Source: Alienimonas californiensis
GTDB lineage: Bacteria; Planctomycetota; Planctomycetia; Planctomycetales; Planctomycetaceae
Assembly (NCBI RefSeq): GCF_007743815.1
Contig: NZ_CP036265.1
Span: forward strand, 4,843,823 to 4,907,822
Length of the DNA stretch: 64,000 nt
Direction of reading: 5' to 3'
Shown here: positions 1 to 64,000 of the stretch, one piece after another
How the letters are laid out: every line of letters begins with the position of its first letter
Numbering within the stretch: the stretch's first letter is position 1
The notes under the pieces: model-generated
Databases searched by the model: none
Seen by the model: the letters and a program-made list of their open reading frames with translations, nothing else
What the model was told of the DNA's origin: nothing
Translations under genes and position numbers: made by a program

Positions 1-1
1 C

Positions 2-364
2 TGGCCGGTGCGGTTCGAGCAATACGCCGATTACGAGATCGGTCTGCTATACGCCGCGACCCCCGATCAAGCGGGCGCCGAGATCGCAATCGACTTCGAG
101 CTCGCGGACCGGCCGGACGCGAAGCATCAGGCCCGCATTGGCCGGGTCGAGTACGACCTCAACCAGCCGCACCTCGCGCAGCCGTACCCCTCGCCGGATC
201 GCTTCCCCCGCCCGGAGGCCTACGAGCGGCCATGGAGAGAGGTGCGGCTCGGCAGCCTCACGATCGGTCCGGGGGAGGGAACACTGCGACTGTTCGGCAA
301 AAAGAAGGCCGGCGAGAGCTTTCCCGAAATCAAAGCGGTCCGCGTTCGGCCGATTCGTCGCTGA
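2..364 (+). CDS. C-terminal fragment of an exported protein, possibly a sulfatase
   Basis: The reading frame is open to the left edge, so only about the last 120 residues are present; an internal GTG at 8 is probably not the true start. The fragment reads as a beta-rich C-terminal module ending in a segment like LGSLTIGPGEGTLRLFGKK. Planctomycete sulfatases and related exported enzymes often end with a similar sentence (a 'rigor' line of the form LxxGxGTLxL before the terminus), which is why a sulfatase tail is suggested. No catalytic motif lies inside the window, so the function is inference only. A non-enzymatic carbohydrate-binding module of another exported protein is equally possible. 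Confidence 0.5.
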   Translation, partial: WPVRFEQYADYEIGLLYAATPDQAGAEIAIDFELADRPDAKHQARIGRVEYDLNQPHLAQPYPSPDRFPRPEAYERPWREVRLGSLTIGPGEGTLRLFGKKKAGESFPEIKAVRVRPIRR

Positions 365-545
365 GCGATCCGCCCGCCCTGACCGCGCGACAGGGAAAGC
401 CCCCGGGTTCGCGTCCTGCGGGGCCGGATAGAGTGTGTGAACGGCCGAACACGCGACCCGCCGCCGGGGTCGGCCGTGATTGCCGGGTTCCGAACGACTC
501 GGGCTCGGTCCCACAAAACACGGCGGGTTCGGAAGTCCCTTCCCT

Positions 546-1811
546 ATGCGTATCGGCTTCGTTTCGACCTACCCGCCGGCGGAATGCGGGATCGCCACGT
601 ACACCCAGTACCTTCGGGAGTCGTTCAACCCGTCGCAGCACGAATCGTTCGTCATCTGTCAGGCCGGCGGCGCCGGCGAGGGCGTCTTTCCGCTGTGGCA
701 CCCCGGCCAACGGTTCAGTGAGAACGTGTTCGGCACCGCGACGCGGATGACGCCGGACGTGGTGCATATTCAGCACGAGTACGGCCTGTTCGGCTCCCAG
801 CACGGGGCCGAGGTGGTCGACCTGCTCCTCCGCCTCCGATTGGCGGAGGTGCCCGCGGTCGTCACGTTGCACACGGTTTACGAGACGATCACAGACGCCC
901 AGCGGATGGTCCTGCGGCACATCGTCGAGGACTCCTCCGCGGTGATCGTCCATGAGAGCTACCAGAAGGAGACGCTGGTTCGGGAGTTCGGTCGCCCGGA
1001 GAAGGTGCACGTGATCGAGCACGGCATCCGCGAGGCGGACCCGGTGCCGGACGCCAAGCGGCGGCTGGGCCTGGAGGGAAAGAAGGTCGTGCTGATGTGC
1101 GGCTACTTCCGCAAATCGAAGGGCTTCGACGAGGCTCTCCGGTTCTTCCCGGAAGTCGCCGAGAACTGCGACGACGCCGTGCTGGTGATGGCCGGCAAGA
1201 TCCGCGGGATCGAAGCCAAGGACGTGCAGGCGGAGCTGTACTCGGCGCTGGATGAGATGCCCTTCGCCGATCGCGTGCGGTACTTCCGCGGCCAGTTCCC
1301 CCAGTACACCCTCGACGCCCTGCTGAGCGCCGCGGACTGCGTCGTGCTGCCGTACCGCGCCGGCGCCCAGAGCGGGATGCTTAGCCAGTGCCTCGCCTTC
1401 GGCGCCCCGGTGGTGTCCAGCGGGCTGCGGGCCTTCCGCGACGTCCTGGAACGCACCGGCGGCGGATTGGTCTGCGATCATCCGGAGGAATACGGCTCCG
1501 CGATCACTCGCGTGCTGACGGAACCGGACCTCGCCGAGGACCTGCGCCGCAGCGCCCGCCGGTACATCCGCGAAACCGGCGGCTGGAGCCGCATCGCCGA
1601 GCGTCACCTGGACGTCTACGAGCCGCTGGTGAACCCGCCCGGTTCCCGCGGGCAGTACGCCTTCCTCCCCGAGCCGGCCGTCGAGGCGATGAGAACGCCG
1701 AAGGCGCCGGCGCTCGATCGGCCGACCCGTCGGCCGGCGCTCAGCCGGGCCGCCGATCGCGGGACCTTCCGCTATCGGGACGGCCACACCGCGTTGGCGG
1801 CGGCCGAGTAA
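546..1811 (+). CDS. GT4-type glycosyltransferase (group 1)
   Basis: Predicted cytoplasmic GT-B glycosyltransferase of 421 residues that would transfer a sugar from a nucleotide-sugar donor to a glycan or lipid acceptor. The N terminus MRIGFVSTYPPAECGIATYT is the typical first strand and glycine-rich loop of GT4 enzymes. The donor half contains VVLMCGYFRKSKGFDEAL and the C-terminal stretch VVLPYRAGAQSGMLSQCLAFG followed by GAPVVSS, which is the conserved donor-site region. I chose ATG 546 because homology begins there; the frame is open further upstream to 480 but that part has no family signal. It stands alone on the plus strand and converges on the kinase gene. Substrate is unknown. Confidence 0.85.
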   Translation: MRIGFVSTYPPAECGIATYTQYLRESFNPSQHESFVICQAGGAGEGVFPLWHPGQRFSENVFGTATRMTPDVVHIQHEYGLFGSQHGAEVVDLLLRLRLAEVPAVVTLHTVYETITDAQRMVLRHIVEDSSAVIVHESYQKETLVREFGRPEKVHVIEHGIREADPVPDAKRRLGLEGKKVVLMCGYFRKSKGFDEALRFFPEVAENCDDAVLVMAGKIRGIEAKDVQAELYSALDEMPFADRVRYFRGQFPQYTLDALLSAADCVVLPYRAGAQSGMLSQCLAFGAPVVSSGLRAFRDVLERTGGGLVCDHPEEYGSAITRVLTEPDLAEDLRRSARRYIRETGGWSRIAERHLDVYEPLVNPPGSRGQYAFLPEPAVEAMRTPKAPALDRPTRRPALSRAADRGTFRYRDGHTALAAAE

Positions 1812-1859
1812 TCCCCGTTCGCTCGCCGCCTGCGAGCGTGCGGTTCAAGACGAAGCGTA

Positions 1860-1885
1860 CGCCGCCGCGGGCTTCCGCGGCGGCG
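1860..1885. terminator. bidirectional hairpin between convergent genes
   Basis: An 11-bp perfect GC stem (1860-1870 with 1875-1885) with a GCTT loop sits between the stop of the GT4 gene and the stop of the minus-strand kinase. A second 6-bp hairpin lies near 1823-1841. There is no long T-run, so termination strength is uncertain, but position and symmetry suit both strands. Confidence 0.5.
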
Positions 1886-1886
1886 T

Positions 1887-4800
1887 TCAGCAGTTATCAG
1901 GACTGTCTTCCCCGCGGAGCACGCGAATCAGTTCTTCCGGCGGGCCGCCCTTCGGCACGTAGGCGGCGGCGCCGGCCTGACACATCGCCTCAGCCATGTC
2001 GTCCCGGTCGTGCATCGACAACCCGATCACGCGGACGTTCGGCATGAGATCGCGGACGCGGCGGGTCGCCTCGATCCCGTCCATCCGGGGCATGGTCACG
2101 TCCATCACCACAGTATCGGGCAGCAACTCCGCCACGCGCTCGAGCGCTTCGCAACCGTCCGCGGCTTCGCCGACCACCACGATGCCTTCCGTGCTGGACA
2201 GCAGCCCGGCCAGCGCGGTGCGCACGATCCGGTGGTCGTCGACGATCATCACGCGGACCGGAGCGGGCGAGGGGGGCGCGACGTCGGGATCGGGCATGGC
2301 GCGGGGCGTGAGGGAGAGATGCGGAGCAGGGAGGGTCATCGTGGCTATGAAGGCAGCATCGTCGCGCGAGATCGACAAGTCTCCCCCGGCAAGGCCAGCC
2401 TGCTCCGCAAGGCTGAATAGGCCGAAACATTCGTCCGCAGAACGGTGCGAATCGAACCGTTCCGGTCGCTGCGCAGCCATCACGTCCGCGGGAAGTGGAT
2501 TCGAAACGACCAGTTGCAGTCCGCCCCCCCACACCCGCTCCAGCGTCAGCCGGACGGGCAGGTGAGGAGCATGCTTGGCGGCGTTGAAAAGCAGTTCTCG
2601 TGCCGCATGGAACAGGAGCGGTCCCCGGGGGTCGGCTCGATCGACCAGATTCGCCGGGGGCGGCTCGTCCCCCCCGGCGGCGGCGAATCGGATCGGCTGC
2701 TGGCCGCGCTCCTCGCTCCGGCGACACAGTGCCGCGAGCGCCGGCACGAGACCGCGGTCGTACAACAACGTCGGCACCAACTCCTGCGTCAGCGCTCGGG
2801 CGCGGTTCATCGCCTCATCCAACAGATCGACCGTGATCGCCGCCGGTCCGGGCACCGCGTGCGCGTCCTCTGCGGGGTTGTCCCCGCTCCCGGCGGACAA
2901 GCCGTCGCCGGGGGCGGCCTGATCCGCGGCGGCCAGTTCGCGGGCCAGCAGGCCGGACGCCGACATCTTCGCCGCGGCGATGATCTGCTGGAGATCGTCG
3001 TGGACGGCATGGGCCAGACGACGCCGCTCCCGGGTTTCCGTTTCCGCCAGGCCCCGGGCGAGCCGTTCCAACTTCGACTTCTGCCGCCGGATGCGGTTGG
3101 TCCGAGAGGCCACCTGCAGTTCGAGGGTCGCGTTCATTTCCTGCAGCGCCTCTTCGGCCCGCACCTTCTCCGAGATGTCCTCCACCACGGAGATCGCGTA
3201 CTCCGCCTCGCCCGCCGCGTCGCGCTGCAAAGCCACGGTCAGTTGGATCCAGACCGCCCCCCCCGGCTTGCGGAGATAGCGTTTCCGCAACGAATAGGAC
3301 GGGATCTCGCCGCTCAGCAGGCGACCAAACAGCTCCAGATCGTTGACGAGGTCGTCCGGGTGGGTCAGATCCTGGAACGTCAGGGTCCGCAGTTCCTCTT
3401 CGGGATAGTCGACGATCTCGCAGAGCCGCCGGTTCACCCGTAGCCAGGTGCCGTCGAGGCCGACGTGGGCCACGCCCACGCCGACGTTCTCGAACGTCCC
3501 CCGGAAGCGACGTTCGCTGCGTCTGAGGTCGTCGTTGAGGCGGGCGGCAAGGGCGTCCGCGGCGGCGCGTTCGACCGCCACCGCCGCGGTGTGCGCCAGC
3601 GGATCGACGACGCCGAGATCGGCGGGCGTGGGGCGGCGGGGGATGGAATGATAGACGGCGAACGTGCCCAGCAGCGTGCCGTCCGCAGCGGAGACGTTCG
3701 TCGTCCAGACCGAACCGACGCCGTGGGCGTCATTGAAGCCGCGGAAGTCGCGGCAGAGCGGGTTGGTGCGCACGTCCTCCACGATCACCCGGGTGTTGTG
3801 AAGGGCGGCAGCCCCGCAGGCGCCGCCGCTTTCATCGGCCGGCCAGCCGTCGGTTTCGCGTCGGAACGCGTCCGACACGCTCGGCGCCGCCGCCAACCGC
3901 AATCGTTCGCCCGGCGCCGCTCCCCCCCAGGGAGAACTGGGCGGCAACTTGCCCTCCTCAGCCCCCCCCCGCAGGAAGATGCACACGCGGCCGGCCTGGG
4001 GCAGAAGGCGCTCGGCCGCCTCGGCCAGCAAAATGAGGACCTCGGCGATCGGGGCGCCGGCGGCCAACCGAGCTAGGCACTCCTGCCGGGCGGCGGCGAC
4101 CTGCTCCGCCCGCACCCGGTCGGTGATGTCGCGGCAGATCATCGAATAGTGAGTCAGCTCCCCCCGGACGTCCCGATGGGCCGTCAGGCTGTGCAGCATC
4201 GGGACCGGACGCCCGTCCGCCCCCATCAGTTCGACGTCGCCGGCCCAGTGCCCCGCACGCGCCGCGGCCGGCAGCCCCTCCTCACGCAGCCGCTGGAATG
4301 CGTCGGGTCCGTAGAGGCTCGCGACCGGGCGGCCCTCCGCCTCCTGCCGAGACCGTCCCAGCAGCCGACGGCCGGCCCGGTTCAGCGACTGCACCACGCC
4401 CGCTGCCGTAAAGACGCAGACGACGTCCTCCGTTTGCTCCAGCAACTCGGAGAACAGCACAGACCGCCGCGAGACGGCGGCCGATTCCGTCACGTCCCGC
4501 ACCGTGGCGATCAGGCCGTCCGGCGGGCCGGAGCGGTCGTCGCCGTCCCACGTCGGCCGGCCGGCGGCCCGCACCGTGCGCCCCGCGGGATCCTCCCCGA
4601 CCTCCGCCTCCCCGACCTCCGCCTCCCCGACCTCCGCCTCCCCTGTTTGCGGCTCCCTCGTCCCCGCCTCGGGGGCGAGGCGGAACTGTCGTTCGCACCA
4701 GCCGCCGTCGCGCACCTTCGCCAACGCCTCCTGAACCCCCGGGCGATCGTGCTCATGCACGGCGTCCAGCCATGCCGTCAGGGGGCGGGCGCCCGGTCGG

Positions 4801-5333
4801 CCCTCGAGTCGCAGCACGGCGAGGGCGCGGTCGTCGGGTTCGAACGTCCCCCGCTCGAAATGGACGCGGCAGGTCCCGACCGCCTCGGCCTCGAACGCGA
4901 GATCCTTCTGCACGGCCAACCGGTCGCGTTCGCGGCGGAGGGCGTGCTGCTCCGTGAGGTCCAGCATGAACGCGATCCCGCCGTCGTCATCCACCGCCGC
5001 CGCCCCCACCAGCACCGGCACGCGGGAACCGTCGGCGCGGACGTATTCCTTCTCGTACGGCTCGCAGGTTCCGGCGGCGCGGAGTTCGGCCACCTTCTCC
5101 GCGTCCCGATCGAGGAACTCCGGGGGGGTCATCGCCGCCCAATCGACGGCCCCCCGCTCCAGGTCGGCCCGGGAGAGGCCGACGAGTTGCAGGAAGGCGT
5201 CGTTCGCCTCGGTGACGCCGCCGTCGTACCGAAAAAAGAGGATCCCGAGGAGATCCGTCTCGAACAGCCGACGCAGACGGCGGGAGACGTCCGTTTCCCG
5301 AGCCGCGGGTGTCTGCGGGAGCGCTTCGGTCAC
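1887..5333 (-). CDS. hybrid sensor histidine kinase with PAS x4, GAF, HisKA_3/HATPase and receiver
   Basis: A predicted soluble 1148-residue sensor kinase with no clear membrane segments. Order of domains: PAS about 15-135, PAS 145-285, PAS 290-410, GAF 420-590, PAS 605-735, a coiled coil, a NarX-type dimerisation domain (HisKA_3) with the phosphorylatable His in LAHAVHDDLQQ, an HATPase domain (N-box FHAARELLFNAAKHAP, G2-like FGLFSLAEQAGLAGG), and a receiver 1020-1140 (VMIVDDH, phospho-acceptor VVMDVTMP, Lys in YVPKGG). No DNA-binding output domain follows the receiver, so the signal must pass to another protein or act as a sink. The GTG start at 5333 overlaps the TGA stop of the upstream DUF1080 gene (GTGA), which indicates translational coupling. 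The ligand is not predictable. Confidence 0.85.
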   Translation of the reverse strand: MTEALPQTPAARETDVSRRLRRLFETDLLGILFFRYDGGVTEANDAFLQLVGLSRADLERGAVDWAAMTPPEFLDRDAEKVAELRAAGTCEPYEKEYVRADGSRVPVLVGAAAVDDDGGIAFMLDLTEQHALRRERDRLAVQKDLAFEAEAVGTCRVHFERGTFEPDDRALAVLRLEGRPGARPLTAWLDAVHEHDRPGVQEALAKVRDGGWCERQFRLAPEAGTREPQTGEAEVGEAEVGEAEVGEDPAGRTVRAAGRPTWDGDDRSGPPDGLIATVRDVTESAAVSRRSVLFSELLEQTEDVVCVFTAAGVVQSLNRAGRRLLGRSRQEAEGRPVASLYGPDAFQRLREEGLPAAARAGHWAGDVELMGADGRPVPMLHSLTAHRDVRGELTHYSMICRDITDRVRAEQVAAARQECLARLAAGAPIAEVLILLAEAAERLLPQAGRVCIFLRGGAEEGKLPPSSPWGGAAPGERLRLAAAPSVSDAFRRETDGWPADESGGACGAAALHNTRVIVEDVRTNPLCRDFRGFNDAHGVGSVWTTNVSAADGTLLGTFAVYHSIPRRPTPADLGVVDPLAHTAAVAVERAAADALAARLNDDLRRSERRFRGTFENVGVGVAHVGLDGTWLRVNRRLCEIVDYPEEELRTLTFQDLTHPDDLVNDLELFGRLLSGEIPSYSLRKRYLRKPGGAVWIQLTVALQRDAAGEAEYAISVVEDISEKVRAEEALQEMNATLELQVASRTNRIRRQKSKLERLARGLAETETRERRRLAHAVHDDLQQIIAAAKMSASGLLARELAAADQAAPGDGLSAGSGDNPAEDAHAVPGPAAITVDLLDEAMNRARALTQELVPTLLYDRGLVPALAALCRRSEERGQQPIRFAAAGGDEPPPANLVDRADPRGPLLFHAARELLFNAAKHAPHLPVRLTLERVWGGGLQLVVSNPLPADVMAAQRPERFDSHRSADECFGLFSLAEQAGLAGGDLSISRDDAAFIATMTLPAPHLSLTPRAMPDPDVAPPSPAPVRVMIVDDHRIVRTALAGLLSSTEGIVVVGEAADGCEALERVAELLPDTVVMDVTMPRMDGIEATRRVRDLMPNVRVIGLSMHDRDDMAEAMCQAGAAAYVPKGGPPEELIRVLRGEDSPDNC
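4596..4640. repeat. three perfect 15-bp tandem repeats inside the kinase gene
   Basis: Three identical copies of CCCGACCTCCGCCTC run head to tail. On the minus strand they encode an in-frame GEAEV repeat in a loop of the second PAS domain (about residues 231-246). Because the unit is five codons long, copy-number change would keep the frame. Confidence 0.9.
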
Positions 5334-7225
5334 TTCGCAGGCTCTTCCGCGCCCTCAGCCTTCGCCGCCGCGTCCGCGGCGGCGGGAGAAACCGACAGGC
5401 GGAGGTTCCGCCAGGCGACCGGCGCCCCGTGCCCGAGGAAGCCGAACGCCCCGGAGTCCCGCAGCAACCCGGGGTGCTTTTGGCCGTCGACGGCGCCGCC
5501 CGCGGAGGCTTCGCGGATGTCCGCATCCACCAGCGTTTTGCCGTTGAGCTTGACCGTCACGCGGTCGCCCTTCAGCGAAATCTCCTCGCGGTTCCAATGC
5601 CCGACCGGGGCGAGGTAGCCCCGCAGCGCCGGGATCACGCCGTAGATCGACCCGTGAGCCTGATACGGGGCGATGGTGCGGTAGCGGTCCGCCGCGTTGT
5701 CGAGAATCTGCGATTCCATCCCGCTGTAGGCGGCGTTCTCGCCTTTGACGAACCGCAGGCCGACGCCGTTGTTGCCGCCCTCGGGCAGGCGGAATTCGAA
5801 CCGGACGGTGAAGTCCGACAGTTCCTCCTTCAGGTAGACGTTCCCCCCGCCGCGGCAGGTCATCACGCCGTCCTCGACCGGATAGCCGTCCAGATCGCCT
5901 TCCCAGCCGGGCAGGCCGGGTTCCAACGGGATCGCGGTGAAGTCGGCCTCGTCGCCCGGCGGCGGCTGGCGTTCGTCGCCGGCCCGGACGAAGAGGACTT
6001 TCGCCTCGGCCCCGTTGACCGCGAACGGAATCGGCTCCTTCCGCGCCGCCGGGGCGTCGACGGCGACGAGGATCGGCGTGCCGTTGAGGTAGGCGATCAC
6101 GCTGCCGTCGGCCGTCCGCACGTACACGCGGTTGACCGCCGCGGGATCGTAAGCCGCCGCGGCGGCGTCCCGATCCACGAGCATGCACGGAACCGGCCCG
6201 CCGTCCGCGCCCGCTCCGCCGCCGGAGCCGAGGCGGGCGACTTCCGCGAGCGGGTTCTTCGCCGCGACGGTGCCGTCCGCGGCGAACTCAAAGCTGACCG
6301 CCGGGCCCGGCGTGCCGACGCGGGTCCCCACGGTCACGGACGCGGTCTGCTGGCCGGTCACGGGGCCGAAGGCCGCGTGGACGTCCGCCCCGACGGTCGC
6401 CGTATTGCCGGCCGCCTCGTCCCAGCCCTCGCCGGCGGCGCCGCCGTCCGGCAGCAGGAATCCGCTCTCGGACATGCCACGGGGGATTTCCCGCACGGTC
6501 ACGTTCCGCCAGCGGGTCTCGCCGCCGTGGGTCTGCAGGATGATCGGTCCGGCGGGGAACAGCGGCTGGGAACGGTCCCAGTAGTTCTCCAGCGTCGCCT
6601 CGTTGACGATCAGTTTGCCGTTCAGGTGCACCGTCACCGTGGAGCCGACGACGCGGATCACGAATGTATTCCACTCGCCCATCGGCTTGTCGGCCCGCTC
6701 CGACGGGTCTTTGCCGCGGTTGTTCGGGCCGGTCTTCGGGTTGTTCCACAGGCCGCCGGAGCCGAACTTGTGACCGTTTCCGTTCGGATCGGCGTCGTCC
6801 GGGTCCCAGATCTGCACCTGCGGGCAGCCGCGCAGATAGATGCCGCTGTCGGTTCCCGCGGTGATCTTCCAATCGATCGACAGCTCGAAGTCCGTGTAGT
6901 CGCGGTCCGTCCACAGGTAGGGGCCCTGGCCGTCGTTGACGATCTCCGCGCCGCCCTCGCCCGGTTCGATCCGCCAGTGCTCGAGGCCGGCAGCGGCGTG
7001 GGTCTTCAGAAACTCCGCCCGCTCCGCCGGCGCCATCGCGGCGAGCTTGCGCGGGTCGTAGTGCGGGGCGAAGAACCAACCGTCGAAGTTCTCGCCGTTG
7101 AAGACGGCGGTGGGCTCGGACTCGGTCGGCTTGGGAGGGGTCGCATCGTCGGCGGCGGCCGACGCAAGCGCGAGGGGCCCGACCAGCAACAGGCAGGCGA
7201 ACAGGGAGACGGGGCGGAACGGCAT
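5330..7225 (-). CDS. exported protein with two DUF1080 (3-keto-disaccharide hydrolase-like) domains
   Basis: A 631-residue secreted or periplasmic protein. ATG 7225 gives a clear signal peptide (MPFRPVSLFACLLLVGPLALASA, cut after ASA); the frame extends upstream without a signal. The first DUF1080 fold spans about residues 30-265 (start FNGENFDGWFFAP, then IYLRGCPQVQIWDP, GEWNTFVIRVVGSTVTVHLNG). The second spans about 430-625 (GWEGDLDGYPVEDGVMTC, GGNNGVGLRF, EEISLKGDRVTVKLNGKTLV). DUF1080 is a concanavalin-like fold; some members hydrolyse 3-keto-glycosides, others probably only bind glycans. It is the first gene of a unit with the sensor kinase, whose start overlaps its stop. The middle segment (about 270-420) also looks beta-rich but I cannot name it. 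Confidence 0.85.
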   Translation of the reverse strand: MPFRPVSLFACLLLVGPLALASAAADDATPPKPTESEPTAVFNGENFDGWFFAPHYDPRKLAAMAPAERAEFLKTHAAAGLEHWRIEPGEGGAEIVNDGQGPYLWTDRDYTDFELSIDWKITAGTDSGIYLRGCPQVQIWDPDDADPNGNGHKFGSGGLWNNPKTGPNNRGKDPSERADKPMGEWNTFVIRVVGSTVTVHLNGKLIVNEATLENYWDRSQPLFPAGPIILQTHGGETRWRNVTVREIPRGMSESGFLLPDGGAAGEGWDEAAGNTATVGADVHAAFGPVTGQQTASVTVGTRVGTPGPAVSFEFAADGTVAAKNPLAEVARLGSGGGAGADGGPVPCMLVDRDAAAAAYDPAAVNRVYVRTADGSVIAYLNGTPILVAVDAPAARKEPIPFAVNGAEAKVLFVRAGDERQPPPGDEADFTAIPLEPGLPGWEGDLDGYPVEDGVMTCRGGGNVYLKEELSDFTVRFEFRLPEGGNNGVGLRFVKGENAAYSGMESQILDNAADRYRTIAPYQAHGSIYGVIPALRGYLAPVGHWNREEISLKGDRVTVKLNGKTLVDADIREASAGGAVDGQKHPGLLRDSGAFGFLGHGAPVAWRNLRLSVSPAAADAAAKAEGAEEPAK

Positions 7226-7336
7226 GGCGATCTCACGAACGAACGGACCCCCGATTCTTTCCGACCGCCGCCTCCGGCACAATCCGGCCGGGAGCCGACC
7301 GCTCCGTCCGCCCGCAAGCCCCTCACAGGCGGCCCC

Positions 7337-8494
7337 TCAGAACGTCCGCGATTCGCTAAGAACGGCCGCAGTCTGGATCGCGTCGCCGCGGACCTTCGTC
7401 GCCGGGTAGAGCCCGCCGGGCGGCAGGTCGGCCCAGCCGCCCCGGCCGAACGTCCAGTCCTCCTGCGTGAACTGCTCGGCGACCAGATGGCGGCCGTATC
7501 CGCCTTCTAACCGGGTCCACTCCGCGAGGCCCGCCGCGGTCCGGCCGGCGGCGCTCAGCAGGCCCGCTTCGCCCACCATGCAGCCGAGTTGGCAGGGGAT
7601 TCCGCGGTTCGCTGCCCAGACGAAGACATCCCACAGGCGCAGCAACCCGCCGTTCTTGCTGAGCCGCAGGTTGAACCGGCAGGTCGGGTCGAGGGCGTGC
7701 AGCCGCTTGGCGTCCGCGGGACAGAGGACGGATTCGTCCCAGACGACCGGCAGCGCCAGGCCCCGCGGCAGTTCGTGCTCCCGGCCACGGGGGACGGGTT
7801 GTTCGACGCTCTCGAAGCCCAACCGGGCCAACATGTCGCACTTCGCGGCGACTTCGGCCGGCTCCCACGCCTCGTTGGCGTCGGCCCGCAGCGCGATCTT
7901 CGGACCGAACCAGTGCCGGGCCTGCCGGGCGGCGACCTCGTCGTCGCCGACGCCCAGCTTCAGCTTCGCGTCGCGGAAGCCCCACAAGCGATAGGCCAGC
8001 GCCGCCGCCCGCCGCTTCCACGCCTTGCCGGTGGTGAGCACGACGCCGTACTGCACCCGGCCGGCGCCCGCGCTCCTCGAGCCGGCCGGCCGCGTCAGGT
8101 GCGGGACTGGATCGACCGCGAACGCCGCCAGCACGGCGGTCTCCACGGCGCAGCGGACCGTGTTGCCGTCGCCCGACCGGTCGCTGGGCGCCGGGAGAAA
8201 GGGGCCGTGCAGCCAGCGAACGACCGCCGCGTCGTCCAGCAGCGGCGGGGGGGCTGCGATTCGGAGGAGCTGGGCGAAGCAACTGTCGATGGTCTCGCCA
8301 GTGACGTATTCCCGCGGCAGGCCTTCGCCCCAGCCGACGCGGCCGTCGTCCGTCTCCGCCTGCACGAACAGCGCGTCGTTCTCCGTCCGCGTGTGCGAGG
8401 CGTGCGACACCGTCCGCCGCAGCGGCACGCGCACGTGGTAGAACGTCAGCCGGGCCAGCCGCGGCACGCCGTCAGGTCCGCTCGCCGGCGGCAT
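7337..8494 (-). CDS. enolase-superfamily enzyme, muconate cycloisomerase/dipeptide epimerase-like
   Basis: A 385-residue cytoplasmic enzyme of the mandelate racemase/muconate lactonizing branch. Enolase N-terminal capping domain first (about 10-130; TFYHVRVPLRRTVSHASHTR), then a TIM barrel with the expected catalytic positions: Lys pair in AKLKLG, metal ligands in RADANEAW, ESVEQP and VVWDES, and a Lys in RLSKNGGL on the opposite face. These are consistent with proton abstraction from a carboxylate substrate. Family members include dipeptide epimerases and o-succinylbenzoate synthase; the motif GCMVGEAGLLSAAG is closer to the epimerase/OSBS-like group, but the substrate cannot be set. The start (ATG 8494) overlaps the end of the upstream SDR gene by 23 nt, so the two are probably one operon. 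Confidence 0.8.
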   Translation of the reverse strand: MPPASGPDGVPRLARLTFYHVRVPLRRTVSHASHTRTENDALFVQAETDDGRVGWGEGLPREYVTGETIDSCFAQLLRIAAPPPLLDDAAVVRWLHGPFLPAPSDRSGDGNTVRCAVETAVLAAFAVDPVPHLTRPAGSRSAGAGRVQYGVVLTTGKAWKRRAAALAYRLWGFRDAKLKLGVGDDEVAARQARHWFGPKIALRADANEAWEPAEVAAKCDMLARLGFESVEQPVPRGREHELPRGLALPVVWDESVLCPADAKRLHALDPTCRFNLRLSKNGGLLRLWDVFVWAANRGIPCQLGCMVGEAGLLSAAGRTAAGLAEWTRLEGGYGRHLVAEQFTQEDWTFGRGGWADLPPGGLYPATKVRGDAIQTAAVLSESRTF

Positions 8495-9527
8495 GCCGCT
8501 GCGTCCAAGCGACGGCGTCCGGCATCACCTCGTGGAACAGGGCCTCGCCGCTGTAGTTCAGGTCGTCCTTGGCCCGGTCGATATTGAAGTCGAGGTTCAG
8601 CCCGAGGAACTTAATCCGGGCCGACGACAGCAGGGGGGCGTGCTTCTTGCCCATCAGCCGGAAGGCGCCCTCCAGCGTGGCCGCGAGGCCTCTGGCGACC
8701 GGCAGCGGCACGCTGCGGGTGGGCACGGGCAGGTCGGCGGCTTCGCAGATGACCCGGACGAACTCCCGCCGGGTGACGAGGCGGCCGTCGGTCAGGTTGT
8801 ACGCCCGGCCGACCGCGTTCGGGGCGGTGAGGGCGGCCACGACGGCGTCCGCCACGTTCGCCGCGGCGACGTTGTTGAGCAGCTGCTCCCCGTCGCCGAG
8901 GAACGCGAACCCGCCGCTTTTCAGCTTGGCGAGCAGCTTCGGCAAGACGGTGCGGTCCCGCACACCGTAGACGAATCCCGGCCGCACCGCCGTCGCCGGG
9001 ACCAGCGGCACGCCGGCCGGGCCGTCGAGGACCAGCAGTTCGCTCTCCGCCTTGGTGAGGGTGTAGCCGTCGATGCCCTTCAGACTGACCGGCTCGGATT
9101 CGTCCGTGCCGTGGTGGTCCCGCGTTTCGTACACGCCCAGCGAGGAGACGTGCACCAGCCGCCGGGCGGATGGGTCGGGCTGCGGCCCCCATTCCGCGGC
9201 GAGGGCGTCCAGCAGCGCCCGCGTGCCGCCGACGTTCACGGCCCGGTATTCCTCGACCGGCCCCCAGTCGCCCACCTTCGCGGCGCAGTGCACGGCGTGG
9301 GTGACGCCCTTGGCGACGGCCGTCAGGGAGGCGGCGTCCGACAGGTCCCCCGCCGTCACCTCGCAGCCGAGGTCCGCCAGGAACCCGGCCTCGGCCGGAG
9401 TGCGGCAGAGCGCTCGGACAGCCACGCCGTCCGCCCGCAGGCGTTCGGCGACATGACTGCCGACCAGCCCCGTGCCGCCCGTCAACAGCACGCGGGCGTC
9501 CGGCGGGAGGGGGGGGATCTCAGTCAC
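8472..9527 (-). CDS. NAD(P)-dependent epimerase/dehydratase (extended SDR)
   Basis: A 351-residue extended short-chain dehydrogenase/reductase. The Rossmann motif is LLTGGTGLVGSHVAERL near the N terminus, the cofactor-binding strand includes VHCAAKVGDWG, and the catalytic Tyr-Lys pair is in GYTLTKAESELLV. This pattern occurs in sugar-nucleotide epimerases, 3-beta-hydroxysteroid dehydrogenase-like and dihydroflavonol reductase-like proteins, so the substrate is open. It lies just downstream of the polysaccharide locus and is separated from it by a repeat element, so it may or may not belong to that pathway. It overlaps the enolase-superfamily gene. Confidence 0.8.
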   Translation of the reverse strand: MTEIPPLPPDARVLLTGGTGLVGSHVAERLRADGVAVRALCRTPAEAGFLADLGCEVTAGDLSDAASLTAVAKGVTHAVHCAAKVGDWGPVEEYRAVNVGGTRALLDALAAEWGPQPDPSARRLVHVSSLGVYETRDHHGTDESEPVSLKGIDGYTLTKAESELLVLDGPAGVPLVPATAVRPGFVYGVRDRTVLPKLLAKLKSGGFAFLGDGEQLLNNVAAANVADAVVAALTAPNAVGRAYNLTDGRLVTRREFVRVICEAADLPVPTRSVPLPVARGLAATLEGAFRLMGKKHAPLLSSARIKFLGLNLDFNIDRAKDDLNYSGEALFHEVMPDAVAWTQRHAAGERT

Positions 9528-9539
9528 GGGCGGAGTGTA

Positions 9540-9623
9540 GGCGAGCGGGGGGACGTCAGTCCCCCGTGGAGCGGAGGTTCCCGGCGGCGTGGGGGGGGGC
9601 TCACGCCCCCCCGCCCGTTCGCC
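9540..9623. repeat. MITE/REP-like inverted-repeat element at the wecB-like gene end
   Basis: The left arm starts GGCGAGCGG and contains a 7-bp hairpin with a GTCA loop (9548-9565). The right arm contains an 8-bp G/C hairpin with a TCAC loop (about 9593-9612) and ends CCCGTTCGCC. The two arms are imperfect inverted copies. The same arm signature (GGCGAGCGG, G-rich stem, GTCA loop) recurs at 44924-45077. The right arm supplies the last codons (TGGGA) and the TGA stop of the neighbouring WecB/TagA-type gene. This assignment rests on two copies in this window. Confidence 0.6.
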
Positions 9624-10476
9624 ATTGCCGCCAAAGCACGCGGGGGAACTGGATCAGGTCGTTCGCGTACCGCCCCGCGAGACGTCGCGGCTCCAACCCG
9701 AGCCGGAAGACCCACTCCAGCCCGACCCGGCCCAGCCAGCGCGGAGCCCGGCGGACGTTGCCGGCGAGGAAGTCGATCGTCGCCCCCACGCACAGCGCCG
9801 TGCCGCAGCACAGGCGATCGCGGTGGGCGTGCACCCATTTCTCCTGTTTCGGGAAGCCCAGGCCGACGACCAGCACGTCCGGCTGCGCCGCGTCCAGCAG
9901 GGCGAGAATGCGGTCGTTCGCCGCCGGATCGTGCTCGAATCCCAGCGGCGGACAGTGCGTGCCCACGACCCGGGCGTGCGGCGTGTCCCGGGCGACGTTG
10001 GCGGCGGCGACGTCCGCCACACCGGGACCGGCGCCCAGCAGGAAGACGGTCAGCGGACGCTCCGTGGCTGCGGAGGCCAGCAGGGAGGGCACGAGGTCCG
10101 ACCCCGGCACCCGTTCGGGCACCGGCCTACCGAACCAGCGGGAGGCGGCGACGACCGGCGTGCCGTCCGCCAGAGTCAGGTCCGCCGCCCGGTAGGCCGC
10201 CGTCGTCGCCGGGTCGGCCGTGCGGTGCAATTTGACGAGGTGATCGACGTTCGGCGTGACCACCACCTTCGCCGCTCCGGCCGGGCGGCCGGCGGAGCGC
10301 CAGTCGTCGATCCAGCCGTGCAGCCGATCGACGGCCCCCTCCAACGTGACCGGATCGAGCTTCAACCCGAACAGCGAGACGGGGGCGACGTCCCCGCGAC
10401 GCGACTGGGCCGGCACCGGAAGCGAAGCGGGACGCGCCAGCGGCGCCGGGGCGGGGGGGGCGGCGAGGGCGCTCAT
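9601..10476 (-). CDS. WecB/TagA/CpsF-family glycosyltransferase (GT26)
   Basis: A 291-residue membrane-associated glycosyltransferase of the WecB/TagA/CpsF family, which adds a second sugar (ManNAc or a uronic acid in studied members) to an undecaprenyl-linked acceptor. Visible family landmarks are VVVTPNVDHLVKL, AADLTLADGTPVV, VFLLGAGPGV, DVLVVGLGFPKQEKWV and GATIDFLAGNVRRAPRWLGRVGLEWVFRL. The first 35 residues are a Pro/Ala-rich leader. ATG 10476 overlaps the TGA of the upstream membrane GT2 gene (ATGA). It is the last gene of the polysaccharide locus, and its final codons lie in a repeat element. Confidence 0.85.
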   Translation of the reverse strand: MSALAAPPAPAPLARPASLPVPAQSRRGDVAPVSLFGLKLDPVTLEGAVDRLHGWIDDWRSAGRPAGAAKVVVTPNVDHLVKLHRTADPATTAAYRAADLTLADGTPVVAASRWFGRPVPERVPGSDLVPSLLASAATERPLTVFLLGAGPGVADVAAANVARDTPHARVVGTHCPPLGFEHDPAANDRILALLDAAQPDVLVVGLGFPKQEKWVHAHRDRLCCGTALCVGATIDFLAGNVRRAPRWLGRVGLEWVFRLGLEPRRLAGRYANDLIQFPRVLWRQWRTGGGA

Positions 10477-11765
10477 CGGGTCACGCTTTCTGCGGCGCGC
10501 TCGGTGCGGACCCATTCGGTCTCGATCCGATTGCTGAGGAAACGGCTGTAGATCGGCAGCTTGCGGAGCACGAACTTCGGCGCGGAGGCCAACGCCGACA
10601 GCGGCACCCGCTCCCGGCCGAAGACTGCCCAGCCGATGAGCACCGCCGCGGCGACCGCCGCCCCGCCGGCCGCGTGCACCGCGAGGGCGGCCACGAAGCC
10701 CGTCCACCAGGTAACGAACGCCAACACCGCGGCGACGGCGAACCAGCCCACGACCAGCAGGCTGAACGGCGGCACCGCGAGGTCCGCGGCCAGGCCCAGC
10801 GCCCGCAAATCGTCCCGCAGCACGCCGGACTTCAGCAGACGGGGCACGCCGCGGGTCAGGGTTTGCAGGTGACCCTGTTCCCAACGGGTGCGCTGTCCGT
10901 CGAAGCCGCGAAGACTGGTCGGCAGCGGGCTGTCGACGTGCACGTCCGCCAGAAACAGCGGCGGCAGGCCGGCGAGCGTGGCTTCCACCCCCATCTGCAT
11001 GTCCTCGGCGAGGTCTCCGCCGAACACGCCGCCGCCGCGGGACGCCGCTTCGGCCCGTTTCCAATCCAGAAACGCCCCGGGCAGCGTCATGCCGGTGCCC
11101 ATCAACTGGCAGGGCAGCCCCAGCCGGGCGGCGCCCCGTGGCCGCACGAAGTTCTTGAACAGCATCCCCAGTTCGGAGACCGCCATCAGGCCCGCGGCGT
11201 CGGCGTCGGTCTGCGGATCGACGCCGCACAAAGTCCGGGCCTGCACCGGCCGGCCGGTCGCTGTGCAGGCGCCCAACAGCCGGTTCACCCCGCCGGGGGA
11301 GACTCGGCAGTCCGCGTCCAGCACGAACACTGCCGCGGGCAACCGGCCGTCGGCGTCCGCCGCCGCCAGCCGGTCAAGGGCGAAGTCCAGTGCGTAGCCC
11401 TTACCGCGGCGGTCGGGATCGTTGCGTTCCAGCAGGGTGAACCGGGGATGAACGGTCCCGTCGGCTCCCGTCGCCCCGCGGCGGGCGGCGGCGGCCGTGT
11501 CGTCGGAGCAGTTATCCGCAACGAGGACCAATCGATCGTGCGGCCCGAGTTGCGGGAGCAGGGCCGCCACATGCCCCTCGACAAGCGAGCCCTCGTTGTG
11601 GGCCGGCACCAGCACGACGCCGCCGGGGCGGGCGACGGTCGACGGTTCCGGCCTCTTCCTCACCGGCAGCAGGGCGGCGAGGACCTGCACGACGAACGCC
11701 CCCGCCGGCGCCGCCCAGAGCAGCAACAGGCCCAGCGCCAGAATGCGGAGCGGCAGATCAAGCAC
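10473..11765 (-). CDS. membrane GT2 glycosyltransferase, cellulose synthase-like
   Basis: A 430-residue inner-membrane glycosyltransferase. One N-terminal membrane helix (about 8-32) is followed by a GT-A domain with VVLVPAHNEGSLVEG, VADNCSDDTA, the metal-binding FVLDADCR, EDMQMG and the QRTRWEQGH signature of processive or polyprenol-linked GT2 enzymes. Two or three C-terminal helices lie around 330-395. It probably elongates the repeat unit or makes a polyprenyl-phosphate sugar for the surrounding locus; the donor cannot be named. It overlaps the WecB-like gene downstream by four bases. Confidence 0.8.
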   Translation of the reverse strand: MLDLPLRILALGLLLLWAAPAGAFVVQVLAALLPVRKRPEPSTVARPGGVVLVPAHNEGSLVEGHVAALLPQLGPHDRLVLVADNCSDDTAAAARRGATGADGTVHPRFTLLERNDPDRRGKGYALDFALDRLAAADADGRLPAAVFVLDADCRVSPGGVNRLLGACTATGRPVQARTLCGVDPQTDADAAGLMAVSELGMLFKNFVRPRGAARLGLPCQLMGTGMTLPGAFLDWKRAEAASRGGGVFGGDLAEDMQMGVEATLAGLPPLFLADVHVDSPLPTSLRGFDGQRTRWEQGHLQTLTRGVPRLLKSGVLRDDLRALGLAADLAVPPFSLLVVGWFAVAAVLAFVTWWTGFVAALAVHAAGGAAVAAAVLIGWAVFGRERVPLSALASAPKFVLRKLPIYSRFLSNRIETEWVRTERAAESVTR

Positions 11766-11823
11766 GGGAGCGGGCGGTGGGGGGAAGCGAACGAAGGAGG
11801 GGCAGCGGCGACGAGACGATCGG

Positions 11824-12987
11824 CTAACGCAGCGAGAGGCGTTCCCGCAGCGGTCGCACCCAGGCGGCGGCGAGGCGGGCGGGGGCGCCGGCGGGGTGCG
11901 CCTTCAGGGCGTCTCGAACCCTGCGGGCCGCGGCGACGGCGTGCGTCGCGGCACCCGGCGTCTCCACTGCCCCGCGGAGCAGGGCGAATCGATCGGTTGC
12001 GAAATCGGACTTATACGGCTCGTCCCCGGCGCCGAGATCGACCCCCGCGACGCCGCAGTCCGCCGCATGACGCAACAGTTCCAGCATCAAGACGTTTCCT
12101 GGGCTCAGCCCGCGGGCGGCCGGGTCGTAGGCAGGAAACCAAGCGTGCAGCCGCGGTCCGCTGCGAAGCAGCAGATGGGCGGCGACCACTTCCCCGCCGG
12201 CCCGCAGGGTGCAGAACACGCCGCCGAAGTCCGATTCGTCCGCGGTCCCCGCGTCCCGGCAGCGGGCCAGCAGATTGCGCACCCACGAGGCGGCGAGCAC
12301 GTCGCAGAAGCCCGTCGCGGCGTATTGAGCCCGCTTCCAGCGGAGCAGGCGCTCCCACGCCTCCGGGTCTAGGTCGTGCCAGGTGAAGGAGACTTCGCCG
12401 CGTTCCCGTTCCATCCGACGTCGGAACTGGGCAATTTTGCGATGCCGCTTCGAGCCTGCCTCTTCCCGCCGGGCGAGGTACGCGTCGAACCCGTCCGCAA
12501 GATTGATCCGCACGCCGGCCCGCTCCCAACCGGCCTCGGTCCCGTCGCCCGCGGGGGTGAACGCGGGTTGGCCCGGCGGCAGCATGTGGAAGGCGTAGGA
12601 CTGCAGCCCGCAGCCCCGCAGCAGGTCGACGGCAGTGAGCGAATGACCGGCCGCGGCGATCAGGCCGTGAAAGTCGCACAGCCGTCCGCCCGGCGGCGTC
12701 GCCCGACCCCAGCGGCCGGGTTGGAAAGGAAAGATTGCCGTGGGCTCCCCGGTCGCCTCGTCCCGCTGCACCCCCACCCGCACGTCGTCCCGCGCATGAG
12801 CCGCCCGGGCCGCGGCGACCAGCCGGGTGAAGGTCGGGTGAAAATAGGGGCTCGCCAACTCCGGCCGCGCGCGGTGTAACCGGACCCACGCGGCAATGTC
12901 TTCCTCCGTCAGCTCCGTCGGCCGCACGACCTGCCATCTGCCGGAATGCGGCGGCAGGAACTGCGGCGGTCGGGACGGGGCGGGCAT
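11824..12987 (-). CDS. CelD/BcsL-like GNAT-fold acyltransferase (FemAB-type), copy 1
   Basis: A 387-residue protein of the FemAB/CelD-like acetyltransferase group (PF13480 type). The C-terminal half has the typical segment EEAGSKRHRKIAQFRRRMER, LLRWKRAQYAATG, a GNAT core VVAAHLLLRSGPRLHAWFPAYD, SPGNVLMLELLRHA and GVDLGAGDEPYKSDFA. Related proteins sit in cellulose and exopolysaccharide clusters, where they probably acylate a sugar or add an amino acid to the repeat unit. It is adjacent to a paralogue (13031-14185) that shares the WKRAQYAATG motif. No signal peptide, so it acts in the cytoplasm, on precursors. Confidence 0.75.
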   Translation of the reverse strand: MPAPSRPPQFLPPHSGRWQVVRPTELTEEDIAAWVRLHRARPELASPYFHPTFTRLVAAARAAHARDDVRVGVQRDEATGEPTAIFPFQPGRWGRATPPGGRLCDFHGLIAAAGHSLTAVDLLRGCGLQSYAFHMLPPGQPAFTPAGDGTEAGWERAGVRINLADGFDAYLARREEAGSKRHRKIAQFRRRMERERGEVSFTWHDLDPEAWERLLRWKRAQYAATGFCDVLAASWVRNLLARCRDAGTADESDFGGVFCTLRAGGEVVAAHLLLRSGPRLHAWFPAYDPAARGLSPGNVLMLELLRHAADCGVAGVDLGAGDEPYKSDFATDRFALLRGAVETPGAATHAVAAARRVRDALKAHPAGAPARLAAAWVRPLRERLSLR

Positions 12988-13030
12988 CGGGGGGAGCGGT
13001 GGAGGGAACGAGGGTTAGAACGCGAACCGT

Positions 13031-14185
13031 TCAGAACCCGCCCGCCGCGGCGAGGCGTTTCACGCGGCGGACCGCCCGGCGGAGCGGCTCGGCGGCGGGG
13101 CCGTTCGCGACGGTCTCCTTCGCCCCGCGGTACGCCCGACGCCACGTGCGAGCCAGCGGGGCGAGGGTGCGGACGTCGATCGCCCCCTCGCCGACCGCGA
13201 CCGCGTCGCTGGCGAGGCTCTGCTTGTACTCCTCCGGCCCCTTGCCCAGTTCCAGGCGGGTCACGCCGTCCGCCTCCGCGGCCTCCGCGGTGCGCAGCGT
13301 GCAGATGTGCCCGGGTCCGTAGGCGGCGTGGGCGTCGTCGTAGGCGCAGTACCAACTGTGCAGCACGGCCCCGCACCGCATGCCGAGGTCTCCCGCGACC
13401 GGCTCCCCGTCGCGGTACAGCACGGAGAACCGCCCCGTCAGCCGCGGCGAGTTCGCCGTCAGCAGTTCGATCAGCAGCCCCCGCGGCCAGCCGAGCGTGA
13501 ACATGTCGAACACCCCCGTCGCCGCGTATTGCGCCCGCTTCCAGCGAATCAACTCGTCCAGCACGGCGACGTCCGTCACGTGCGGCTCAAAGGTGATCGG
13601 GCCGCACTCCCGGTCAAACTTCCGATCCAGCCGGGCGATCTGCTTCACCTTCCGCGAGCCCGCGGCCCGCCGGGCCTGGTAGTAGGTCTCGTAGCCGCCC
13701 GACAGATCCAAGTACGGACTGCGATCCCACCGCTCGACGCAGTCGGCGAGCGACGGGTGGGGGAGGAGGTGGTCGAAGTTCCAGACCCGCAGATCGCAGG
13801 CCGCCATCAGGGCGGGCAGGTCGACCGGCAGATCGTCCGGCGCCAGCAACCCGTGAAAGTCGTTCATCCCGCCGCCGACCGGCCGGCCGATGCCGCGGCC
13901 GTCCGTCTGAAAGGGGAAGAAACCCGTCGGGGCGTCGATGCCGGGCCGGTCGCCGGGGCGGTGGAGCAGCGCCACGCGGACGCCGCCACGGCAGCGGTCC
14001 ACCAGTTCGGCGAACTGACGGGAGAGATAGGGGGTGGGCACGGCCGCGGCGTCGACGGCGGCGTCCCACGCGGCGGCTTCCGCCGGATTCAGTTCGGCGA
14101 CCCGGCGGACGACGACCGGCCCGGCGGCCAAAGCGGAATGCATCTCGGTCGGAGCGGGGCCGGTGGCGGGCACGACGTCGATCAC
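13031..14185 (-). CDS. CelD/BcsL-like GNAT-fold acyltransferase (FemAB-type), copy 2
   Basis: A 384-residue paralogue of the preceding-strand neighbour. Shared features include FFPFQTDGRG, the N-terminal DFHGLLAPDDL (copy 1 has DFHGLI), RRAAGSRKVKQIARLDRKFDR, LIRWKRAQYAATG, and the GNAT core VAGDLGMRCGAVLHSWYCAYD, with LELGKGPEEYKQSLAS near the end. The overall order is the same but sequence identity outside these blocks is modest, so the duplication is old and the acceptor or donor may differ. It is transcribed with the locus, just downstream of a GT2 gene. Acyl donor and acceptor are unknown. Confidence 0.75.
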   Translation of the reverse strand: MIDVVPATGPAPTEMHSALAAGPVVVRRVAELNPAEAAAWDAAVDAAAVPTPYLSRQFAELVDRCRGGVRVALLHRPGDRPGIDAPTGFFPFQTDGRGIGRPVGGGMNDFHGLLAPDDLPVDLPALMAACDLRVWNFDHLLPHPSLADCVERWDRSPYLDLSGGYETYYQARRAAGSRKVKQIARLDRKFDRECGPITFEPHVTDVAVLDELIRWKRAQYAATGVFDMFTLGWPRGLLIELLTANSPRLTGRFSVLYRDGEPVAGDLGMRCGAVLHSWYCAYDDAHAAYGPGHICTLRTAEAAEADGVTRLELGKGPEEYKQSLASDAVAVGEGAIDVRTLAPLARTWRRAYRGAKETVANGPAAEPLRRAVRRVKRLAAAGGF

Positions 14186-14316
14186 GGGCGCGGGAGCGAT
14201 GCGAGAGGCGGAATGCTCAAACCTAGGTCACGCCGCGGCCGCATGGGGCCTTTTCGCCATCCCGATCCGGCCTTTTCGCCCTGTCCGCCGCGACCGGCAC
14301 GGGCGAGCGGCGCCCG

Positions 14317-15390
14317 TCAAACGGTCTCGACCGGCAACCCAACGACGAAGCGGGCCGTGTCGCGGAGGTACCGTCGCGCCACCCGCAAGCGGCAGCGCCG
14401 GCCGCGTTTCCCCTCTGCGTCTTCGGTCAGCTTCGCCCAGGCCCAGAGAGGAAACAGGCTCAGCGCCGTCTGTCCCAGGCGGGCGATCCAGACCGCCGAC
14501 AGTTTCATGCGGCCGAAGCGATCGAAGTCCCGCTCCGCGGTGCCGTTGCCGATGACGTCGCACAGCCGATAGAGGTAGGCGTCGTTCATCCGGTCCGCCG
14601 GGATGCAGTGGTGCACGACGGCGTCCGGCGTGTACCAGGCGGCGAAGCCCGCATCGACGGCCCGCATATAGAAATCGGTGTCTTCACCGCGATGGAGGGC
14701 CGGATCGAACGGTCCCACCCGCTCGAACACCTCGCGGTGGACCAGCATGTTCCCGGCACCGGGCGTCGTCTTCATGTCGTAGCGACAGGCCGCCGGCATG
14801 CCGACGCTCGCCCCCAGCAGCATCCGGGTGAACGGGGCGAGGTCTCGGCCGGCGTGCCCCTCCGGCAGGCTCAGCACGACCCGGCCGCCGACGAACTTCG
14901 CGTCCTTCGCCGCGGCGAGGGCGAAAAGATTGTGCAGCCAATCCGGCTCGGCGAGTTGGTCGTCGTCGAAGAAGGCGATCCAGTCGCCGCGGGTCTCCGT
15001 CACCCCCCGCTGCCGAGCGTTCGCCACGCCGGGGGTCGGTTCGAACACGCGGGCCACGGGGATCGACGAGGTCGCCGCGACCTCCTCCACCACCCCGGCG
15101 GTGTGATCCGTGCTGCCGTTGTCGACCACGAGCACGTCGACCCGCAGGCCGGCGACGTCGAGCTTCGTCAGGCTCTCCAGCGCCCGCCGCAGCCCCTCCG
15201 CCCGATTGCGTGTGCAGACGACGACCGTCACCGAAGGCGCCCCGACGCCGCCCCGTTCGATAACCGATTCGACGCGCTGACGATCAGCCACGGGACGTTC
15301 CCTCAACGCGGGCGCCGGCGGAACGGACCGGCCGGTCCGTCCGTGCGACACGCCGGGGCCGGGGTCCAGGGGCGGGCGAAGTGCGATCAT
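14317..15390 (-). CDS. GT2 family glycosyltransferase
   Basis: A 357-residue GT-A enzyme without an obvious membrane segment until a weakly hydrophobic helix near 300-315. The catalytic core starts at VTVVVCTRNRAEGLRRALESL, followed by VDVLVVDNGSTDHT, the DxD-type IAFFDDDQLAEPDW, and GEDTDFYMRAVDAGF, in which GED is the expected base region. The first 45 residues are Pro/Arg-rich and poorly conserved, so the true start may lie downstream of ATG 15390. It would add one sugar to the lipid-linked repeat unit of the polysaccharide. Neighbours are a Wzy-like gene upstream and the acyltransferase pair downstream. Confidence 0.8.
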   Translation of the reverse strand: MIALRPPLDPGPGVSHGRTGRSVPPAPALRERPVADRQRVESVIERGGVGAPSVTVVVCTRNRAEGLRRALESLTKLDVAGLRVDVLVVDNGSTDHTAGVVEEVAATSSIPVARVFEPTPGVANARQRGVTETRGDWIAFFDDDQLAEPDWLHNLFALAAAKDAKFVGGRVVLSLPEGHAGRDLAPFTRMLLGASVGMPAACRYDMKTTPGAGNMLVHREVFERVGPFDPALHRGEDTDFYMRAVDAGFAAWYTPDAVVHHCIPADRMNDAYLYRLCDVIGNGTAERDFDRFGRMKLSAVWIARLGQTALSLFPLWAWAKLTEDAEGKRGRRCRLRVARRYLRDTARFVVGLPVETV

Positions 15391-15447
15391 GTCGGTCGAA
15401 GAACTGTGACTGAAAGGAGCCCGACGCTCCGTCGTCAGGAGCGTAGG

Positions 15448-17019
15448 TCACGGAGCCGGGGCCGGTGGGGACGCGTCGCGGCCGCCGGCGAAGGGGGAGA
15501 CCGTTTCCTGCGGGAACACGTACAGCTTGGCCAGCCCGCAGCAGATCAGGAACGGCGTGAACAGCACCATGCTCATTGCCGATTCGGTGAAGGCGTTCAG
15601 GAGCCCGACCGCCAGCAGCCCGGCCACGTAGCCCGCCAGCGGGTCGCCCGTGCCGACGCCCGGCGCCCCGGGCCGTCCTTCCGCCCGGCGCTCTCCCGCC
15701 GCGTAGCGGCGGGCCGCGGCGAACCAGCCCCACACCAGGGCGGGGACCAGCAGCCACAACCCGATCAGGCCGACGCTCAGCAGCACGTCGCGGTAGGCGC
15801 TGTGGGCCTCCCGCAGCCCCCAGCCGCAATTTTCGCTGACGATCGCCACGTGCTCCGGCGTCCAGAAGGTGTCGTAGCCGAACCCGGCCAGCGGGCGGCG
15901 ATCCGTGAACCGACCGATCTCCTCCCAGATTTCGTGACGGCCGGTCAGCGAGGAGATCTGTTCTTTCCGCCCCAGCGTCGCCGCATCGAGGGCGCCGCCC
16001 AGCGGGTCCGAGCCGAGGGAGAGGGCGACCAGCAGGAACAGGCCGCCGAACGTTCCGCCGCTCACCGTCGCCGCCAATCGCCACCGCGGCGGCACGGCGA
16101 TCGCCGTCAGCAGCCCGAGGCAGAGCACGAGCCCCGCGGCGCTGGTCCGGCTCTTCGTGAGCAGCGTGAACAGAGCCCCCGCTGCGATCAGCGCCGGCAG
16201 CCGCCAGCCCCACCGCAGGCGGCGGGAGCCGTTGTTCGCCCCGGTTTGAGCCGCCTCCCGACGTTCGGACTGCCAGAGGACGAACGCCCCGGCGATCATG
16301 CTGGCCAGCGTCAGGCCCTGGGAGTTCGGGTGCATCGTCCCGGCAAAGCGGTAGTCCCCGGCCCAGGGGCGAAAGGTGCCCAGCGACAGTTCCGCCAGCA
16401 CGCCGATCAGCAGGTAGAGGGCCGGCAACAGCACGCCCAGCCAGATGATCCGCCGCGGCTCCAGCGCCCGGGCCACGCCGAGGCTCCCCGCGGTCCAGCA
16501 GCCGAGCACCACCAGCTTCCGCACGGTCTGGCCGGGTTCGTGGCTCCAGAGCACGCTGGCGAAGCACCAGGCGATGTACAACGCCAGCGTCCAGGCGACC
16601 GGGTGCGCCCGCCGGGCGACGCCGGCCCACTCCCGCAGCAGACCGGCCAGCCGCCCGCCCGGCATCCGCGGCGACCACCACGCCGGGCGCGGCCGGGCCT
16701 GGTGACGGCGATCACGCGCCAGGCACCACACCCCGCAGCCGCCCAGCGTCAGGAAGGCGATCTGCCGCAGGGCGTTCCCGCCGGAGGCCCGGGCCTCCAT
16801 CTCCTCCGCGGTCTCGGTGAACGCCGCGGCGGCGCTGGTGTTCCAGGACTGCCCGGCGAAATAGAAGGGTATGCCGACCAGAAACGCCGCGGCGAGGAAC
16901 AGCCGTTTGCCGCTCGGCAGCCGCCCGCGCCGCAGCACGCCGCCCGCCGCGGGGCGGACCGGGGCGTGCCAGTCCGCGGCCGCAGGCGGACCGGCGAGGG
17001 ACGGGGGGGCGGCGTGCAT
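15448..17019 (-). CDS. O-antigen ligase/polymerase family membrane protein, copy 1
   Basis: A 523-residue integral membrane protein with about ten to twelve predicted helices. The Wzy_C-type landmarks are present: RTSAAGLVLCLGL in the middle, DPLGGALDAATLGRKEQISSLTGRHEIW, ADRRPLAGFGYDTFWT-like loop (DRRPLAGFGYDTF), and SAHSAYRDVLLSVGLIGLW, which matches the HSxY..LG/GLIG pattern of the large periplasmic loop. It would polymerise or ligate undecaprenyl-linked repeat units on the periplasmic side of the inner membrane. I chose ATG 17019; the frame extends to 17100 but would run into the downstream end of the paralogue and adds only Arg/Pro-rich sequence. Confidence 0.8.
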   Translation of the reverse strand: MHAAPPSLAGPPAAADWHAPVRPAAGGVLRRGRLPSGKRLFLAAAFLVGIPFYFAGQSWNTSAAAAFTETAEEMEARASGGNALRQIAFLTLGGCGVWCLARDRRHQARPRPAWWSPRMPGGRLAGLLREWAGVARRAHPVAWTLALYIAWCFASVLWSHEPGQTVRKLVVLGCWTAGSLGVARALEPRRIIWLGVLLPALYLLIGVLAELSLGTFRPWAGDYRFAGTMHPNSQGLTLASMIAGAFVLWQSERREAAQTGANNGSRRLRWGWRLPALIAAGALFTLLTKSRTSAAGLVLCLGLLTAIAVPPRWRLAATVSGGTFGGLFLLVALSLGSDPLGGALDAATLGRKEQISSLTGRHEIWEEIGRFTDRRPLAGFGYDTFWTPEHVAIVSENCGWGLREAHSAYRDVLLSVGLIGLWLLVPALVWGWFAAARRYAAGERRAEGRPGAPGVGTGDPLAGYVAGLLAVGLLNAFTESAMSMVLFTPFLICCGLAKLYVFPQETVSPFAGGRDASPPAPAP

Positions 17020-17083
17020 GCGGAACAAAGCGGGCGGGGGACACGGGAGCCGACGCGGAACCCACGGGGGCCGTCGCGCTCGC

Positions 17084-18526
17084 TCAACCGTGCGTCGCAC
17101 GGACCTGGGAGTCGGCCGGTTCCGGCCCGGCGCCCTGATTCCAAGCCGTTTCCCGGCCGCCCGCCGCTACAGCCGGGCGGCCGGCGGCGTGCAGCCCCGG
17201 CCACGGGGGGCGATCGCGGAGGACGGTCAACTTCGCCAGGCACGCCCACAGCAGGAACGGCACGAGGCGGACGTCGTGAATCAGCGCCTCCGTGAACGCG
17301 TTGGCGATCAGCAACAGGGTGAGCGAGACGGCGAAGACCGGCAGCGGATCGCCCGCCCGGCGGGGATCCAGAATCGCCCCCGCCGCTCGCCCCGCGCCGC
17401 ACAGCAGCAGGGCGGCCATCAGCCCGGCGCCGATCAGCCCGACCTCCGCGGCCGATTCGATCCAGCCCGAGTGGCTCGCGGACAGGGCCCAGCCGACCTC
17501 GTCGCTGATCGCGTCCACCCGCTGCAAGTTCCAGAACGCTCCGTACCCGTGCCCCAGCCAGGGCCGCTCGGCGATGTGGGGGAGGATCGCCTCCCAGATC
17601 GGCAGACGGCCGGACAGGCTGCTCTGCTGGTCGGTGCGGCCCATCAGGGCGGCGTCGCGGAGTTCTCCGGTCGGGTCCGACCCGGCCAGTAAGATAGCGA
17701 TCAGCAGGCCGGCCCCGCCGGCGACGCCGCCGGCGAGGCTCAGCAATTTCGTCGCCGGGCTCGCCGCCGTCAGCCCGGTCAGCGAGATCGCCAGCACGGC
17801 CCCGGCGGTCGCGGTGCGGCTTTTCGTCAGCACCAGGAACCCCAGCAGCACGGCGCCCCACAGCAGCCACCAGGCGTTCGTCCGCTCCCCGGGAGTGCGT
17901 TTCGCGAACAGGCCCGACAGCACCACGCAGCCGCACAGCCCGGCGGCGAGTTGCAGGGCCTGGATGTTGGGATGAATCGTCCCGCTGAAGCGATATTCGT
18001 CCCGCCACGGCGTGAACGTGCGGAGGCCGATCTCGGCCGCGACGCCCGCGATGAGGTGCAACGAAACCGCCCCCACCCCGGCGACGGCCAGTTGCCGGCC
18101 GGTCAACGCCCGCGCCGCCCCGAGCACGCCCAGCAGATAGAGCCCCAGGACCAGAATGCGCCGGGCCGTGAGGGCGGGGTCGTCGCTCCAGAGCGTGCTC
18201 GCCGCCCACCAGCCGAACATCCCGGCCAGCAGCGCCCCGGTGAAGCCGGCGCCGCGCGACAGCAGCGGGATTCGCCACTCGCCCGCCCGGCCGACGGCGA
18301 GCCCCACGACCCCGCACCCGGCGAGCGTGAGGAACCCCAGCCGACGGAGCAGATCGCCGCTTTCGAGGCTCCGGGCCAGTTCTTGGGCGTCCGGGGCGTA
18401 GTCCGGCCGCAGCGAGGTGCCCCACAGGTGGGTCGCCCCCGCGAAGCAGAGCGCGAGCGTTGCCGCGACCAGCGGCGGAGCGAACCGGCCGAGGGAGGCG
18501 GGGGGCGGGGACGACGCGTCGTTCAC
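17084..18526 (-). CDS. O-antigen ligase/polymerase family membrane protein, copy 2
   Basis: A 480-residue paralogue of copy 1 with the same topology and the same blocks: FTPWRDEYRFSGTIHPNIQALQ (copy 1: FRPWAGDYRFAGTMHPNSQGL), VLTKSRTATAGAVLA, GSDPTGELRDAALMGRTDQQSSLSGRLPIW, GHGYGAFWNLQRV and SASHSGWIESAAEVGLIGAG. The start is GTG 18526, which overlaps the TGA stop of the flippase gene (GTGA), so translation is probably coupled. Two tandem ligase-like genes could divide polymerisation and ligation to an anchor, or act on two acceptors; the sequence does not decide this. Confidence 0.8.
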   Translation of the reverse strand: MNDASSPPPASLGRFAPPLVAATLALCFAGATHLWGTSLRPDYAPDAQELARSLESGDLLRRLGFLTLAGCGVVGLAVGRAGEWRIPLLSRGAGFTGALLAGMFGWWAASTLWSDDPALTARRILVLGLYLLGVLGAARALTGRQLAVAGVGAVSLHLIAGVAAEIGLRTFTPWRDEYRFSGTIHPNIQALQLAAGLCGCVVLSGLFAKRTPGERTNAWWLLWGAVLLGFLVLTKSRTATAGAVLAISLTGLTAASPATKLLSLAGGVAGGAGLLIAILLAGSDPTGELRDAALMGRTDQQSSLSGRLPIWEAILPHIAERPWLGHGYGAFWNLQRVDAISDEVGWALSASHSGWIESAAEVGLIGAGLMAALLLCGAGRAAGAILDPRRAGDPLPVFAVSLTLLLIANAFTEALIHDVRLVPFLLWACLAKLTVLRDRPPWPGLHAAGRPAVAAGGRETAWNQGAGPEPADSQVRATHG

Positions 18527-20070
18527 GCGGCGGCGTCCGGGCCGGCGGTCGTGGCGCCGTGGTCGAGGCCCTTCAGCACCTTTCGCAGGGCGAAGTAGCG
18601 GGCGAACACGTCCACCCACCCGCCGATCGCCATGGCGACCGCCGCCCCGATCACGCCGTAGGCGCCGATCAGCGCCGCGGTGCAGAGGCCCACGATCACC
18701 AGACTCAGCACGTCGGCGCTGAAGTTCGCGTCCGGCCGCTCCACCGCCCACAACCCGTTGCCGGCGGTCATGGAGAGGGCGTTCGCCCACATGTTCACGG
18801 CCAACACCGTCAGCACCATCCCGGCGCCGGCGAAGGCGTCGGTGAAGACGAGGGAGGAGAGTTCGTCGCCGAAGGCCCAGCAGATTAGCACGAACGGCCC
18901 CAGCGTCGCGGAGAAGATCAGCGTGGCGGCCCGCAGCACCCGGCGGAGGCCGGGCACGCCGTCCTCGTGAAAGCGCTCCGCGGCCTTCGGACAGACGTAG
19001 TGGGCCAGCCCGAGCACGAACATATTCGCGATCCCCACCAAGGTGGAGCCGGCGGCGAAGATGCCCGTGGCCGCCTCGCCGTCCACGAGCGCCACGACCC
19101 AAGGCATGAGGTAGTGGCTCGCCCCGTGGAGCAGGTGGGTGGCGAGCGCCCAACGCCCGAACGTCCAGTTGCGGCGCCAGTCCGTCGCCACGGCCCGCGC
19201 CCGCACCCGCACGCCGCGGACGAACCGCAGGCACCACGGCCAGCAGACCAGCAGGCAGGCGGCGCCCATGACCCCGAACGCGCTGGGCACGTCGAGCGTC
19301 CCCCACCAATACAACGCCCCCAGACCCGCGATCTGCAGCACGGCCACGCCCACGTCGAGCGCCACGGCGGTGCCGCTGCGGAAGTGACCGAAGGCGATGT
19401 GCCGGGCGAATTCCCGGAACAGGATCAGCGGCGCCGCGGCAATCAGGATCCAACTCGATTCCCGCAGCCCCGACGGCTCCCCGCCGAGGTTCAGATAGAC
19501 CGCCAGCCCCGCCAGCCCCAGCGCCGTGACCAGCAGCCAGAGCCCCTCATGGACCAGCACGCTGCCGGCGTAGCGGGCCAGCCGCGTGCCCTTCCGCTTG
19601 TGGCAGAAGATGAGGTACGGCCCGTAAACCGTCTGTTCCTGCACGCCCCGGACGAACTGGATCAGGCAGAGCGCCAGCAGATAGACGCCCAACGCCTCCC
19701 GGCCCGCGGCCCGGCCGATCAGGACGGAGGTGACGAAGTTCGTCCCGCTGACGATCGCCTGATCGCCGATCGACAGCGCCGCCCGGGCGCGTTCCCGTCC
19801 GACGAAGCGGGCGCAGAGTGCGACCAGCCAATCCTCCCGTTCCGCCTTCGGCGGAGAGAGAACGCAGCCGGCGGGTTCGTCCGCGGAGCAGACGGCCGGT
19901 TCGACCGCCGCACCGCGCGCCTCTGAGGGGGCGGCGAGACGCGGAACGTCGCTCAGTGCGTACGGATCGTCGCTCGGCAGAAACGCCTCCATGTCGGCGT
20001 CGGAGTCTGCGGAATCGGCGAACGCCGGCGAGTCGGAACGACCCGGGGCGGGGGGGGCCAGTGCGCTCAC
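18523..20070 (-). CDS. Wzx-like lipopolysaccharide/polysaccharide flippase
   Basis: A 515-residue membrane protein of the polysaccharide-transporter (MOP exporter) superfamily with about twelve helices after a charged, unstructured N-terminal 95 residues. The first membrane pair reads GDQAIVSGTNFVTSVLIGRAAGREALGVYLLAL, which is the family's usual opening, and the second half has VVALVDGEAATGIFAAGSTLVGIANMFVLG. It would flip the undecaprenyl-linked repeat unit across the inner membrane. The GTG start at 20070 overlaps the deacetylase stop and its own stop overlaps the start of the Wzy-like gene, so three genes form a coupled chain. Confidence 0.8.
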   Translation of the reverse strand: MSALAPPAPGRSDSPAFADSADSDADMEAFLPSDDPYALSDVPRLAAPSEARGAAVEPAVCSADEPAGCVLSPPKAEREDWLVALCARFVGRERARAALSIGDQAIVSGTNFVTSVLIGRAAGREALGVYLLALCLIQFVRGVQEQTVYGPYLIFCHKRKGTRLARYAGSVLVHEGLWLLVTALGLAGLAVYLNLGGEPSGLRESSWILIAAAPLILFREFARHIAFGHFRSGTAVALDVGVAVLQIAGLGALYWWGTLDVPSAFGVMGAACLLVCWPWCLRFVRGVRVRARAVATDWRRNWTFGRWALATHLLHGASHYLMPWVVALVDGEAATGIFAAGSTLVGIANMFVLGLAHYVCPKAAERFHEDGVPGLRRVLRAATLIFSATLGPFVLICWAFGDELSSLVFTDAFAGAGMVLTVLAVNMWANALSMTAGNGLWAVERPDANFSADVLSLVIVGLCTAALIGAYGVIGAAVAMAIGGWVDVFARYFALRKVLKGLDHGATTAGPDAAA

Positions 20071-21134
20071 GAGCGGCCCCCGGCATCCGGTGTGGGTTTG
20101 ACCGCGGCAACCGCGGGGGCCGGGGCGCCGTCACGGCCGAGCAGGCGCTTCAGCGCTCCGAAACGGCCGTCCAACTTGGCGGCGAGGGTCGCGGCGGTAT
20201 CGCTCGCAGTCGCGGTGAACCGGCCGAGATCGAACGGGTCCGCGCCGACGCGGATCGATTCGTCAGCGGTCGTCAGACCGCAGCGGACCGGGGTTCGCTC
20301 GGCGGCGGCCTTCAGTTCGCCCCCGCTGAAGCCCCGCTCCCGGGTGCCGTAGGGGAAGGCCAGCGGCGGCCGCTCCACGCCGTAACCGTGCCGCAGCACG
20401 CGGCAGCATTCGGTGACGTCCGCGGCGAACAGCTCCGGCCGGCCGCGGAAGTCTTGGTGCGTGTGCGTGTGGGCGCCGAGGGAGACGTAGGCGCTGTCGG
20501 CGAAGCGGCTGAGGTCGTCCCGGCTCATCGGCGCCCAGCTCTCGCGGGGGGCGGTCGGGCAGCCCTTGCCGGCCCAGTCGTCGAACGGGTACGGGGAGGA
20601 ACTGCCCAGATAGCCCGTCGCCACGAACAGCGTGACCGGCACCCGCAGCGACTCGAAGATCGGCAGGCCGCGGGTGAGGTTGTTCAGGTAGCCGTCGTCG
20701 ATCGTCACCACGAAGGTCTTCGGTTCGGTCGGCTCGCCGGCCGCGAGGCGGTCCAGCGCCTCTTCTAAACGCACCGCCCGATAGCCGAGGGCCAGTACGC
20801 CGGACAGTTGGGCGTGCAACCGGGACGGGGGCACGTTCCAGGTCGGCCGCGGCAGGCCGGGAACCGGGTCGCTGAAGCGGTGGTACATCAACGCCCCGGT
20901 CCCGGCGGCGGTCCCGGCGTCAGTTCGGTGGGCCAGCGGGCGGAGCGGCAGGGCCAGCCGCGGCGTCAGCCAGCTCCGCAGCGCCTCGGTCCTCGGGGGA
21001 GTCGGGCTGTCGAGCGGAAACCGCAGCGTCGTCAGGTCCATCGGAACGCCAGCGGCGGGCGTCGAGCGGCCGGCGTTCGGCACGTCGGGCATGAAGTCGG
21101 GCGGCAGATCGTCCAGCGAGGCGACAGCGGCCAT
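20067..21134 (-). CDS. polysaccharide deacetylase (NodB/CE4 fold)
   Basis: A 355-residue carbohydrate esterase family 4 protein. The metal triad motifs are visible: TFVVTIDDGYLNN (motif 1, TFDDG-like), GAHTHTHQDFRG (motif 2, H-x-x-x-H) and LAFPYGTRERGFS (motif 3). It has the additional LMYHRFSDP segment typical of deacetylases in exopolysaccharide clusters. It should remove N- or O-acetyl groups from the polymer or its precursor. I see no signal peptide, so it may act on cytoplasmic precursors or be exported by an unrecognised route. Similar deacetylases accompany FemAB-like proteins in exosortase-linked EPS loci, but no exosortase is visible here. Confidence 0.82.
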   Translation of the reverse strand: MAAVASLDDLPPDFMPDVPNAGRSTPAAGVPMDLTTLRFPLDSPTPPRTEALRSWLTPRLALPLRPLAHRTDAGTAAGTGALMYHRFSDPVPGLPRPTWNVPPSRLHAQLSGVLALGYRAVRLEEALDRLAAGEPTEPKTFVVTIDDGYLNNLTRGLPIFESLRVPVTLFVATGYLGSSSPYPFDDWAGKGCPTAPRESWAPMSRDDLSRFADSAYVSLGAHTHTHQDFRGRPELFAADVTECCRVLRHGYGVERPPLAFPYGTRERGFSGGELKAAAERTPVRCGLTTADESIRVGADPFDLGRFTATASDTAATLAAKLDGRFGALKRLLGRDGAPAPAVAAVKPTPDAGGRS

Positions 21135-21182
21135 GACGAACTCGGGCGGGGGCGAAGGCAGGCGGGAACGGGCAACCCTGCG

Positions 21183-22337
21183 TCAGTGCGAGCCGCGGTG
21201 CATCGCGATGTTGCAGGCCGTCCGGAAAATCAGGCCGAGATCCCCGGCGAAGGTCCGGCGGTGCATGTAGCGGATATCCATCCGCATCCACTCCTTGAAG
21301 GTGACCTTGCTCTTGCCGTCCACCTGCCAGATGCAGGTCAGCCCCGGCGTCACGAGCAACCGCCGCCGCTCCCACCAACCGGTGTGGGCCATCTCCTTGC
21401 TATCCAGCGGACGCGGCCCGACCAGCGACATATCGCCCACCAGCACGTTCCAGAGCTGCGGCAACTCGTCGATGCAGGTCTTCCGCAGCCAGCGGCCCAG
21501 CGGGGTGATGCGGGGGTCGTGCTCCATCTTGAACGCCGGGCCGTCCTGCTCGCTGCGGGCCCGCAGGCCGTCCTTGAGGGCCTCGGCGTCCGGGACCATC
21601 GTGCGGAACTTGTTGATCAGAAATTTCCGCCCGCCCAGTCCGTCGCGGGTCTGCCGGAACAGCGCCGGGCCGGGGCTCGTCAGCTTCACCGCTGCGGCCG
21701 TGGCGAGCAGCAGGGGGGACAGAGCCGCCAGCCCGACCGCCGCCCCGACCACGTCCACCGCCCGCTTCCACGGCGGCAGCGGACAGAGCAGCACCTCCTC
21801 CAACGGCAACACGGGCACCGGCGGCGGGTCGTCGTCGTTCTCGTCTCGATCCGATGCGGAGTCGGCCGCGTCGGCGTCCCCCACCGGGGCCGCGGGCGGC
21901 GCCTCGGCGAAGCCTTGCGGCAGGGCGGAGCTTTTCCGGGCCGGGGTGGGCGGCTCGCCGATCGGCCGGTCGCTGGGGTAGGCGTAGATCACCGCCTCCG
22001 GACTGCGGGTCGCCACCCAGCCGCGCCGCACCTTGTCGACGAACCGGGCGGCGCCGGCTTCGTCGGTGTCCCACAGGATCACCCCTAACCGTTCGGCACC
22101 CAACAGGCCGGCGTAGTCCGTGGCCCGCAGTCGTTCAGTCAGGTAGGCGGCGAAATCCTCCGCCCGCTCCTCGCCCGCGGCGGTCCAGGCGTCGAGGTCG
22201 AACACGGCGAGGCAGAACCGACTGCGACCGCGGTCGGCCCGCATCAGTTCGACCCGCAGGCTCTGCCCGAACGCCTCCGGCCCCGGCAGGCCGTGGGTCG
22301 GGGGGGCGGGGCGACGCAACAGGGACGGCAGCTTCAT
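21183..22337 (-). CDS. degenerate GGDEF-like domain fused to undecaprenyl-phosphate sugar transferase
   Basis: A 384-residue protein. The C-terminal half (about 185-384) is a bacterial sugar transferase that starts the repeat unit by moving a sugar-1-phosphate onto undecaprenyl phosphate: membrane hairpin KRAVDVVGAAVGLAALSPLL, then PALFRQTRDG, INKFRTM, RWLRKTCIDELPQLWNVL, DMSLVGPRP and GLTCIWQVDGKS. The N-terminal part (about 20-125) resembles a GGDEF domain: FCLAVFDLDAWTAAGEE followed by DYAGLLGAERLGVIL, where the GGDEF signature has become G80-A-E-R-L84. It therefore should not make cyclic di-GMP but could bind or sense a nucleotide. It lies between the chain-length gene and the deacetylase gene. 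Confidence 0.85.
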   Translation of the reverse strand: MKLPSLLRRPAPPTHGLPGPEAFGQSLRVELMRADRGRSRFCLAVFDLDAWTAAGEERAEDFAAYLTERLRATDYAGLLGAERLGVILWDTDEAGAARFVDKVRRGWVATRSPEAVIYAYPSDRPIGEPPTPARKSSALPQGFAEAPPAAPVGDADAADSASDRDENDDDPPPVPVLPLEEVLLCPLPPWKRAVDVVGAAVGLAALSPLLLATAAAVKLTSPGPALFRQTRDGLGGRKFLINKFRTMVPDAEALKDGLRARSEQDGPAFKMEHDPRITPLGRWLRKTCIDELPQLWNVLVGDMSLVGPRPLDSKEMAHTGWWERRRLLVTPGLTCIWQVDGKSKVTFKEWMRMDIRYMHRRTFAGDLGLIFRTACNIAMHRGSH

Positions 22338-22452
22338 GGCAGGGGTTCCGCTGGGCGAAGCGGGCGGTGAAGGGGGGACGCTCGGCTGCCGTGCCGAGCG
22401 GGACAGTCGGTGGTCGGCGTGTGGAACGAGGAGGAACGAAGCCGGGGACCCC

Positions 22453-24210
22453 TCAGCGGGGACGATCGGCCGTCAGCGACGGCGGGGCGGACGGTTCGAA
22501 CCCCGACGGGGCGGCATAAGCGGGCGCCGGCCGTCCGTTGCCGTAGCCGACCGCGGGTGCCGCAGGGGCGCCGTTCTCGGCCGCATCCGCCCAACCGTTG
22601 CCGCCGTAAGCCGCAGCGGGGGCGAGGGCGTCCTCCTCGTTCGGGAAGAACAGGCGGCGGTATTCCAACGCCAGGCAGAGGCCCAGCGCCCCGAAGCCGG
22701 CGAAGGCCAGCCCGGCCAGGGCGATCAACCGCTTTTTCGGGGCGACCGGCTTGGCGTTGAAACTGGGCTCTTGGAACACGTTCACGCTGGAGATGCGCTG
22801 GGCGCCCATTTCGTCGGCGACCTTCGTCAGCTCCCGGTTCTGCACGTACTTGGCGAGACTCTTGGCGGATTCGTCCCGCTCCGTCTGGAGGGCGAGGATG
22901 CGACTCTCCCGTTTGTTCAGCTCGGCGACGGCGCTGCGGGCGGCGTCCCACTGGGAGCGAATCGCCGCCAGTTCGGCCCGCAGGCCCTCCGCCTTCGCCT
23001 GGGCCGTCAGCCGGGACTTCGTCAGTTCCTGCCAGACCGGATTGGCGGCGGTGGTCGTTTGGTCGCTCTCGGCGGAGAGGCCGGCCAGCAGTTGTTCGGC
23101 GGCAGCGATCTCGCGCTCCAACCGCACGGCGCCGGGCGCCTTGGCGCTGGTTTCCCGCACGATCTTTTCGCGGCGGGCGGCCAGGTCCGCGATCTCCTTC
23201 CGCAGTGCGTCCGGGGCGCCGGTCGCCTGATTCGACGTCTGCCCGGCGTCGATCGTCTGCGGCGTCTCAGCCAGGACCCGCTCGTAGCCCGCCGCCTCGG
23301 CGAGGGTGCCCTCCAACGCTTTGCGGCGGTCCATCTCCTCGCCGCTGAGACGGCTGAGTTCCTCCTGAAGTTGCTGGCGGCGCCCGTCGACGGTCGAGAT
23401 GCCCAGGGCGTTCAGTTCCTCGGCGAGCAACGACGCGGTGCGGTCGAGGTCCGCTTTGGCTTCGTTCGCCTTCTCCGCGAAGAAGGCACTGGAGCCTTCG
23501 ATCTCGCTGGCGTCGGTATATTTCTGCCTGAAGCCGGCGACGATCTCCGCACAGATCCGCTGGGCGAGCCCCGGCTTCTCCGCCTCGACGGAGACGCTGA
23601 TCACGTCCGACTTCTTGTTGGAGACGACCTCCGTCATCTGGCCGAGGGCCTCCACGGCTTTCTCGAACCGGCTGACCGGGTCGGACAGGCCCAGCGCGGC
23701 CAGCGGGCCGGGGTCGACGCCGGCGGCCTCCGGGTCCAGCGCTCCGCCGCCGTCGTCGGCGACTTCGCCCTCGGCCGGAACGTAGCCCTGCAGGATCGGC
23801 TCCGGGCCGATCCGCTCCACCGCATACGCCAGCACCGCCCGACTGTTCAGCACGTCCACGGCGGTGTTCAGGTCCTGCTCGCGGTTCGTCTGCGACAGGC
23901 TGATCTGGCTGGAGCCGGCGGTCGCGGTCGGGTCGAGGCTGCTCGTCTCCCGACCCGGGTTCACGCGGAACTTCGCCTCGGAGACGTAGCTCCGCGGGCA
24001 GAGCATGATGCCGGCCAGCACCGCGGCGTTGGCGACCACGAAGAACAGGACGGCGACCCGCCAGTGGGCCCGGACGGCGCCGAGCACGTCGGCGACCAGC
24101 CGCAACGCCTGCGGTTGTTCGTGCGGAGCGACCGGCGGCGTCCCGTGTGAGGAGAGGCCCGGCGCGCCGGGGGAAGTCGGATCGTGCGGGGAGCGGGGCG
24201 ACGCGTGCAT
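22453..24210 (-). CDS. Wzz/GumC-like polysaccharide chain-length or export protein
   Basis: A 585-residue inner-membrane protein with a short cytoplasmic leader, a first helix (about 60-80, VAVLFFVVANAAVLAGIML), the Wzz-type YVSEAKFRVNPG, a long periplasmic coiled-coil region (about 240-490, EALNALGISTVDGRRQQLQ to ESRILALQTERDESAKSL), and a second helix near the C terminus (RLIALAGLAFAGFGALGLCLAL). It probably sets chain length and links synthesis to the outer-membrane export channel encoded upstream. No BY-kinase domain is attached and none lies in the locus. I prefer ATG 24210 (MHASPRS); ATG 24231 is also possible. Confidence 0.83.
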   Translation of the reverse strand: MHASPRSPHDPTSPGAPGLSSHGTPPVAPHEQPQALRLVADVLGAVRAHWRVAVLFFVVANAAVLAGIMLCPRSYVSEAKFRVNPGRETSSLDPTATAGSSQISLSQTNREQDLNTAVDVLNSRAVLAYAVERIGPEPILQGYVPAEGEVADDGGGALDPEAAGVDPGPLAALGLSDPVSRFEKAVEALGQMTEVVSNKKSDVISVSVEAEKPGLAQRICAEIVAGFRQKYTDASEIEGSSAFFAEKANEAKADLDRTASLLAEELNALGISTVDGRRQQLQEELSRLSGEEMDRRKALEGTLAEAAGYERVLAETPQTIDAGQTSNQATGAPDALRKEIADLAARREKIVRETSAKAPGAVRLEREIAAAEQLLAGLSAESDQTTTAANPVWQELTKSRLTAQAKAEGLRAELAAIRSQWDAARSAVAELNKRESRILALQTERDESAKSLAKYVQNRELTKVADEMGAQRISSVNVFQEPSFNAKPVAPKKRLIALAGLAFAGFGALGLCLALEYRRLFFPNEEDALAPAAAYGGNGWADAAENGAPAAPAVGYGNGRPAPAYAAPSGFEPSAPPSLTADRPR

Positions 24211-24515
24211 GGCGGAGCGGTCTTGGGGCAAACCGACGGAGCGGAGTCGACCCGGAACGATCCGCGCCGCGGGCCGTCATGGCCCGGCGCGCGAGAGCCG
24301 ACGCAGCAACCTAGCTCACACCGAAACGCGGGGGGTTGCGAGAGCTCGTTCCGTTTCGGAAACGTTGCCGGTTACGCCGGTCGCCCGACCCCCGCGGGCC
24401 GTCGCGGGTTTCCTCTGGCCGTCGAAGCCTGACCGTCGACGCCCGCCGCCCCGGCCGCCGCTGCCGGGGGGCAGGAGCGACCGGGGCGGCGATTCCTCGT
24501 CGCGGGGGACCGTCG
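24211..24515. other. 305-nt intergenic region in the polysaccharide locus
   Basis: This gap separates the Wza-like gene (upstream) and the Wzz-like gene (downstream) on the minus strand. It contains a short local dip in GC around 24310-24375 and a small hairpin TTCCG-TTT-CGGAA near 24347-24359. I find no convincing promoter, RNA gene or small ORF with coding character. A minus-strand promoter or RNA leader for the downstream genes could be here, but nothing in the sequence proves it. Confidence 0.4.
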
Positions 24516-25928
24516 TCAGTTATTGAAGAAGATCCCGGTCGAGACGCCCTGCACGATGCCCTCGATGAAGAACCGCTCGAAGCCGGCGACGAACGCCTCG
24601 CCCTTGCGGTACTGGAGGATCAGGTAGTCCTGCGGCCGGATGAGGATCCGCTGACGGGGATCGACCACCGCGTCCCGCAGGTCCACCTCGATCCGCAGCC
24701 GGGTGCCGTCCGGGCGTTCCCGCAGGATGATCAGACTGCTGGCGCCGGCGGTGACGTCCCGCGAGAGCACGCTGTTGCCGGTGAGCGCACGCGTGGTGCC
24801 GACGCTCTGCCGCTGGCCCTGCACCACGGCGAGGGCTTCGAGCACGTCGATGTCCTCGTCGCGCGGCAGGCGGAAGCTGCCCGGCCCCAGCAGACCGCCG
24901 GTGTAGAAGACGTCCTTCGTCCGGCTGTCCACGTAGACCGCGTCGCCGTCCTTGAGGATGACGTCGGAGTGACAGAAGCCCGGCGGCTGCCCGGGGAGCA
25001 GTTGCATGGGAATTTTGACGACCTGCGGGCCGTCCACCGTCGGCGCCCCGGCGAGCGTCGGCGCCAGCGCCGGGCCGACGCTGTGCCCGCCGATCGGCCC
25101 GAAGGCCATTTCATCCGCCGCCCCGCCGAAGTTTCCCGCCGGCTGGCAGCCGCCGGGGCCGCAGCCGGTCAGCCGCAGGCCGCCGGCCCGGGCGACGGTC
25201 ACGCAGACGTCCCCCTCGAGGCTCGGCGTGCCGCCGGTCGCCGCGAGGGCGTGCAGCACGTCGTTCTGATAGGCCGGCAGCTCGACCACCTCGCCGGTCG
25301 GCGAATCGAACCGCTCCCCGCCCTGACCGGCGACGTTGTTGTCCACCGCTCCGTCCGGCCCGGTTTCGTTGCGGAACACCACCACGGAGATCGTCCGCTC
25401 CTTGAGCACGCTCAGCAGGACGATTGGGTCCTCCTTGGAGCGGTCGATCTCGAACTGGGTCCGAATGAGGTCGACGATCCGGCCGCGGGCTTCTTCAAGG
25501 GTCAAACCCCGCACCAGCACCGGGCCGAGGAACGGCAGGTGCACGGCGCCGTCGCGGCCGACCTGATGCGGGAAGCCCTGTCCCGGGATGAGGTTCAGCG
25601 TCGTTTCCGCGACCACCACCGGCGGGCTGCCCAACCCGCCGTCGCCGTACAGGGCGGGGGCGAATACCCCGAGGACGTCGCCGGTGTCCAGCCGGTATAC
25701 CGACGGCCGCGGCTGGCCGAGCAGCGACGGGTCGATCGGCCGTCGCGGGGTGCGAACGGGGGTGCGGAAGCTGTCCGCCAGGCGTTCCGCGGGCACGCCG
25801 TCCAGCGGGTGCATCGCCTGACAGCCCGTGATCGCGGCGAGCGCCACCGTGAGAACCGCCGCCCACGCCCCCGCGAACGCCAGGCGGGCGGGGCCGCGGC
25901 CGGTGCGGAGTGCGGAGCGGGCAGTCAT
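24516..25928 (-). CDS. Wza-like polysaccharide export lipoprotein (poly_export/SLBB)
   Basis: A 470-residue outer-membrane lipoprotein, the likely first gene of the polysaccharide locus. The signal peptide ends in a lipobox (AAITGC, Cys about 36). The Poly_export domain is recognisable from YRLDTGDVLGVFAPAL through HQVGRDGAVHLPFLGPVLVRGLTLEEA; SLBB-like segments follow (YQNDVLHALAATGGTPSLEGD and later EDIDVLEALAVVQG). The 220-345 stretch carries a family-atypical insertion with GGxQPAGNFGG-type loops. It would form the octameric channel that carries polymer through the outer membrane, together with the Wzz-like partner. Confidence 0.85.
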   Translation of the reverse strand: MTARSALRTGRGPARLAFAGAWAAVLTVALAAITGCQAMHPLDGVPAERLADSFRTPVRTPRRPIDPSLLGQPRPSVYRLDTGDVLGVFAPALYGDGGLGSPPVVVAETTLNLIPGQGFPHQVGRDGAVHLPFLGPVLVRGLTLEEARGRIVDLIRTQFEIDRSKEDPIVLLSVLKERTISVVVFRNETGPDGAVDNNVAGQGGERFDSPTGEVVELPAYQNDVLHALAATGGTPSLEGDVCVTVARAGGLRLTGCGPGGCQPAGNFGGAADEMAFGPIGGHSVGPALAPTLAGAPTVDGPQVVKIPMQLLPGQPPGFCHSDVILKDGDAVYVDSRTKDVFYTGGLLGPGSFRLPRDEDIDVLEALAVVQGQRQSVGTTRALTGNSVLSRDVTAGASSLIILRERPDGTRLRIEVDLRDAVVDPRQRILIRPQDYLILQYRKGEAFVAGFERFFIEGIVQGVSTGIFFNN

Positions 25929-26117
25929 CGGGAGTCCGTCGAATTGAGCGCGGGGCGGGAACGCCGACCGGCAGCGGGTCCCGTCGTCAGTTTCGGGCGA
26001 ACCGGCCGAACCGCTTGAACCGGCCCCCTTCGGCCGCGAACGGCACTTGGCCCGGCGTGACGCTGCTTCGTCCCCGACCCTTGCGACGCGGCCGGCCTCC
26101 GCCTTCGATGCCGCCCG

Positions 26118-26846
26118 ATGTCGACGCTCGCCGCCCGCCGCCCCGCGTTCCCGCCCGTCGAGGCGGCGGACTGGGCCGTCGGTGTGAGCGTCTGCATCCC
26201 GATCGGCCCGGGCGAGGCGGCGTGGGTCGCGCTACTGGCGGACCTCCGCCCGCTGTCGGCCGCCGGCGGCCGCGTGATCTGCTGCGGGGCTGGGCCCCGC
26301 CCTGAAGAACTGCCTGCGGAAGCGGAGTGGGCGACCGCCCCACGGGCCAACCGGGCCGTGCAACTGAACGCCGCCGCCCGGGCGTGTGACGGCGAAACGC
26401 TCTGGTTCCTGCACGCCGACAGCCGCCTCACCGCCGCCGACCTGCGGGCCGCTGTGATACAGGGCCGGACGCTGACCCGCGCGGTCGGCTATCTGCGGCT
26501 CGCTTTCGACACGGACGGCCCGCCGCTGACGCGCCTCAACGGCTGGGCCGCGAATCTTCGCAGCCGCCGGTTCGGCATGCCCTTCGGCGATCAGGGACTG
26601 ATGGTGTCCCGCTCGCTGTGGGAGGAACTGGGCGGGTTCGACGAAGCGGCCCCGTACGGCGAGGGCCACCTGTTCGCCTGGGCCGCCCGGCGGGTGGGGG
26701 CGCCGCTGATCGAACTGCCGGCCGCGATCGTCACCAGCGCCCGCAAATACCGTCGCGGCGGCTGGGCCCGCACGACGGCGACGCATCTCTGGCTGACCGC
26801 CCGCCAGGCCGCCCCGCAGTGGTGGGCGTGGGTGCGGGGCCGATGA
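26118..26846 (+). CDS. GT2 glycosyltransferase, TIGR04283-like
   Basis: A 242-residue protein of the group annotated as arsenosugar-type glycosyltransferase (TIGR04283). Landmarks are VSVCIPIGPGE near the start, ANRAVQLNAAARACDGETLWFLHADSRL (the usual R-G-R-A-x-Q-M-N..FLHAD block, slightly altered), GDQGLMVSRSLWEELGGF and VTSARKYRRGGWARTT. The usual N-terminal GT2 nucleotide-binding motif is short and diverged (GAGPRPEELP), so activity on a nucleotide sugar is not certain. Its stop overlaps the start of the TIGR04282-like partner (ATGA), the common arrangement of this pair. Substrate unknown. Confidence 0.75.
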   Translation: MSTLAARRPAFPPVEAADWAVGVSVCIPIGPGEAAWVALLADLRPLSAAGGRVICCGAGPRPEELPAEAEWATAPRANRAVQLNAAARACDGETLWFLHADSRLTAADLRAAVIQGRTLTRAVGYLRLAFDTDGPPLTRLNGWAANLRSRRFGMPFGDQGLMVSRSLWEELGGFDEAAPYGEGHLFAWAARRVGAPLIELPAAIVTSARKYRRGGWARTTATHLWLTARQAAPQWWAWVRGR

Positions 26847-27553
26847 CGAACCACGACCGAGCCGCCCTCGTGGTCTTCGCCAAAACGCCCGGCCGCACCC
26901 CGGCGAAGACGCGGCTGGCCGCGGACGTGGGCACGGAAACGGCGGAGGCGTTCTACCGGGCCAGCCTCGCCGCCACCGCCGCCGTCGCGGACGCCGCGGC
27001 GGCCCATGGGCTGCTCGACGTGATTTGGGCCGTTGCGGAGCCGGACGCCGTCGACGACCCGTTCTGGGCCGGCCGCCGGACCGTGGGGCAGGGGACCGGC
27101 GGGCTGGGCGAACGGCTGCACACGGTCTACTCGTCGCTAATCGCGGAACGCCCCGCCGTGCTGCTGATCGGCTGCGATTCGCCGCACCACACGCCGGAGC
27201 GCCTGCTGCGTCCGGCGGCGGCGCTATTGGATGACCGGGAGCCGGCGGACTTCCGTCTCGGCCGCTGCACGGACGGCGGCTACTGGCTGCTGGGCGGCCG
27301 CCGGCCGATTCCGCGGTCGGCGTTTCTGTCCGTGAGCTACAGTGCCGCCGTCACCGCCGTCCAAACCGCCGCCGCCCTCGCCCCGCTGGGCGGCGTGGCG
27401 GAGGAACCGGTCTCCTTTGACGTGGACGCCGCCGCCGATCTGCGCCGGCTGCGGGCGGCGCTGAAGGCGCTGACGGAACCGCTCACGGAGCAGCTGGAGT
27501 TGCTCGCGAGCCTGCCGCGGGGCGAGTCGCGGGCGGCGGAGGCGGGCCGGTAG
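26843..27553 (+). CDS. TIGR04282-like glycosyltransferase (DUF2064)
   Basis: A 236-residue protein with the DUF2064 layout: ALVVFAKTPGRTPAKTRLA at the N terminus (nucleotide-binding GxGxxKTR-like loop), QGTGGLGERLHTVY, LLIGCDSPHHTPERL and RLGRCTDGGYWLLGGR. The family is a GT-A-like or nucleotidyltransferase-like fold and is nearly always encoded next to a TIGR04283 protein. ATG 26843 was chosen because it sits in the ATGA overlap and homology starts within ten residues. The role may be in sugar or lipid modification, but no biochemical function can be fixed here. Confidence 0.8.
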   Translation: MTNHDRAALVVFAKTPGRTPAKTRLAADVGTETAEAFYRASLAATAAVADAAAAHGLLDVIWAVAEPDAVDDPFWAGRRTVGQGTGGLGERLHTVYSSLIAERPAVLLIGCDSPHHTPERLLRPAAALLDDREPADFRLGRCTDGGYWLLGGRRPIPRSAFLSVSYSAAVTAVQTAAALAPLGGVAEEPVSFDVDAAADLRRLRAALKALTEPLTEQLELLASLPRGESRAAEAGR

Positions 27554-27582
27554 ACTCGCCCGCTTCGCTCCGGAAAGCGCCG

Positions 27583-29289
27583 ATGTCCTCCGCCGAAGAA
27601 CCAGTCGATCCGTTCGCGGACCCGCCGCCCGCCGTCGCCCCCGATCCGCCGGCGACGCTGCGGGAACCGTTGGCGGCCCTCGCGGCGGTGACGCTGTTCG
27701 ACCTGCTGATCTATCGGACCGGCGGGTACGCCTCGGCCGGGCTGTTCCTGCTGGGCTGCGTGCCGCTGATCGCCCTCGGGTCGCCCTTCCGCGGGGCGAA
27801 CTGGCGGGGGTTCGCCATAGTCGCCGGGCTGCTGGTTCTGACGGCCGCCCGGCTCGCCTGGCTGGGCTGGGGCGGGGCGGTTCTCGCGGGCGTCGTGCTG
27901 CTCGCGGCGCTCGCCCTGACCCGCAGCGGGCGGCGGGTGTGGACGTTGGACGTGGCCGTCCTCTGGCTTCAAACCCTCCCCGCCGCCGCGGCCGCGGTTC
28001 TGAACAGTCGCCACCTGCTCCGGCGGGAGTCCGATCGGAAGAGCGGACCCGACGTCCCCCCGTCGGCGGGCTCCGACGAAGGAACCCGCCACGCCGCCCG
28101 GCCGTGGAGCGTCCTGCTGCCGGTCGCGGCGGGGCTGGCGTTCGCCGGCCTGTTCCTGCTGGCGAACCCGGACCTGAAGGCGACGGTGGGCGAGTGGGCG
28201 GCCCGGGTCTCCGCGCGGTTCGGCGACGCGATCCGCTGGATCGTGCCCGGTCCGGGGCAGACGTTCCTGTGGGTGTTCGTCGGCGGGGCGGCGCTGGGCC
28301 TGCTGCGGCCGCTGGTGCGGGAGTCGCTGCTCGACCCGCTGGCGACGCTGGAAGACCGGGAGCGGGACCGGCGACGGGCGAGCGCCCCGGCGGAGTCGAT
28401 CGCCTACCCGGCGGTGCGGAACACGCTGCTGGTGGTGGTCGGGGTGTTCGCCGCCTACCTGCCGTTCGAGTTCCTCACGCTGTGGCGCCGCGACTTTCCG
28501 GCGGGCTTCTACTACGCCGGCTACGCCCACGAAGGCGCCGCGTGGCTGACGGTCGCGCTGGCGACGGCGACGGCGCTACTGTCGGCGCTGTTCCGCGGCT
28601 CGCTGCTGGCCGACCCGCGGGCGGACCGGGTTCGACGGCTGGCCTGGATCTGGAGCGGGTTGAACTTCCTGTTAGTCGCCGCGGTCTGCAACCGCCTGCT
28701 GATCTACGTCGACTTCAACGGGCTGTCCCGCCTGCGGGTCGTGGGCTTCCTCGGGATCGCCGCGGTCGCCGGCGGGTTTGCGGCGGTGGTCGCGAAGATC
28801 GCCCGGGACCGCGGCTTCGCCTGGCTGGTCCGCCGGCAACTGCGGATCGCGGCACTGGTGGTCCTCCTCGGCCTGCTGGCCCCGATCGACTGGATCGCCC
28901 ACTCCTACAACGCCGGCCGGGTGAGCGGCGGCGACCCCGCCCCACTAGCGCTGATCGGCAATCACGAGATCGACCTCGGCGGCCTGCTCGCCCTGGAACC
29001 GTTGCTGCACAACAAGAACCCCACGATCGCCCGCGGCGTCGCGGGGCGAATGACGCTGGCCGTCGACGCCCTCGACCGTCCCCTGTCTGCCTACCGCACC
29101 CGCGGTTCGATTCCCCCCGCGACAGAGCGTTCCGGGCCGCCGGGCCGCCTCGGCCGCTTTCAACTCGCCGAAGTGCAGTTCCGCCGGATGCTCGCCCGCA
29201 ACCGTGACCGCATTGGGGAACTGCTCGCCGACCGCAACGCCGCCGAGGCCGCGGAGAAGTTGGCCGACTATGGCATGCGGTGGTGGTGA
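27583..29289 (+). CDS. DUF4173 multi-pass membrane protein
   Basis: A 568-residue membrane protein with about eleven to twelve helices spread over residues 30-460, followed by a soluble tail. The conserved block of the DUF4173/DUF4153 family is clear: FEFLTLWRRDFPAGFYYAGYAHEGAAWLTVALA, RRLAWIWSGLNFLLVAAVCNRLLIYVDFNGLSRLRVVG and FAWLVRRQLRIAAL. No enzymatic motif is known for this family. It starts 29 nt after the glycosyltransferase pair on the same strand, so the three may be co-transcribed. Confidence 0.75.
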   Translation: MSSAEEPVDPFADPPPAVAPDPPATLREPLAALAAVTLFDLLIYRTGGYASAGLFLLGCVPLIALGSPFRGANWRGFAIVAGLLVLTAARLAWLGWGGAVLAGVVLLAALALTRSGRRVWTLDVAVLWLQTLPAAAAAVLNSRHLLRRESDRKSGPDVPPSAGSDEGTRHAARPWSVLLPVAAGLAFAGLFLLANPDLKATVGEWAARVSARFGDAIRWIVPGPGQTFLWVFVGGAALGLLRPLVRESLLDPLATLEDRERDRRRASAPAESIAYPAVRNTLLVVVGVFAAYLPFEFLTLWRRDFPAGFYYAGYAHEGAAWLTVALATATALLSALFRGSLLADPRADRVRRLAWIWSGLNFLLVAAVCNRLLIYVDFNGLSRLRVVGFLGIAAVAGGFAAVVAKIARDRGFAWLVRRQLRIAALVVLLGLLAPIDWIAHSYNAGRVSGGDPAPLALIGNHEIDLGGLLALEPLLHNKNPTIARGVAGRMTLAVDALDRPLSAYRTRGSIPPATERSGPPGRLGRFQLAEVQFRRMLARNRDRIGELLADRNAAEAAEKLADYGMRWW

Positions 29290-29394
29290 GGGCCGCGGGG
29301 GATGCGCGGGAGCGATCCGGGGAACGTCGCGGCGGCTTGCCGCGGGCGATAGGTTCGGCCGGTTCGCCTCGCCCTCCTGCCCGGAACTGTCAGC

Positions 29395-32079
29395 ATGCGT
29401 TCGCTTCGCTTATTGGGGGTCGCGGCGACCGCCGGGCTGCTGGTCCCGATCGGCTGTCAGCCGGAGGCCGCCCCCGCCGTCCCGACCTTGGCTTCGCAGG
29501 AAGGAAACGCGAACGAGACGTCGCCCGCCGAGGTGGAAGCTGAGGCGGAGGAGGCGGCGCAGCGGTGGAACTTCACCGCGCCCAGCCTGATGGAGTTGCA
29601 CCGGCGTTGGGAGGAGCCTCTCGCAGAGAGCGACGCCGAATTTGTTCAGGAGATCCGCCGACTGAGGGAAGGGGGGTTCGCGGCGACCCGCTTCTCCTTG
29701 GAGGGGGAAGCCGGGCCGCTGAGCCTGCCGCCTCTCGACCTCGCTTCGCTGGAGGACGCCGACCGGCCGATGGAACGGAGTCACACGCAGGACCGCTACT
29801 GCGAGCGGTCGCTGGCGATCTGGATGGAGGAGATCGACACCCTCGCCGAATCGCACGGCCTTCGCGAGGACGAGACGGAGACGCTACGGGCGATGGCCCG
29901 GACGCTGGGATGCGACAAGCGGGAGACGGCGGATCAGTTCGACGAAGCGGTCGACGCTCTGCGGCAGGCTGGCACGGAGGAGGCGGTTCTGCAGGCCTTG
30001 ATCGGCCTCCATACGGTGCGGGCGGCGGAGCCGGGGGCGCTGCGCGTCGCAGACTTGGCGGAACTCGTCCGCGCCGCGGACGCCGCGGCGTCCGACGAAA
30101 GCGTTCCCGGCGCCCTCCGCTTTCGGGCCAGCCTGTGGGCGCTTCTCGGAGCGGCCACCGCGGAGGCGGCGGGGTTTGCCGACGACGAGGACGCCGAAGC
30201 GGCGAACGCTTTCAGCGTGTCGAAGCGGGTCGCGGCGACGGCCGACGGCCTGCGGACGTTCGCGGCGAGCGTGACGCCGGAGGCCGTCGCCGCCCGCCCT
30301 CAACTGCCCAGGTTTCTTTACCACAACGCCTGGGAAGTGATTTGCCGGTTCCCGGCCAACGGCCCGGCCGACGACCCGCCGCGACTGGCCCTCGCCGCGG
30401 CCCTGTCCGACGGCGCCGCCGACGGGGGCGATCCGTACGCCTTCCACGCCGTGCTCTGCGGGATGCTCTCGGAGGCGGGGTTCGAAGCCCGCGGCGGCGA
30501 GGTCGCCTCCGAAGTCACTGAGGAGGGTTGGGAGGGCCTGCACCGGTTCGGGACCGCCGCCGGCCGGCACGGCCACGCGGCCTGGCTCGCCCACCCGAAT
30601 CTCCCCGTCGCCCCGACGCTCCTGCAGCGGGTCTCCCGCGGCGGCGGGTCCCCCGTGGACGAGCGGCTCTGGTTTGCGGAGGCCGTCGCCGCCCAGGTCG
30701 ATTTCGAGTCCGCCTACTCCTCGATCCAGTACGGCCTGCTGCCGCGGTGGGGCGGATCGCACCAGGAAATGATCGAACTGGCGCAGTCCTGCCTGCGGGA
30801 CGACCTGCGGGAGACCGACACGCCCCGGCTGGGGTTGGAGATGGTGCGGGCCGTCGCCGACGACCTCGCGGACGGCTACGGGCCGCCGCCCCCCGGGCCG
30901 TGGCGCAAGACGCTGGCCGCCTACGCCGACTTTCTGACCAATGAGTACGAGGAGGGCGGCCTGCCGATCGACGGCTCCTACGGGCGGTGGGCGAAACGCG
31001 TCGGCGGGTTGAGCCGATCGCTCGCCGACGAGGGCATGCCGGACCGGCAGTTGGCCGTGCTCAAGCTCTGGCCGGATTCGGATTTCGACCCGATCCAGCT
31101 GCGGCCGGTCCTCGATGGGTATCGGCGGGCGTTCGTGGCGGGGCCGCTCGCCGCCGCCGAGGGCGAGGCCGCGGAGCAGGCCGCCCGGCTCGCCGAGAAA
31201 GTGCACCCGGACGCCCCGATCCTGACCCACGATGAGGTCCGTGCCCTCAAAGAGGACGTCGCCGCCGTGCGGGCCGCGGCGGGGGACGACCCGCTCCAGC
31301 GGGACTGGCTGGTAGACGTGGAGCAAACGCTTTCGCTGCTGGACTCGCTCTATCAGGGGAAGACGGTGGGGCCGGTCCTGGGCGAGGCTCTCGCCGGGTG
31401 GCGGTGCGGGGCATCTTGGTTCCGCGTCACGCCGGGCGACGCGGAGGACGCGGTCGACAAACGGGGATCGGTCGACCTGTACGGCTCCGACCGCGGGTCC
31501 GCCCCGTATCTCAGCCTGCTGGCGAAACTGCCGGAGCCCTTCGCGTTCAACATGGTCGTGCACATCGACGCCCAGGGCGACGAGATGGGCCGGGCGGTCG
31601 GCGTCGGTGTTGGGCCCGGCGTTTGGACGGGGCCGTCCGACCTACCGGCGGAGTTCACCGCGGCGACCGGCGGCTCGATGCTCCTGTTCCAACCGGACGA
31701 CCGCTCCGTGCCCGGGTACGTGGGCTATCTGCCCTTTCCGTGGGACCGCAATCGCGGCTACGCCGCCGTCCAGGGCTTCGGCGAATCGCCGCCGGACTAC
31801 GCGTGGGTCAGCCTCGGCGTGATGGCCGAGCCCGGCCGCGTGGCGACTTTCGCGGGTCAGTACTTCATGCATGAGGCAACGGAGACGGCTCCCCCCGCGG
31901 TGCAGCCGCTCCGCCTCGGCCCGGAGAACCTGTTCGACCGCCCGCTCCGCTGGCAGGTGAGGAGCTTCATGATCCGGCGCTGCCCCGACTTCGTCGCGCC
32001 GTTCTACCTGCGACAACTGCCGCCGCACATCGAAACCGAACCGCCTCCGGAGGACGCCGAGATGCCGTCCGAGGCGTGA
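29395..32079 (+). CDS. large lipoprotein of unknown function
   Basis: An 894-residue exported protein that I do not recognise. The N terminus MRSLRLLGVAATAGLLVPIGC is a lipoprotein signal with the Cys at residue 21. A Glu/Ala-rich linker (about 25-60) leads into a mainly helical body with many acidic residues, and the last third (about 660-885) reads as mixed alpha/beta with LYGSDRGSAPYLSLLAKLPEPFAFNM and GYLPFPWDRNRGYAAVQGFGES. There are no transmembrane helices after the signal and no catalytic motif that I can identify. Coding composition matches its neighbours. It is followed convergently by the DUF1501 gene. Confidence 0.7.
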   Translation: MRSLRLLGVAATAGLLVPIGCQPEAAPAVPTLASQEGNANETSPAEVEAEAEEAAQRWNFTAPSLMELHRRWEEPLAESDAEFVQEIRRLREGGFAATRFSLEGEAGPLSLPPLDLASLEDADRPMERSHTQDRYCERSLAIWMEEIDTLAESHGLREDETETLRAMARTLGCDKRETADQFDEAVDALRQAGTEEAVLQALIGLHTVRAAEPGALRVADLAELVRAADAAASDESVPGALRFRASLWALLGAATAEAAGFADDEDAEAANAFSVSKRVAATADGLRTFAASVTPEAVAARPQLPRFLYHNAWEVICRFPANGPADDPPRLALAAALSDGAADGGDPYAFHAVLCGMLSEAGFEARGGEVASEVTEEGWEGLHRFGTAAGRHGHAAWLAHPNLPVAPTLLQRVSRGGGSPVDERLWFAEAVAAQVDFESAYSSIQYGLLPRWGGSHQEMIELAQSCLRDDLRETDTPRLGLEMVRAVADDLADGYGPPPPGPWRKTLAAYADFLTNEYEEGGLPIDGSYGRWAKRVGGLSRSLADEGMPDRQLAVLKLWPDSDFDPIQLRPVLDGYRRAFVAGPLAAAEGEAAEQAARLAEKVHPDAPILTHDEVRALKEDVAAVRAAAGDDPLQRDWLVDVEQTLSLLDSLYQGKTVGPVLGEALAGWRCGASWFRVTPGDAEDAVDKRGSVDLYGSDRGSAPYLSLLAKLPEPFAFNMVVHIDAQGDEMGRAVGVGVGPGVWTGPSDLPAEFTAATGGSMLLFQPDDRSVPGYVGYLPFPWDRNRGYAAVQGFGESPPDYAWVSLGVMAEPGRVATFAGQYFMHEATETAPPAVQPLRLGPENLFDRPLRWQVRSFMIRRCPDFVAPFYLRQLPPHIETEPPPEDAEMPSEA

Positions 32080-32109
32080 CGCCGGCCGGACGGCCCGAGC
32101 CGGCGCGGC

Positions 32110-33561
32110 TCAGGCGATCACCTCGCGCACCACGCGGCCGGCGACGTCGGTCAGACGAAAGTCGCGGCCGGCGTGACGGTAGGTGAGGCGTTCGTGGTCC
32201 AGACCGAGGAGATGCAGCATCGTGGCGTGCAGATCGTGCATGTGGGTGCGGCCGGTCTCGGCGTAGGCGCCGAACTCGTCGGTGGAGCCGTGGCAGACGC
32301 CGCCCTTCGCCCCGCCGCCGGCCATCCACATGGTGAAGCCGCTGGGGTTGTGGTCGCGGCCGTCCTTGCCCTGAGCCGTCGCGGTGCGGCCGAACTCGCC
32401 GCCCCACACGACCAGCGTGTCCTCCAGCAGGCCGCGGCGTTTCAGGTCCGCCAGCAGGGCGGCGATCGGCTGGTCCACCTTGGCGGCGTTGTCCGCGTGG
32501 CCTTTCTTGAGGTTGCCGTGCTGGTCCCAGCTGTAGCCGGTGGAGACCTGCACGTACCGCACGCCGGCCTCGCACAACCGGCGGGCCAGCAGGCACTGTT
32601 TGGCGAAGCCGTCCGTCGGCTTCTCGCCCACGCCGTACAGGGCCTGCGTCTCCTTCGTCTCCCGGGACAGATCGAGCGCCTCCGGAGCGACGCCGGCCAT
32701 GCGGTGGGCCAGTTCGAACCCGCGGATCGCCCCCTCGACCGCGGGATCCTCCGCGCCGGCGACCGCCTCGATGCGGCCGGAGTAGTCCGCGTTAAGGTCC
32801 GCCAGCAGTTCGAGCTGATCTGCCCGGCGCTGCTCCGACAGGCTCTTCGGCGGGGCGAGATGCTGCACCGAGCCGGACCCCAGGTTGCCCGCCCGGCCGA
32901 TCGCGGTGGCCTGGTGCTCCGCCGGCAGGAACGCCGGCCCGTAGTTCCGCGGGCCGCCGTGATTCGATGGCGGGGCCAGCGAGATGAACGAGGGCAGGTC
33001 GCGGTTCTCCGTGCCGAGGCCGTAGCTCACCCAGGAGCCGACGCTGGGGCGGGGGAGGTTGTCGCTGCCGGTGTGCAGCATGCAGACCGCCTGCCCGTGA
33101 CTCTGCCCGCGGCTGTGCATGCCGTGGAGAAAGGCGATCTCGTCCACATGTTGCGCGACGTGGGGGAACAGCTCGCTGACGGCTTTGCCGCACTGGCCGT
33201 ACTTCCGGAACTTCCAGGGGCTGCCCAGCAGGGTCGAGCTGGCGTCGTTGAACTTCAGGGCGCCGGGCCGCGGCGGCAGCTTCTTGCCGTCGTCCTTCGA
33301 GAGCCGGGGCTTCTCCTCGAAGGTGTCCATCTGGGCGGGGCCGCCGTGCATGAACAGGAAGATCACCCGCTTGGCCTTGGCGGGGTGATGCGTCCGCGAG
33401 CCCGCCGCGATCGGTCCGGCGACGGCCTCGGCGGCGGACAGGTCGGCGCACATGCCCCCCAGCGCCAGCGAGCCGAAGCCGGCCCCCAGCGTGCGCAGCG
33501 CGTCTCGGCGGGTCCTCGCCGGGGCGAAGTCATGACAGGCGTGCGGATCGCGGGCGTGCAT
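32110..33561 (-). CDS. DUF1501 exported protein (sulfatase/alkaline phosphatase-like fold)
   Basis: A 483-residue protein with a twin-arginine-type leader ([20 protein letters not shown]). The DUF1501 body shows [22 protein letters not shown], the [17 protein letters not shown] region, [31 protein letters not shown] and [23 protein letters not shown]. The fold is related to the alkaline phosphatase/sulfatase superfamily, but the family's reaction is unknown. In planctomycetes it is normally encoded with a PSCyt1/DUF1549/DUF1553 protein, and that partner lies immediately upstream here with a 30-nt gap, so they probably form one transcript. Confidence 0.88.
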
Positions 33562-33591
33562 GCGTTTCTGGGGGAGAGGGGAGGGAACGGG

Positions 33592-36381
33592 TTAGTCGAG
33601 GAAGCGGAATTCGGCGGAGCAGAACAGCACGTGCACCAGGTCGCTCCAGGCGGCCTGCTCCCCGTCGCGGTCGGCGGCGGCCTCCAAATAAGCGATGAGC
33701 CGGGGGAGTTCCTCCGCCGTCACCTCGCGGGAGAGGGCCGCCCCGTACAGCGCCCGCAGCCGCTCCTCGATCGTGCCGGAGCCGATCAGGAACCGATCCG
33801 CCGTCGCCGCGGCCCGCTTGCGGACCTGGGGGGCGTTCAACAGGAACAGGCTCTGAGCCGGACCGTTCGTCGTCGGGCGGTCGCCGACGACCATCTCCGT
33901 ATCCGGGAAGTCGAACACGGCCAGCCCGTCCGGCAGTTCGTTCCGAACCAGCGGCAGGTAGATGCTGCGGACCATGAGGTCGTCCACCGGGATCGCCTTG
34001 GCGATATTCGGCTGGCCGGCGACCGGCGAGTCGTTCGGCGGCGCCTCCTCCAACAGTCCGGCGAGGTGCAGCGTCGTGTCCCGCAGCGCCTCCGCGGTGA
34101 GACGGCGGCGATTCGCCCGGGCGAACAGTTCGTTGTTCGGGTCGGCGGCCGCGGCGTCTGGATGCACGGAGGAGAGCCGGTAGGTGCGGCTCATCACCAG
34201 GCGACGCACCAGCGGCTTGATCCGCCAGCCGTCCTCCACGAACTCGACCGCGAGGCGGTCCAGTAGTTCGGGGTGCGTCGGCGGGGCGCCGAGGGCGCCG
34301 AAGTTGTCCGGCGTCGCCACGATCCCGCGGCCGAACAGGTGGGCCCACACGCGGTTCACGAACACCCGGGCGGTCAACGGGTGTTCCGACTGGGTGATCC
34401 ACCGGGCCAATTCGAGACGCCCGCTGCCGGCTTTGATCTCCGCCGGACCGCCGCCGCAGGCCGAAAGGAAGCCGCGCGGCACCACGTCGCCCTCCTGCCG
34501 GGCCTCGCCACGGATGCGGATCGCGGTGTCGCCGATCTCGTCCTCGGGCAGTTCCGTCACGCCGAACGCCGTGGGCGCCGAGGGCGGAGCGTTCTCTTTC
34601 AGATCCTTGAGACGCGATTCCGCCTGTTCGACCGCGGCCTGGGCCGCTTCCACCGCGGCGGGATCGGCCCCGGCCTCGCTGCCAACGGGGACGAAGACGA
34701 CCGCGTCGGCGAGGACGAAGCCGTCGGCGCCCTCGTTCTTCACGACCACGGCGACCTGTGCCCCTTTGGTGGGGGCGTCGAACTCGCCCACCAGCGCCGA
34801 GGGACCGGGCGCGGCGCCGGGCGTCCGCTGATCGACGATCGTCTCCGATTCGCCGTTCGGGGACTGGAAGTGAACCAGAACGTTGGAGGCGCGGCCCGCG
34901 GAGGCGGCGTAGAGCAGTCGCGCCTCCCACAGCCCGGCGGCGGGCAGTTCCGCGGCGAACGTGGCGGTAGCGCCGTCCCCTTCGGCCACGAGATATCCAC
35001 GACCGTGGAACGGCTTGGAATACGTGCTCTGCCGCCACTCGCCGACCGTTGTCGCCGCTTCGTCATCCACGACCACTGCCCCGGCGGGGAACAGGTCGAG
35101 GCCCTTCAGCGCCGCCTTCGCCTCTTTCACCGCGGCTTCGGCCTCGGTGACGAGGGCCTCGTGCGCCTCCCGGGCCTCCGTCGCCGCCGGGTCCTCCGGC
35201 AGCGGGACGCGGACGAAGTCGGAGACGTACTGCTGAATCTCCCCGTCCAGCGTCTTCGTCGACGCGAAGATGCCGGCCAGGGCGTAGTAATCGCGGGTGG
35301 GGATCGGGTCGAACTTATGGTCGTGACAACGGGCGCAGCCCAGCGTCAGCCCCAACGCCGCCCGGCCGACGGTATCGAGCTGGTCGTCGGCGACGTCCAT
35401 CGTCAGCTTCACCTTGTCCCGCTCCGAGAGCATCTTCGTGCCCAGGGCGAGAAAGCCGGTGGCGACGGTCTGCCGGGTCCGCTGCTCGTCCGTCTCCGCC
35501 GGCAGCAGGTCGCCGGCGATCTGCTCCGTGAGGAAACGGTCGTAGGGCCGATCCTCATTGAACGAATCGATGACGTAGTCGCGGTAGCGCCAGGCGTCCG
35601 GCCAGGTCGCGTTGAAGTCGCTGCCGTTGGTGTCCGCGTAGCGGGCGACGTCCAGCCAGTGACGCCCCCATGTCTGCCCGAACCGGGGCGAGGCGAGCAG
35701 GCGATCGACCGCCGCGGCCCAGTTCCGCTCGCTGGGGTCCTCGACGAATGCCGCCAGCCGCTCCGGGGAGGGCGGCAGGCCGCTGAGGTCGAAGTGCAAC
35801 CGGCGGAAGGCGACCTCCGGGGCGGCGTCCGCGGCGGGGGCGAGGCCGGCGGCCTCCGCCTTCGCCAGCAGGAAACGATCGACCGGCGTGTGGGGCCACG
35901 CCTCGTCCTGCACCGCCGGGATCGGCTCGGCGACAGGCGTCTGATACGCCCAGCCGTCGGCTTCGACGGTCGCGGCGGGGACCTCGGCCGGGGCGTCCAA
36001 CGTCCCCTCTCGGGGATCGACCGCCCCGCCGGCGATCCACGTCTCGAAGTCCTTAATGATGTGAGCCGGCAGCTTTTCGTCCGGCGGCATCTCGTAGGTT
36101 TCGTACCGCAGCGCCTCCATCAGCACGCTGCCGTTCGGGTCGCCCGGCGTGAGGGCCGGGCCGCTGTCCCCGCCGGCCTGCCACCCGGCCTTCAGATCCA
36201 GCCGCAGATTGCCGTCCGGCGGGTCCGACTCCGCCCCGTGACACGCCAGACACCGCTCAATGAGGACCGGCCGGATCTTCGTTTCGAAGAACTCCACCTC
36301 GGCCGGATTCGCCGCCTCCGCAGTCCCTCCGCTCCCTGCGGCGACGAGTGTCAGTCCCAGCGCAAGCGCGGTGCGGGGCAT
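33592..36381 (-). CDS. PSCyt1-DUF1549-DUF1553 planctomycete cytochrome c-type protein
   Basis: A 929-residue exported protein. ATG 36381 gives a signal peptide (MPRTALALGLTLVAAGSGGT); the longer frame to 36603 lacks family signal. A planctomycete-type cytochrome c domain follows with one heme motif CLACH (Cys44, Cys47, His48) and a distal Met in YEMPPDEKLP. DUF1549 covers about 170-380 (PVDRFLLAKAEAAGL, WGRHWLDVARYADTNG, TVATGFLALGTK, CARCHDHKFDPIP, which has a second CARCH heme-like motif). DUF1553 covers about 620-900 (LARWITQSEHPLTARVFVNRVWAHLFGRGIVATPDNFG, RANRRRLTAEALRD). It is the usual partner of the DUF1501 protein; the reaction is unknown but the arrangement suggests periplasmic redox or glycan-sulfate chemistry. 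Confidence 0.88.
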   Translation of the reverse strand: MPRTALALGLTLVAAGSGGTAEAANPAEVEFFETKIRPVLIERCLACHGAESDPPDGNLRLDLKAGWQAGGDSGPALTPGDPNGSVLMEALRYETYEMPPDEKLPAHIIKDFETWIAGGAVDPREGTLDAPAEVPAATVEADGWAYQTPVAEPIPAVQDEAWPHTPVDRFLLAKAEAAGLAPAADAAPEVAFRRLHFDLSGLPPSPERLAAFVEDPSERNWAAAVDRLLASPRFGQTWGRHWLDVARYADTNGSDFNATWPDAWRYRDYVIDSFNEDRPYDRFLTEQIAGDLLPAETDEQRTRQTVATGFLALGTKMLSERDKVKLTMDVADDQLDTVGRAALGLTLGCARCHDHKFDPIPTRDYYALAGIFASTKTLDGEIQQYVSDFVRVPLPEDPAATEAREAHEALVTEAEAAVKEAKAALKGLDLFPAGAVVVDDEAATTVGEWRQSTYSKPFHGRGYLVAEGDGATATFAAELPAAGLWEARLLYAASAGRASNVLVHFQSPNGESETIVDQRTPGAAPGPSALVGEFDAPTKGAQVAVVVKNEGADGFVLADAVVFVPVGSEAGADPAAVEAAQAAVEQAESRLKDLKENAPPSAPTAFGVTELPEDEIGDTAIRIRGEARQEGDVVPRGFLSACGGGPAEIKAGSGRLELARWITQSEHPLTARVFVNRVWAHLFGRGIVATPDNFGALGAPPTHPELLDRLAVEFVEDGWRIKPLVRRLVMSRTYRLSSVHPDAAAADPNNELFARANRRRLTAEALRDTTLHLAGLLEEAPPNDSPVAGQPNIAKAIPVDDLMVRSIYLPLVRNELPDGLAVFDFPDTEMVVGDRPTTNGPAQSLFLLNAPQVRKRAAATADRFLIGSGTIEERLRALYGAALSREVTAEELPRLIAYLEAAADRDGEQAAWSDLVHVLFCSAEFRFLD

Positions 36382-36485
36382 GCGGGGTCCCAGTCGGTGG
36401 AGGCAGGCAGTGCGATGCACGGACGCATCGGCGGGGCCTGAAGTGTACCATGGGAAGTCTGCGGTGTAGAGCCTCTCCAGGGGAG

Positions 36486-36507
36486 CCCCCGCCGACCTCG
36501 GCGGGGG
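36486..36507. terminator. strong hairpin upstream of the PSCyt1 gene
   Basis: A 9-bp GC stem (CCCCCGCCG with CGGCGGGGG) closes an ACCT loop. It lies between the DUF1552 gene and the PSCyt1 gene, both on the minus strand. T-runs are absent, so it may be a terminator, an RNA-stability element or an operator. Confidence 0.35.
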
Positions 36508-36597
36508 TTCCTCCCGAAGTGTGACGCCTGCGACAGCGCAGCGTTCCCTTCCGCCGTCGTGCCGGCCGCTCTCACCCCGGAGAACGCCGTCCGTCGC

Positions 36598-36625
36598 CGG
36601 CAATCAAGCGGGGCAGGCGCCCCGC
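36598..36625 (-). terminator. putative terminator after the DUF1552 gene
   Basis: A 7-bp stem GCGGGGC/GCCCCGC (36608-36625) lies 12 nt past the DUF1552 stop. On the minus strand it is followed by TTGATTG. This is the expected position for rho-independent termination, although the T-run is short. Confidence 0.45.
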
Positions 36626-36636
36626 GGAACCGCCCG

Positions 36637-38022
36637 CTACAGGTTCTGGGCGACGGCGGTGCTGTCGCCGAAGGCGTCCCGCTCCACGCCGGCCGTCTGG
36701 AGCATGCGGAGCAGCACGTTGCACAGCGGGGTGTCCTTCTCGAACCGCACCCGCCGGCCGGGCCGATAGGCCCCGTTGCCGCCGCCGGCCAGCAGGATCG
36801 GCAGGTCGTGCTCCTGGTGGGCGTTGCCGTCCTTGATCGTGCAGCCGAACAGGATCTGCGAATGGTCCAGCAGGGTGCCGTCGGCCTCTTTGAGCCCCTT
36901 CATCTTCTCCAACAGGTAGGCCAGTTGAACCGAGTGCCAGGCGTTGATTTTCACGTACGTGGCGATCCCCTTTGGCTCGTTCTTGTGGTGCGAGAGCGAG
37001 TGGTAGGAGCCGCTCACGCCGTCGAGGAAGGAGAAGTTCCGCCCGGTCTGAGCGTTGCCGAACATGTAGGTGGCCACGCGGGTGGTGTCCGTCCAGAACG
37101 CGAGCACGAGCACGTCCAGCATCAGCCGGGTGTGTTCGGTGAAGTCCTCCGGGATGCCGGGGCCGGGGCGGGGGACGTCGAACCGGCCCTCGTTGATCCA
37201 GCGTTTCTGCGGCTTGAGGGCGTTTTCAATGCGGGTTTCCACGCTTCGCACGCTGGCGAGGTATTCGTCCAGCTTCGCCCGGTCTTCCACGCCGACTTTG
37301 CGGCGGAGGTCCTTGGCGTCGTCCAGGACGAGGTCGAGGACGGAGGTGTCGTCCGTGGCGAGGCTGTCGGTGACGGCCTGTTGCCTGGTCGTGAAGCCGC
37401 TGACCGGGGGAGTCTTGGGGCCGCTGCGAAACAGGCGGTCGAACGCCAGCCGCGGCACGATCTCCTTCGGCACCGGCGTGTGCCGGTCCCGCCAGGCGAT
37501 GTGGGAGCCGTAGATGCGGGTGAAGCCGCCGCCGATGTTGTCGACGCCGCTGTAGGCCTCGTCGACGCCCAATTCCAGGCTGGGCAGGGGGGTGCGGTCG
37601 CCAAGTTCCTGGGCGAGGAGCTGGTCAGCGGTCTGACCGCCGATGTCGAGGTCCCGGCCGCTGGTCCGCACGACGTAGCCGCCCGACAGATACGCCGGGA
37701 TCTTCGGCCAGTGCCCGTTGCGGCCGACGGCCTGCTCGTTCCAGAGGTTCTCCAACACGGAGAAGTCGCCCTTCACCCCCGCTAATGGTTTGAGCAGCGG
37801 GGAGAGTTCGTATTGCTCGCCGTCGCCCTCGGGCGTCCACTGGTCCGGACGCATGCCGTTCGGCTTGAACAGGAACGCCGACCGCAGCGGCGGCGTCGCC
37901 AGTCGTCCGCCGGTCGGTTCGCGGTAGCCGCCCAGTGCCGGGTTCATCGCCCCCAGCCAGGGCAGCGCCAAGGCGGCCCCGGCCCCGCGGAGAAACGTGC
38001 GACGCGGGAGCGGAGCGGCCAT
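36637..38022 (-). CDS. DUF1552 exported protein
   Basis: A 461-residue protein with a Tat-type signal (PRRTFLRGAGAALALPWLGAM). DUF1552 landmarks are SAFLFKPNGMRPDQWTPEG, VLENLWNEQAVGRNGHW, YLSGGYVVRTSG, GGQTADQLLAQELG, SLELGVDEAYSGVDNIGGGFTRIYGSHIAW and GVSGSYHSLSHHKNEP. Members usually sit beside a DUF1587/DUF1592/DUF1588/DUF1585 cytochrome partner. Here that partner is not present in the window; the nearest gene is the DUF1549/DUF1553 protein, whose usual partner is DUF1501. The biochemical role of the family is not known. Confidence 0.88.
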   Translation of the reverse strand: MAAPLPRRTFLRGAGAALALPWLGAMNPALGGYREPTGGRLATPPLRSAFLFKPNGMRPDQWTPEGDGEQYELSPLLKPLAGVKGDFSVLENLWNEQAVGRNGHWPKIPAYLSGGYVVRTSGRDLDIGGQTADQLLAQELGDRTPLPSLELGVDEAYSGVDNIGGGFTRIYGSHIAWRDRHTPVPKEIVPRLAFDRLFRSGPKTPPVSGFTTRQQAVTDSLATDDTSVLDLVLDDAKDLRRKVGVEDRAKLDEYLASVRSVETRIENALKPQKRWINEGRFDVPRPGPGIPEDFTEHTRLMLDVLVLAFWTDTTRVATYMFGNAQTGRNFSFLDGVSGSYHSLSHHKNEPKGIATYVKINAWHSVQLAYLLEKMKGLKEADGTLLDHSQILFGCTIKDGNAHQEHDLPILLAGGGNGAYRPGRRVRFEKDTPLCNVLLRMLQTAGVERDAFGDSTAVAQNL

Positions 38023-38091
38023 GGCAAACCGGGGGAACGTGGGGCGGGCGAGTCGGCCGTGAGGGCCGGGCGGGGATTCCAGTGTAACGGA

Positions 38092-39144
38092 TCAATCGGT
38101 CCGTGGAGATGCGTCCGTCAGCGACGCCATCAGTTCGGCCGTCGCGGCGCCCGGATCGTCCGCCCCGCAGATCGCCCCGCAGACAGCGATTCGACCCGCC
38201 CCCGCCGCGGCGGCTCGCTCTACCGTGCCAGCGTCAATCCCGCCGATGGCGAACCACGGGGCCGTCACGTTCGCGGCCGCCCATCGAAGGTAATCTGTCC
38301 CCGGGAAGGCTTGGAAGGCCTTAGTGTCCGAGGGAAAACACGGACCGACGCCGAGGTGGTCCGCCCCCGCCGCCAGGGCCGCCGTCGCGTCCTCCGGGCG
38401 ATGGGTGGAGGCGCCGATCAGCGCCCGCTCGCCCAGCATCGCCCGCACGGGTTCGATCGGCAGGTCGTCTGTGCCGAGGTGCACGCCGTCGGCGCCGCAC
38501 AGCCGGGCGAGGTCCGGCCGGTCGTTGACGATCAGCGGCACGCCCGCCGCGGCCGTGATCGCCCGTACCTCCTGGAGGTGAGCCAGCGATTCCCGGTCGG
38601 TCAAATCCTTCTCCCGAACCTGAATCGGCCCGGCCCCGGCTTCGCAGGCGGCACGCAGCACGTCCGCCCACGGCCGCCGGCAGGCGGAGCGGGTGAGCAA
38701 CAGATAGACCCGCCACGCCCCCAGCGACGGCCGAGCGGTCGCCGCGAGCAGGCGTTTTTCGATCGTGTAGACGCGGTAGCGGAGTTGTTCGAAGGCCGCG
38801 GCCCGCTCCGGAGCGTCGATCTTCGACCACTCCTCAAGGCTGCGCAGGCCCTCCTGCACCCGGGCCGCATTGGCCGCAAGCACGCTCGCGGCGTCGGGAC
38901 GGGAACGCTCCGTCGGCTCGCTCAAAGCCGTGCCCACGTCGCCGGCGGTTTCGCGGGCGGCGCAACGGGCCTCCCGCCCGACCGGCAGGGCCGTGGCGAG
39001 CGCGTGGCGGACGGACTTCAACTTGGCCGTCAGCGCCGCGTCGTCCAGCACGAACCGGGCGTGGTCCTCCAGCACGCGTAAGCCCTCCCGGGCCCGGTTC
39101 TCGGCGGCGTCCAGCAGGCGCAGGGCGGCGGGGTCCGGGGGCAT
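38092..39144 (-). CDS. thiE: thiamine-phosphate synthase with N-terminal ThiD2 domain
   Basis: A 350-residue two-domain protein for the join step of thiamine synthesis: HMP-PP plus thiazole phosphate gives thiamine phosphate. The N-terminal ~140 residues match the ThiD2 domain (ALRLLDAAENRAREGLRVLEDHARF, LAANAARVQEGLRSLEEW), which in studied relatives has HMP-phosphate kinase activity. The C-terminal TIM barrel is ThiE (GAGPIQVREKDL, VPLIVNDRPDLARLCGADGVHLG, DHLGVGPCFPSDTKAF, FAIGGIDAGTVERAAAAGA). It is a lone gene on the minus strand and is divergent from clpC. The kinase role of the first domain is inference from the family. Confidence 0.88.
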   Translation of the reverse strand: MPPDPAALRLLDAAENRAREGLRVLEDHARFVLDDAALTAKLKSVRHALATALPVGREARCAARETAGDVGTALSEPTERSRPDAASVLAANAARVQEGLRSLEEWSKIDAPERAAAFEQLRYRVYTIEKRLLAATARPSLGAWRVYLLLTRSACRRPWADVLRAACEAGAGPIQVREKDLTDRESLAHLQEVRAITAAAGVPLIVNDRPDLARLCGADGVHLGTDDLPIEPVRAMLGERALIGASTHRPEDATAALAAGADHLGVGPCFPSDTKAFQAFPGTDYLRWAAANVTAPWFAIGGIDAGTVERAAAAGAGRIAVCGAICGADDPGAATAELMASLTDASPRTD

Positions 39145-39295
39145 GTTGCGGGCGACGGGACGGGAGATGACGACGGGGAGGTGACGGTCGGGGCGGTTGT
39201 GAGGGGGGGCCGGGCATTCTAGAGTCTTGGCCCCCTCCTGCCCCCTCCCGAGAGCGTCGGTCGACTTTCCGCCGGTCCGCCTCGCGGTCGTCGCC

Positions 39296-39301
39296 TACAA
39301 T
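39296..39301 (+). promoter_or_regulatory. possible -10 box for clpC (TACAAT)
   Basis: TACAAT differs from the consensus TATAAT by one base and lies 94 nt before the clpC ATG. No good -35 hexamer is 16-18 nt upstream, although TCGACT is at 39261. The same hexamer precedes the RNA candidate near 61829. I also see no clear CtsR- or CIRCE-type operator here. Confidence 0.3.
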
Positions 39302-39395
39302 CTGCTGTCCGCCCGTTCGCTCCCCCCGGGGCGTCGGCTCCCGCCCCGCGGCGGACGTATCGCACCGACCGACACGAAATAGACTCAGCCCCGCT

Positions 39396-42077
<2,682 letters not shown>

Positions 42078-42103
42078 TCCCCGCCCCCGCCGCTGACCGT
42101 TCC

Positions 42104-42136
42104 CGCCGCCCGGCACGCCCCGCGTGCCGGGCGGCG
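42104..42136 (+). terminator. hairpin downstream of clpC
   Basis: A 14-bp uninterrupted GC-rich stem (42104-42117 with 42123-42136) with a CCCCG loop begins 26 nt after the clpC stop. It is followed by TCGTGCG rather than a T-run, but the stem is exceptionally long and correctly placed. Confidence 0.55.
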
Positions 42137-42198
42137 TCGTGCGCGGTCCTGAATCCCCACCGCGGCCAGTCGTCGGTTCGGCCGGGTACGCTGAGGCG

Positions 42199-43730
42199 AT
42201 GCCCGCCTCCCCACTCCTCCTCTCGTTGTGTTTGATGCAGGCGGCGGCCCCGCCAGCGCCGGGGGAAACGCCGGTGTGGGCCGAGGAGGGCGGGCATCCG
42301 ACCTGGGTCGTCCACCCGCGGCGGCCGTCCCGGGCGACCTCGCCCCCGCCGGCGATCTGGCAGTCGCCGCCGGGGGCGGTCGGGTCGCTGTGCGGGGATC
42401 CGGTTCTCGCGGGCGACCGCCTGTTGGTCGGCACGAACAGCGATCCGGACTGGAGCGCCCGCTTCCCTGTCGACGGCGGCGTGATGGCCTGCCTCGACGC
42501 CGCCGACGGCACGCTGGTCTGGCGACACTTTCACCCCCGCTTGGACTGGCGGTTCAACGACGTGCCGGCCAGCCCGATCCGGTCCCGCCCGGCGGTGCAG
42601 GGGGATCGGGTCTGCTATTTCAGCAACCGCGGGTCGCTGGTCTGTCTGGACCTCGCCGGCTTCCGCGACGGCGAGAACGACGGCCCTGTTACCGACGAGA
42701 CCCGCACCGGCGCATCGGACGGAGACATCGTCTGGGAGATCGACTTCGTCGCCGACCACGGCGTGTTCAAGCGGGAGGACGCTGGGATGGGCAACCCGCT
42801 CAGTTCGCCGGTGATCCTGTCGACGGCGGCGCAGGGCGACCTCGTCTTCTGCGGGACGATGCAGGGGACGCATCCAGACGGGACCGTCGCAAACCCCGCC
42901 GCCCCATCGTTCGTGGCAGTGCGGCTGGCGGACGGGGCGATCGTCTGGTCGACCTCCGTGCCGGGAGAAAACGTGGCGCTGGGCTCCTTCGGCTCGCCCG
43001 CCGTGCTGGGGGAGGGACCAGAGGCGAAGGTTCTATTCCCCGCCGGCGACGGCAAGCTGTACGCCTTCGAGCCGACGACGGGCGGGAGTTGTGGTCGATC
43101 GACCTCGGCGGCCCGCCGCGGTCGGACGACATGATCCGCAGCGGGACGGAGGAACGAAACCTGTATTACGGCCGCCCGGTGGTGGCGGGGCGGACGATCT
43201 TCGTGGGGCTGTGCCAGAAGTATGAGACGCACGGCCAACTGCCGATGCCGGTCTTCGCGGTCGAGACCGACGCGGACGGCCTCAATCCGTCCGTCCGGTG
43301 GACGTACGACCCCGACAGCGTCGAACTCGGCGGACGGGGCCGCGGCGATGCGTCATTCGACGGCACGCAGGCGTCGGTCGCGGTGACGGACGACGCCGTC
43401 TTCACGCTCGGCAAGCTCGGCGTGCTGGGAGCGGCCGATCGAGCGACCGGCGCGGAACGGTGGCGTGCCGGATTCTTCGGGTACGCCGCGCTCTACGCCT
43501 CCCCGGTCGTGCATGACGACCTATTGTATGTGCCGATCGACGACGGGCTGTACGTCTTCGAGGCGACGGCGGAGGCCCCCCGCTGCATCGGCAGCTATGA
43601 GTTGGGCATTCACTACGGCACGCCGCTGCCGACGGAGGACGGGGTCTACGTCGCCGAAGGAAACTTCATGTGGAAGCTGAAGCCGCCGCGGGCGTTGGCG
43701 GGCGGCGGCACCGGGCCTAGGGGCGACTGA
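42199..43730 (+). pseudogene. PQQ-like beta-propeller (quinoprotein-type) gene interrupted by one frameshift
   Basis: ATG 42199 opens a frame with a signal-like N terminus (MPASPLLLSLCLMQAAAPPAP) and beta-propeller repeats (GGVMACLDAADGTLVWRHF, SVPGENVALGSFGSPAV, GDGKLYAFEPTTG). This frame ends at 43134. A second frame continues the propeller with GRELWSIDLGGPP through DRATGAERWRAGFFGYAAL to a stop at 43730. The two join exactly at 43080-43083, where loss of one base in acgggcggg, or a -1 shift, gives the expected EPTTGRELWSID. A one-base restoration would give about 510 residues, a normal size. Members are exported PQQ-type repeat proteins of unknown role. It could be a real pseudogene, a sequencing error in a GC run, or a programmed -1 shift; no classical slippery heptamer is present. 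Confidence 0.75.
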
Positions 43731-43740
43731 CCGCCAGTAT

Positions 43741-44910
43741 TCAGCGAGCCCGGTGACCCGGGGCGGTCGCCGCAGACCGCAGCAGGGCGGCCAGAACGAG
43801 GGCGGCGTCAGCCGCCGGACCGTGCGGGGTTGCGAAGACGGCCCGGTCGGCCGTACCGGCGGCCAGCGTGCAGCCGTCTTCCACCGCCGTCCACAGGGCC
43901 GCGGGCGTGTCCTCGACCTCCCGCACCCGACCGCCGGCCGCGGCGATCTTCAATCGCAAGTCATCCGCCAACTCCGCCGCGAGCGCGACCGTCGGGGCGG
44001 CCGGCTTCTTCGACGCCCGCCGCACCGCGTCGGCGGCCAGCGTCCGTACCGTTTCCGTCCACGGAACCGGCGTACCGTCCGCCGCGAACTCCCGGCAGCG
44101 GGCCGAGGAGGAGTCAACAAAGAGTCGAATGTCTCCTAGGGACTCCCGCATTGTCTCCAGCAGGTCTCCCGAGTGGGCGTCCGGAGAGACGGCGACCGTT
44201 CGCAGATCATCCGGCAGGGCGGCGAACAGGCGGTCGAAGCGGGTGCGAACGGCGGTGGAGGGGCTCGCCAACCTGATCCGTAGTGCCGAGAGCGTGCGGA
44301 AAGCGGGCCACAGCGACGCCTCGTGCTCCGCCGCCGCCCCGCAGCCGCGTTCGATGCCGGTTTGACGGTCGATGCGCGGCTCGTTCGACAACACCGCCGC
44401 GGCCTCCGCGTCCGTCAGCGGCCGGCCGCCGGCGGCGAGGGGGATCAGACCGGCGTGTCCCGCCGGGCGGTCGGGGGCGGCGAGCCACAGACCGCCCGCC
44501 GCGCCGGTCTTCCGCACGGCGAACCGTATCGTCGGCTCCAGCGCCTCGCCGAGGTGCAGCACGTCGCAGCCGGCATGACGGAGCACCGCGGCGACGACGG
44601 GGAGGAAGGGGGCGTGCGTCGCCCGTTCGTCCCGGCCCAGCACGACCGCCGCCCGCGGCGGCAGCGTCGCCGCGAAGCGGGCGGCGAGGGCACCAGCCTC
44701 TTCAGGGCTGAAGTCGGCTCCCGCCACGCCGCCGAACGGATCGGGACGTTCACCCCGGGGTCGGCGTTCCAACCGGCGACGCAACGTCGGCGAGGCTCCC
44801 GCAAGCTCCGCGGCGTGCGGGCAGCCCGCGCACTCCGCCCACCCCGAGGCCAACCGGGCGAGATGCGTCCCGCGGGAGATCGGCGCGGCGGCGGTCGGAC
44901 AGCGGAGCAT
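43741..44910 (-). CDS. phosphomannomutase/phosphoglucomutase-like pseudoenzyme
   Basis: A 389-residue protein with the alpha-D-phosphohexomutase layout but without its catalytic residues. Family echoes: FGGVAGADFSPEEAGALAARF (mutase N-terminal GIRG region), VVLGRDERATHAPFLP, HAGCDVLHLGEALEPTIRFAVRK, and GGLWLAAPDRPAGHAGL where ITASHNP should be, so the phosphoserine is Pro146. The metal loop DGDxDR aligns with DSSSAR (266-271). A Cys cluster (C4, C27, C30, followed by His) at the N terminus could bind a metal. It probably binds sugar phosphates or acts as a scaffold. I use ATG 44910; a TTG at 44925 lies at the edge of the adjacent repeat element. Convergent with the frameshifted propeller gene, 10 nt apart. 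Confidence 0.7.
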   Translation of the reverse strand: MLRCPTAAAPISRGTHLARLASGWAECAGCPHAAELAGASPTLRRRLERRPRGERPDPFGGVAGADFSPEEAGALAARFAATLPPRAAVVLGRDERATHAPFLPVVAAVLRHAGCDVLHLGEALEPTIRFAVRKTGAAGGLWLAAPDRPAGHAGLIPLAAGGRPLTDAEAAAVLSNEPRIDRQTGIERGCGAAAEHEASLWPAFRTLSALRIRLASPSTAVRTRFDRLFAALPDDLRTVAVSPDAHSGDLLETMRESLGDIRLFVDSSSARCREFAADGTPVPWTETVRTLAADAVRRASKKPAAPTVALAAELADDLRLKIAAAGGRVREVEDTPAALWTAVEDGCTLAAGTADRAVFATPHGPAADAALVLAALLRSAATAPGHRAR

Positions 44911-44923
44911 TCGTGCGAGCGCC

Positions 44924-45077
44924 AAGGCGAGCGGTGGGCGTCAGCCCTCCGTGTCCGGGCCGGCGGGGATCACATAGCACGTCCGGCAGCGCGAGCCGAT
45001 ACTGGCTGTGGTCCGGCCCCCTTCGACCGCTCGGTTCCGGGGGAGAAGACGGGGGGCTGACGCCCACCGCTCGCCTT
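44924..45077. mobile_element. 154-bp MITE/REP-like element with 27-bp terminal inverted repeats
   Basis: The arms 44924-44950 and 45051-45077 are inverted copies matching at 26 of 27 positions. Each arm folds on itself through GGGC-GTCA-GCCC (TGAC in the opposite arm). The interior of about 100 bp has no ORF. The arm signature GGCGAGCGG recurs at 9540. No transposase is present, so any movement would need help from elsewhere. The element fills the gap between the mutase-like gene and holA, and ends 7 nt before the holA ribosome-binding site. Confidence 0.7.
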
Positions 45078-45092
45078 TTCTTCAGGAGTTCC

Positions 45093-46100
45093 ATGCACGC
45101 CGCCGAGTTCCTCAAGCAATCCGGTCTCGCCGCGGCGGACGTGCCGCCGGTGGTCGCGGTGCACGGCGACCAGCGCCTGCTGGCCCGGCGGTGCGTCGAT
45201 CGGATCGCCGCGGCCGTGCTGGGGGACGACGACGAACCGACGCGCCTGGACGGGGTGACGGCCGACCTCGCCTCGGCGCTGGACGAACTGCGGACCGTTT
45301 CCATGTTCGCCTCCGCCCGCATCGTGGTGGTGGGGGCGGCGGACGGGTTTGTCACCGACCATCGGGCCGGCTTGGAACGCTACGTCGCGGCCCCGGCCGC
45401 CGGCAGCGTGCTGATTCTGGAGGTCTCGAAGTGGTTGAAGACGACGCGGCTGGCGAAGGCCGTCGCCAAATCCGGCCTCACGCTCGAATGCTCGGAACTA
45501 AAGGGGGCGAAGGCGGCGGCGTACCTCGTGGGCGTGGCGAAGGCGGAGCACGACACCGCCCTGGCCCGCGACGCGGCGGAGTTGATGGTGACGCTCGCCG
45601 GCACGGATCTGGGCCTGTTGGAACAGGAACTCGGCAAGCTGTGCGCCTTCGCCGCGGACCGCGATCCCAAGGCGGTCACGGCGGAGGACGTCGCCGCGCT
45701 GGTAATGGACGGCTCGGTGAAGAACACCTTCGAGATGCTCGCGGAGGTCCGCCGCGGCAATGTGGGCCGGGCGCTGGCGGAACTCGACAAACTGCTGCTG
45801 GCCGGGGAGGCGCCGTTCAAGATCCTCGGCGGGATGAGCTTCGTGCTGCGAAAGATCGCCACGGCGGTGGACCTGTCCGCCGGCGACGGCAACCTGTCGC
45901 GGGCGCTGGCGACGGCCGGCGTGTTTCCGAAGGAGCGGGGCGAAACGGAGCAGTACCTCCGACGGCTCGGCCGGAAGCGGGCGGAACGCTTCCGCGGTTT
46001 GCTGCTGGAGGCGGACGGCGCCCTCCGCGGCGGCTCCGCGTTGCCGGATCGCACGGTGCTGGAACGCCTGCTGATCCAACTCGCCCCGCCGTCCCGCTGA
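45093..46100 (+). CDS. holA: DNA polymerase III delta subunit
   Basis: A 335-residue clamp-loader subunit that opens the beta sliding clamp. The N-terminal AAA-like domain has VVAVHGDQRLLARRCVDRIA and later TVSMFASARIVVVGAADGF; the family's usual VLILEVSKWLKTTRLAKAV strand follows, then LAGTDLGLLEQELGKLCAFA and the C-terminal collar domain (FEMLAEVRRGNVGRALAELDKLLLAGEAPFKILGGMSF). As in other delta subunits there is no Walker A. ATG 45093 is preceded by AGGAG (45084-45088) at good spacing; an open frame upstream to 44913 lies in the repeat element and was rejected. Confidence 0.9.
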   Translation: MHAAEFLKQSGLAAADVPPVVAVHGDQRLLARRCVDRIAAAVLGDDDEPTRLDGVTADLASALDELRTVSMFASARIVVVGAADGFVTDHRAGLERYVAAPAAGSVLILEVSKWLKTTRLAKAVAKSGLTLECSELKGAKAAAYLVGVAKAEHDTALARDAAELMVTLAGTDLGLLEQELGKLCAFAADRDPKAVTAEDVAALVMDGSVKNTFEMLAEVRRGNVGRALAELDKLLLAGEAPFKILGGMSFVLRKIATAVDLSAGDGNLSRALATAGVFPKERGETEQYLRRLGRKRAERFRGLLLEADGALRGGSALPDRTVLERLLIQLAPPSR

Positions 46101-46107
46101 GGCGGCG

Positions 46108-47553
46108 TCATTCGGGCGCCGCGTCCGCCCGCAGGGACGCGGCGAGGGCGGTCATGTGCTCGGCGAACGTCGCGCTGGCGACGTAACGGCGCCCGGCGGG
46201 AATCTTCGCCTGCCCGAGCAACGGGCCGCCGTCGGACACCTCCACCCAGCGTCCGTCCGCATCCAACGCGTCGATCGCCGCTCGCGCCGCCGCCGCGCGG
46301 TTCGACGAACTGGGCCGCGACGGCTCACGGCCGGCACGGGCCTCGGCCAGACGCTCACGCAGGGCGTCGACTTGGCTCTCCCCCTTCCAGCCGTAGTGGC
46401 TGGGCAGGTCGGCGTCGTCGTAGGTCGGCCGGTACTCCCGGCCGCGACGCTCCATGTACAGCGGGCGATTCGTGCCGAGTTCGAGATACCGCGGCAACCG
46501 CCCGTCCGGCAGGGCGCTGCGTTCGAGATAATCCAGGGCCGCATGAATCGGATCGAGGAACCGCACCTCGTCCGTCGCCGCGTGCAGGGCGAGCAGCGCT
46601 TCGATGACGTCCTGAGACTCGGACGCGGCGACGGCGGGCGGTTCGAACACCCGGGCCCACGCCGGCCGCATGGACTCGTCGTACTGCTGCGCCCACCCCG
46701 GCTGCGGGGCGGGCAACTGGGCCCGGATGAGGAAGTCGCCGAACCGGCGGGCCGCGGCGTCGGCCCGTTCGGCGAGCGCCGGATCGCGGGTTTCGTAAAG
46801 CTGCCGGGCCGACAGCAGCGTGGCGACGACCTGTCCGGCGAGGCCGTCGTTCAGCGTGGGCAGGTCCCAATACGCCTTGATCCGCGGCAGTTCTCGCCAG
46901 TCCCCCGGCGACGACGCCCGCAGCGGCGGCCCGTCGGTCGTCGGACCGTCCCAGACCTGCGGGAAGCCGCCGCCGGAAAGTTGGGCGGTGAGGAGGGCGT
47001 CCAGCCCCGACCGGGCCGCCTCGGCGATCCCCGCGTGCCCGCCGGCGTGGGCGGCGTCGAGGCGCATCAACAAGCGCAGGGCTGCGGGCGTCTGACCGTC
47101 GTCGAGGGAGGAGTTGTTCTTCCCGCGACCGCGGCCGCGGCGGTAGGCGCCGGGGTCGCCGTTCGGGTCGAAGTCGATTTTGTTCGTCCAACCGCCGGAC
47201 TGCAGTTGGCCGTACGTCAGCGCCTCGCCGGCGGCGGTCGCGGCGGCGAGGTGGGCGGGGTCGCCGGTCGCCTCGTGGGCGGCGAGGAACGCCTCGCCCA
47301 CAGTTGGCGTGGCCGGCGGCTGCACCCAGATTTGTGTGGGCGTCGCTTCGCCTTCGCCCCAGCGACGGCCGCCGTCCAACTCCGTGAAGTAGACGTACCC
47401 GCCGCGGACGGCGATTTCGTCCGCGTAAAACCGGCCGGCCCGGCTGAGGGCGGCGATCGTCTCGCTCCGCGACGGCTCGTCGACGAACGCCGAGCTCGGC
47501 GACGGGCTCCCCAGCGCCGCGAGCAGGAGGAGGGCGAGGCGTCGGGCGGGCAT
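46108..47553 (-). CDS. exported pectate lyase, PL10-like
   Basis: A 481-residue secreted polysaccharide lyase. ATG 47553 starts a signal peptide (MPARRLALLLLAALGSPSPSSAF). PL10 landmarks: ALTYGQLQSGGWTNKIDFDPNGD, KNNSSLDDGQTPAALRLLMRL, LTAQLSGGGFPQVWDG, AYWDLPTLNDGLAGQVVATLL, QYDESMRPAWARVFEPPAVAASESQDV, and the end region NRPLYMERRGREYRPTYDDADLPSHYGWKG. It should cleave polygalacturonate by beta-elimination, or a related uronan. The frame is open far upstream on the same strand as a GC artefact, so the start was set by the signal peptide. It converges on holA with only 7 nt between them. Confidence 0.85.
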   Translation of the reverse strand: MPARRLALLLLAALGSPSPSSAFVDEPSRSETIAALSRAGRFYADEIAVRGGYVYFTELDGGRRWGEGEATPTQIWVQPPATPTVGEAFLAAHEATGDPAHLAAATAAGEALTYGQLQSGGWTNKIDFDPNGDPGAYRRGRGRGKNNSSLDDGQTPAALRLLMRLDAAHAGGHAGIAEAARSGLDALLTAQLSGGGFPQVWDGPTTDGPPLRASSPGDWRELPRIKAYWDLPTLNDGLAGQVVATLLSARQLYETRDPALAERADAAARRFGDFLIRAQLPAPQPGWAQQYDESMRPAWARVFEPPAVAASESQDVIEALLALHAATDEVRFLDPIHAALDYLERSALPDGRLPRYLELGTNRPLYMERRGREYRPTYDDADLPSHYGWKGESQVDALRERLAEARAGREPSRPSSSNRAAAARAAIDALDADGRWVEVSDGGPLLGQAKIPAGRRYVASATFAEHMTALAASLRADAAPE

Positions 47554-47949
47554 CGGCAGGGTGCGGGGAAGGCGGCGTCGGGGGAACGTGGGAGCCAACA
47601 TCCGCCCCGCTCCGGCGGCGGGCAAACGGGACCGCGTCGGACGGAGCCGGCGGCGGCTTGAGTCGATTTCGGGATTCCGACGGAAAACCCGTTGACCGGC
47701 CAATGCGGACTGATCTACCACCCGCCCCCGACGCGGCACGCCCCGCGCCCGCAGCTTCCCGAGCGGCTCACGCCGCCACGGAAGCGAGGGCGAGCGGGCA
47801 GGGGACCTCTCCACCCCGCCGCGCGACTGCCCCGCGTTCCCGCTGCTGTGCGGGGCCGCATCTCCCCCTGCGACAACCGATTCGTCCGCGTTTCCCGGCC
47901 GGCCCCGTTGCGCCGCCGTCTGCGCAGACCTCCTCACGGAACAGGTGCG
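47554..47949. other. 396-nt divergent intergenic region, pectate lyase / YTV-like gene
   Basis: Both flanking genes point away from this gap, so it should carry two promoters. A TTGACC hexamer at 47692-47697 on the plus strand is a fair -35 candidate; the matching position 17 nt later (ctacca) is a poor -10. No RNA gene or ribosome-binding signature with a small ORF is evident, and the remaining sequence is GC-rich with no repeats. Confidence 0.35.
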
Positions 47950-49446
47950 ATGACTTCGCGTCCGAACCCGCGGCTCCGCCGCGCCCCGGCCCCCGTTCTC
48001 CCGACGATCGTCCGCCCGACGATCGTCCGCCCGACGAACGTCCGCCCCCGCCTGCTCGCCGGGCTGCTCTCCGCAGCGCTCGGCGCCGTACTGGCGCCGA
48101 CCGCCCCGGCCCAGTTCTACGACAGCGGCTACGGCGGCGGGAGCGGGTGCGGGTGCTCCACCGCGAGCGCCTCGCCCTCCTATTACAGCTCCTACTCGAC
48201 GGCGTCCTACGCCCCGGCCTCCTACGCCAGCGCCTACGGGGGCAGCTACACCACCGTGGACAGCTGCACGCCGATCTACCAGACGGCCGCCGTGGAGTGC
48301 GTGCCGGTTCAGCAGGTCCAGACCGTGGCGATCTGCGAGCCGCCGAAGATGGTGGCCGTGCCCCGGCAGGTCACCGACCGCGTGCCGGTCACGAAGTACG
48401 TCTCCGTGCAGGAAACGGTGAAGCGGCCCCGGACCGTCACGCGGTACGAGGAACGGGAATTCACCGAGATGATGCCCCAGACCGAAACCCGCACCGCCAT
48501 GGCGCAGCAGGTGAACTACCGCCCGGTCGCCAATACGCAGACCGTGGTGAAGGACGCCGGCTACTGGCAGACCCGCCGGATCGCCAACCCCAAGATGAGC
48601 CCCTGCCAGTACGATCCGCGGCCGGGCTTCGCCGGCTCGCTGAATCGCTTCGGGTACAACGTCCGCAGCGCCTTCACCCCCAAGTACACCACCCAGCGGC
48701 AGTACGTCCCGCAGCAGATGGCCTGCAACGTGACGACCCACAGCCAGGTGGCCGAGGTGACCAACGTGCCGCAGACCTACCAGGTCACGACGATGGTTCC
48801 GGTGATCAAGAAGCGGCAGGTCGCGGTGCAGGAAGTGGTCTGGGAAGACCAGCAGGTCACCGCGATGAAGCCGGTCACCGAGTACCAGGAGCGGAGCCGC
48901 ACGGTCTACAACTACCTGCCCAGCACCGATCCGGTTGCCGTGGCGTACCTGTCCGGCCGCGGCACCACCGCGACGGCACTGCGGCCGGAGACGGATTCGG
49001 GCTTCGACAGCGTGCCGACCCGCTCCGCCGACGCCTCCAGCGAAAAGTACAAGCGGGACGAGGCGAAGGACTTTGACGACACGAAGACCTCCTACAACCT
49101 GCCGAGCCGCGGCTCCCGCCGCGTGAGCCGGCCGGTGCACGACCCGGCCCCGAAGGTACGGATGTTGACGGACGCCGACCGCGAACGGCTCGCCGCCCTG
49201 AAGCTGGCCGCCCGCAGCCGCGGGGCGAACGACGAACGGATGGCCGCCCGGCCGACGATCGCCGCTCCCCCCGCCGGGAAGAGCGAACCGGTCCGCCGCC
49301 CGGCCGCCGACACGGCGACGACCGCGAGCGACGCCCCGACGCTGATCGGCGCCGCCGGTCGGGTGCCGCAGGTGGACGCCGCCCGCCGCTGGGAAGCCGC
49401 CGGCCCGGCCCTGCCGATCGTGGCCCTCACCTCCCACGCCCTGTAG
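47950..49446 (+). CDS. exported YTV-like planctomycete cell-surface protein
   Basis: A 498-residue secreted protein. After an N-terminal tandem PTIVR repeat comes a hydrophobic signal segment (LLAGLLSAALGAVLAPTAPAQ). A Tyr/Ser/Gly-rich region with two Cys follows, then Val/Thr/Tyr/Arg-rich blocks: TDRVPVTKYVSVQETVKRPR, TRYEEREFTEMMPQTETRT, QRQYVPQQMACNVTT, VTTMVPVIKKRQVAVQEVVW, VTEYQERSRTVYNYLP. Such blocks resemble the YTV family of predicted planctomycete surface proteins. Low-complexity tail from about 350. A role in the proteinaceous cell envelope is inference from that family. ATG 47950 was chosen for the signal segment. Confidence 0.7.
   Translation: MTSRPNPRLRRAPAPVLPTIVRPTIVRPTNVRPRLLAGLLSAALGAVLAPTAPAQFYDSGYGGGSGCGCSTASASPSYYSSYSTASYAPASYASAYGGSYTTVDSCTPIYQTAAVECVPVQQVQTVAICEPPKMVAVPRQVTDRVPVTKYVSVQETVKRPRTVTRYEEREFTEMMPQTETRTAMAQQVNYRPVANTQTVVKDAGYWQTRRIANPKMSPCQYDPRPGFAGSLNRFGYNVRSAFTPKYTTQRQYVPQQMACNVTTHSQVAEVTNVPQTYQVTTMVPVIKKRQVAVQEVVWEDQQVTAMKPVTEYQERSRTVYNYLPSTDPVAVAYLSGRGTTATALRPETDSGFDSVPTRSADASSEKYKRDEAKDFDDTKTSYNLPSRGSRRVSRPVHDPAPKVRMLTDADRERLAALKLAARSRGANDERMAARPTIAAPPAGKSEPVRRPAADTATTASDAPTLIGAAGRVPQVDAARRWEAAGPALPIVALTSHAL
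48001..48045. repeat. three 15-bp tandem repeats at the start of the YTV-like gene
   Basis: Units CCGACGATCGTCCGC, the same again, then CCGACGAACGTCCGC (one change). They encode PTIVR-PTIVR-PTNVR just before the signal-peptide core. Five-codon periodicity keeps the frame if copies vary. Confidence 0.9.
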
Positions 49447-49478
49447 GGCGCCGCCGGGGCGAACCACTGGAGAGAACG

Positions 49479-49510
49479 ACGGCGGCGGGGCCATCCCGCC
49501 GCCGTTTGTC
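49479..49510. terminator. bidirectional terminator between the YTV-like and CNNM genes
   Basis: A 10-bp GC stem (CGGCGGCGGG with CCCGCCGCCG, 49480-49504) with a GCCAT loop is followed by TTTGTCGTT. It is the best intrinsic terminator in the window and lies between convergent genes. Confidence 0.65.
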
Positions 49511-49573
49511 GTTGCGCGGGGCTCAAATCAGAAGCAAGCGCCCCGGCCGGGCTCGAGTCAGGCCCGGCTCGAT

Positions 49574-50629
49574 TCACACCCGGCCGAACAACTCGCGCAG
49601 CAGTCCGCGTTCGTGCAGAACGCCGATGACGGGGGCGTTCTCGCCCGTCTCCGGACGGGAGACCAGCAGGCCGACGGCGTCGCCTTCGCGGCGAAGTTCC
49701 GCCAACGCTTCCAGTCGGGTGGCCCCCTCCGAGATCCGCGGCAGCGTACGGAGCCAGTCCCGCGGCGGACCGTCGCCCACGGCGACGTCCACGGCGCGGA
49801 CGTAGCCGACGAAGCGGACGGAGTCCCGGTTCGCTTCATGCCGGTGCGCCGCGCTGCCGTTCGTCCCGTGCCCGACGGCCCCGAGGTCGACCGCGGTGAG
49901 CAGAATCTCGCGGACGCCCAACGCGGCGGCCTTCGCCAGCAGTTCCGCACGGGTGCAGTCCAGCGGTAGCGAAACGGCCCGTTCCGGCGGGGCGGCCCGA
50001 TCGCGCGCCGGGCCGGGGGCGGCGTGCAGCACGTTTTCCGTCAACCGGTCCTGCACGTCCGTCAGCAGCCCGGCCCGGTGGCCCTCGTCCAGCACCTCGA
50101 TCAGGCGCCCGCGGCCCAGCACGCCGCCGACCCGGCGGGAGTTGCTCGCACCGTCGCGTTCCAACAGACGGGCCAACCCGGCGAGGGGAATGGCGACCGG
50201 GGCCGCGACCCAAAAGATCGCCAGCAGAAACGAGCTTTGCCGACCGAGGAAATGCGACGGAGCCAGATAGCACAGCCGCTTGGGCAGCAGTTCGCCGCAG
50301 ACGAAGACGACCGGGCTGATCAGCCAGGTGGCGACGACCTCCGTCGCCCCGCCGCCGCCGGGCGTGGTGACGGCCGCCACCGCCACGCCGACGGCCGCCG
50401 TCGTGAGATAGTTCGCCACGTTGTTGCCGATCAGCAGCGTGGCGACGAACCGGGCCGGGTCCTCCGCGAACCGCAGCATGCGGGCCGCCCGCCGCTTGCC
50501 GGCGGCGGCGTGAAAGCTCAGCCGGAGCGTGGAGATCCGGTAGAACGCCGTCTCCGCCCCGCTGAACTGGGCGGACATGTAGACCCCGAAGACGAACAAC
50601 CCCGCGGCGGTCAGGAGGACGACCGTCAT
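49574..50629 (-). CDS. CNNM/CorC-type membrane protein (DUF21), second of a pair
   Basis: A 351-residue membrane protein. The DUF21 transmembrane domain fills about 1-190 (VYMSAQFSGAETAFYRISTLRLS, ATLLIGNNVANYLTTAAVG, VFVCGELLPKRLCYLAP). The following cytosolic part has CBS-like sequence but only weak motif matches (ILLTAVDLGAVGHG, LLVSRPETGENAPVIGVLHERGLLR). Members move or regulate Mg2+ and other divalent ions. The ATG 50629 overlaps the TGA of the upstream paralogue, so translation is coupled. The transporter-associated C-terminal domain seen in the paralogue is missing here. Confidence 0.82.
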   Translation of the reverse strand: MTVVLLTAAGLFVFGVYMSAQFSGAETAFYRISTLRLSFHAAAGKRRAARMLRFAEDPARFVATLLIGNNVANYLTTAAVGVAVAAVTTPGGGGATEVVATWLISPVVFVCGELLPKRLCYLAPSHFLGRQSSFLLAIFWVAAPVAIPLAGLARLLERDGASNSRRVGGVLGRGRLIEVLDEGHRAGLLTDVQDRLTENVLHAAPGPARDRAAPPERAVSLPLDCTRAELLAKAAALGVREILLTAVDLGAVGHGTNGSAAHRHEANRDSVRFVGYVRAVDVAVGDGPPRDWLRTLPRISEGATRLEALAELRREGDAVGLLVSRPETGENAPVIGVLHERGLLRELFGRV

Positions 50630-52047
50630 GCGTTCCCCCCCCGCCCGGATGCGCCGCGGCCGCGGTCCCGCCCCGACCGTTCGCGCCCGACCTCCGCCGG
50701 CGGGTAATCGGCGATCCGTTCGACTCGCACCTGCCGCACGTCCGAGCCCTCGACCGCCTCGACCGTCAACCGCAGGCCGTGCCATTCGCAGCCGTCGCCG
50801 GGCTCCGGGAGCTGTTCCAGTTCTTCCAACAGCAGGCCGGTGACGGTGACGGGGTCGGTCTCCTCCAAATCGTCCGGCAGGTCCAGTCGTTTGAGGAGGT
50901 AGCGGAGCGTCGTCAGACCGGCGACCTCCCAGCGCGGCGGCTCGTCGGCGGACTGCGGACACAGCCGAATCGGATCGCTCCGCAGCAGGCGACGAGCGCG
51001 GCTGGCGTCCGGACGCAGCACGGCGTCGACCACATCGTCAAAGGTCACGACCCCGACGACCTCGCCGTATTCATTCACCACCCCCGCTGCGGGGCGGCCG
51101 GTTTCGGCCAGCAGCGCCCAGGCCGCCGCCGCGGAGGCGCACCACGGCAGAAACGGCAGGGGCACCGCCCGGCCGTCCAGCCGCGGGTCGGGATCGTTGG
51201 GGTTCGGGCCGAGCGCCGACGAGGCGGAGTCCAAGATCAGCACCCGCTGGGCGTCCGCCGCGGAGGGGTTGGGCGGCGGAGCCCCGTCCTCCGGCGGTCC
51301 CTCCGGGTCCACGACCGCGACGAACCCACCGGCGGGCGTCCGCCCGCCGAGGTGCGACCGCCGCACCGGGCTCGGCAGCGTGAGGTAGGCGCCCCGCGGT
51401 CGCATGATCTCCTCGGCGGTGACGTCCGATAGCTCAAGCACATTGCGCAGCACCTGACGCTCCGGCCCGGCGAGTTCCCGCGTCGCCGTGGCGGCCTCGA
51501 CGGCATGCTCCAGGTCGTCGGCGCTGAGGTACTCCTCGGTCTCCAGCTTCGGCCAGAAGGTCCGGGTCAGCGCCCGCGTGAGAGCGTCCAGCCGCGGCGA
51601 GAGCGGATCGACGGCCCGCACCGCCAGGCCCAGCGGCAGCGCGACGAGGCCGGCGATCATTTTCGGCGCCGCCACCGCGACGCTTTTGGGAAGGACCTCT
51701 CCGAGCAAAATGATGCTGGCGAGCCCGCCGAGCCCGATCATCCCCGCCGCGGTCGCGTAGCCCTCGTGCAGCATCGTCTCGGCGACGACGACGCTGACGA
51801 CGAAGTAGGTGAGGTTCGTCAGCAGGTTCCAGAACAGCACCGCGGAGAGCAGCCGGTCCGGCTGGTCGAGCAGCCGGGCCGCCGCCCGCTGCGGGGCGGA
51901 GCCGCGGGCCAGTTCGCGCTGATCCTCCGGCGAGAGGAAGAACAGGGCGGTCTCGCTGCCGGAGAAGAACCCGCTGACCAGCGTGAGCGCCAGCATCACG
52001 AGGCCGCCGGGCAGCCACAGGGCCGTGGGGGGGAAGGCGTCCGGCAC
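50626..52047 (-). CDS. CNNM/CorC-type membrane protein (DUF21-CBS-CorC_HlyC), first of a pair
   Basis: A 473-residue protein. DUF21 region about 10-195 (VSGFFSGSETALFFLSPEDQREL, VLFWNLLTNLTYFVVSVVVAE, LLGEVLPKSVAVAAPK), then a CBS pair region (EEIMRPRGAYLTLPSP to VVNEYGEVVGVVTFDDVVDAVL) that has a long disordered insert near 255-300, then a CorC/HlyC domain (RWEVAGLTTLRYLLKRLD to LRLTVEAVEGSDVRQVRVERI). It is the complete version of the pair. Predicted role in Mg2+ or other metal-ion homeostasis at the inner membrane. The C-terminal tail is Arg/Gly-rich. Confidence 0.87.
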   Translation of the reverse strand: MPDAFPPTALWLPGGLVMLALTLVSGFFSGSETALFFLSPEDQRELARGSAPQRAAARLLDQPDRLLSAVLFWNLLTNLTYFVVSVVVAETMLHEGYATAAGMIGLGGLASIILLGEVLPKSVAVAAPKMIAGLVALPLGLAVRAVDPLSPRLDALTRALTRTFWPKLETEEYLSADDLEHAVEAATATRELAGPERQVLRNVLELSDVTAEEIMRPRGAYLTLPSPVRRSHLGGRTPAGGFVAVVDPEGPPEDGAPPPNPSAADAQRVLILDSASSALGPNPNDPDPRLDGRAVPLPFLPWCASAAAAWALLAETGRPAAGVVNEYGEVVGVVTFDDVVDAVLRPDASRARRLLRSDPIRLCPQSADEPPRWEVAGLTTLRYLLKRLDLPDDLEETDPVTVTGLLLEELEQLPEPGDGCEWHGLRLTVEAVEGSDVRQVRVERIADYPPAEVGRERSGRDRGRGASGRGGNA

Positions 52048-52105
52048 CGTCAGCGTGCCCGGCCCGGACCCGCGGTCCGGCTCCCGTGGAGCAGGGCGGG
52101 GCGGG

Positions 52106-53836
52106 TCACTCCTTGCCCCCGCCCAACGTCACGCCGAACTCGCTGACGGCCGGCACCAGCATCGCCGCCGCGGCGAACCCGTACGCCGCCCCCACCGCCA
52201 GCAGACAGCCGAGCGGTTCGTTCAGCAGGTAGGCGGTGATCGCGTAGAACGTCATGAACGGCAGCACGAACGCCGCCGCGGAAAGCGCGTTGCTGGGCTG
52301 GCTCCAGTTGAAGCTGATCAGCAGCAACACCGATCCGAAGCCGATGAACAGCAGAAAGCTCTGGAACTGGAGGAAAAAGTTGCTGCGGGCCTCGATGAGG
52401 AGCAACCAGAACACCGCCAGGCCGAGGCTCAGAAAGAAGACCGTCCCGAGGCTGTGGGCGATCGCGCGCCGACTGCTGGCGTGCCCCGCCGCCGCGTGCA
52501 GGCCCAGCGCCGCGCAGAACACCGCCAGCACGGCGTAGCCCAGCACGAGGTACACGAAGTCCTCCGCACCCAACGCCCCGCGCGCCAACAGCACGACCGC
52601 GGGGATCAGCGGGGCGAGCAGCACCTCCTTCGTGTTGAACAGCACGCCGCCCAGCTTGCCGAGGGTGAACTCCCGGGCCGAGAGGTCCGTGGCGAGCAGC
52701 AATTCGAGGGTGTTCCCGTCCCGTTCGGTCGTCAGCGCCGTGACTGCCTGGGCGTTCACGAGGATCAGGCCCAGCAGGCCCAGTCCGGTGAGCGTCGCCG
52801 CCGCCCCGACGCCGCCGTCCCCGCCGGCGGCGGGCAGGGCGAACGCCGCCGCCGCACACAGGGCCACGAAGGCCAGTTTGATGAAGATCGCCTTTCGCCC
52901 GTAGGCCCGCGTGCGAATCTCCCGCCACAGCACGGGGTTCGCCCAGACCGGCCGGACGGCGCTGCGGCGGGTCGCGGCGGCCTCCTCGATGACGGCGTCC
53001 CCGCTGGGTTCCGCCGCCGGAATGTTGACGTGCCGGGTCGGGTTCCAGGCCCGCAGTCGCCAGACCGTCACCCCGCCCAGAGCCGCCGCGAGCAGCGTCA
53101 TCGCCGCAACCGGTTCGAGCGCGGAGACCGTCGCCGGCCCGGAAAACGCCCCGTCCGCCGCCCCCGCCGCGGGATTCATCAGGCCGAGCAATCCCCGGAA
53201 CGGATTCAACGCCGCCGCCCATCGGCCGACTTCCGACCCCGGCCCGGCGAGTCGCACCGTGGCCTCCGTGGCGGCAAGCCAGCCGACGAGGCCCAACACG
53301 CCCAAGGCGAGGCTCTGGAACGTCTTCTCCCGCCAGAAGGCGCACAGGCTGCCCCACGTCCCCGCCGCCAGCGACGCCGCGGCGCACAGGGCCAGGGACC
53401 AGACGATCTGTTCCACGCTCACCCCACCGGCGAGCCGCAGCAGAAAGAACACGGGTGCCCCGCAGGCGATCAGCGCCGCCACGCCCAGCAGACTGGCGGC
53501 CAGCTTGCCGAGCACCAGTTCGACGCTCCGCAGATCCGTCATCAGCAACAGGATGAGGGTGCGGCGGTCCTTTTCCTGGGCGACGTTCCCCGCCGCGAAC
53601 AGCAGGGCGAAGAACAGGCAGAGCGTCAGTTGGACCGTGGCGAGCAACTGAAACGCCAGCGCCCCGAAGCGGGCCCGCCCGGCGGCGGACAGATCGCCGG
53701 TGAGGCCGACCAGCGCCTTCTCCGCCGTGTAAAGCAGCACGAACAGCGCCAGCACGTAGCCCGCCCGGAGCACGAAATGGCGAACCGACCGCGGTGCGGT
53801 GCGGGCCTCCCGGAGAAAGATCGGGCCGGTGAGCAA
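52106..53836 (-). CDS. ABC-2 type transporter permease
   Basis: A membrane protein of about 576 residues with about twelve helices arranged as two related halves. Each half opens with a similar block (LTGPIFLREARTAPRSVRHFVLRAGY; WANPVLWREIRTRAYGRKAIFIKLAFVAL) followed by EKDRRTLILLLMTDL or ERDGNTLELLLATDL, the usual ABC-2 cytoplasmic loop. No ATPase is fused or adjacent, so the partner must lie elsewhere. The start is uncertain: TTG 53836 precedes the first conserved residues; GTG 53965 and ATG 54154 are in frame but add a low-complexity leader, and ATG 54154 would overlap the divergent TolC-like gene start. Confidence 0.75.
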   Translation of the reverse strand: MLTGPIFLREARTAPRSVRHFVLRAGYVLALFVLLYTAEKALVGLTGDLSAAGRARFGALAFQLLATVQLTLCLFFALLFAAGNVAQEKDRRTLILLLMTDLRSVELVLGKLAASLLGVAALIACGAPVFFLLRLAGGVSVEQIVWSLALCAAASLAAGTWGSLCAFWREKTFQSLALGVLGLVGWLAATEATVRLAGPGSEVGRWAAALNPFRGLLGLMNPAAGAADGAFSGPATVSALEPVAAMTLLAAALGGVTVWRLRAWNPTRHVNIPAAEPSGDAVIEEAAATRRSAVRPVWANPVLWREIRTRAYGRKAIFIKLAFVALCAAAAFALPAAGGDGGVGAAATLTGLGLLGLILVNAQAVTALTTERDGNTLELLLATDLSAREFTLGKLGGVLFNTKEVLLAPLIPAVVLLARGALGAEDFVYLVLGYAVLAVFCAALGLHAAAGHASSRRAIAHSLGTVFFLSLGLAVFWLLLIEARSNFFLQFQSFLLFIGFGSVLLLISFNWSQPSNALSAAAFVLPFMTFYAITAYLLNEPLGCLLAVGAAYGFAAAAMLVPAVSEFGVTLGGGKE

Positions 53837-54147
53837 CGGAAACGCGGGGACTCGGGGCAGGGACGCGGCGGGCGAAGTGTAACGCCGGCCGGCCGGGACG
53901 CATGCGTCCGCCGCAGCCTTCGCCGCGGCGTTCCGCTGCCGGCCGGCCAGGCGAACGGCATTCACGCCGCGGGGACGCTTCGTCCGCGACGGGTCCGGGG
54001 GAGTTTGACGATTGCGTTCGTTGCACTGGCAACGGATGGCGGGGGAGGGTTCTGCCGACGCGACCGCCGATGACGGCGGTGCGGTCTCGTTCGGCAAGTC
54101 CGGCGGCGCCGCAGATCGGGATTGAACCTCTTCGCACGGGCGATCGG
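53837..54147. other. 311-nt divergent region before the TolC-like gene
   Basis: If the permease starts at TTG 53836 this gap is noncoding and should hold divergent promoters for the permease and the TolC-like gene. If GTG 53965 is used, the gap shrinks to 182 nt. I see no consensus promoter pair and no RNA-like structure. Confidence 0.3.
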
Positions 54148-57100
54148 ATGACACGGCCCCCCCTCAACGTCCCGTCGCTGTCTCGTCGCGGCTCCCGGGC
54201 TGCGCGGCTGCGTCGTGCGGCCGGCGCCGGCTGCGTCGCGGCCCTGGTGGCTCTGCCCGGCTGCGCCGGGTTCGGCGGGAAAACCCAGGCGGAGCCGAAG
54301 CTGACCTACCTCGGCGACGCCCGGCCGGCGGAGCACATCGAGTCCGGCGCCAAGATTTCCTACGCGCACGGCGTGGAAAACGACGTGCGGCCGCTGTTGA
54401 ACGGCGCCGCCCCGCGCACCATTGCGGATATGTCAAAGGCGGAGATCTGGGATCTGGAGCTCGACGCCGCGGTGAAGATTGCGCTGGAACGCAGCGAAAT
54501 CCTCCGCACCGTCGCCCCCCGCGGGAACGTCACCGGTTCCGGCTTCCAGACCGCGACGCTTTCCAATCCGGACGGCGCCCCCAGCCTGTTCGACCCGGCG
54601 ATCGCCCAAACGGGCGTGCTATTCGGTAACCGCGGCGTTGAGGCGGCGCTGGCGGACTTCGACGCCAACTTCACCTCCTCGCTGCTGTTCAACCGCAACG
54701 AAACGCTCGGCAACAACTTCGGCGCCGGCGGGACCAGCGGCGCCGTGACCGGCGCCGGCGGCGGGACCGGCACCGGCGGGCTGCCGGGCACCGGCGGGAC
54801 CGGCGCCGGCGCCGGCGCCGGCGGGGGCTTCGGCACCGGGGCCCTCCTGCCCGGCGAGACCACCACTAACTCCGCCACCTATTCCAGCAGCCTGAACAAA
54901 ACGCTCGCCACCGGCGGCACCGTCAGTTCGTTCGGGAACGTGAACTACCTGGACAGCGACCCCTCCTTCGGCCTGTTCCCGAACAACTACACCACCAACG
55001 TCGGCCTGCGGTTCACCCAACCGCTGCTCGCCGGCTCCGGGGTGGAGTACACCCGCATCGCCGGGCCGCGCAACCCGAACTTCTCCGCCATCACCGGCGT
55101 GAACCAGGGCGTCGTGATCGCCCGGATCAACGAGGACATCAACCTGCTCGACTTCGAGCGGAACGTCCGCGACCTCGTGAAGGGCGTCGAGGATTCCTAC
55201 TGGAACCTGTACAACGCCTACCGGCAGTACGACACCCGGCTGGCCGCCCGCAACAGCGCCCTGGAGACCTGGCGCCGCCTGCGGAACTCCGCCGACGTCC
55301 GCAACCTGCGGGCCGACGAACTCACCGCCGCGGAGTCCGCCGACGGGGTGCAGACCGTCGCCTACCGCGCCCTGCAGGAGCAGGGGTTCGGGAACAACGA
55401 GGAGCCGCTCCCGGCGCAGCTCGCCCAGGCGGAGAACCAATATTTCCAGCAGAAATCGCTGGCGACGCAGTCCCTGAACCAGATCTACGCCGCCGAAGCC
55501 GAACTGCGGCGGGTGATGGCGTTGCCGGTGAACGACGGCCGCGTGATCCGTCCCGCGACCGAGCCGATTACTGCCCCGTTCGAGCCGGAGTGGCACTCCA
55601 GCCTGGCGGAAGCGCTGTGCCATCGGCCGGAGCTGCGTCAGCAGAAGTTCCGGGTCAAATCGCTGGAACTTCAGCTCCGGGCCGCCCGCAGCCTGACCCA
55701 GCCGACGCTGAACCTCGTCTCGCAGTACCAGGTCAACGGCTTCGGCGACGACCTGATCGCCGACGAGGACGAATCCAGCGCCTTCGGCACGCTCGCCGAC
55801 GCCGAGCAGACCGGCTGGCAGCTGGGCGTCGAACTGAGCGCCCCGATCGGCTTCCGGCAGGCCCACCTCCAGGTGCGGAACCTGGAATACCGGCTGACGA
55901 AGGCCCGCCGGGTGCTCGCGGCGCAGGAGTTGGACGTCTCGCACCAGCTCGCCGACGCCTTCCAGCAGGTCGCCCTGCGGCACGCGACGGCCACGAACTT
56001 CTACAATCAGATCGGCGCCGCCCAGGAGCGGTTGCGGATCCTCACGGACGCCTTCGACGCGGGGAACCTGCGGACGGACTTCCTGCTGCGGGCCCAGTCG
56101 GACCTCGCCGTCGCGGAAGGGGCCTACTTCGAGGAGATCGTCGCCTACAACCAGGCCCAGGCGCTGCTCCAACTGACGAAGGGCACGTCGCTGGACGCCA
56201 ACGGCGTGTATCTGGCCGAGGGCATGTGGACGCCGAAGGCCTACCAGCAGGCGATGCGGCGGGCCTGGGAACGCAGCCACGCCCTGCCGGCCCATCATCT
56301 GCAAACCAGCCCGGAGCCGTTCACCCAGGCGGAGGACGAACGGGCCTGCCCGCAGTTCCTGACGAACGGCTGCCCGCCCGGCGCGGCGTTCCTGCCGCAG
56401 CAGACTCCGACGAACTTCGTGCCTGGCCCGCTGCCCCCGCCGGCGCCGGTCCCCGAACCGACGCCCGAGGAGGCCGCCGCCGCCCGTGAACGCGCCCGTC
56501 GCGACGGCGCCGGTCCCGTGCTCGCCCCGGCCCCGGCTCCGGCCCCGCTGCCGATGAAGGAGCCGCGGAACCCCGCGCCGCCGATCAGTGAGCCGAGCGT
56601 CCAGCCGCCCGTCCCGCCGGCCGGGGAACGCTCCCCCGGCGGGAGCCGGGAGACGCCGCTCTCCCCGAGCGACCTCGTGCCGGGCCTGGAGAACGTAATG
56701 CCCAACGAGTTGGACGTGGACGCGATCCTGGAGGGTCTGGACCTGGACGCTCCGACGCCGAACGCCCCGCAGAACGGGGCGGGCGAGGCGCCGGCCGGGG
56801 AGCCGCTGTCCGCCGCGGACGCGATTCGCAACGCCCGCCGGGCGCAGCTGATGAACGGCGCCGGCTGGCGTGCCCCGCAGTCGACCGCCCCGCAGTTGAC
56901 CGCCCGGGTGACGCCGGCCTCCGCCGCGGTGCCCGCGGCTCCGGCCCCGGCGCCCGCCGTGGTTTCCCCGACCTTCGTGCCGCCGGCCGAACCGGCGGCC
57001 GAGGACGAGGCGAAGCACTGGCGCCCGCTGCGGGCGAGCCGTTCCACGGCGTCGTTCCCCGTCGCCCCCGCGGCGCCGTCGCCGCGGTTCGTCACGCCGC

Positions 57101-57165
57101 GGACGGTCGCCCCGGCCGTCCAGGAACAGCCGGTGAGCCTCGGCGAGTGGGTCTCCGGCGACTGA
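54148..57165 (+). CDS. TolC-family outer membrane lipoprotein with long low-complexity regions
   Basis: A 1005-residue outer-membrane efflux protein, twice the usual length. The signal peptide ends in a lipobox (ALVALPGC). OEP-type helical segments occur at about 100-170 (LELDAAVKIALERSEILRTVAP), 250-345 (FTQPLLAGSG, DFERNVRDLVKGVEDSYWNLYNAYRQYDTRL) and 420-690 (QSLNQIYAAEAELRRVMALP, HQLADAFQQVALRHATATN, AEGAYFEEIVAYNQAQALLQLTKG). A Gly/Thr/Ala-rich insert sits in the first barrel strand region (about 190-236), and a Pro/Ala/Glu-rich tail of about 260 residues follows residue 745. It would form a tunnel across the outer membrane with an unlinked inner-membrane pump. The divergent ABC-2 permease may be a partner, but this is inference. 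Confidence 0.85.
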   Translation: MTRPPLNVPSLSRRGSRAARLRRAAGAGCVAALVALPGCAGFGGKTQAEPKLTYLGDARPAEHIESGAKISYAHGVENDVRPLLNGAAPRTIADMSKAEIWDLELDAAVKIALERSEILRTVAPRGNVTGSGFQTATLSNPDGAPSLFDPAIAQTGVLFGNRGVEAALADFDANFTSSLLFNRNETLGNNFGAGGTSGAVTGAGGGTGTGGLPGTGGTGAGAGAGGGFGTGALLPGETTTNSATYSSSLNKTLATGGTVSSFGNVNYLDSDPSFGLFPNNYTTNVGLRFTQPLLAGSGVEYTRIAGPRNPNFSAITGVNQGVVIARINEDINLLDFERNVRDLVKGVEDSYWNLYNAYRQYDTRLAARNSALETWRRLRNSADVRNLRADELTAAESADGVQTVAYRALQEQGFGNNEEPLPAQLAQAENQYFQQKSLATQSLNQIYAAEAELRRVMALPVNDGRVIRPATEPITAPFEPEWHSSLAEALCHRPELRQQKFRVKSLELQLRAARSLTQPTLNLVSQYQVNGFGDDLIADEDESSAFGTLADAEQTGWQLGVELSAPIGFRQAHLQVRNLEYRLTKARRVLAAQELDVSHQLADAFQQVALRHATATNFYNQIGAAQERLRILTDAFDAGNLRTDFLLRAQSDLAVAEGAYFEEIVAYNQAQALLQLTKGTSLDANGVYLAEGMWTPKAYQQAMRRAWERSHALPAHHLQTSPEPFTQAEDERACPQFLTNGCPPGAAFLPQQTPTNFVPGPLPPPAPVPEPTPEEAAAARERARRDGAGPVLAPAPAPAPLPMKEPRNPAPPISEPSVQPPVPPAGERSPGGSRETPLSPSDLVPGLENVMPNELDVDAILEGLDLDAPTPNAPQNGAGEAPAGEPLSAADAIRNARRAQLMNGAGWRAPQSTAPQLTARVTPASAAVPAAPAPAPAVVSPTFVPPAEPAAEDEAKHWRPLRASRSTASFPVAPAAPSPRFVTPRTVAPAVQEQPVSLGEWVSGD

Positions 57166-57222
57166 CGGACGACGCCGGAGAACGGCTGACGGAAAGAGCG
57201 ACGAACGCCGGGCCGCACGCGG

Positions 57223-58284
57223 TCAGGCGTTCGTCCATTGGGCGAGGCGGGACAGCACGGCCGCGGCGGCCCCCTCGTCGAGCGCCGCGGCGGCCCGGGC
57301 GGCGGCGGCCCGAGGGTCGCTCTCCGCCCCGACGGCCAGCAGCCCCGCGGCGGCGTTCGCGACGACGATCGCCCGGGCCGGGCCGGCGTCCCCGTTCAGA
57401 ACGCCGCGGATGACGGCGGCGCTGGCCTTCGGGCCGTCCGCCCGCAGATCGGCGGCGGTGCAGCCGGGCAGGCCGAGGGTCTCCGCGGTCCACGTCTCCC
57501 GCGTCACGCCCTCCGGCGTGACCACGAACACGGCCGTCTCGCCCCACAGGCTGACCTCGTCCAGTTCGTCGTTCCCGCAGACGACCAGCGACCGCCGCGT
57601 GCCCAGGGCGTGCAACGCCTCCGCCAGCAGGGCGGCGTGCTGCGTCGAGGCCGCCCCCAACAGCTGATGACCGGCCCCCGCCGGGTTCGTCAGCGGGCCG
57701 AGCAAGTTGAACAGCGTCCGCACGCCCAGCCCCTTGCGGACCGGCGCCGCGTGCCGCATCGCCCCGTGGGAGGCCGGGGCGTAGGCGAAACCGAGGCCCA
57801 CCTCGCGGACGCACCGCCCGACCTGCTCCGGGCTCAGCGAGACGTTCACCCCCAACGCCTCCAGGACGTCCGCAGAACCGCTATTCGAGCTGACGGAGCG
57901 GTTCCCGTGCTTCGCCACCCGCACCCCGCAGGCCGCGGTGACCAGCGCGGCGGCGGTGGAGATATTGAATGTGTGCAGGCCGTCCCCGCCGGTGCCGCAG
58001 GTGTCCAGCAGCGGGTCGGGGGAACCGTCCGCGGCGGGGGGGACGGGAACGGGGGTCATCCTGCGCCGCATCGCCGTGGCGGCGCCGACCAGCTCGCCGG
58101 CGACTTCCCCCTTCATCCGCAGGGCGATCAGTAGCCCGGCGAGGGCATGGGGGTCGGCGGCGTCGTCCATCACCGCCTCGACCGCCTCCCGCATGCGGTC
58201 CACGGGGACGTCGCGGCCCTGCAGCGCCAGGGACAGCGCCCGCCGGACGGGGTTGGAGGGACGATTTGTGGCGGGTGCGGTCAT
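57223..58284 (-). CDS. trpD: anthranilate phosphoribosyltransferase
   Basis: A 353-residue enzyme of tryptophan synthesis that transfers phosphoribose from PRPP to anthranilate. Key motifs are DTCGTGGDGLHTFNIST (PRPP-binding glycine loop), ACGVRVAKHGNRSVSSNSGSADVLEALG (Mg2+ and anthranilate site), FAYAPASHGAMRHAAPVRKGLGVRTLFNLLGPLTNPA, and the acidic NDELDEVSLWGET. The start ATG 58284 follows an open but unrelated upstream frame. No other trp genes lie nearby, so the pathway is dispersed. It converges with the TolC-like gene, with a 10-bp hairpin (57200-57209 with 57226-57235) spanning the two ends. Confidence 0.93.
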   Translation of the reverse strand: MTAPATNRPSNPVRRALSLALQGRDVPVDRMREAVEAVMDDAADPHALAGLLIALRMKGEVAGELVGAATAMRRRMTPVPVPPAADGSPDPLLDTCGTGGDGLHTFNISTAAALVTAACGVRVAKHGNRSVSSNSGSADVLEALGVNVSLSPEQVGRCVREVGLGFAYAPASHGAMRHAAPVRKGLGVRTLFNLLGPLTNPAGAGHQLLGAASTQHAALLAEALHALGTRRSLVVCGNDELDEVSLWGETAVFVVTPEGVTRETWTAETLGLPGCTAADLRADGPKASAAVIRGVLNGDAGPARAIVVANAAAGLLAVGAESDPRAAAARAAAALDEGAAAAVLSRLAQWTNA

Positions 58285-58393
58285 CGTCGGCCAACGTGGT
58301 TCGGGCGCCGCCAAACCGCAAGCGGGGGACGAGCCGGCCCGGTTCCGGTAAGATGGATCTCCCCTGTCGCCGTCGCCCCGCCGCGCCCGTTCG

Positions 58394-59350
58394 ATGCCCC
58401 GGAAGCTCATCATCGACGCCGACCCCGGCATCGGGGACGCCCTGGCCATCACGCTGGCGGTCCTCGATCCGGAAATCGAACTGCTGGCCGTCACCGCGAC
58501 CGCCGGTTGCGTCGACGGCCCGACCGCGACCCGCAACGTCACGGCGCTCCTCACCCTGCTGGACCCGGACAAACGTCCGAAGGTCGGCGCCTGCGAAACG
58601 GGCGACGCCGGCGCCGGCGTCGGCTTCGGCGGGGAGGAGCTGGACTGGGCCGCGGTGAACGGGCCGGACGGCTTGGGCGCGTGGAAACTGCCGGATGTGG
58701 AACTGTACGCCCCCCGCGATTCGCCCCGCCTGCTGGTCGAACTGGTCCGCGAGCACGAGGGCGAAGTCACCCTGCTGACGCTTGGGCCGCTGACGAACGT
58801 GAAGCTCGCTGCCGAACGCTGGGGCGGGTTCTACGACGCGCTGGCCGGGCTGGTGATCGCCGCCGGGACGGTGGAGGGCGGGGGGGACGCGACCGCCGCC
58901 GCGGAGTTCAACGTCGCCGCCGACCCCCTCGCCGCCCGCAGCGTGCTGACCGGGCGGGCCGCGAAAACGCTTGTTCCGCTGGACGTCACCCGGCAGCCGG
59001 TGCTCAGCCCGCCGGCCTGGGAGGCGGTGAAGGGGACGCTCGACGGCGGGGCGGGGGAGTTGCTCGCACAAATGCTGCCCTGGGCGCTGCGGGCGAACCA
59101 CCAGCACTTCGGCGTGGAGGGGATCAGCCTGCAGGAGCCCACCGCGTTGGCCGCCGCGATCCGCCCGGCGCTGTTCGAGCGGGAGGAGATGGCCGTCGAC
59201 GTCGAAACCGCCGGCGACCTGACCCGCGGGATGACGGTGTTCGACCGCCGCGGCGTCCGTCGCTGGCAGACCAACGTGGAAGTCGTCCGCGAGGTCGACG
59301 CCCCCGGCGTGCAGGATTGGGTGATCGACCTGCTGACCAATCGGCGTTGA
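58394..59350 (+). CDS. nucleoside hydrolase (IunH-like) with altered active-site residues
   Basis: A 318-residue protein of the inosine-uridine nucleoside hydrolase fold. The N-terminal metal site reads DADPGIGDA: Asp8, Asp10 and Asp15 are kept but the position of the usual Asp14 is Gly. LTLGPLTNVKLA, AEFNVAADPLAAR and VPLDVTRQPVLS are standard. The usual catalytic His-Asp pair near the C terminus (HDP) is Gln247-Glu248-Pro249. It could still bind ribosides with a modified mechanism or act on a different glycoside. It lies 50 nt before nuoI on the same strand, with an AT-rich spacer. Confidence 0.8.
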   Translation: MPRKLIIDADPGIGDALAITLAVLDPEIELLAVTATAGCVDGPTATRNVTALLTLLDPDKRPKVGACETGDAGAGVGFGGEELDWAAVNGPDGLGAWKLPDVELYAPRDSPRLLVELVREHEGEVTLLTLGPLTNVKLAAERWGGFYDALAGLVIAAGTVEGGGDATAAAEFNVAADPLAARSVLTGRAAKTLVPLDVTRQPVLSPPAWEAVKGTLDGGAGELLAQMLPWALRANHQHFGVEGISLQEPTALAAAIRPALFEREEMAVDVETAGDLTRGMTVFDRRGVRRWQTNVEVVREVDAPGVQDWVIDLLTNRR

Positions 59351-59400
59351 GCGTCCGCTGCGGATCTGGTTCTTGTTTCTAGAGATTTGGGATTTTCCCT

Positions 59401-59991
59401 GTGCGTGATTGGTTCCGCAATCTGACAACCGCCGTCGTGACGGTCGCCCAGGGGATGGGCGTCACGTTGCTGGCGGCGTTGCGCACCTACCGTCGCAAGA
59501 CCTACACCGAGGCGTACGAGTATCCGGAGAAGCCCCTGCCGGTCGCCGCCCGCTACCGCGGCTTCCATCGCTTCGATCTGACGGCGTGCATCGGCTGCGA
59601 TAAGTGCGCCGTCGCCTGCCCGGTGGACTGCATCTACATCGACAAGACGATGGACACGGGGCCCGACGGGAAGAAGGGCTTCCGCGTCGACGGCTTCACG
59701 ATCGACTATACGAAGTGCATGTTCTGCGCCCTGTGCGTCGATCCGTGCCCGGTGGACTGCATCTTCATGGGCTCCACCCACGACTTGAGCTGCTACACCC
59801 GGGACGGGTGCAGCGTGGACTTCGCCAAGCTCCCGCTGGAGGCCGCCTGGGGCCGGGCGACCCTGAATCCCACGGTCGTCGCCGAGAGCAAGTCGCTGGA
59901 CGCCCCGGTCTGGGTGAAGGGCGAACCGGGCATGCCGGCGCCCAACGGGGCGGCGGTGCTGCCGGTGATCGAGAAGCCCGCCGCGGCCTGA
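59401..59991 (+). CDS. nuoI: NADH-quinone oxidoreductase subunit I
   Basis: A 196-residue complex I subunit carrying two [4Fe-4S] clusters (N6a, N6b) that pass electrons toward quinone. The first cluster ligands are Cys63, 66, 69 and 73 (CIGCDKCAVACP), the second Cys106, 109, 112 and 116 (CMFCALCVDPCP). The N terminus has the TLLAALRTYRRKTYTEAYEYPE amphipathic helix. The C-terminal ~40 residues are an Ala/Pro-rich extension. GTG 59401 is the start; an AT-rich stretch just upstream may hold regulatory sequence. First gene of the split nuo cluster. Confidence 0.95.
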   Translation: MRDWFRNLTTAVVTVAQGMGVTLLAALRTYRRKTYTEAYEYPEKPLPVAARYRGFHRFDLTACIGCDKCAVACPVDCIYIDKTMDTGPDGKKGFRVDGFTIDYTKCMFCALCVDPCPVDCIFMGSTHDLSCYTRDGCSVDFAKLPLEAAWGRATLNPTVVAESKSLDAPVWVKGEPGMPAPNGAAVLPVIEKPAAA

Positions 59992-60171
59992 GCCGGCCGA
60001 TTCCGCGTGGAAACGGCGGGTCGGACTTTAACGACGACGCGGCCGGCGCCGGGTGCGGTTGGCTTTCCGGCCGATGAAGGGAAAGATAGGAACGTCCCGG
60101 GTTGCGCCACGCGGGCGTCGAGACTGCGATCGCCGCATCGCCCCGGTCCCCCCCGCCGCCCGTTCCCTGCC

Positions 60172-60708
60172 ATGACTCGCAGCGCCGATCTCTCCCCGAC
60201 CGCCAGTCCGCCCGGACGTTCGATCGGTCGGCCCTCGGCCCTGTTCACCGCGGAGCGGGCGACCGCCACGCTGCCGCTGGTCCGTCGGATCGTCGGCGAC
60301 GCCGTCCCGCTGGCCCACGATCTTGCCGAACGCCGCGCCCGGCTCGCCTGGGTCCGCCGCACGCCCGGTTCGAAACGGCATCACGACGGCCCGCACGCGG
60401 AGGAGCTGGAGGATGTCGAACGCGAACTCGGCCGGGACGCCGACCGCCTCAGCGGGTACGTCGCGGAGATCCGCCGGCTCGGCGCCGTGCTGCGGGACGC
60501 CAGCGGGGGGCTGGTGGAGTTCCCCGGCCCCCGCGTCACGGCGGACGGCGAGGCCCGCGACGGCTTCTACAGTTGGCGGCCGGGCGAAGACGCCGTGACC
60601 CATTGGCGCCCCGCCGCCGCCGACCCCGCCGACCGGGCCCCGCTACGGTCGCTCGCCGCCCCCGTCGGCGCCGCGGCGGATCTTCCCGCCGTCGATCACG
60701 CCGCCTAG
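60172..60708 (+). CDS. DUF2203 protein
   Basis: A 178-residue soluble protein of the DUF2203 family. The family core LFTAERATATLPLVRRIVGDAV is followed by a helical, acidic segment (EELEDVERELGRDADRLSGYVAEIRRLGAVLRDASGGLVEFPG) and FYSWRPGEDAVTHWRP. The N-terminal 20 residues are disordered. Its function is unknown; in other bacteria it also occurs near unrelated housekeeping genes. Its insertion between nuoI and nuoA is the notable point. ATG 60172 was chosen because conservation begins after it. Confidence 0.8.
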   Translation: MTRSADLSPTASPPGRSIGRPSALFTAERATATLPLVRRIVGDAVPLAHDLAERRARLAWVRRTPGSKRHHDGPHAEELEDVERELGRDADRLSGYVAEIRRLGAVLRDASGGLVEFPGPRVTADGEARDGFYSWRPGEDAVTHWRPAAADPADRAPLRSLAAPVGAAADLPAVDHAA

Positions 60709-60744
60709 TCCTTCCCCCTGCGTTCGTCATAGGAGAGGGACACG

Positions 60745-61269
60745 ATGGACCTCGCCGGCCACCTGCTGATCTTTGCCGCCGCCGCGGTCGCCGCGCTGGC
60801 GGCTCCGCTGACGCTCGGCCGGTTGATCCGTCCGAAGAACCGCACGCCGGATAAGGCGGCAATTTACGACTGCGGCGAGGAGGCGATCGGCAGCAGCTAT
60901 GTGCGGTTCGACCTGCGGTTCTACGTCGTGGCGCTGCTGTTCATCGTGTTCGACGTGGAGCTGGCGTTCCTGTTCCCCTGGGCCGCGGTCTACGGCAGCA
61001 CGATCGCCCTGACGGACCCGGCGCTCACCGAGTCGACCCGGCTGCTCCTGACCGAACGCCTCGGCGGGCACGCCGTCGGCACGCTGCCCGCGGACGCCCT
61101 GCTAAACGCCGGCGACGCCACCCGCCTCGCCGTCGCCGGGGCCGCCGATCTGGCGGTGTTCTTCGGCGTGCTGTTGGTCGGCTTCGCCTACATCTGGAAG
61201 CGGGGCGACCTGGACTGGGTGAAGACCGTCGCCGGGCAGGCCCGCCAAGACGCTGCGAGGAAAGCCTGA
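60745..61269 (+). CDS. nuoA: NADH-quinone oxidoreductase subunit A
   Basis: A 174-residue membrane subunit of complex I with three helices (about 5-27, 58-82 and 132-152). The loop signature YDCGEEAIGSSYVRFDLRFYVVALLFIVFDVELAFLFPWA is typical. Between helices 2 and 3 there is an extra segment of about 45 residues (ESTRLLLTERLGGHAVGTLP) not found in standard NuoA of about 120-150 residues. The nuoC gene starts 1 nt after the stop. Confidence 0.95.
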   Translation: MDLAGHLLIFAAAAVAALAAPLTLGRLIRPKNRTPDKAAIYDCGEEAIGSSYVRFDLRFYVVALLFIVFDVELAFLFPWAAVYGSTIALTDPALTESTRLLLTERLGGHAVGTLPADALLNAGDATRLAVAGAADLAVFFGVLLVGFAYIWKRGDLDWVKTVAGQARQDAARKA

Positions 61270-61270
61270 C

Positions 61271-61780
61271 GTGACCGCTGCCGACCTCCACACCGCTCTC
61301 CGCGACCGCTTCGGCGACGCCGTGCGGGATCTGCGCGCGGCGACCGATCCTTGGATCGAGATCGCCGCCGACGCCGTGCCGGACGTGTTGACGCACCTGC
61401 GGGACGAGCACGGCCTGCGGCACCTCAACGATCTGACCGCCTACGACTTCGCCCCCCGGGCGGGCGAGGAAGGGAAGTACCAGGGGGAGCCGCGGCTGGA
61501 GGTCGTCTACCGCCTCTCCAACTTCCCGCTGACGCAGGCGCACACGCTCAAAGTCGTCCTGCCCCGCGGCACGAACGACGACCTGCCAGAGGTCCCCAGC
61601 GCCAGCGGGATCTTCCCCATCGCGGAGTGGCACGAGCGGGAGACGTTCGACCTGCTCGGCGTGAACTTCACCGGTCACCCGAACCTCTGCCGCATCCTCA
61701 CCTCCGACGACTGGGTCGGCCACCCGCTGCGGAAGGACTACGAAATGCCGGAGGAATACGGCGGCATTCGGTGTCGGTGA
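61271..61780 (+). CDS. nuoC: NADH-quinone oxidoreductase subunit C
   Basis: A 169-residue peripheral subunit (30 kDa type) of the hydrophilic arm of complex I. The C-terminal signature is intact: GIFPIAEWHERETFDLLGVNFTGHPNLCRILTSDDWVGHPLRKDYEMP, with ERETFDLLG and HPLRKDY. It starts with GTG 61271, 1 nt after nuoA. It ends 10 nt before a 26-bp palindrome. NuoB, which normally lies between A and C, is absent from this window. Confidence 0.94.
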   Translation: MTAADLHTALRDRFGDAVRDLRAATDPWIEIAADAVPDVLTHLRDEHGLRHLNDLTAYDFAPRAGEEGKYQGEPRLEVVYRLSNFPLTQAHTLKVVLPRGTNDDLPEVPSASGIFPIAEWHERETFDLLGVNFTGHPNLCRILTSDDWVGHPLRKDYEMPEEYGGIRCR

Positions 61781-61790
61781 GTCGCCAAGT

Positions 61791-61816
61791 CGCGGAGGCC
61801 CCGCGGGGCCTCCGCG
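61791..61816. terminator. 26-bp perfect palindrome after nuoC
   Basis: Positions 61791-61803 pair with 61804-61816 without a mismatch, all G or C except one A and one T per half. As RNA it would form a very stable hairpin ten bases after the nuoC stop. It is followed directly by GTTACAAT, which contains the putative -10 box of the RNA downstream. It may act as terminator, operator or both. Confidence 0.5.
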
Positions 61817-61817
61817 T

Positions 61818-61823
61818 TACAAT
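61818..61823 (+). promoter_or_regulatory. possible -10 box (TACAAT) for the RNA candidate
   Basis: TACAAT is one base off consensus, and the run of Gs where the RNA helix begins (61829) lies 6 nt downstream, the expected start distance. The -35 position falls in the GC palindrome and has no match, so promoter function is uncertain. Confidence 0.35.
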
Positions 61824-61828
61824 CCTCC

Positions 61829-61960
61829 GGGGCTTCGCCTGGAAGGCGATGGCCAGCCGTGCGACTTCGCGTCGTTGATCCCGCCGGTTTACTGCGGGTA
61901 GGCGGTTCCTCCGGGAACAGTCATCGGGGGTTCGATTCCCCCCCGGGCGAAGCCCTTTTT
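61829..61960 (+). ncRNA. tRNA-like structured RNA candidate between nuoC and nuoD
   Basis: The ends pair in a 13-bp helix (61830-61842 with 61943-61955, one G-U). A T-arm-like hairpin, GGGGG-TTCGATT-CCCCC (61926-61942), stacks on it with no gap, as in tRNA. After the 5' strand come AA, then a 3-bp D-arm-like hairpin with loop GATGGCCA (61845-61858), which places A14, G18, G19 and A21 like a tRNA. A 7-nt loop CTTCGCG (61865-61871) on a four-pair stem is a possible anticodon loop (UCG). Positions 61877-61925 would be a giant variable region with hairpins CCCGC/GCGGG and GTTCC-TCCG-GGAAC. Five Ts follow. It is not a canonical tRNA, tmRNA, 5S or SRP RNA. Confidence 0.5.
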
Positions 61961-61974
61961 AGCTCTGAGGATTG

Positions 61975-63222
61975 ATGAACGCCGTCGCCGCCCCGCCGCT
62001 CGACCCGCGGACGATCGAGTTCGACGTCCGCACCGAGGAGATGCTCGTCAACATGGGGCCGCAGCACCCCAGCACGCACGGCGTGCTGCGGCTGCTCCTC
62101 CGCACCGACGGGGAGATCGTCCGCGAGTGCACGCCGCACATCGGCTACCTGCACCGCTGCGCGGAGAAGATCGGCGAGAACCTCACGCCGGCCCAGTACA
62201 TCCCGTACACGGACCGGATGGACTACCTCGCCGCGATGAACATGAACCTCGGCTGGTCCTGCACCGTCGAGAAAATGCTGGGGATCGACGTGCCGGAGAA
62301 GGGCCGGCACCTGCGGGTGGCGATCGCGGAGTTGGGCCGAATCGCCTCGCACCTGTTGGGTATGGGGGCGTACGGGTTGGACCTCGGGTCGTTCAGTCCG
62401 TTCCTGTACGCGTTCCGCGAACGGGAGATGATCCTCGACCTGTTCGAACACGTCTGCGGCGCCCGGCTGACCTACAGCTACCTCACCCCCGGCGGGGCGA
62501 CGCACGACCTGCCGGAGGTCGTCCCGATGCCGCCCGGTCTCGCCGCGATGACCGGCGTGCCGGAGGGAACCGAAATGAGCTGGTGCGACGTCGTCCGGCA
62601 CTTTCTCACCTGGTTCGAGCCCCGGATCGAGGAGTACCACACGCTGCTGACCCGCAACGGGATCTTCATCAAACGCACCGCCGGTCTCGGCGTGATGGAC
62701 GCCGACATGGCGATCGGCCACGGCTGCACCGGCCCAGTCCTCCGCGGCAGCGGCGTCGACCACGATCTCCGCCGCGACGGCGAGGAGATCTACACGCGGC
62801 ACTACGACGACTACGACTTCGACATTCCCGTCGGCCCGTTCCCCGAGGCCCCGCCCGAAGCCGTCCTCGGCGACAACTGGACGCGGTTCTACGTCCGGAT
62901 GATGGAGGTCGTGCAGAGCGTCGGCCTGATCCGGCAGGCTCTGGACCGCTACGAGGCGACCGACGGCCCCTTCCGCGTCGCCCACCGCTGGAACCAGAAA
63001 TTGCCGAAGGACGAGGTCTACCTCGAGACCGAGTGCCCCCGCGGGCAGATGGGCTTCGGCATCGTCGGCGACGGCAGTCCGATCCCGCTGCGGGCCCGGG
63101 CGAAAAGCAGTTCGTTCTGCAATCTCTCCGTGATCGGCCCGCTGAGCGTGGGCTGCTTTATCGCGGACGTGCCGTCGATCCTGGGCAGTCTCGACGTGGT
63201 GATGGGGGAGATCGACCGCTGA
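61975..63222 (+). CDS. nuoD: NADH-quinone oxidoreductase subunit D
   Basis: A 415-residue 49 kDa-type subunit that forms the quinone site with NuoB. Signature LVNMGPQHPSTHGVLRLLLR at the N terminus, EKIGENLTPAQYIPYTDRMDYLAAM, GRIASHLLGMGAYGLDLG, GVMDADMAIGHGCTGPVLRGSGV, and the end block PSILGSLDVVMGEIDR. ATG 61975 has TGAGG four bases upstream; an in-frame TTG at 61972 adds one residue and was not used. It is separated from nuoC by 194 nt that hold the palindrome and RNA candidate. A hairpin follows at 63272-63298. Confidence 0.96.
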   Translation: MNAVAAPPLDPRTIEFDVRTEEMLVNMGPQHPSTHGVLRLLLRTDGEIVRECTPHIGYLHRCAEKIGENLTPAQYIPYTDRMDYLAAMNMNLGWSCTVEKMLGIDVPEKGRHLRVAIAELGRIASHLLGMGAYGLDLGSFSPFLYAFREREMILDLFEHVCGARLTYSYLTPGGATHDLPEVVPMPPGLAAMTGVPEGTEMSWCDVVRHFLTWFEPRIEEYHTLLTRNGIFIKRTAGLGVMDADMAIGHGCTGPVLRGSGVDHDLRRDGEEIYTRHYDDYDFDIPVGPFPEAPPEAVLGDNWTRFYVRMMEVVQSVGLIRQALDRYEATDGPFRVAHRWNQKLPKDEVYLETECPRGQMGFGIVGDGSPIPLRARAKSSSFCNLSVIGPLSVGCFIADVPSILGSLDVVMGEIDR

Positions 63223-63271
63223 GTCCGCGGGGGTCGAACCTTTCGGCGGGCGTCGTGGTCTTTACGAACGG

Positions 63272-63298
63272 GGCGGGTGGCTTTACGATCCCCCCGCC
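63272..63298 (+). terminator. putative terminator after nuoD
   Basis: GGCGGG-T-GG pairs with CC-C-CCCGCC around a nine-base loop, giving eight pairs with one mismatch. It lies 49 nt past the nuoD stop and is followed by TTCC, so it is a weak intrinsic terminator candidate. Confidence 0.4.
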
Positions 63299-63336
63299 TT
63301 CCGGCGACGCCGCTTTCGCCGCGTTCGGAACGCTTC

Positions 63337-63409
63337 GCCGTCGTAGCTCAGCTGGTAGAGCGACGCTCTCGTAAAGCGTAGGTCGTGGGTTCAAATCCCA
63401 CCGACGGCT
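63337..63409 (+). tRNA. tRNA-Thr (anticodon CGT)
   Basis: A 73-nt cloverleaf. The acceptor stem GCCGTCG pairs with CGACGGC, with discriminator T. D-arm GCTC-AGCTGGTA-GAGC, anticodon stem ACGCT/AGCGT with loop CTCGTAA (anticodon CGT, reads ACG), variable loop AGGTC, T-arm GTGGG-TTCAAAT-CCCAC. CCA is not encoded; the gene is followed by TTTTTC, a plausible short terminator. It is independent of the tRNA-like candidate 1.4 kb upstream. Confidence 0.95.
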
Positions 63410-63520
63410 TTTTCATTCTTCACGGTGTGTCGGTCAACGGGACCGAAGGGGTGCGGCGGCGGGGGTCGCGGCGCCGTATGATCGGATGAGACGTTCGTCC
63501 CCCCTCGTTCCGAGGCTCTC

Positions 63521-64000
63521 GTGATTCGTACCTCCAGTTCTTCCACGCGCTCCGGGGCGACGCCGGCTGACAGATCGCGGAAGGACGATACGGTGGAGCA
63601 GACCGGCGGCGTGACGCAGTTCCTACCGGGGGTTCGGATCGGAGATCCGGACGCCGTCGGGGAGGTCGCCCGTCAGTATCTCCCCCGGGTCGTCCGCCTG
63701 TTGGAGCGAAAACTGCGCGGTTTACGGGCCGCCGACGCCGAGAATGTCGCCGGCAGCGTGTTTCTCGCCCTCTGGAATCACGCCGGCGGGGGCCGATTCG
63801 GGGCCGGCACGCTCAGCGATTCCGAAGATCTGTGGCGCTGGCTGCTCCGGGTGACCGACCGGAAGGCGATCGACTACGCCCGCCGGGAGAAAGCCGCGAA
63901 GCGAGGCGGCGGCCGCACCCGCGGGGCCGGCGACGTGTTCTCCGCGGAGGGGCCGTCCGACGGGCTGGACGGCGCCGCCTCCGTCGAGCTGTCGCCCGCG
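63521..64000 (+). CDS. ECF-type RNA polymerase sigma factor, 5' part
   Basis: GTG 63521 opens a frame that runs off the window end (160 codons seen). After about 30 disordered residues comes region 2 of a planctomycete-type ECF sigma factor: RQYLPRVVRLLERKLRGL, ADAENVAGSVFLALWNHAGGGRF, DLWRWLLRVTDRKAIDYARREKAAKRGGG. The AAxxxx..VFLALW and LTDRKAIDYARREKA motifs match the group that is strongly expanded in planctomycetes, and it probably directs RNA polymerase to a small regulon. Regions 3-4 and the C-terminal part are outside the window. An internal GTG at 63593 (VEQTGGV) is an alternative start. Confidence 0.8.
   Translation, partial: MIRTSSSSTRSGATPADRSRKDDTVEQTGGVTQFLPGVRIGDPDAVGEVARQYLPRVVRLLERKLRGLRAADAENVAGSVFLALWNHAGGGRFGAGTLSDSEDLWRWLLRVTDRKAIDYARREKAAKRGGGRTRGAGDVFSAEGPSDGLDGAASVELSPA

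Follow-up and report, generated by a model that had tools for sequence, protein, structure and literature searches.

A tRNA-like RNA with an extended acceptor helix between nuoC and nuoD of Alienimonas californiensis, and its relatives in the Planctomycetia

Introduction

Among structured RNAs that resemble tRNA, those that work outside translation are, to our knowledge, few, and most of them were chance finds. The closest described systems differ in how far they depart from the tRNA plan. Allo-tRNAs have an acceptor domain of 12 bp, and in the allo-tRNA-UAU group a five-stem junction is possible (Mukai et al. 2017, as given in sections of PMC7609411). According to the same sections, allo-tRNA-UAU species are inactive in E. 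coli and are suspected companions of transposable elements. Bacillus cereus tRNA-Other is a pseudo-tRNA with a Trp anticodon and is linked to T-box regulation, as stated in part of PMC3399842.

Here we describe an RNA of Alienimonas californiensis that has no Rfam family and persists in different planctomycete families, where base changes in its pairs compensate for one another. It retains the part of tRNA that is gripped by tRNA enzymes and appears to have lost both working ends, which raises the question of which planctomycete factor binds a tRNA elbow incapable of charging or decoding.

Architecture of the RNA

The window analysed is a stretch of 64,000 nucleotides from a contig of 5,475,215 bp (NZ_CP036265.1), and coordinates without a prefix refer to it. 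Within the nuo cluster, where the first-pass annotation had placed the RNA, nuoC occupies positions 61271–61780, with its stop at 61780, and the ATG of nuoD is at 61975. The gap between the two genes holds an RNA-like unit of about 125 nt on the forward strand (61829–61956), which is single-copy in its own genome. The minimum free energy of 61829–61960 is −71.2 kcal/mol (z = −3.6), and one of 200 shuffled sequences folds equally well. The order of the elements from 5′ to 3′ is P1, AA, D-arm, hp2, hp3, hp4, ATC, T-arm and P1′; three hairpins are thus present besides P1, the D-arm and the T-arm.

P1 is the extended acceptor helix, with its 5′ strand at 61829–61842 and its 3′ strand, which ends without an encoded CCA, at 61943–61956. 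The strands GGGCTTCGCCTGG/CCGGGCGAAGCCC form 13 bp, and a terminal G-U makes a fourteenth pair that can be added to the helix as first annotated. P1 stacks without a gap on a perfect T-arm of 5 bp (61926–61942, GGGGG-TTCGATT-CCCCC), the loop of which has TTCGA in all members of the family described below. The AA linker (61843–61844), at tRNA positions 8-9, is AA in all seven members. The D-arm (61845–61858) has a 3-bp stem (61845–61847/61856–61858) and a loop, GATGGCCA, with A14, GG18-19 and A21 in place, as had been proposed. Folding of this arm costs the sequence just 0.1 kcal/mol, and it is part of the minimum free energy fold in A. chondri and in G052, a relative from the same family.

The hairpin hp2 (61861–61875), directly 3′ of the D-arm, is separated from the D-stem by one or two bases and so begins at the point where a tRNA would have its anticodon arm. 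The first-pass annotation had allowed for a 7-nt anticodon loop at this place. That part of its description does not stand, since hp2 has 5 bp and closes to a loop of 5 nt, and the loop has 4–6 nt in the relatives; a canonical anticodon loop is therefore lacking. The next hairpin, hp3 (61880–61898), has 5 bp and the loop CGGTTTACT. It is followed by hp4 (61901–61922), which corresponds to the long variable arm of class II tRNAs (GGC...GTC) and lies at the position that this arm has in tRNA-Ser. The ATC linker (61923–61925), which joins the variable arm to the T-arm, is identical in planctomycete tRNA-Ser, for example at loci L278 and L282.

The nuo cluster has two tRNA-type genes, this RNA and a tRNA-Thr(CGU) at 63337–63409, directly 3′ of nuoD. 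The tRNA-Thr gene has a similar position in A. chondri.

Members of the family

Covariance models and motif scans were run over several hundred planctomycete genomes; searches of more than 40 genomes used strict filters, under which members may be missed. Alienimonas chondri LzC2 carries the RNA in the same nuoC–nuoD gap, about 88–90% identical and with the stems kept. A model built from two sequences (R1) and run over 398 genomes of the class matched a genome of another family, G381, with an E-value of 2e-8, and the models R2 and R3 added G408, G131 and G814. With R3, the score is 63.3 bits for G408, which is in the training set of this model, and 58.5 bits for G131, which is outside it. G052 was found by a plain 15-mer D-arm motif, a query free of structure, and then scored 77.4 bits with R3 as an out-of-sample check. 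The six firm members, four of which come from other genera or families, score 58–119 bits, while G814, with 43.5 bits, is a weaker, tRNA-shaped relative. The family set consists of these seven sequences: both Alienimonas species, G381, G408, G131, G052 and G814. The G408 copy (L273:1501-1680) is partial, because a run of N lies directly 3′ of its T-arm; beyond this run is a second GTCTTCGGAGGTTCGAATCCT, which may reflect either a tandem RNA or an attachment-site repeat.

Ordinary planctomycete tRNA-Ser, tRNA-Cys and tRNA-Arg score mostly 25–32 bits with the family models, and nearly all model matches at 25–35 bits are ordinary tRNAs by ARAGORN. Two matches, G798 at 35.2 bits and G917 at 28.1 bits, are not tRNAs by ARAGORN but lack the conserved D-arm and were not counted; L151 and L152 (27 bits) were left out of the set. 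Pattern scans of viral contigs for homologues in viruses, phages and plasmids gave only coding-sequence or chance matches, or none; the matches of one of these scans were too unspecific to be judged individually. A blastn search with the G381 copy returned matches of T-arm size only. In genus g136, two of 15 genomes have the RNA, and the scatter across genomes suggests horizontal movement or frequent loss. That the unit is a real, conserved RNA is almost certain.

Covariation and conservation

Both-sided changes are found in 23 of the 36 pairs over the seven sequences, compared with 13.9 in shuffles and 2–7 in controls with the register slid. The cells pair in 92% of cases and the covariation score is 0.52, which falls to 0.06–0.10 when the 3′ partners are slid by 1–3 columns. 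Having been fitted to the model, the alignment leans towards structure, but neither the slid nor the shuffled controls come near these values, and G052 and G131 are outside the training set. Among the three full-length sequences, nine pairs changed on both sides and all P1 cells are paired. Covariation of the stems and their conservation in A. chondri are the opposite of the outcome that the first-pass annotation had named as fatal to its proposal. Its central observation, a folded tRNA-like RNA of no known class, thus agrees with the covarying stems and with the Rfam results given below.

In P1, nine of the 12 pairs modelled show variation on both sides; covarying pairs number three of four in hp2, all five in hp3 and three of seven in hp4; in the D-arm, a G-C pair of A. 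californiensis is C-G in the six other members. The most conserved stretch is GCGATGGC[CT]AGC. The hp3 loop, GGTT.AC, is conserved in five of the seven members, and hp3 is missing in G814. The length of P1 is 13–14 bp in both Alienimonas species, 12 bp in G381, 11 bp in G052, 8 bp in G131 and 7 bp in G814, so that an over-long acceptor is not constant in the family. G814 shares the 16-nt AACGCGATGGCCAGCG D-arm and, with its 7-bp acceptor and the loss of hp3, may represent an ancestral, tRNA-like type or else a genuine gene of the tRNA-SeC kind. An alternative helix, CGATGGC/GTCATCG, which would resemble P2 of tmRNA, is perfect in Alienimonas and G381; it was dropped because it is broken in G052, G131 and G408.

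Relation to tRNA-Ser and to known RNA classes

The 3′ half of the RNA finds its closest planctomycete parallel in tRNA-Ser. In tRNA-Ser of related planctomycetes (L278, L282), the anticodon arm is followed by TAT, the variable arm GGCC..GGTC, ATC and the T-arm GGGGGTTCGA; in the RNA, hp3 is followed by TA, GGC...GTC, ATC and the T-arm GGGGGTTCGA. Thus, hp3 sits at the place of the anticodon arm and hp4 at that of the long variable arm. The elbow features of class II tRNAs are all present, namely A14, G18G19, A21, TTCGA and the long GGC...GTC arm. The canonical class II combination of a 7-bp acceptor and a 5-bp T-stem is replaced by one of 13–14 bp and 5 bp in both Alienimonas species, and an extra hairpin gives two stems at the position of one. 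Neither hp2, with its loops of 4–6 nt, nor hp3, which has no U33 in place, offers a 7-nt anticodon loop with U33, G814 being the one arguable exception. Based on this syntax of the arms, rather than on a tree, we infer that the RNA may have originated from a tRNA-Ser. That it is both derived from tRNA-Ser and non-decoding is probable.

The tRNAs of the A. californiensis genome were listed by a model search and then taken one by one, and all four tRNA-Ser isoacceptors are encoded elsewhere than in the gap. The genome also contains a tRNA-like stretch of 61 nt (L464, C1:3404357-3404417), which scores 34.5 bits with the tRNA model, is not called by ARAGORN and has an anticodon arm and a T-arm with almost no D-arm.

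No Rfam family reaches threshold in the window, and ARAGORN has no accepted match on the locus. YrlA (RF02553) ranks first among the Rfam matches in the region, with 19.6 bits against a gathering cut-off of 69, and is aligned to the T-arm and the start of nuoD. The tRNA-Sec model (RF01852; cut-off 47) has no match in the window and gives 19.8 bits for G814. A tmRNA was rejected, ARAGORN -m finding none at the A. californiensis and A. chondri loci. The acceptor domain of 12 bp that allo-tRNAs have (8/4 or 9/3) is not found either; its counterpart here, counted with the 5-bp T-stem, has 18–19 bp.

Genomic context and alternative explanations

The TACAAT box reported earlier exists at 61818–61823, 5 nt 5′ of the RNA, but its reading as a promoter is not supported: it consists mostly of one end of the palindrome GTAACGC-GGAGGCCCCGCGGGGCCTCC-GCGTTAC, and a sigma-70 promoter scan found no −35 hexamer that fits it and no sigma-70 pair. 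This intergenic palindrome (61791–61816), a neighbour outside the RNA, is REP-like, recurs at tens of further sites of the genome and also occurs in A. chondri. The T5 run is present at 61956–61960, as noted in the first pass, although it reads TTTCC in A. chondri and is absent in the other members.

The copies outside Alienimonas lie beside a rhamnogalacturonan lyase gene and a DUF1801 gene in G381, a tyrosine integrase gene (PF00589) in G408, a Bro-N (DinD-like) gene and DUF1501 in G052, OsmC in G131 and uncharacterised genes in G814. Since relatives in other genera are found at unrelated genes, the RNA looks free-standing. A cis-acting leader of nuoD (an attenuator or riboswitch), which had been one of three initial readings, would explain why the RNA ends about 20 nt 5′ of the nuoD start, with a T run, a strong helix and possible read-through from nuoC. 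This reading is very unlikely, since the RNA stands beside nuoD only in Alienimonas, its homologues are at other genes and the 20 other planctomycete nuoD loci examined have no such RNA upstream; in addition, the scan found no terminator-like site. The gene could also belong to integrative elements as a pseudo-tRNA or attachment-site module; it would then mark, or itself be, the place where a tyrosine-integrase element inserts, and would have no RNA function beyond this. The integrase about 170 bp from the G408 copy, the recurrence of the T-arm sequence after the N gap in that genome and the sporadic distribution are consistent with such a module, and tRNA and pseudo-tRNA genes are often flanked by genomic islands (from part of PMC3399842). 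However, covariation of pairs extends through the entire molecule and is seen between families, which an attachment site does not need. No integrase was recognised among the ORFs inspected near the G381, G052, G131 and G814 copies, the Alienimonas RNA is single-copy with nuo neighbours, and the integrase neighbour, seen in one genome, is only a hint; we consider the module improbable.

The variation in P1 length (7–14 bp) allows leader–trailer pairing of a precursor, and the long P1 could be a pre-tRNA pairing of this kind that is trimmable by RNase P. A non-canonical functional tRNA, of the allo-tRNA or tRNA-Sec-like type, would then be trimmed to a 7-bp acceptor by RNase P, charged by SerRS via the variable arm, and decode or suppress a codon. 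The 7–8 bp of P1 in G814 and G131 fit this proposal, as do the tRNA-Ser-like half with the variable arm and T-arm and the reading of G814 (L482:1501-1587) by ARAGORN as tRNA-SeC(tca), with anticodon UCA. The missing CCA is no argument against it, because the tRNA-Ser genes of this genome encode none either. However, the hp2 loops are short, the GGTT.AC loop of hp3 has no U33 at the canonical place, two stems occupy the site of one, and the tRNA-Sec model scores G814 far below the cut-off and has no match in the window. Since a conserved canonical 7-nt anticodon loop is lacking and the set of tRNA-Ser isoacceptors is complete elsewhere, a functional tRNA, including the divergent decoding tRNA first suggested, is unlikely. 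A Y RNA, in which a long terminal stem binds Rsr (Ro60) and a tRNA-like part mimics tRNA, has the same general plan; each of the two Alienimonas genomes has a gene for a TROVE protein, and YrlA, weak as its match is, tops the Rfam matches in the region. On the other hand, two YrlA-like RNAs (44.7 and 40.3 bits) are already present beside the TROVE gene, the tRNA parts of YrlA are permuted, with the T-arm first, whereas here the D-arm comes first, and the carriers G381 and G408 have no TROVE match. A Y RNA is therefore the reading to which we give hardly any weight.

The two YrlA-like RNAs (C1:915188-915298 and 915464-915540; L469:7189-7299 and 7465-7541, minus strand) lie about 200–500 nt upstream of the TROVE/Ro60 gene of A. 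californiensis on the same strand. Both are below the Rfam cut-off of 69, and they are very likely genuine planctomycete Y RNAs.

Possible function

The best explanation overall, to which we assign an even chance, is a non-decoding mimic derived from tRNA-Ser that acts in trans via its elbow. It is close to the regulatory tRNA mimic of the first-pass annotation, the best fit of its three readings and the one that is retained. A class II (serine-type) tRNA would have become a structured RNA of about 125 nt and lost decoding. The T-arm and the long variable arm would have been retained together with the elbow, which joins GG of the D-loop and TTCGA of the T-loop, while the acceptor would have been lengthened to a sealed duplex of 7–14 bp, depending on the member, and hairpins with short loops would have replaced the anticodon arm. 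The elbow could be bound by a protein or RNP that reads it, such as a tRNA-processing or tRNA-modifying enzyme, RNase P or Z, or a factor of the host or of a mobile element. Since the sealed acceptor and the absent anticodon loop would exclude the RNA from aminoacylation and from the ribosome while the elbow is bound, a decoy or scaffold role may be envisaged. Elbow binding in trans is, taken by itself, a tentative proposal. The gene, sporadic and perhaps mobile, would have settled between nuoC and nuoD in the common ancestor of the two Alienimonas species. We would equally tentatively regard the RNA as a new family of bacterial tRNA-mimic sRNAs, in which a serine-type body with its elbow intact is combined with a sealed acceptor and a six-way junction, and which is scattered through the Planctomycetia, perhaps by mobile elements, and occupies or redirects a tRNA-binding factor in trans.

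Comparison with described tRNA-like RNAs

The open-access literature on tRNA-like noncoding RNAs of Planctomycetes yielded nothing that describes this RNA, and each described system shares a different part of its plan. YrlA (RF02553) has the terminal stem and the tRNA mimic in common with it, and differs in its permuted arm order and in Rsr binding, with distinct YrlA-like copies in the same genome. The tRNA-Sec class (RF01852) has the class II body with a long variable arm and a longer acceptor, but the acceptor of bacterial selC has 8 bp and the anticodon loop carries UCA. Bacillus cereus tRNA-Other likewise resembles tRNA while standing apart from translation, and lies next to a genomic island; compared by description only, it has a Trp anticodon, and neither an extended acceptor nor extra arms are mentioned for it (part of PMC3399842). 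It provides a precedent for a tRNA-like RNA that works outside translation. Allo-tRNAs, which according to the sections of PMC7609411 mentioned above occur in Clostridia, Proteobacteria and Acidobacteria, resemble the RNA in the serine-type body (allo-tRNA-Ser), the altered acceptor and the extra stem of the UAU group. They have an anticodon and an extra loop between the acceptor and the D-arm, whereas the RNA described here has a 5-bp T-arm, an acceptor of up to 14 bp and, following the D-arm, an extra hairpin, and it keeps no anticodon loop. As far as those sections go, the allo-tRNA-UAU group comes closest in kind among published RNAs, although its arrangement differs.
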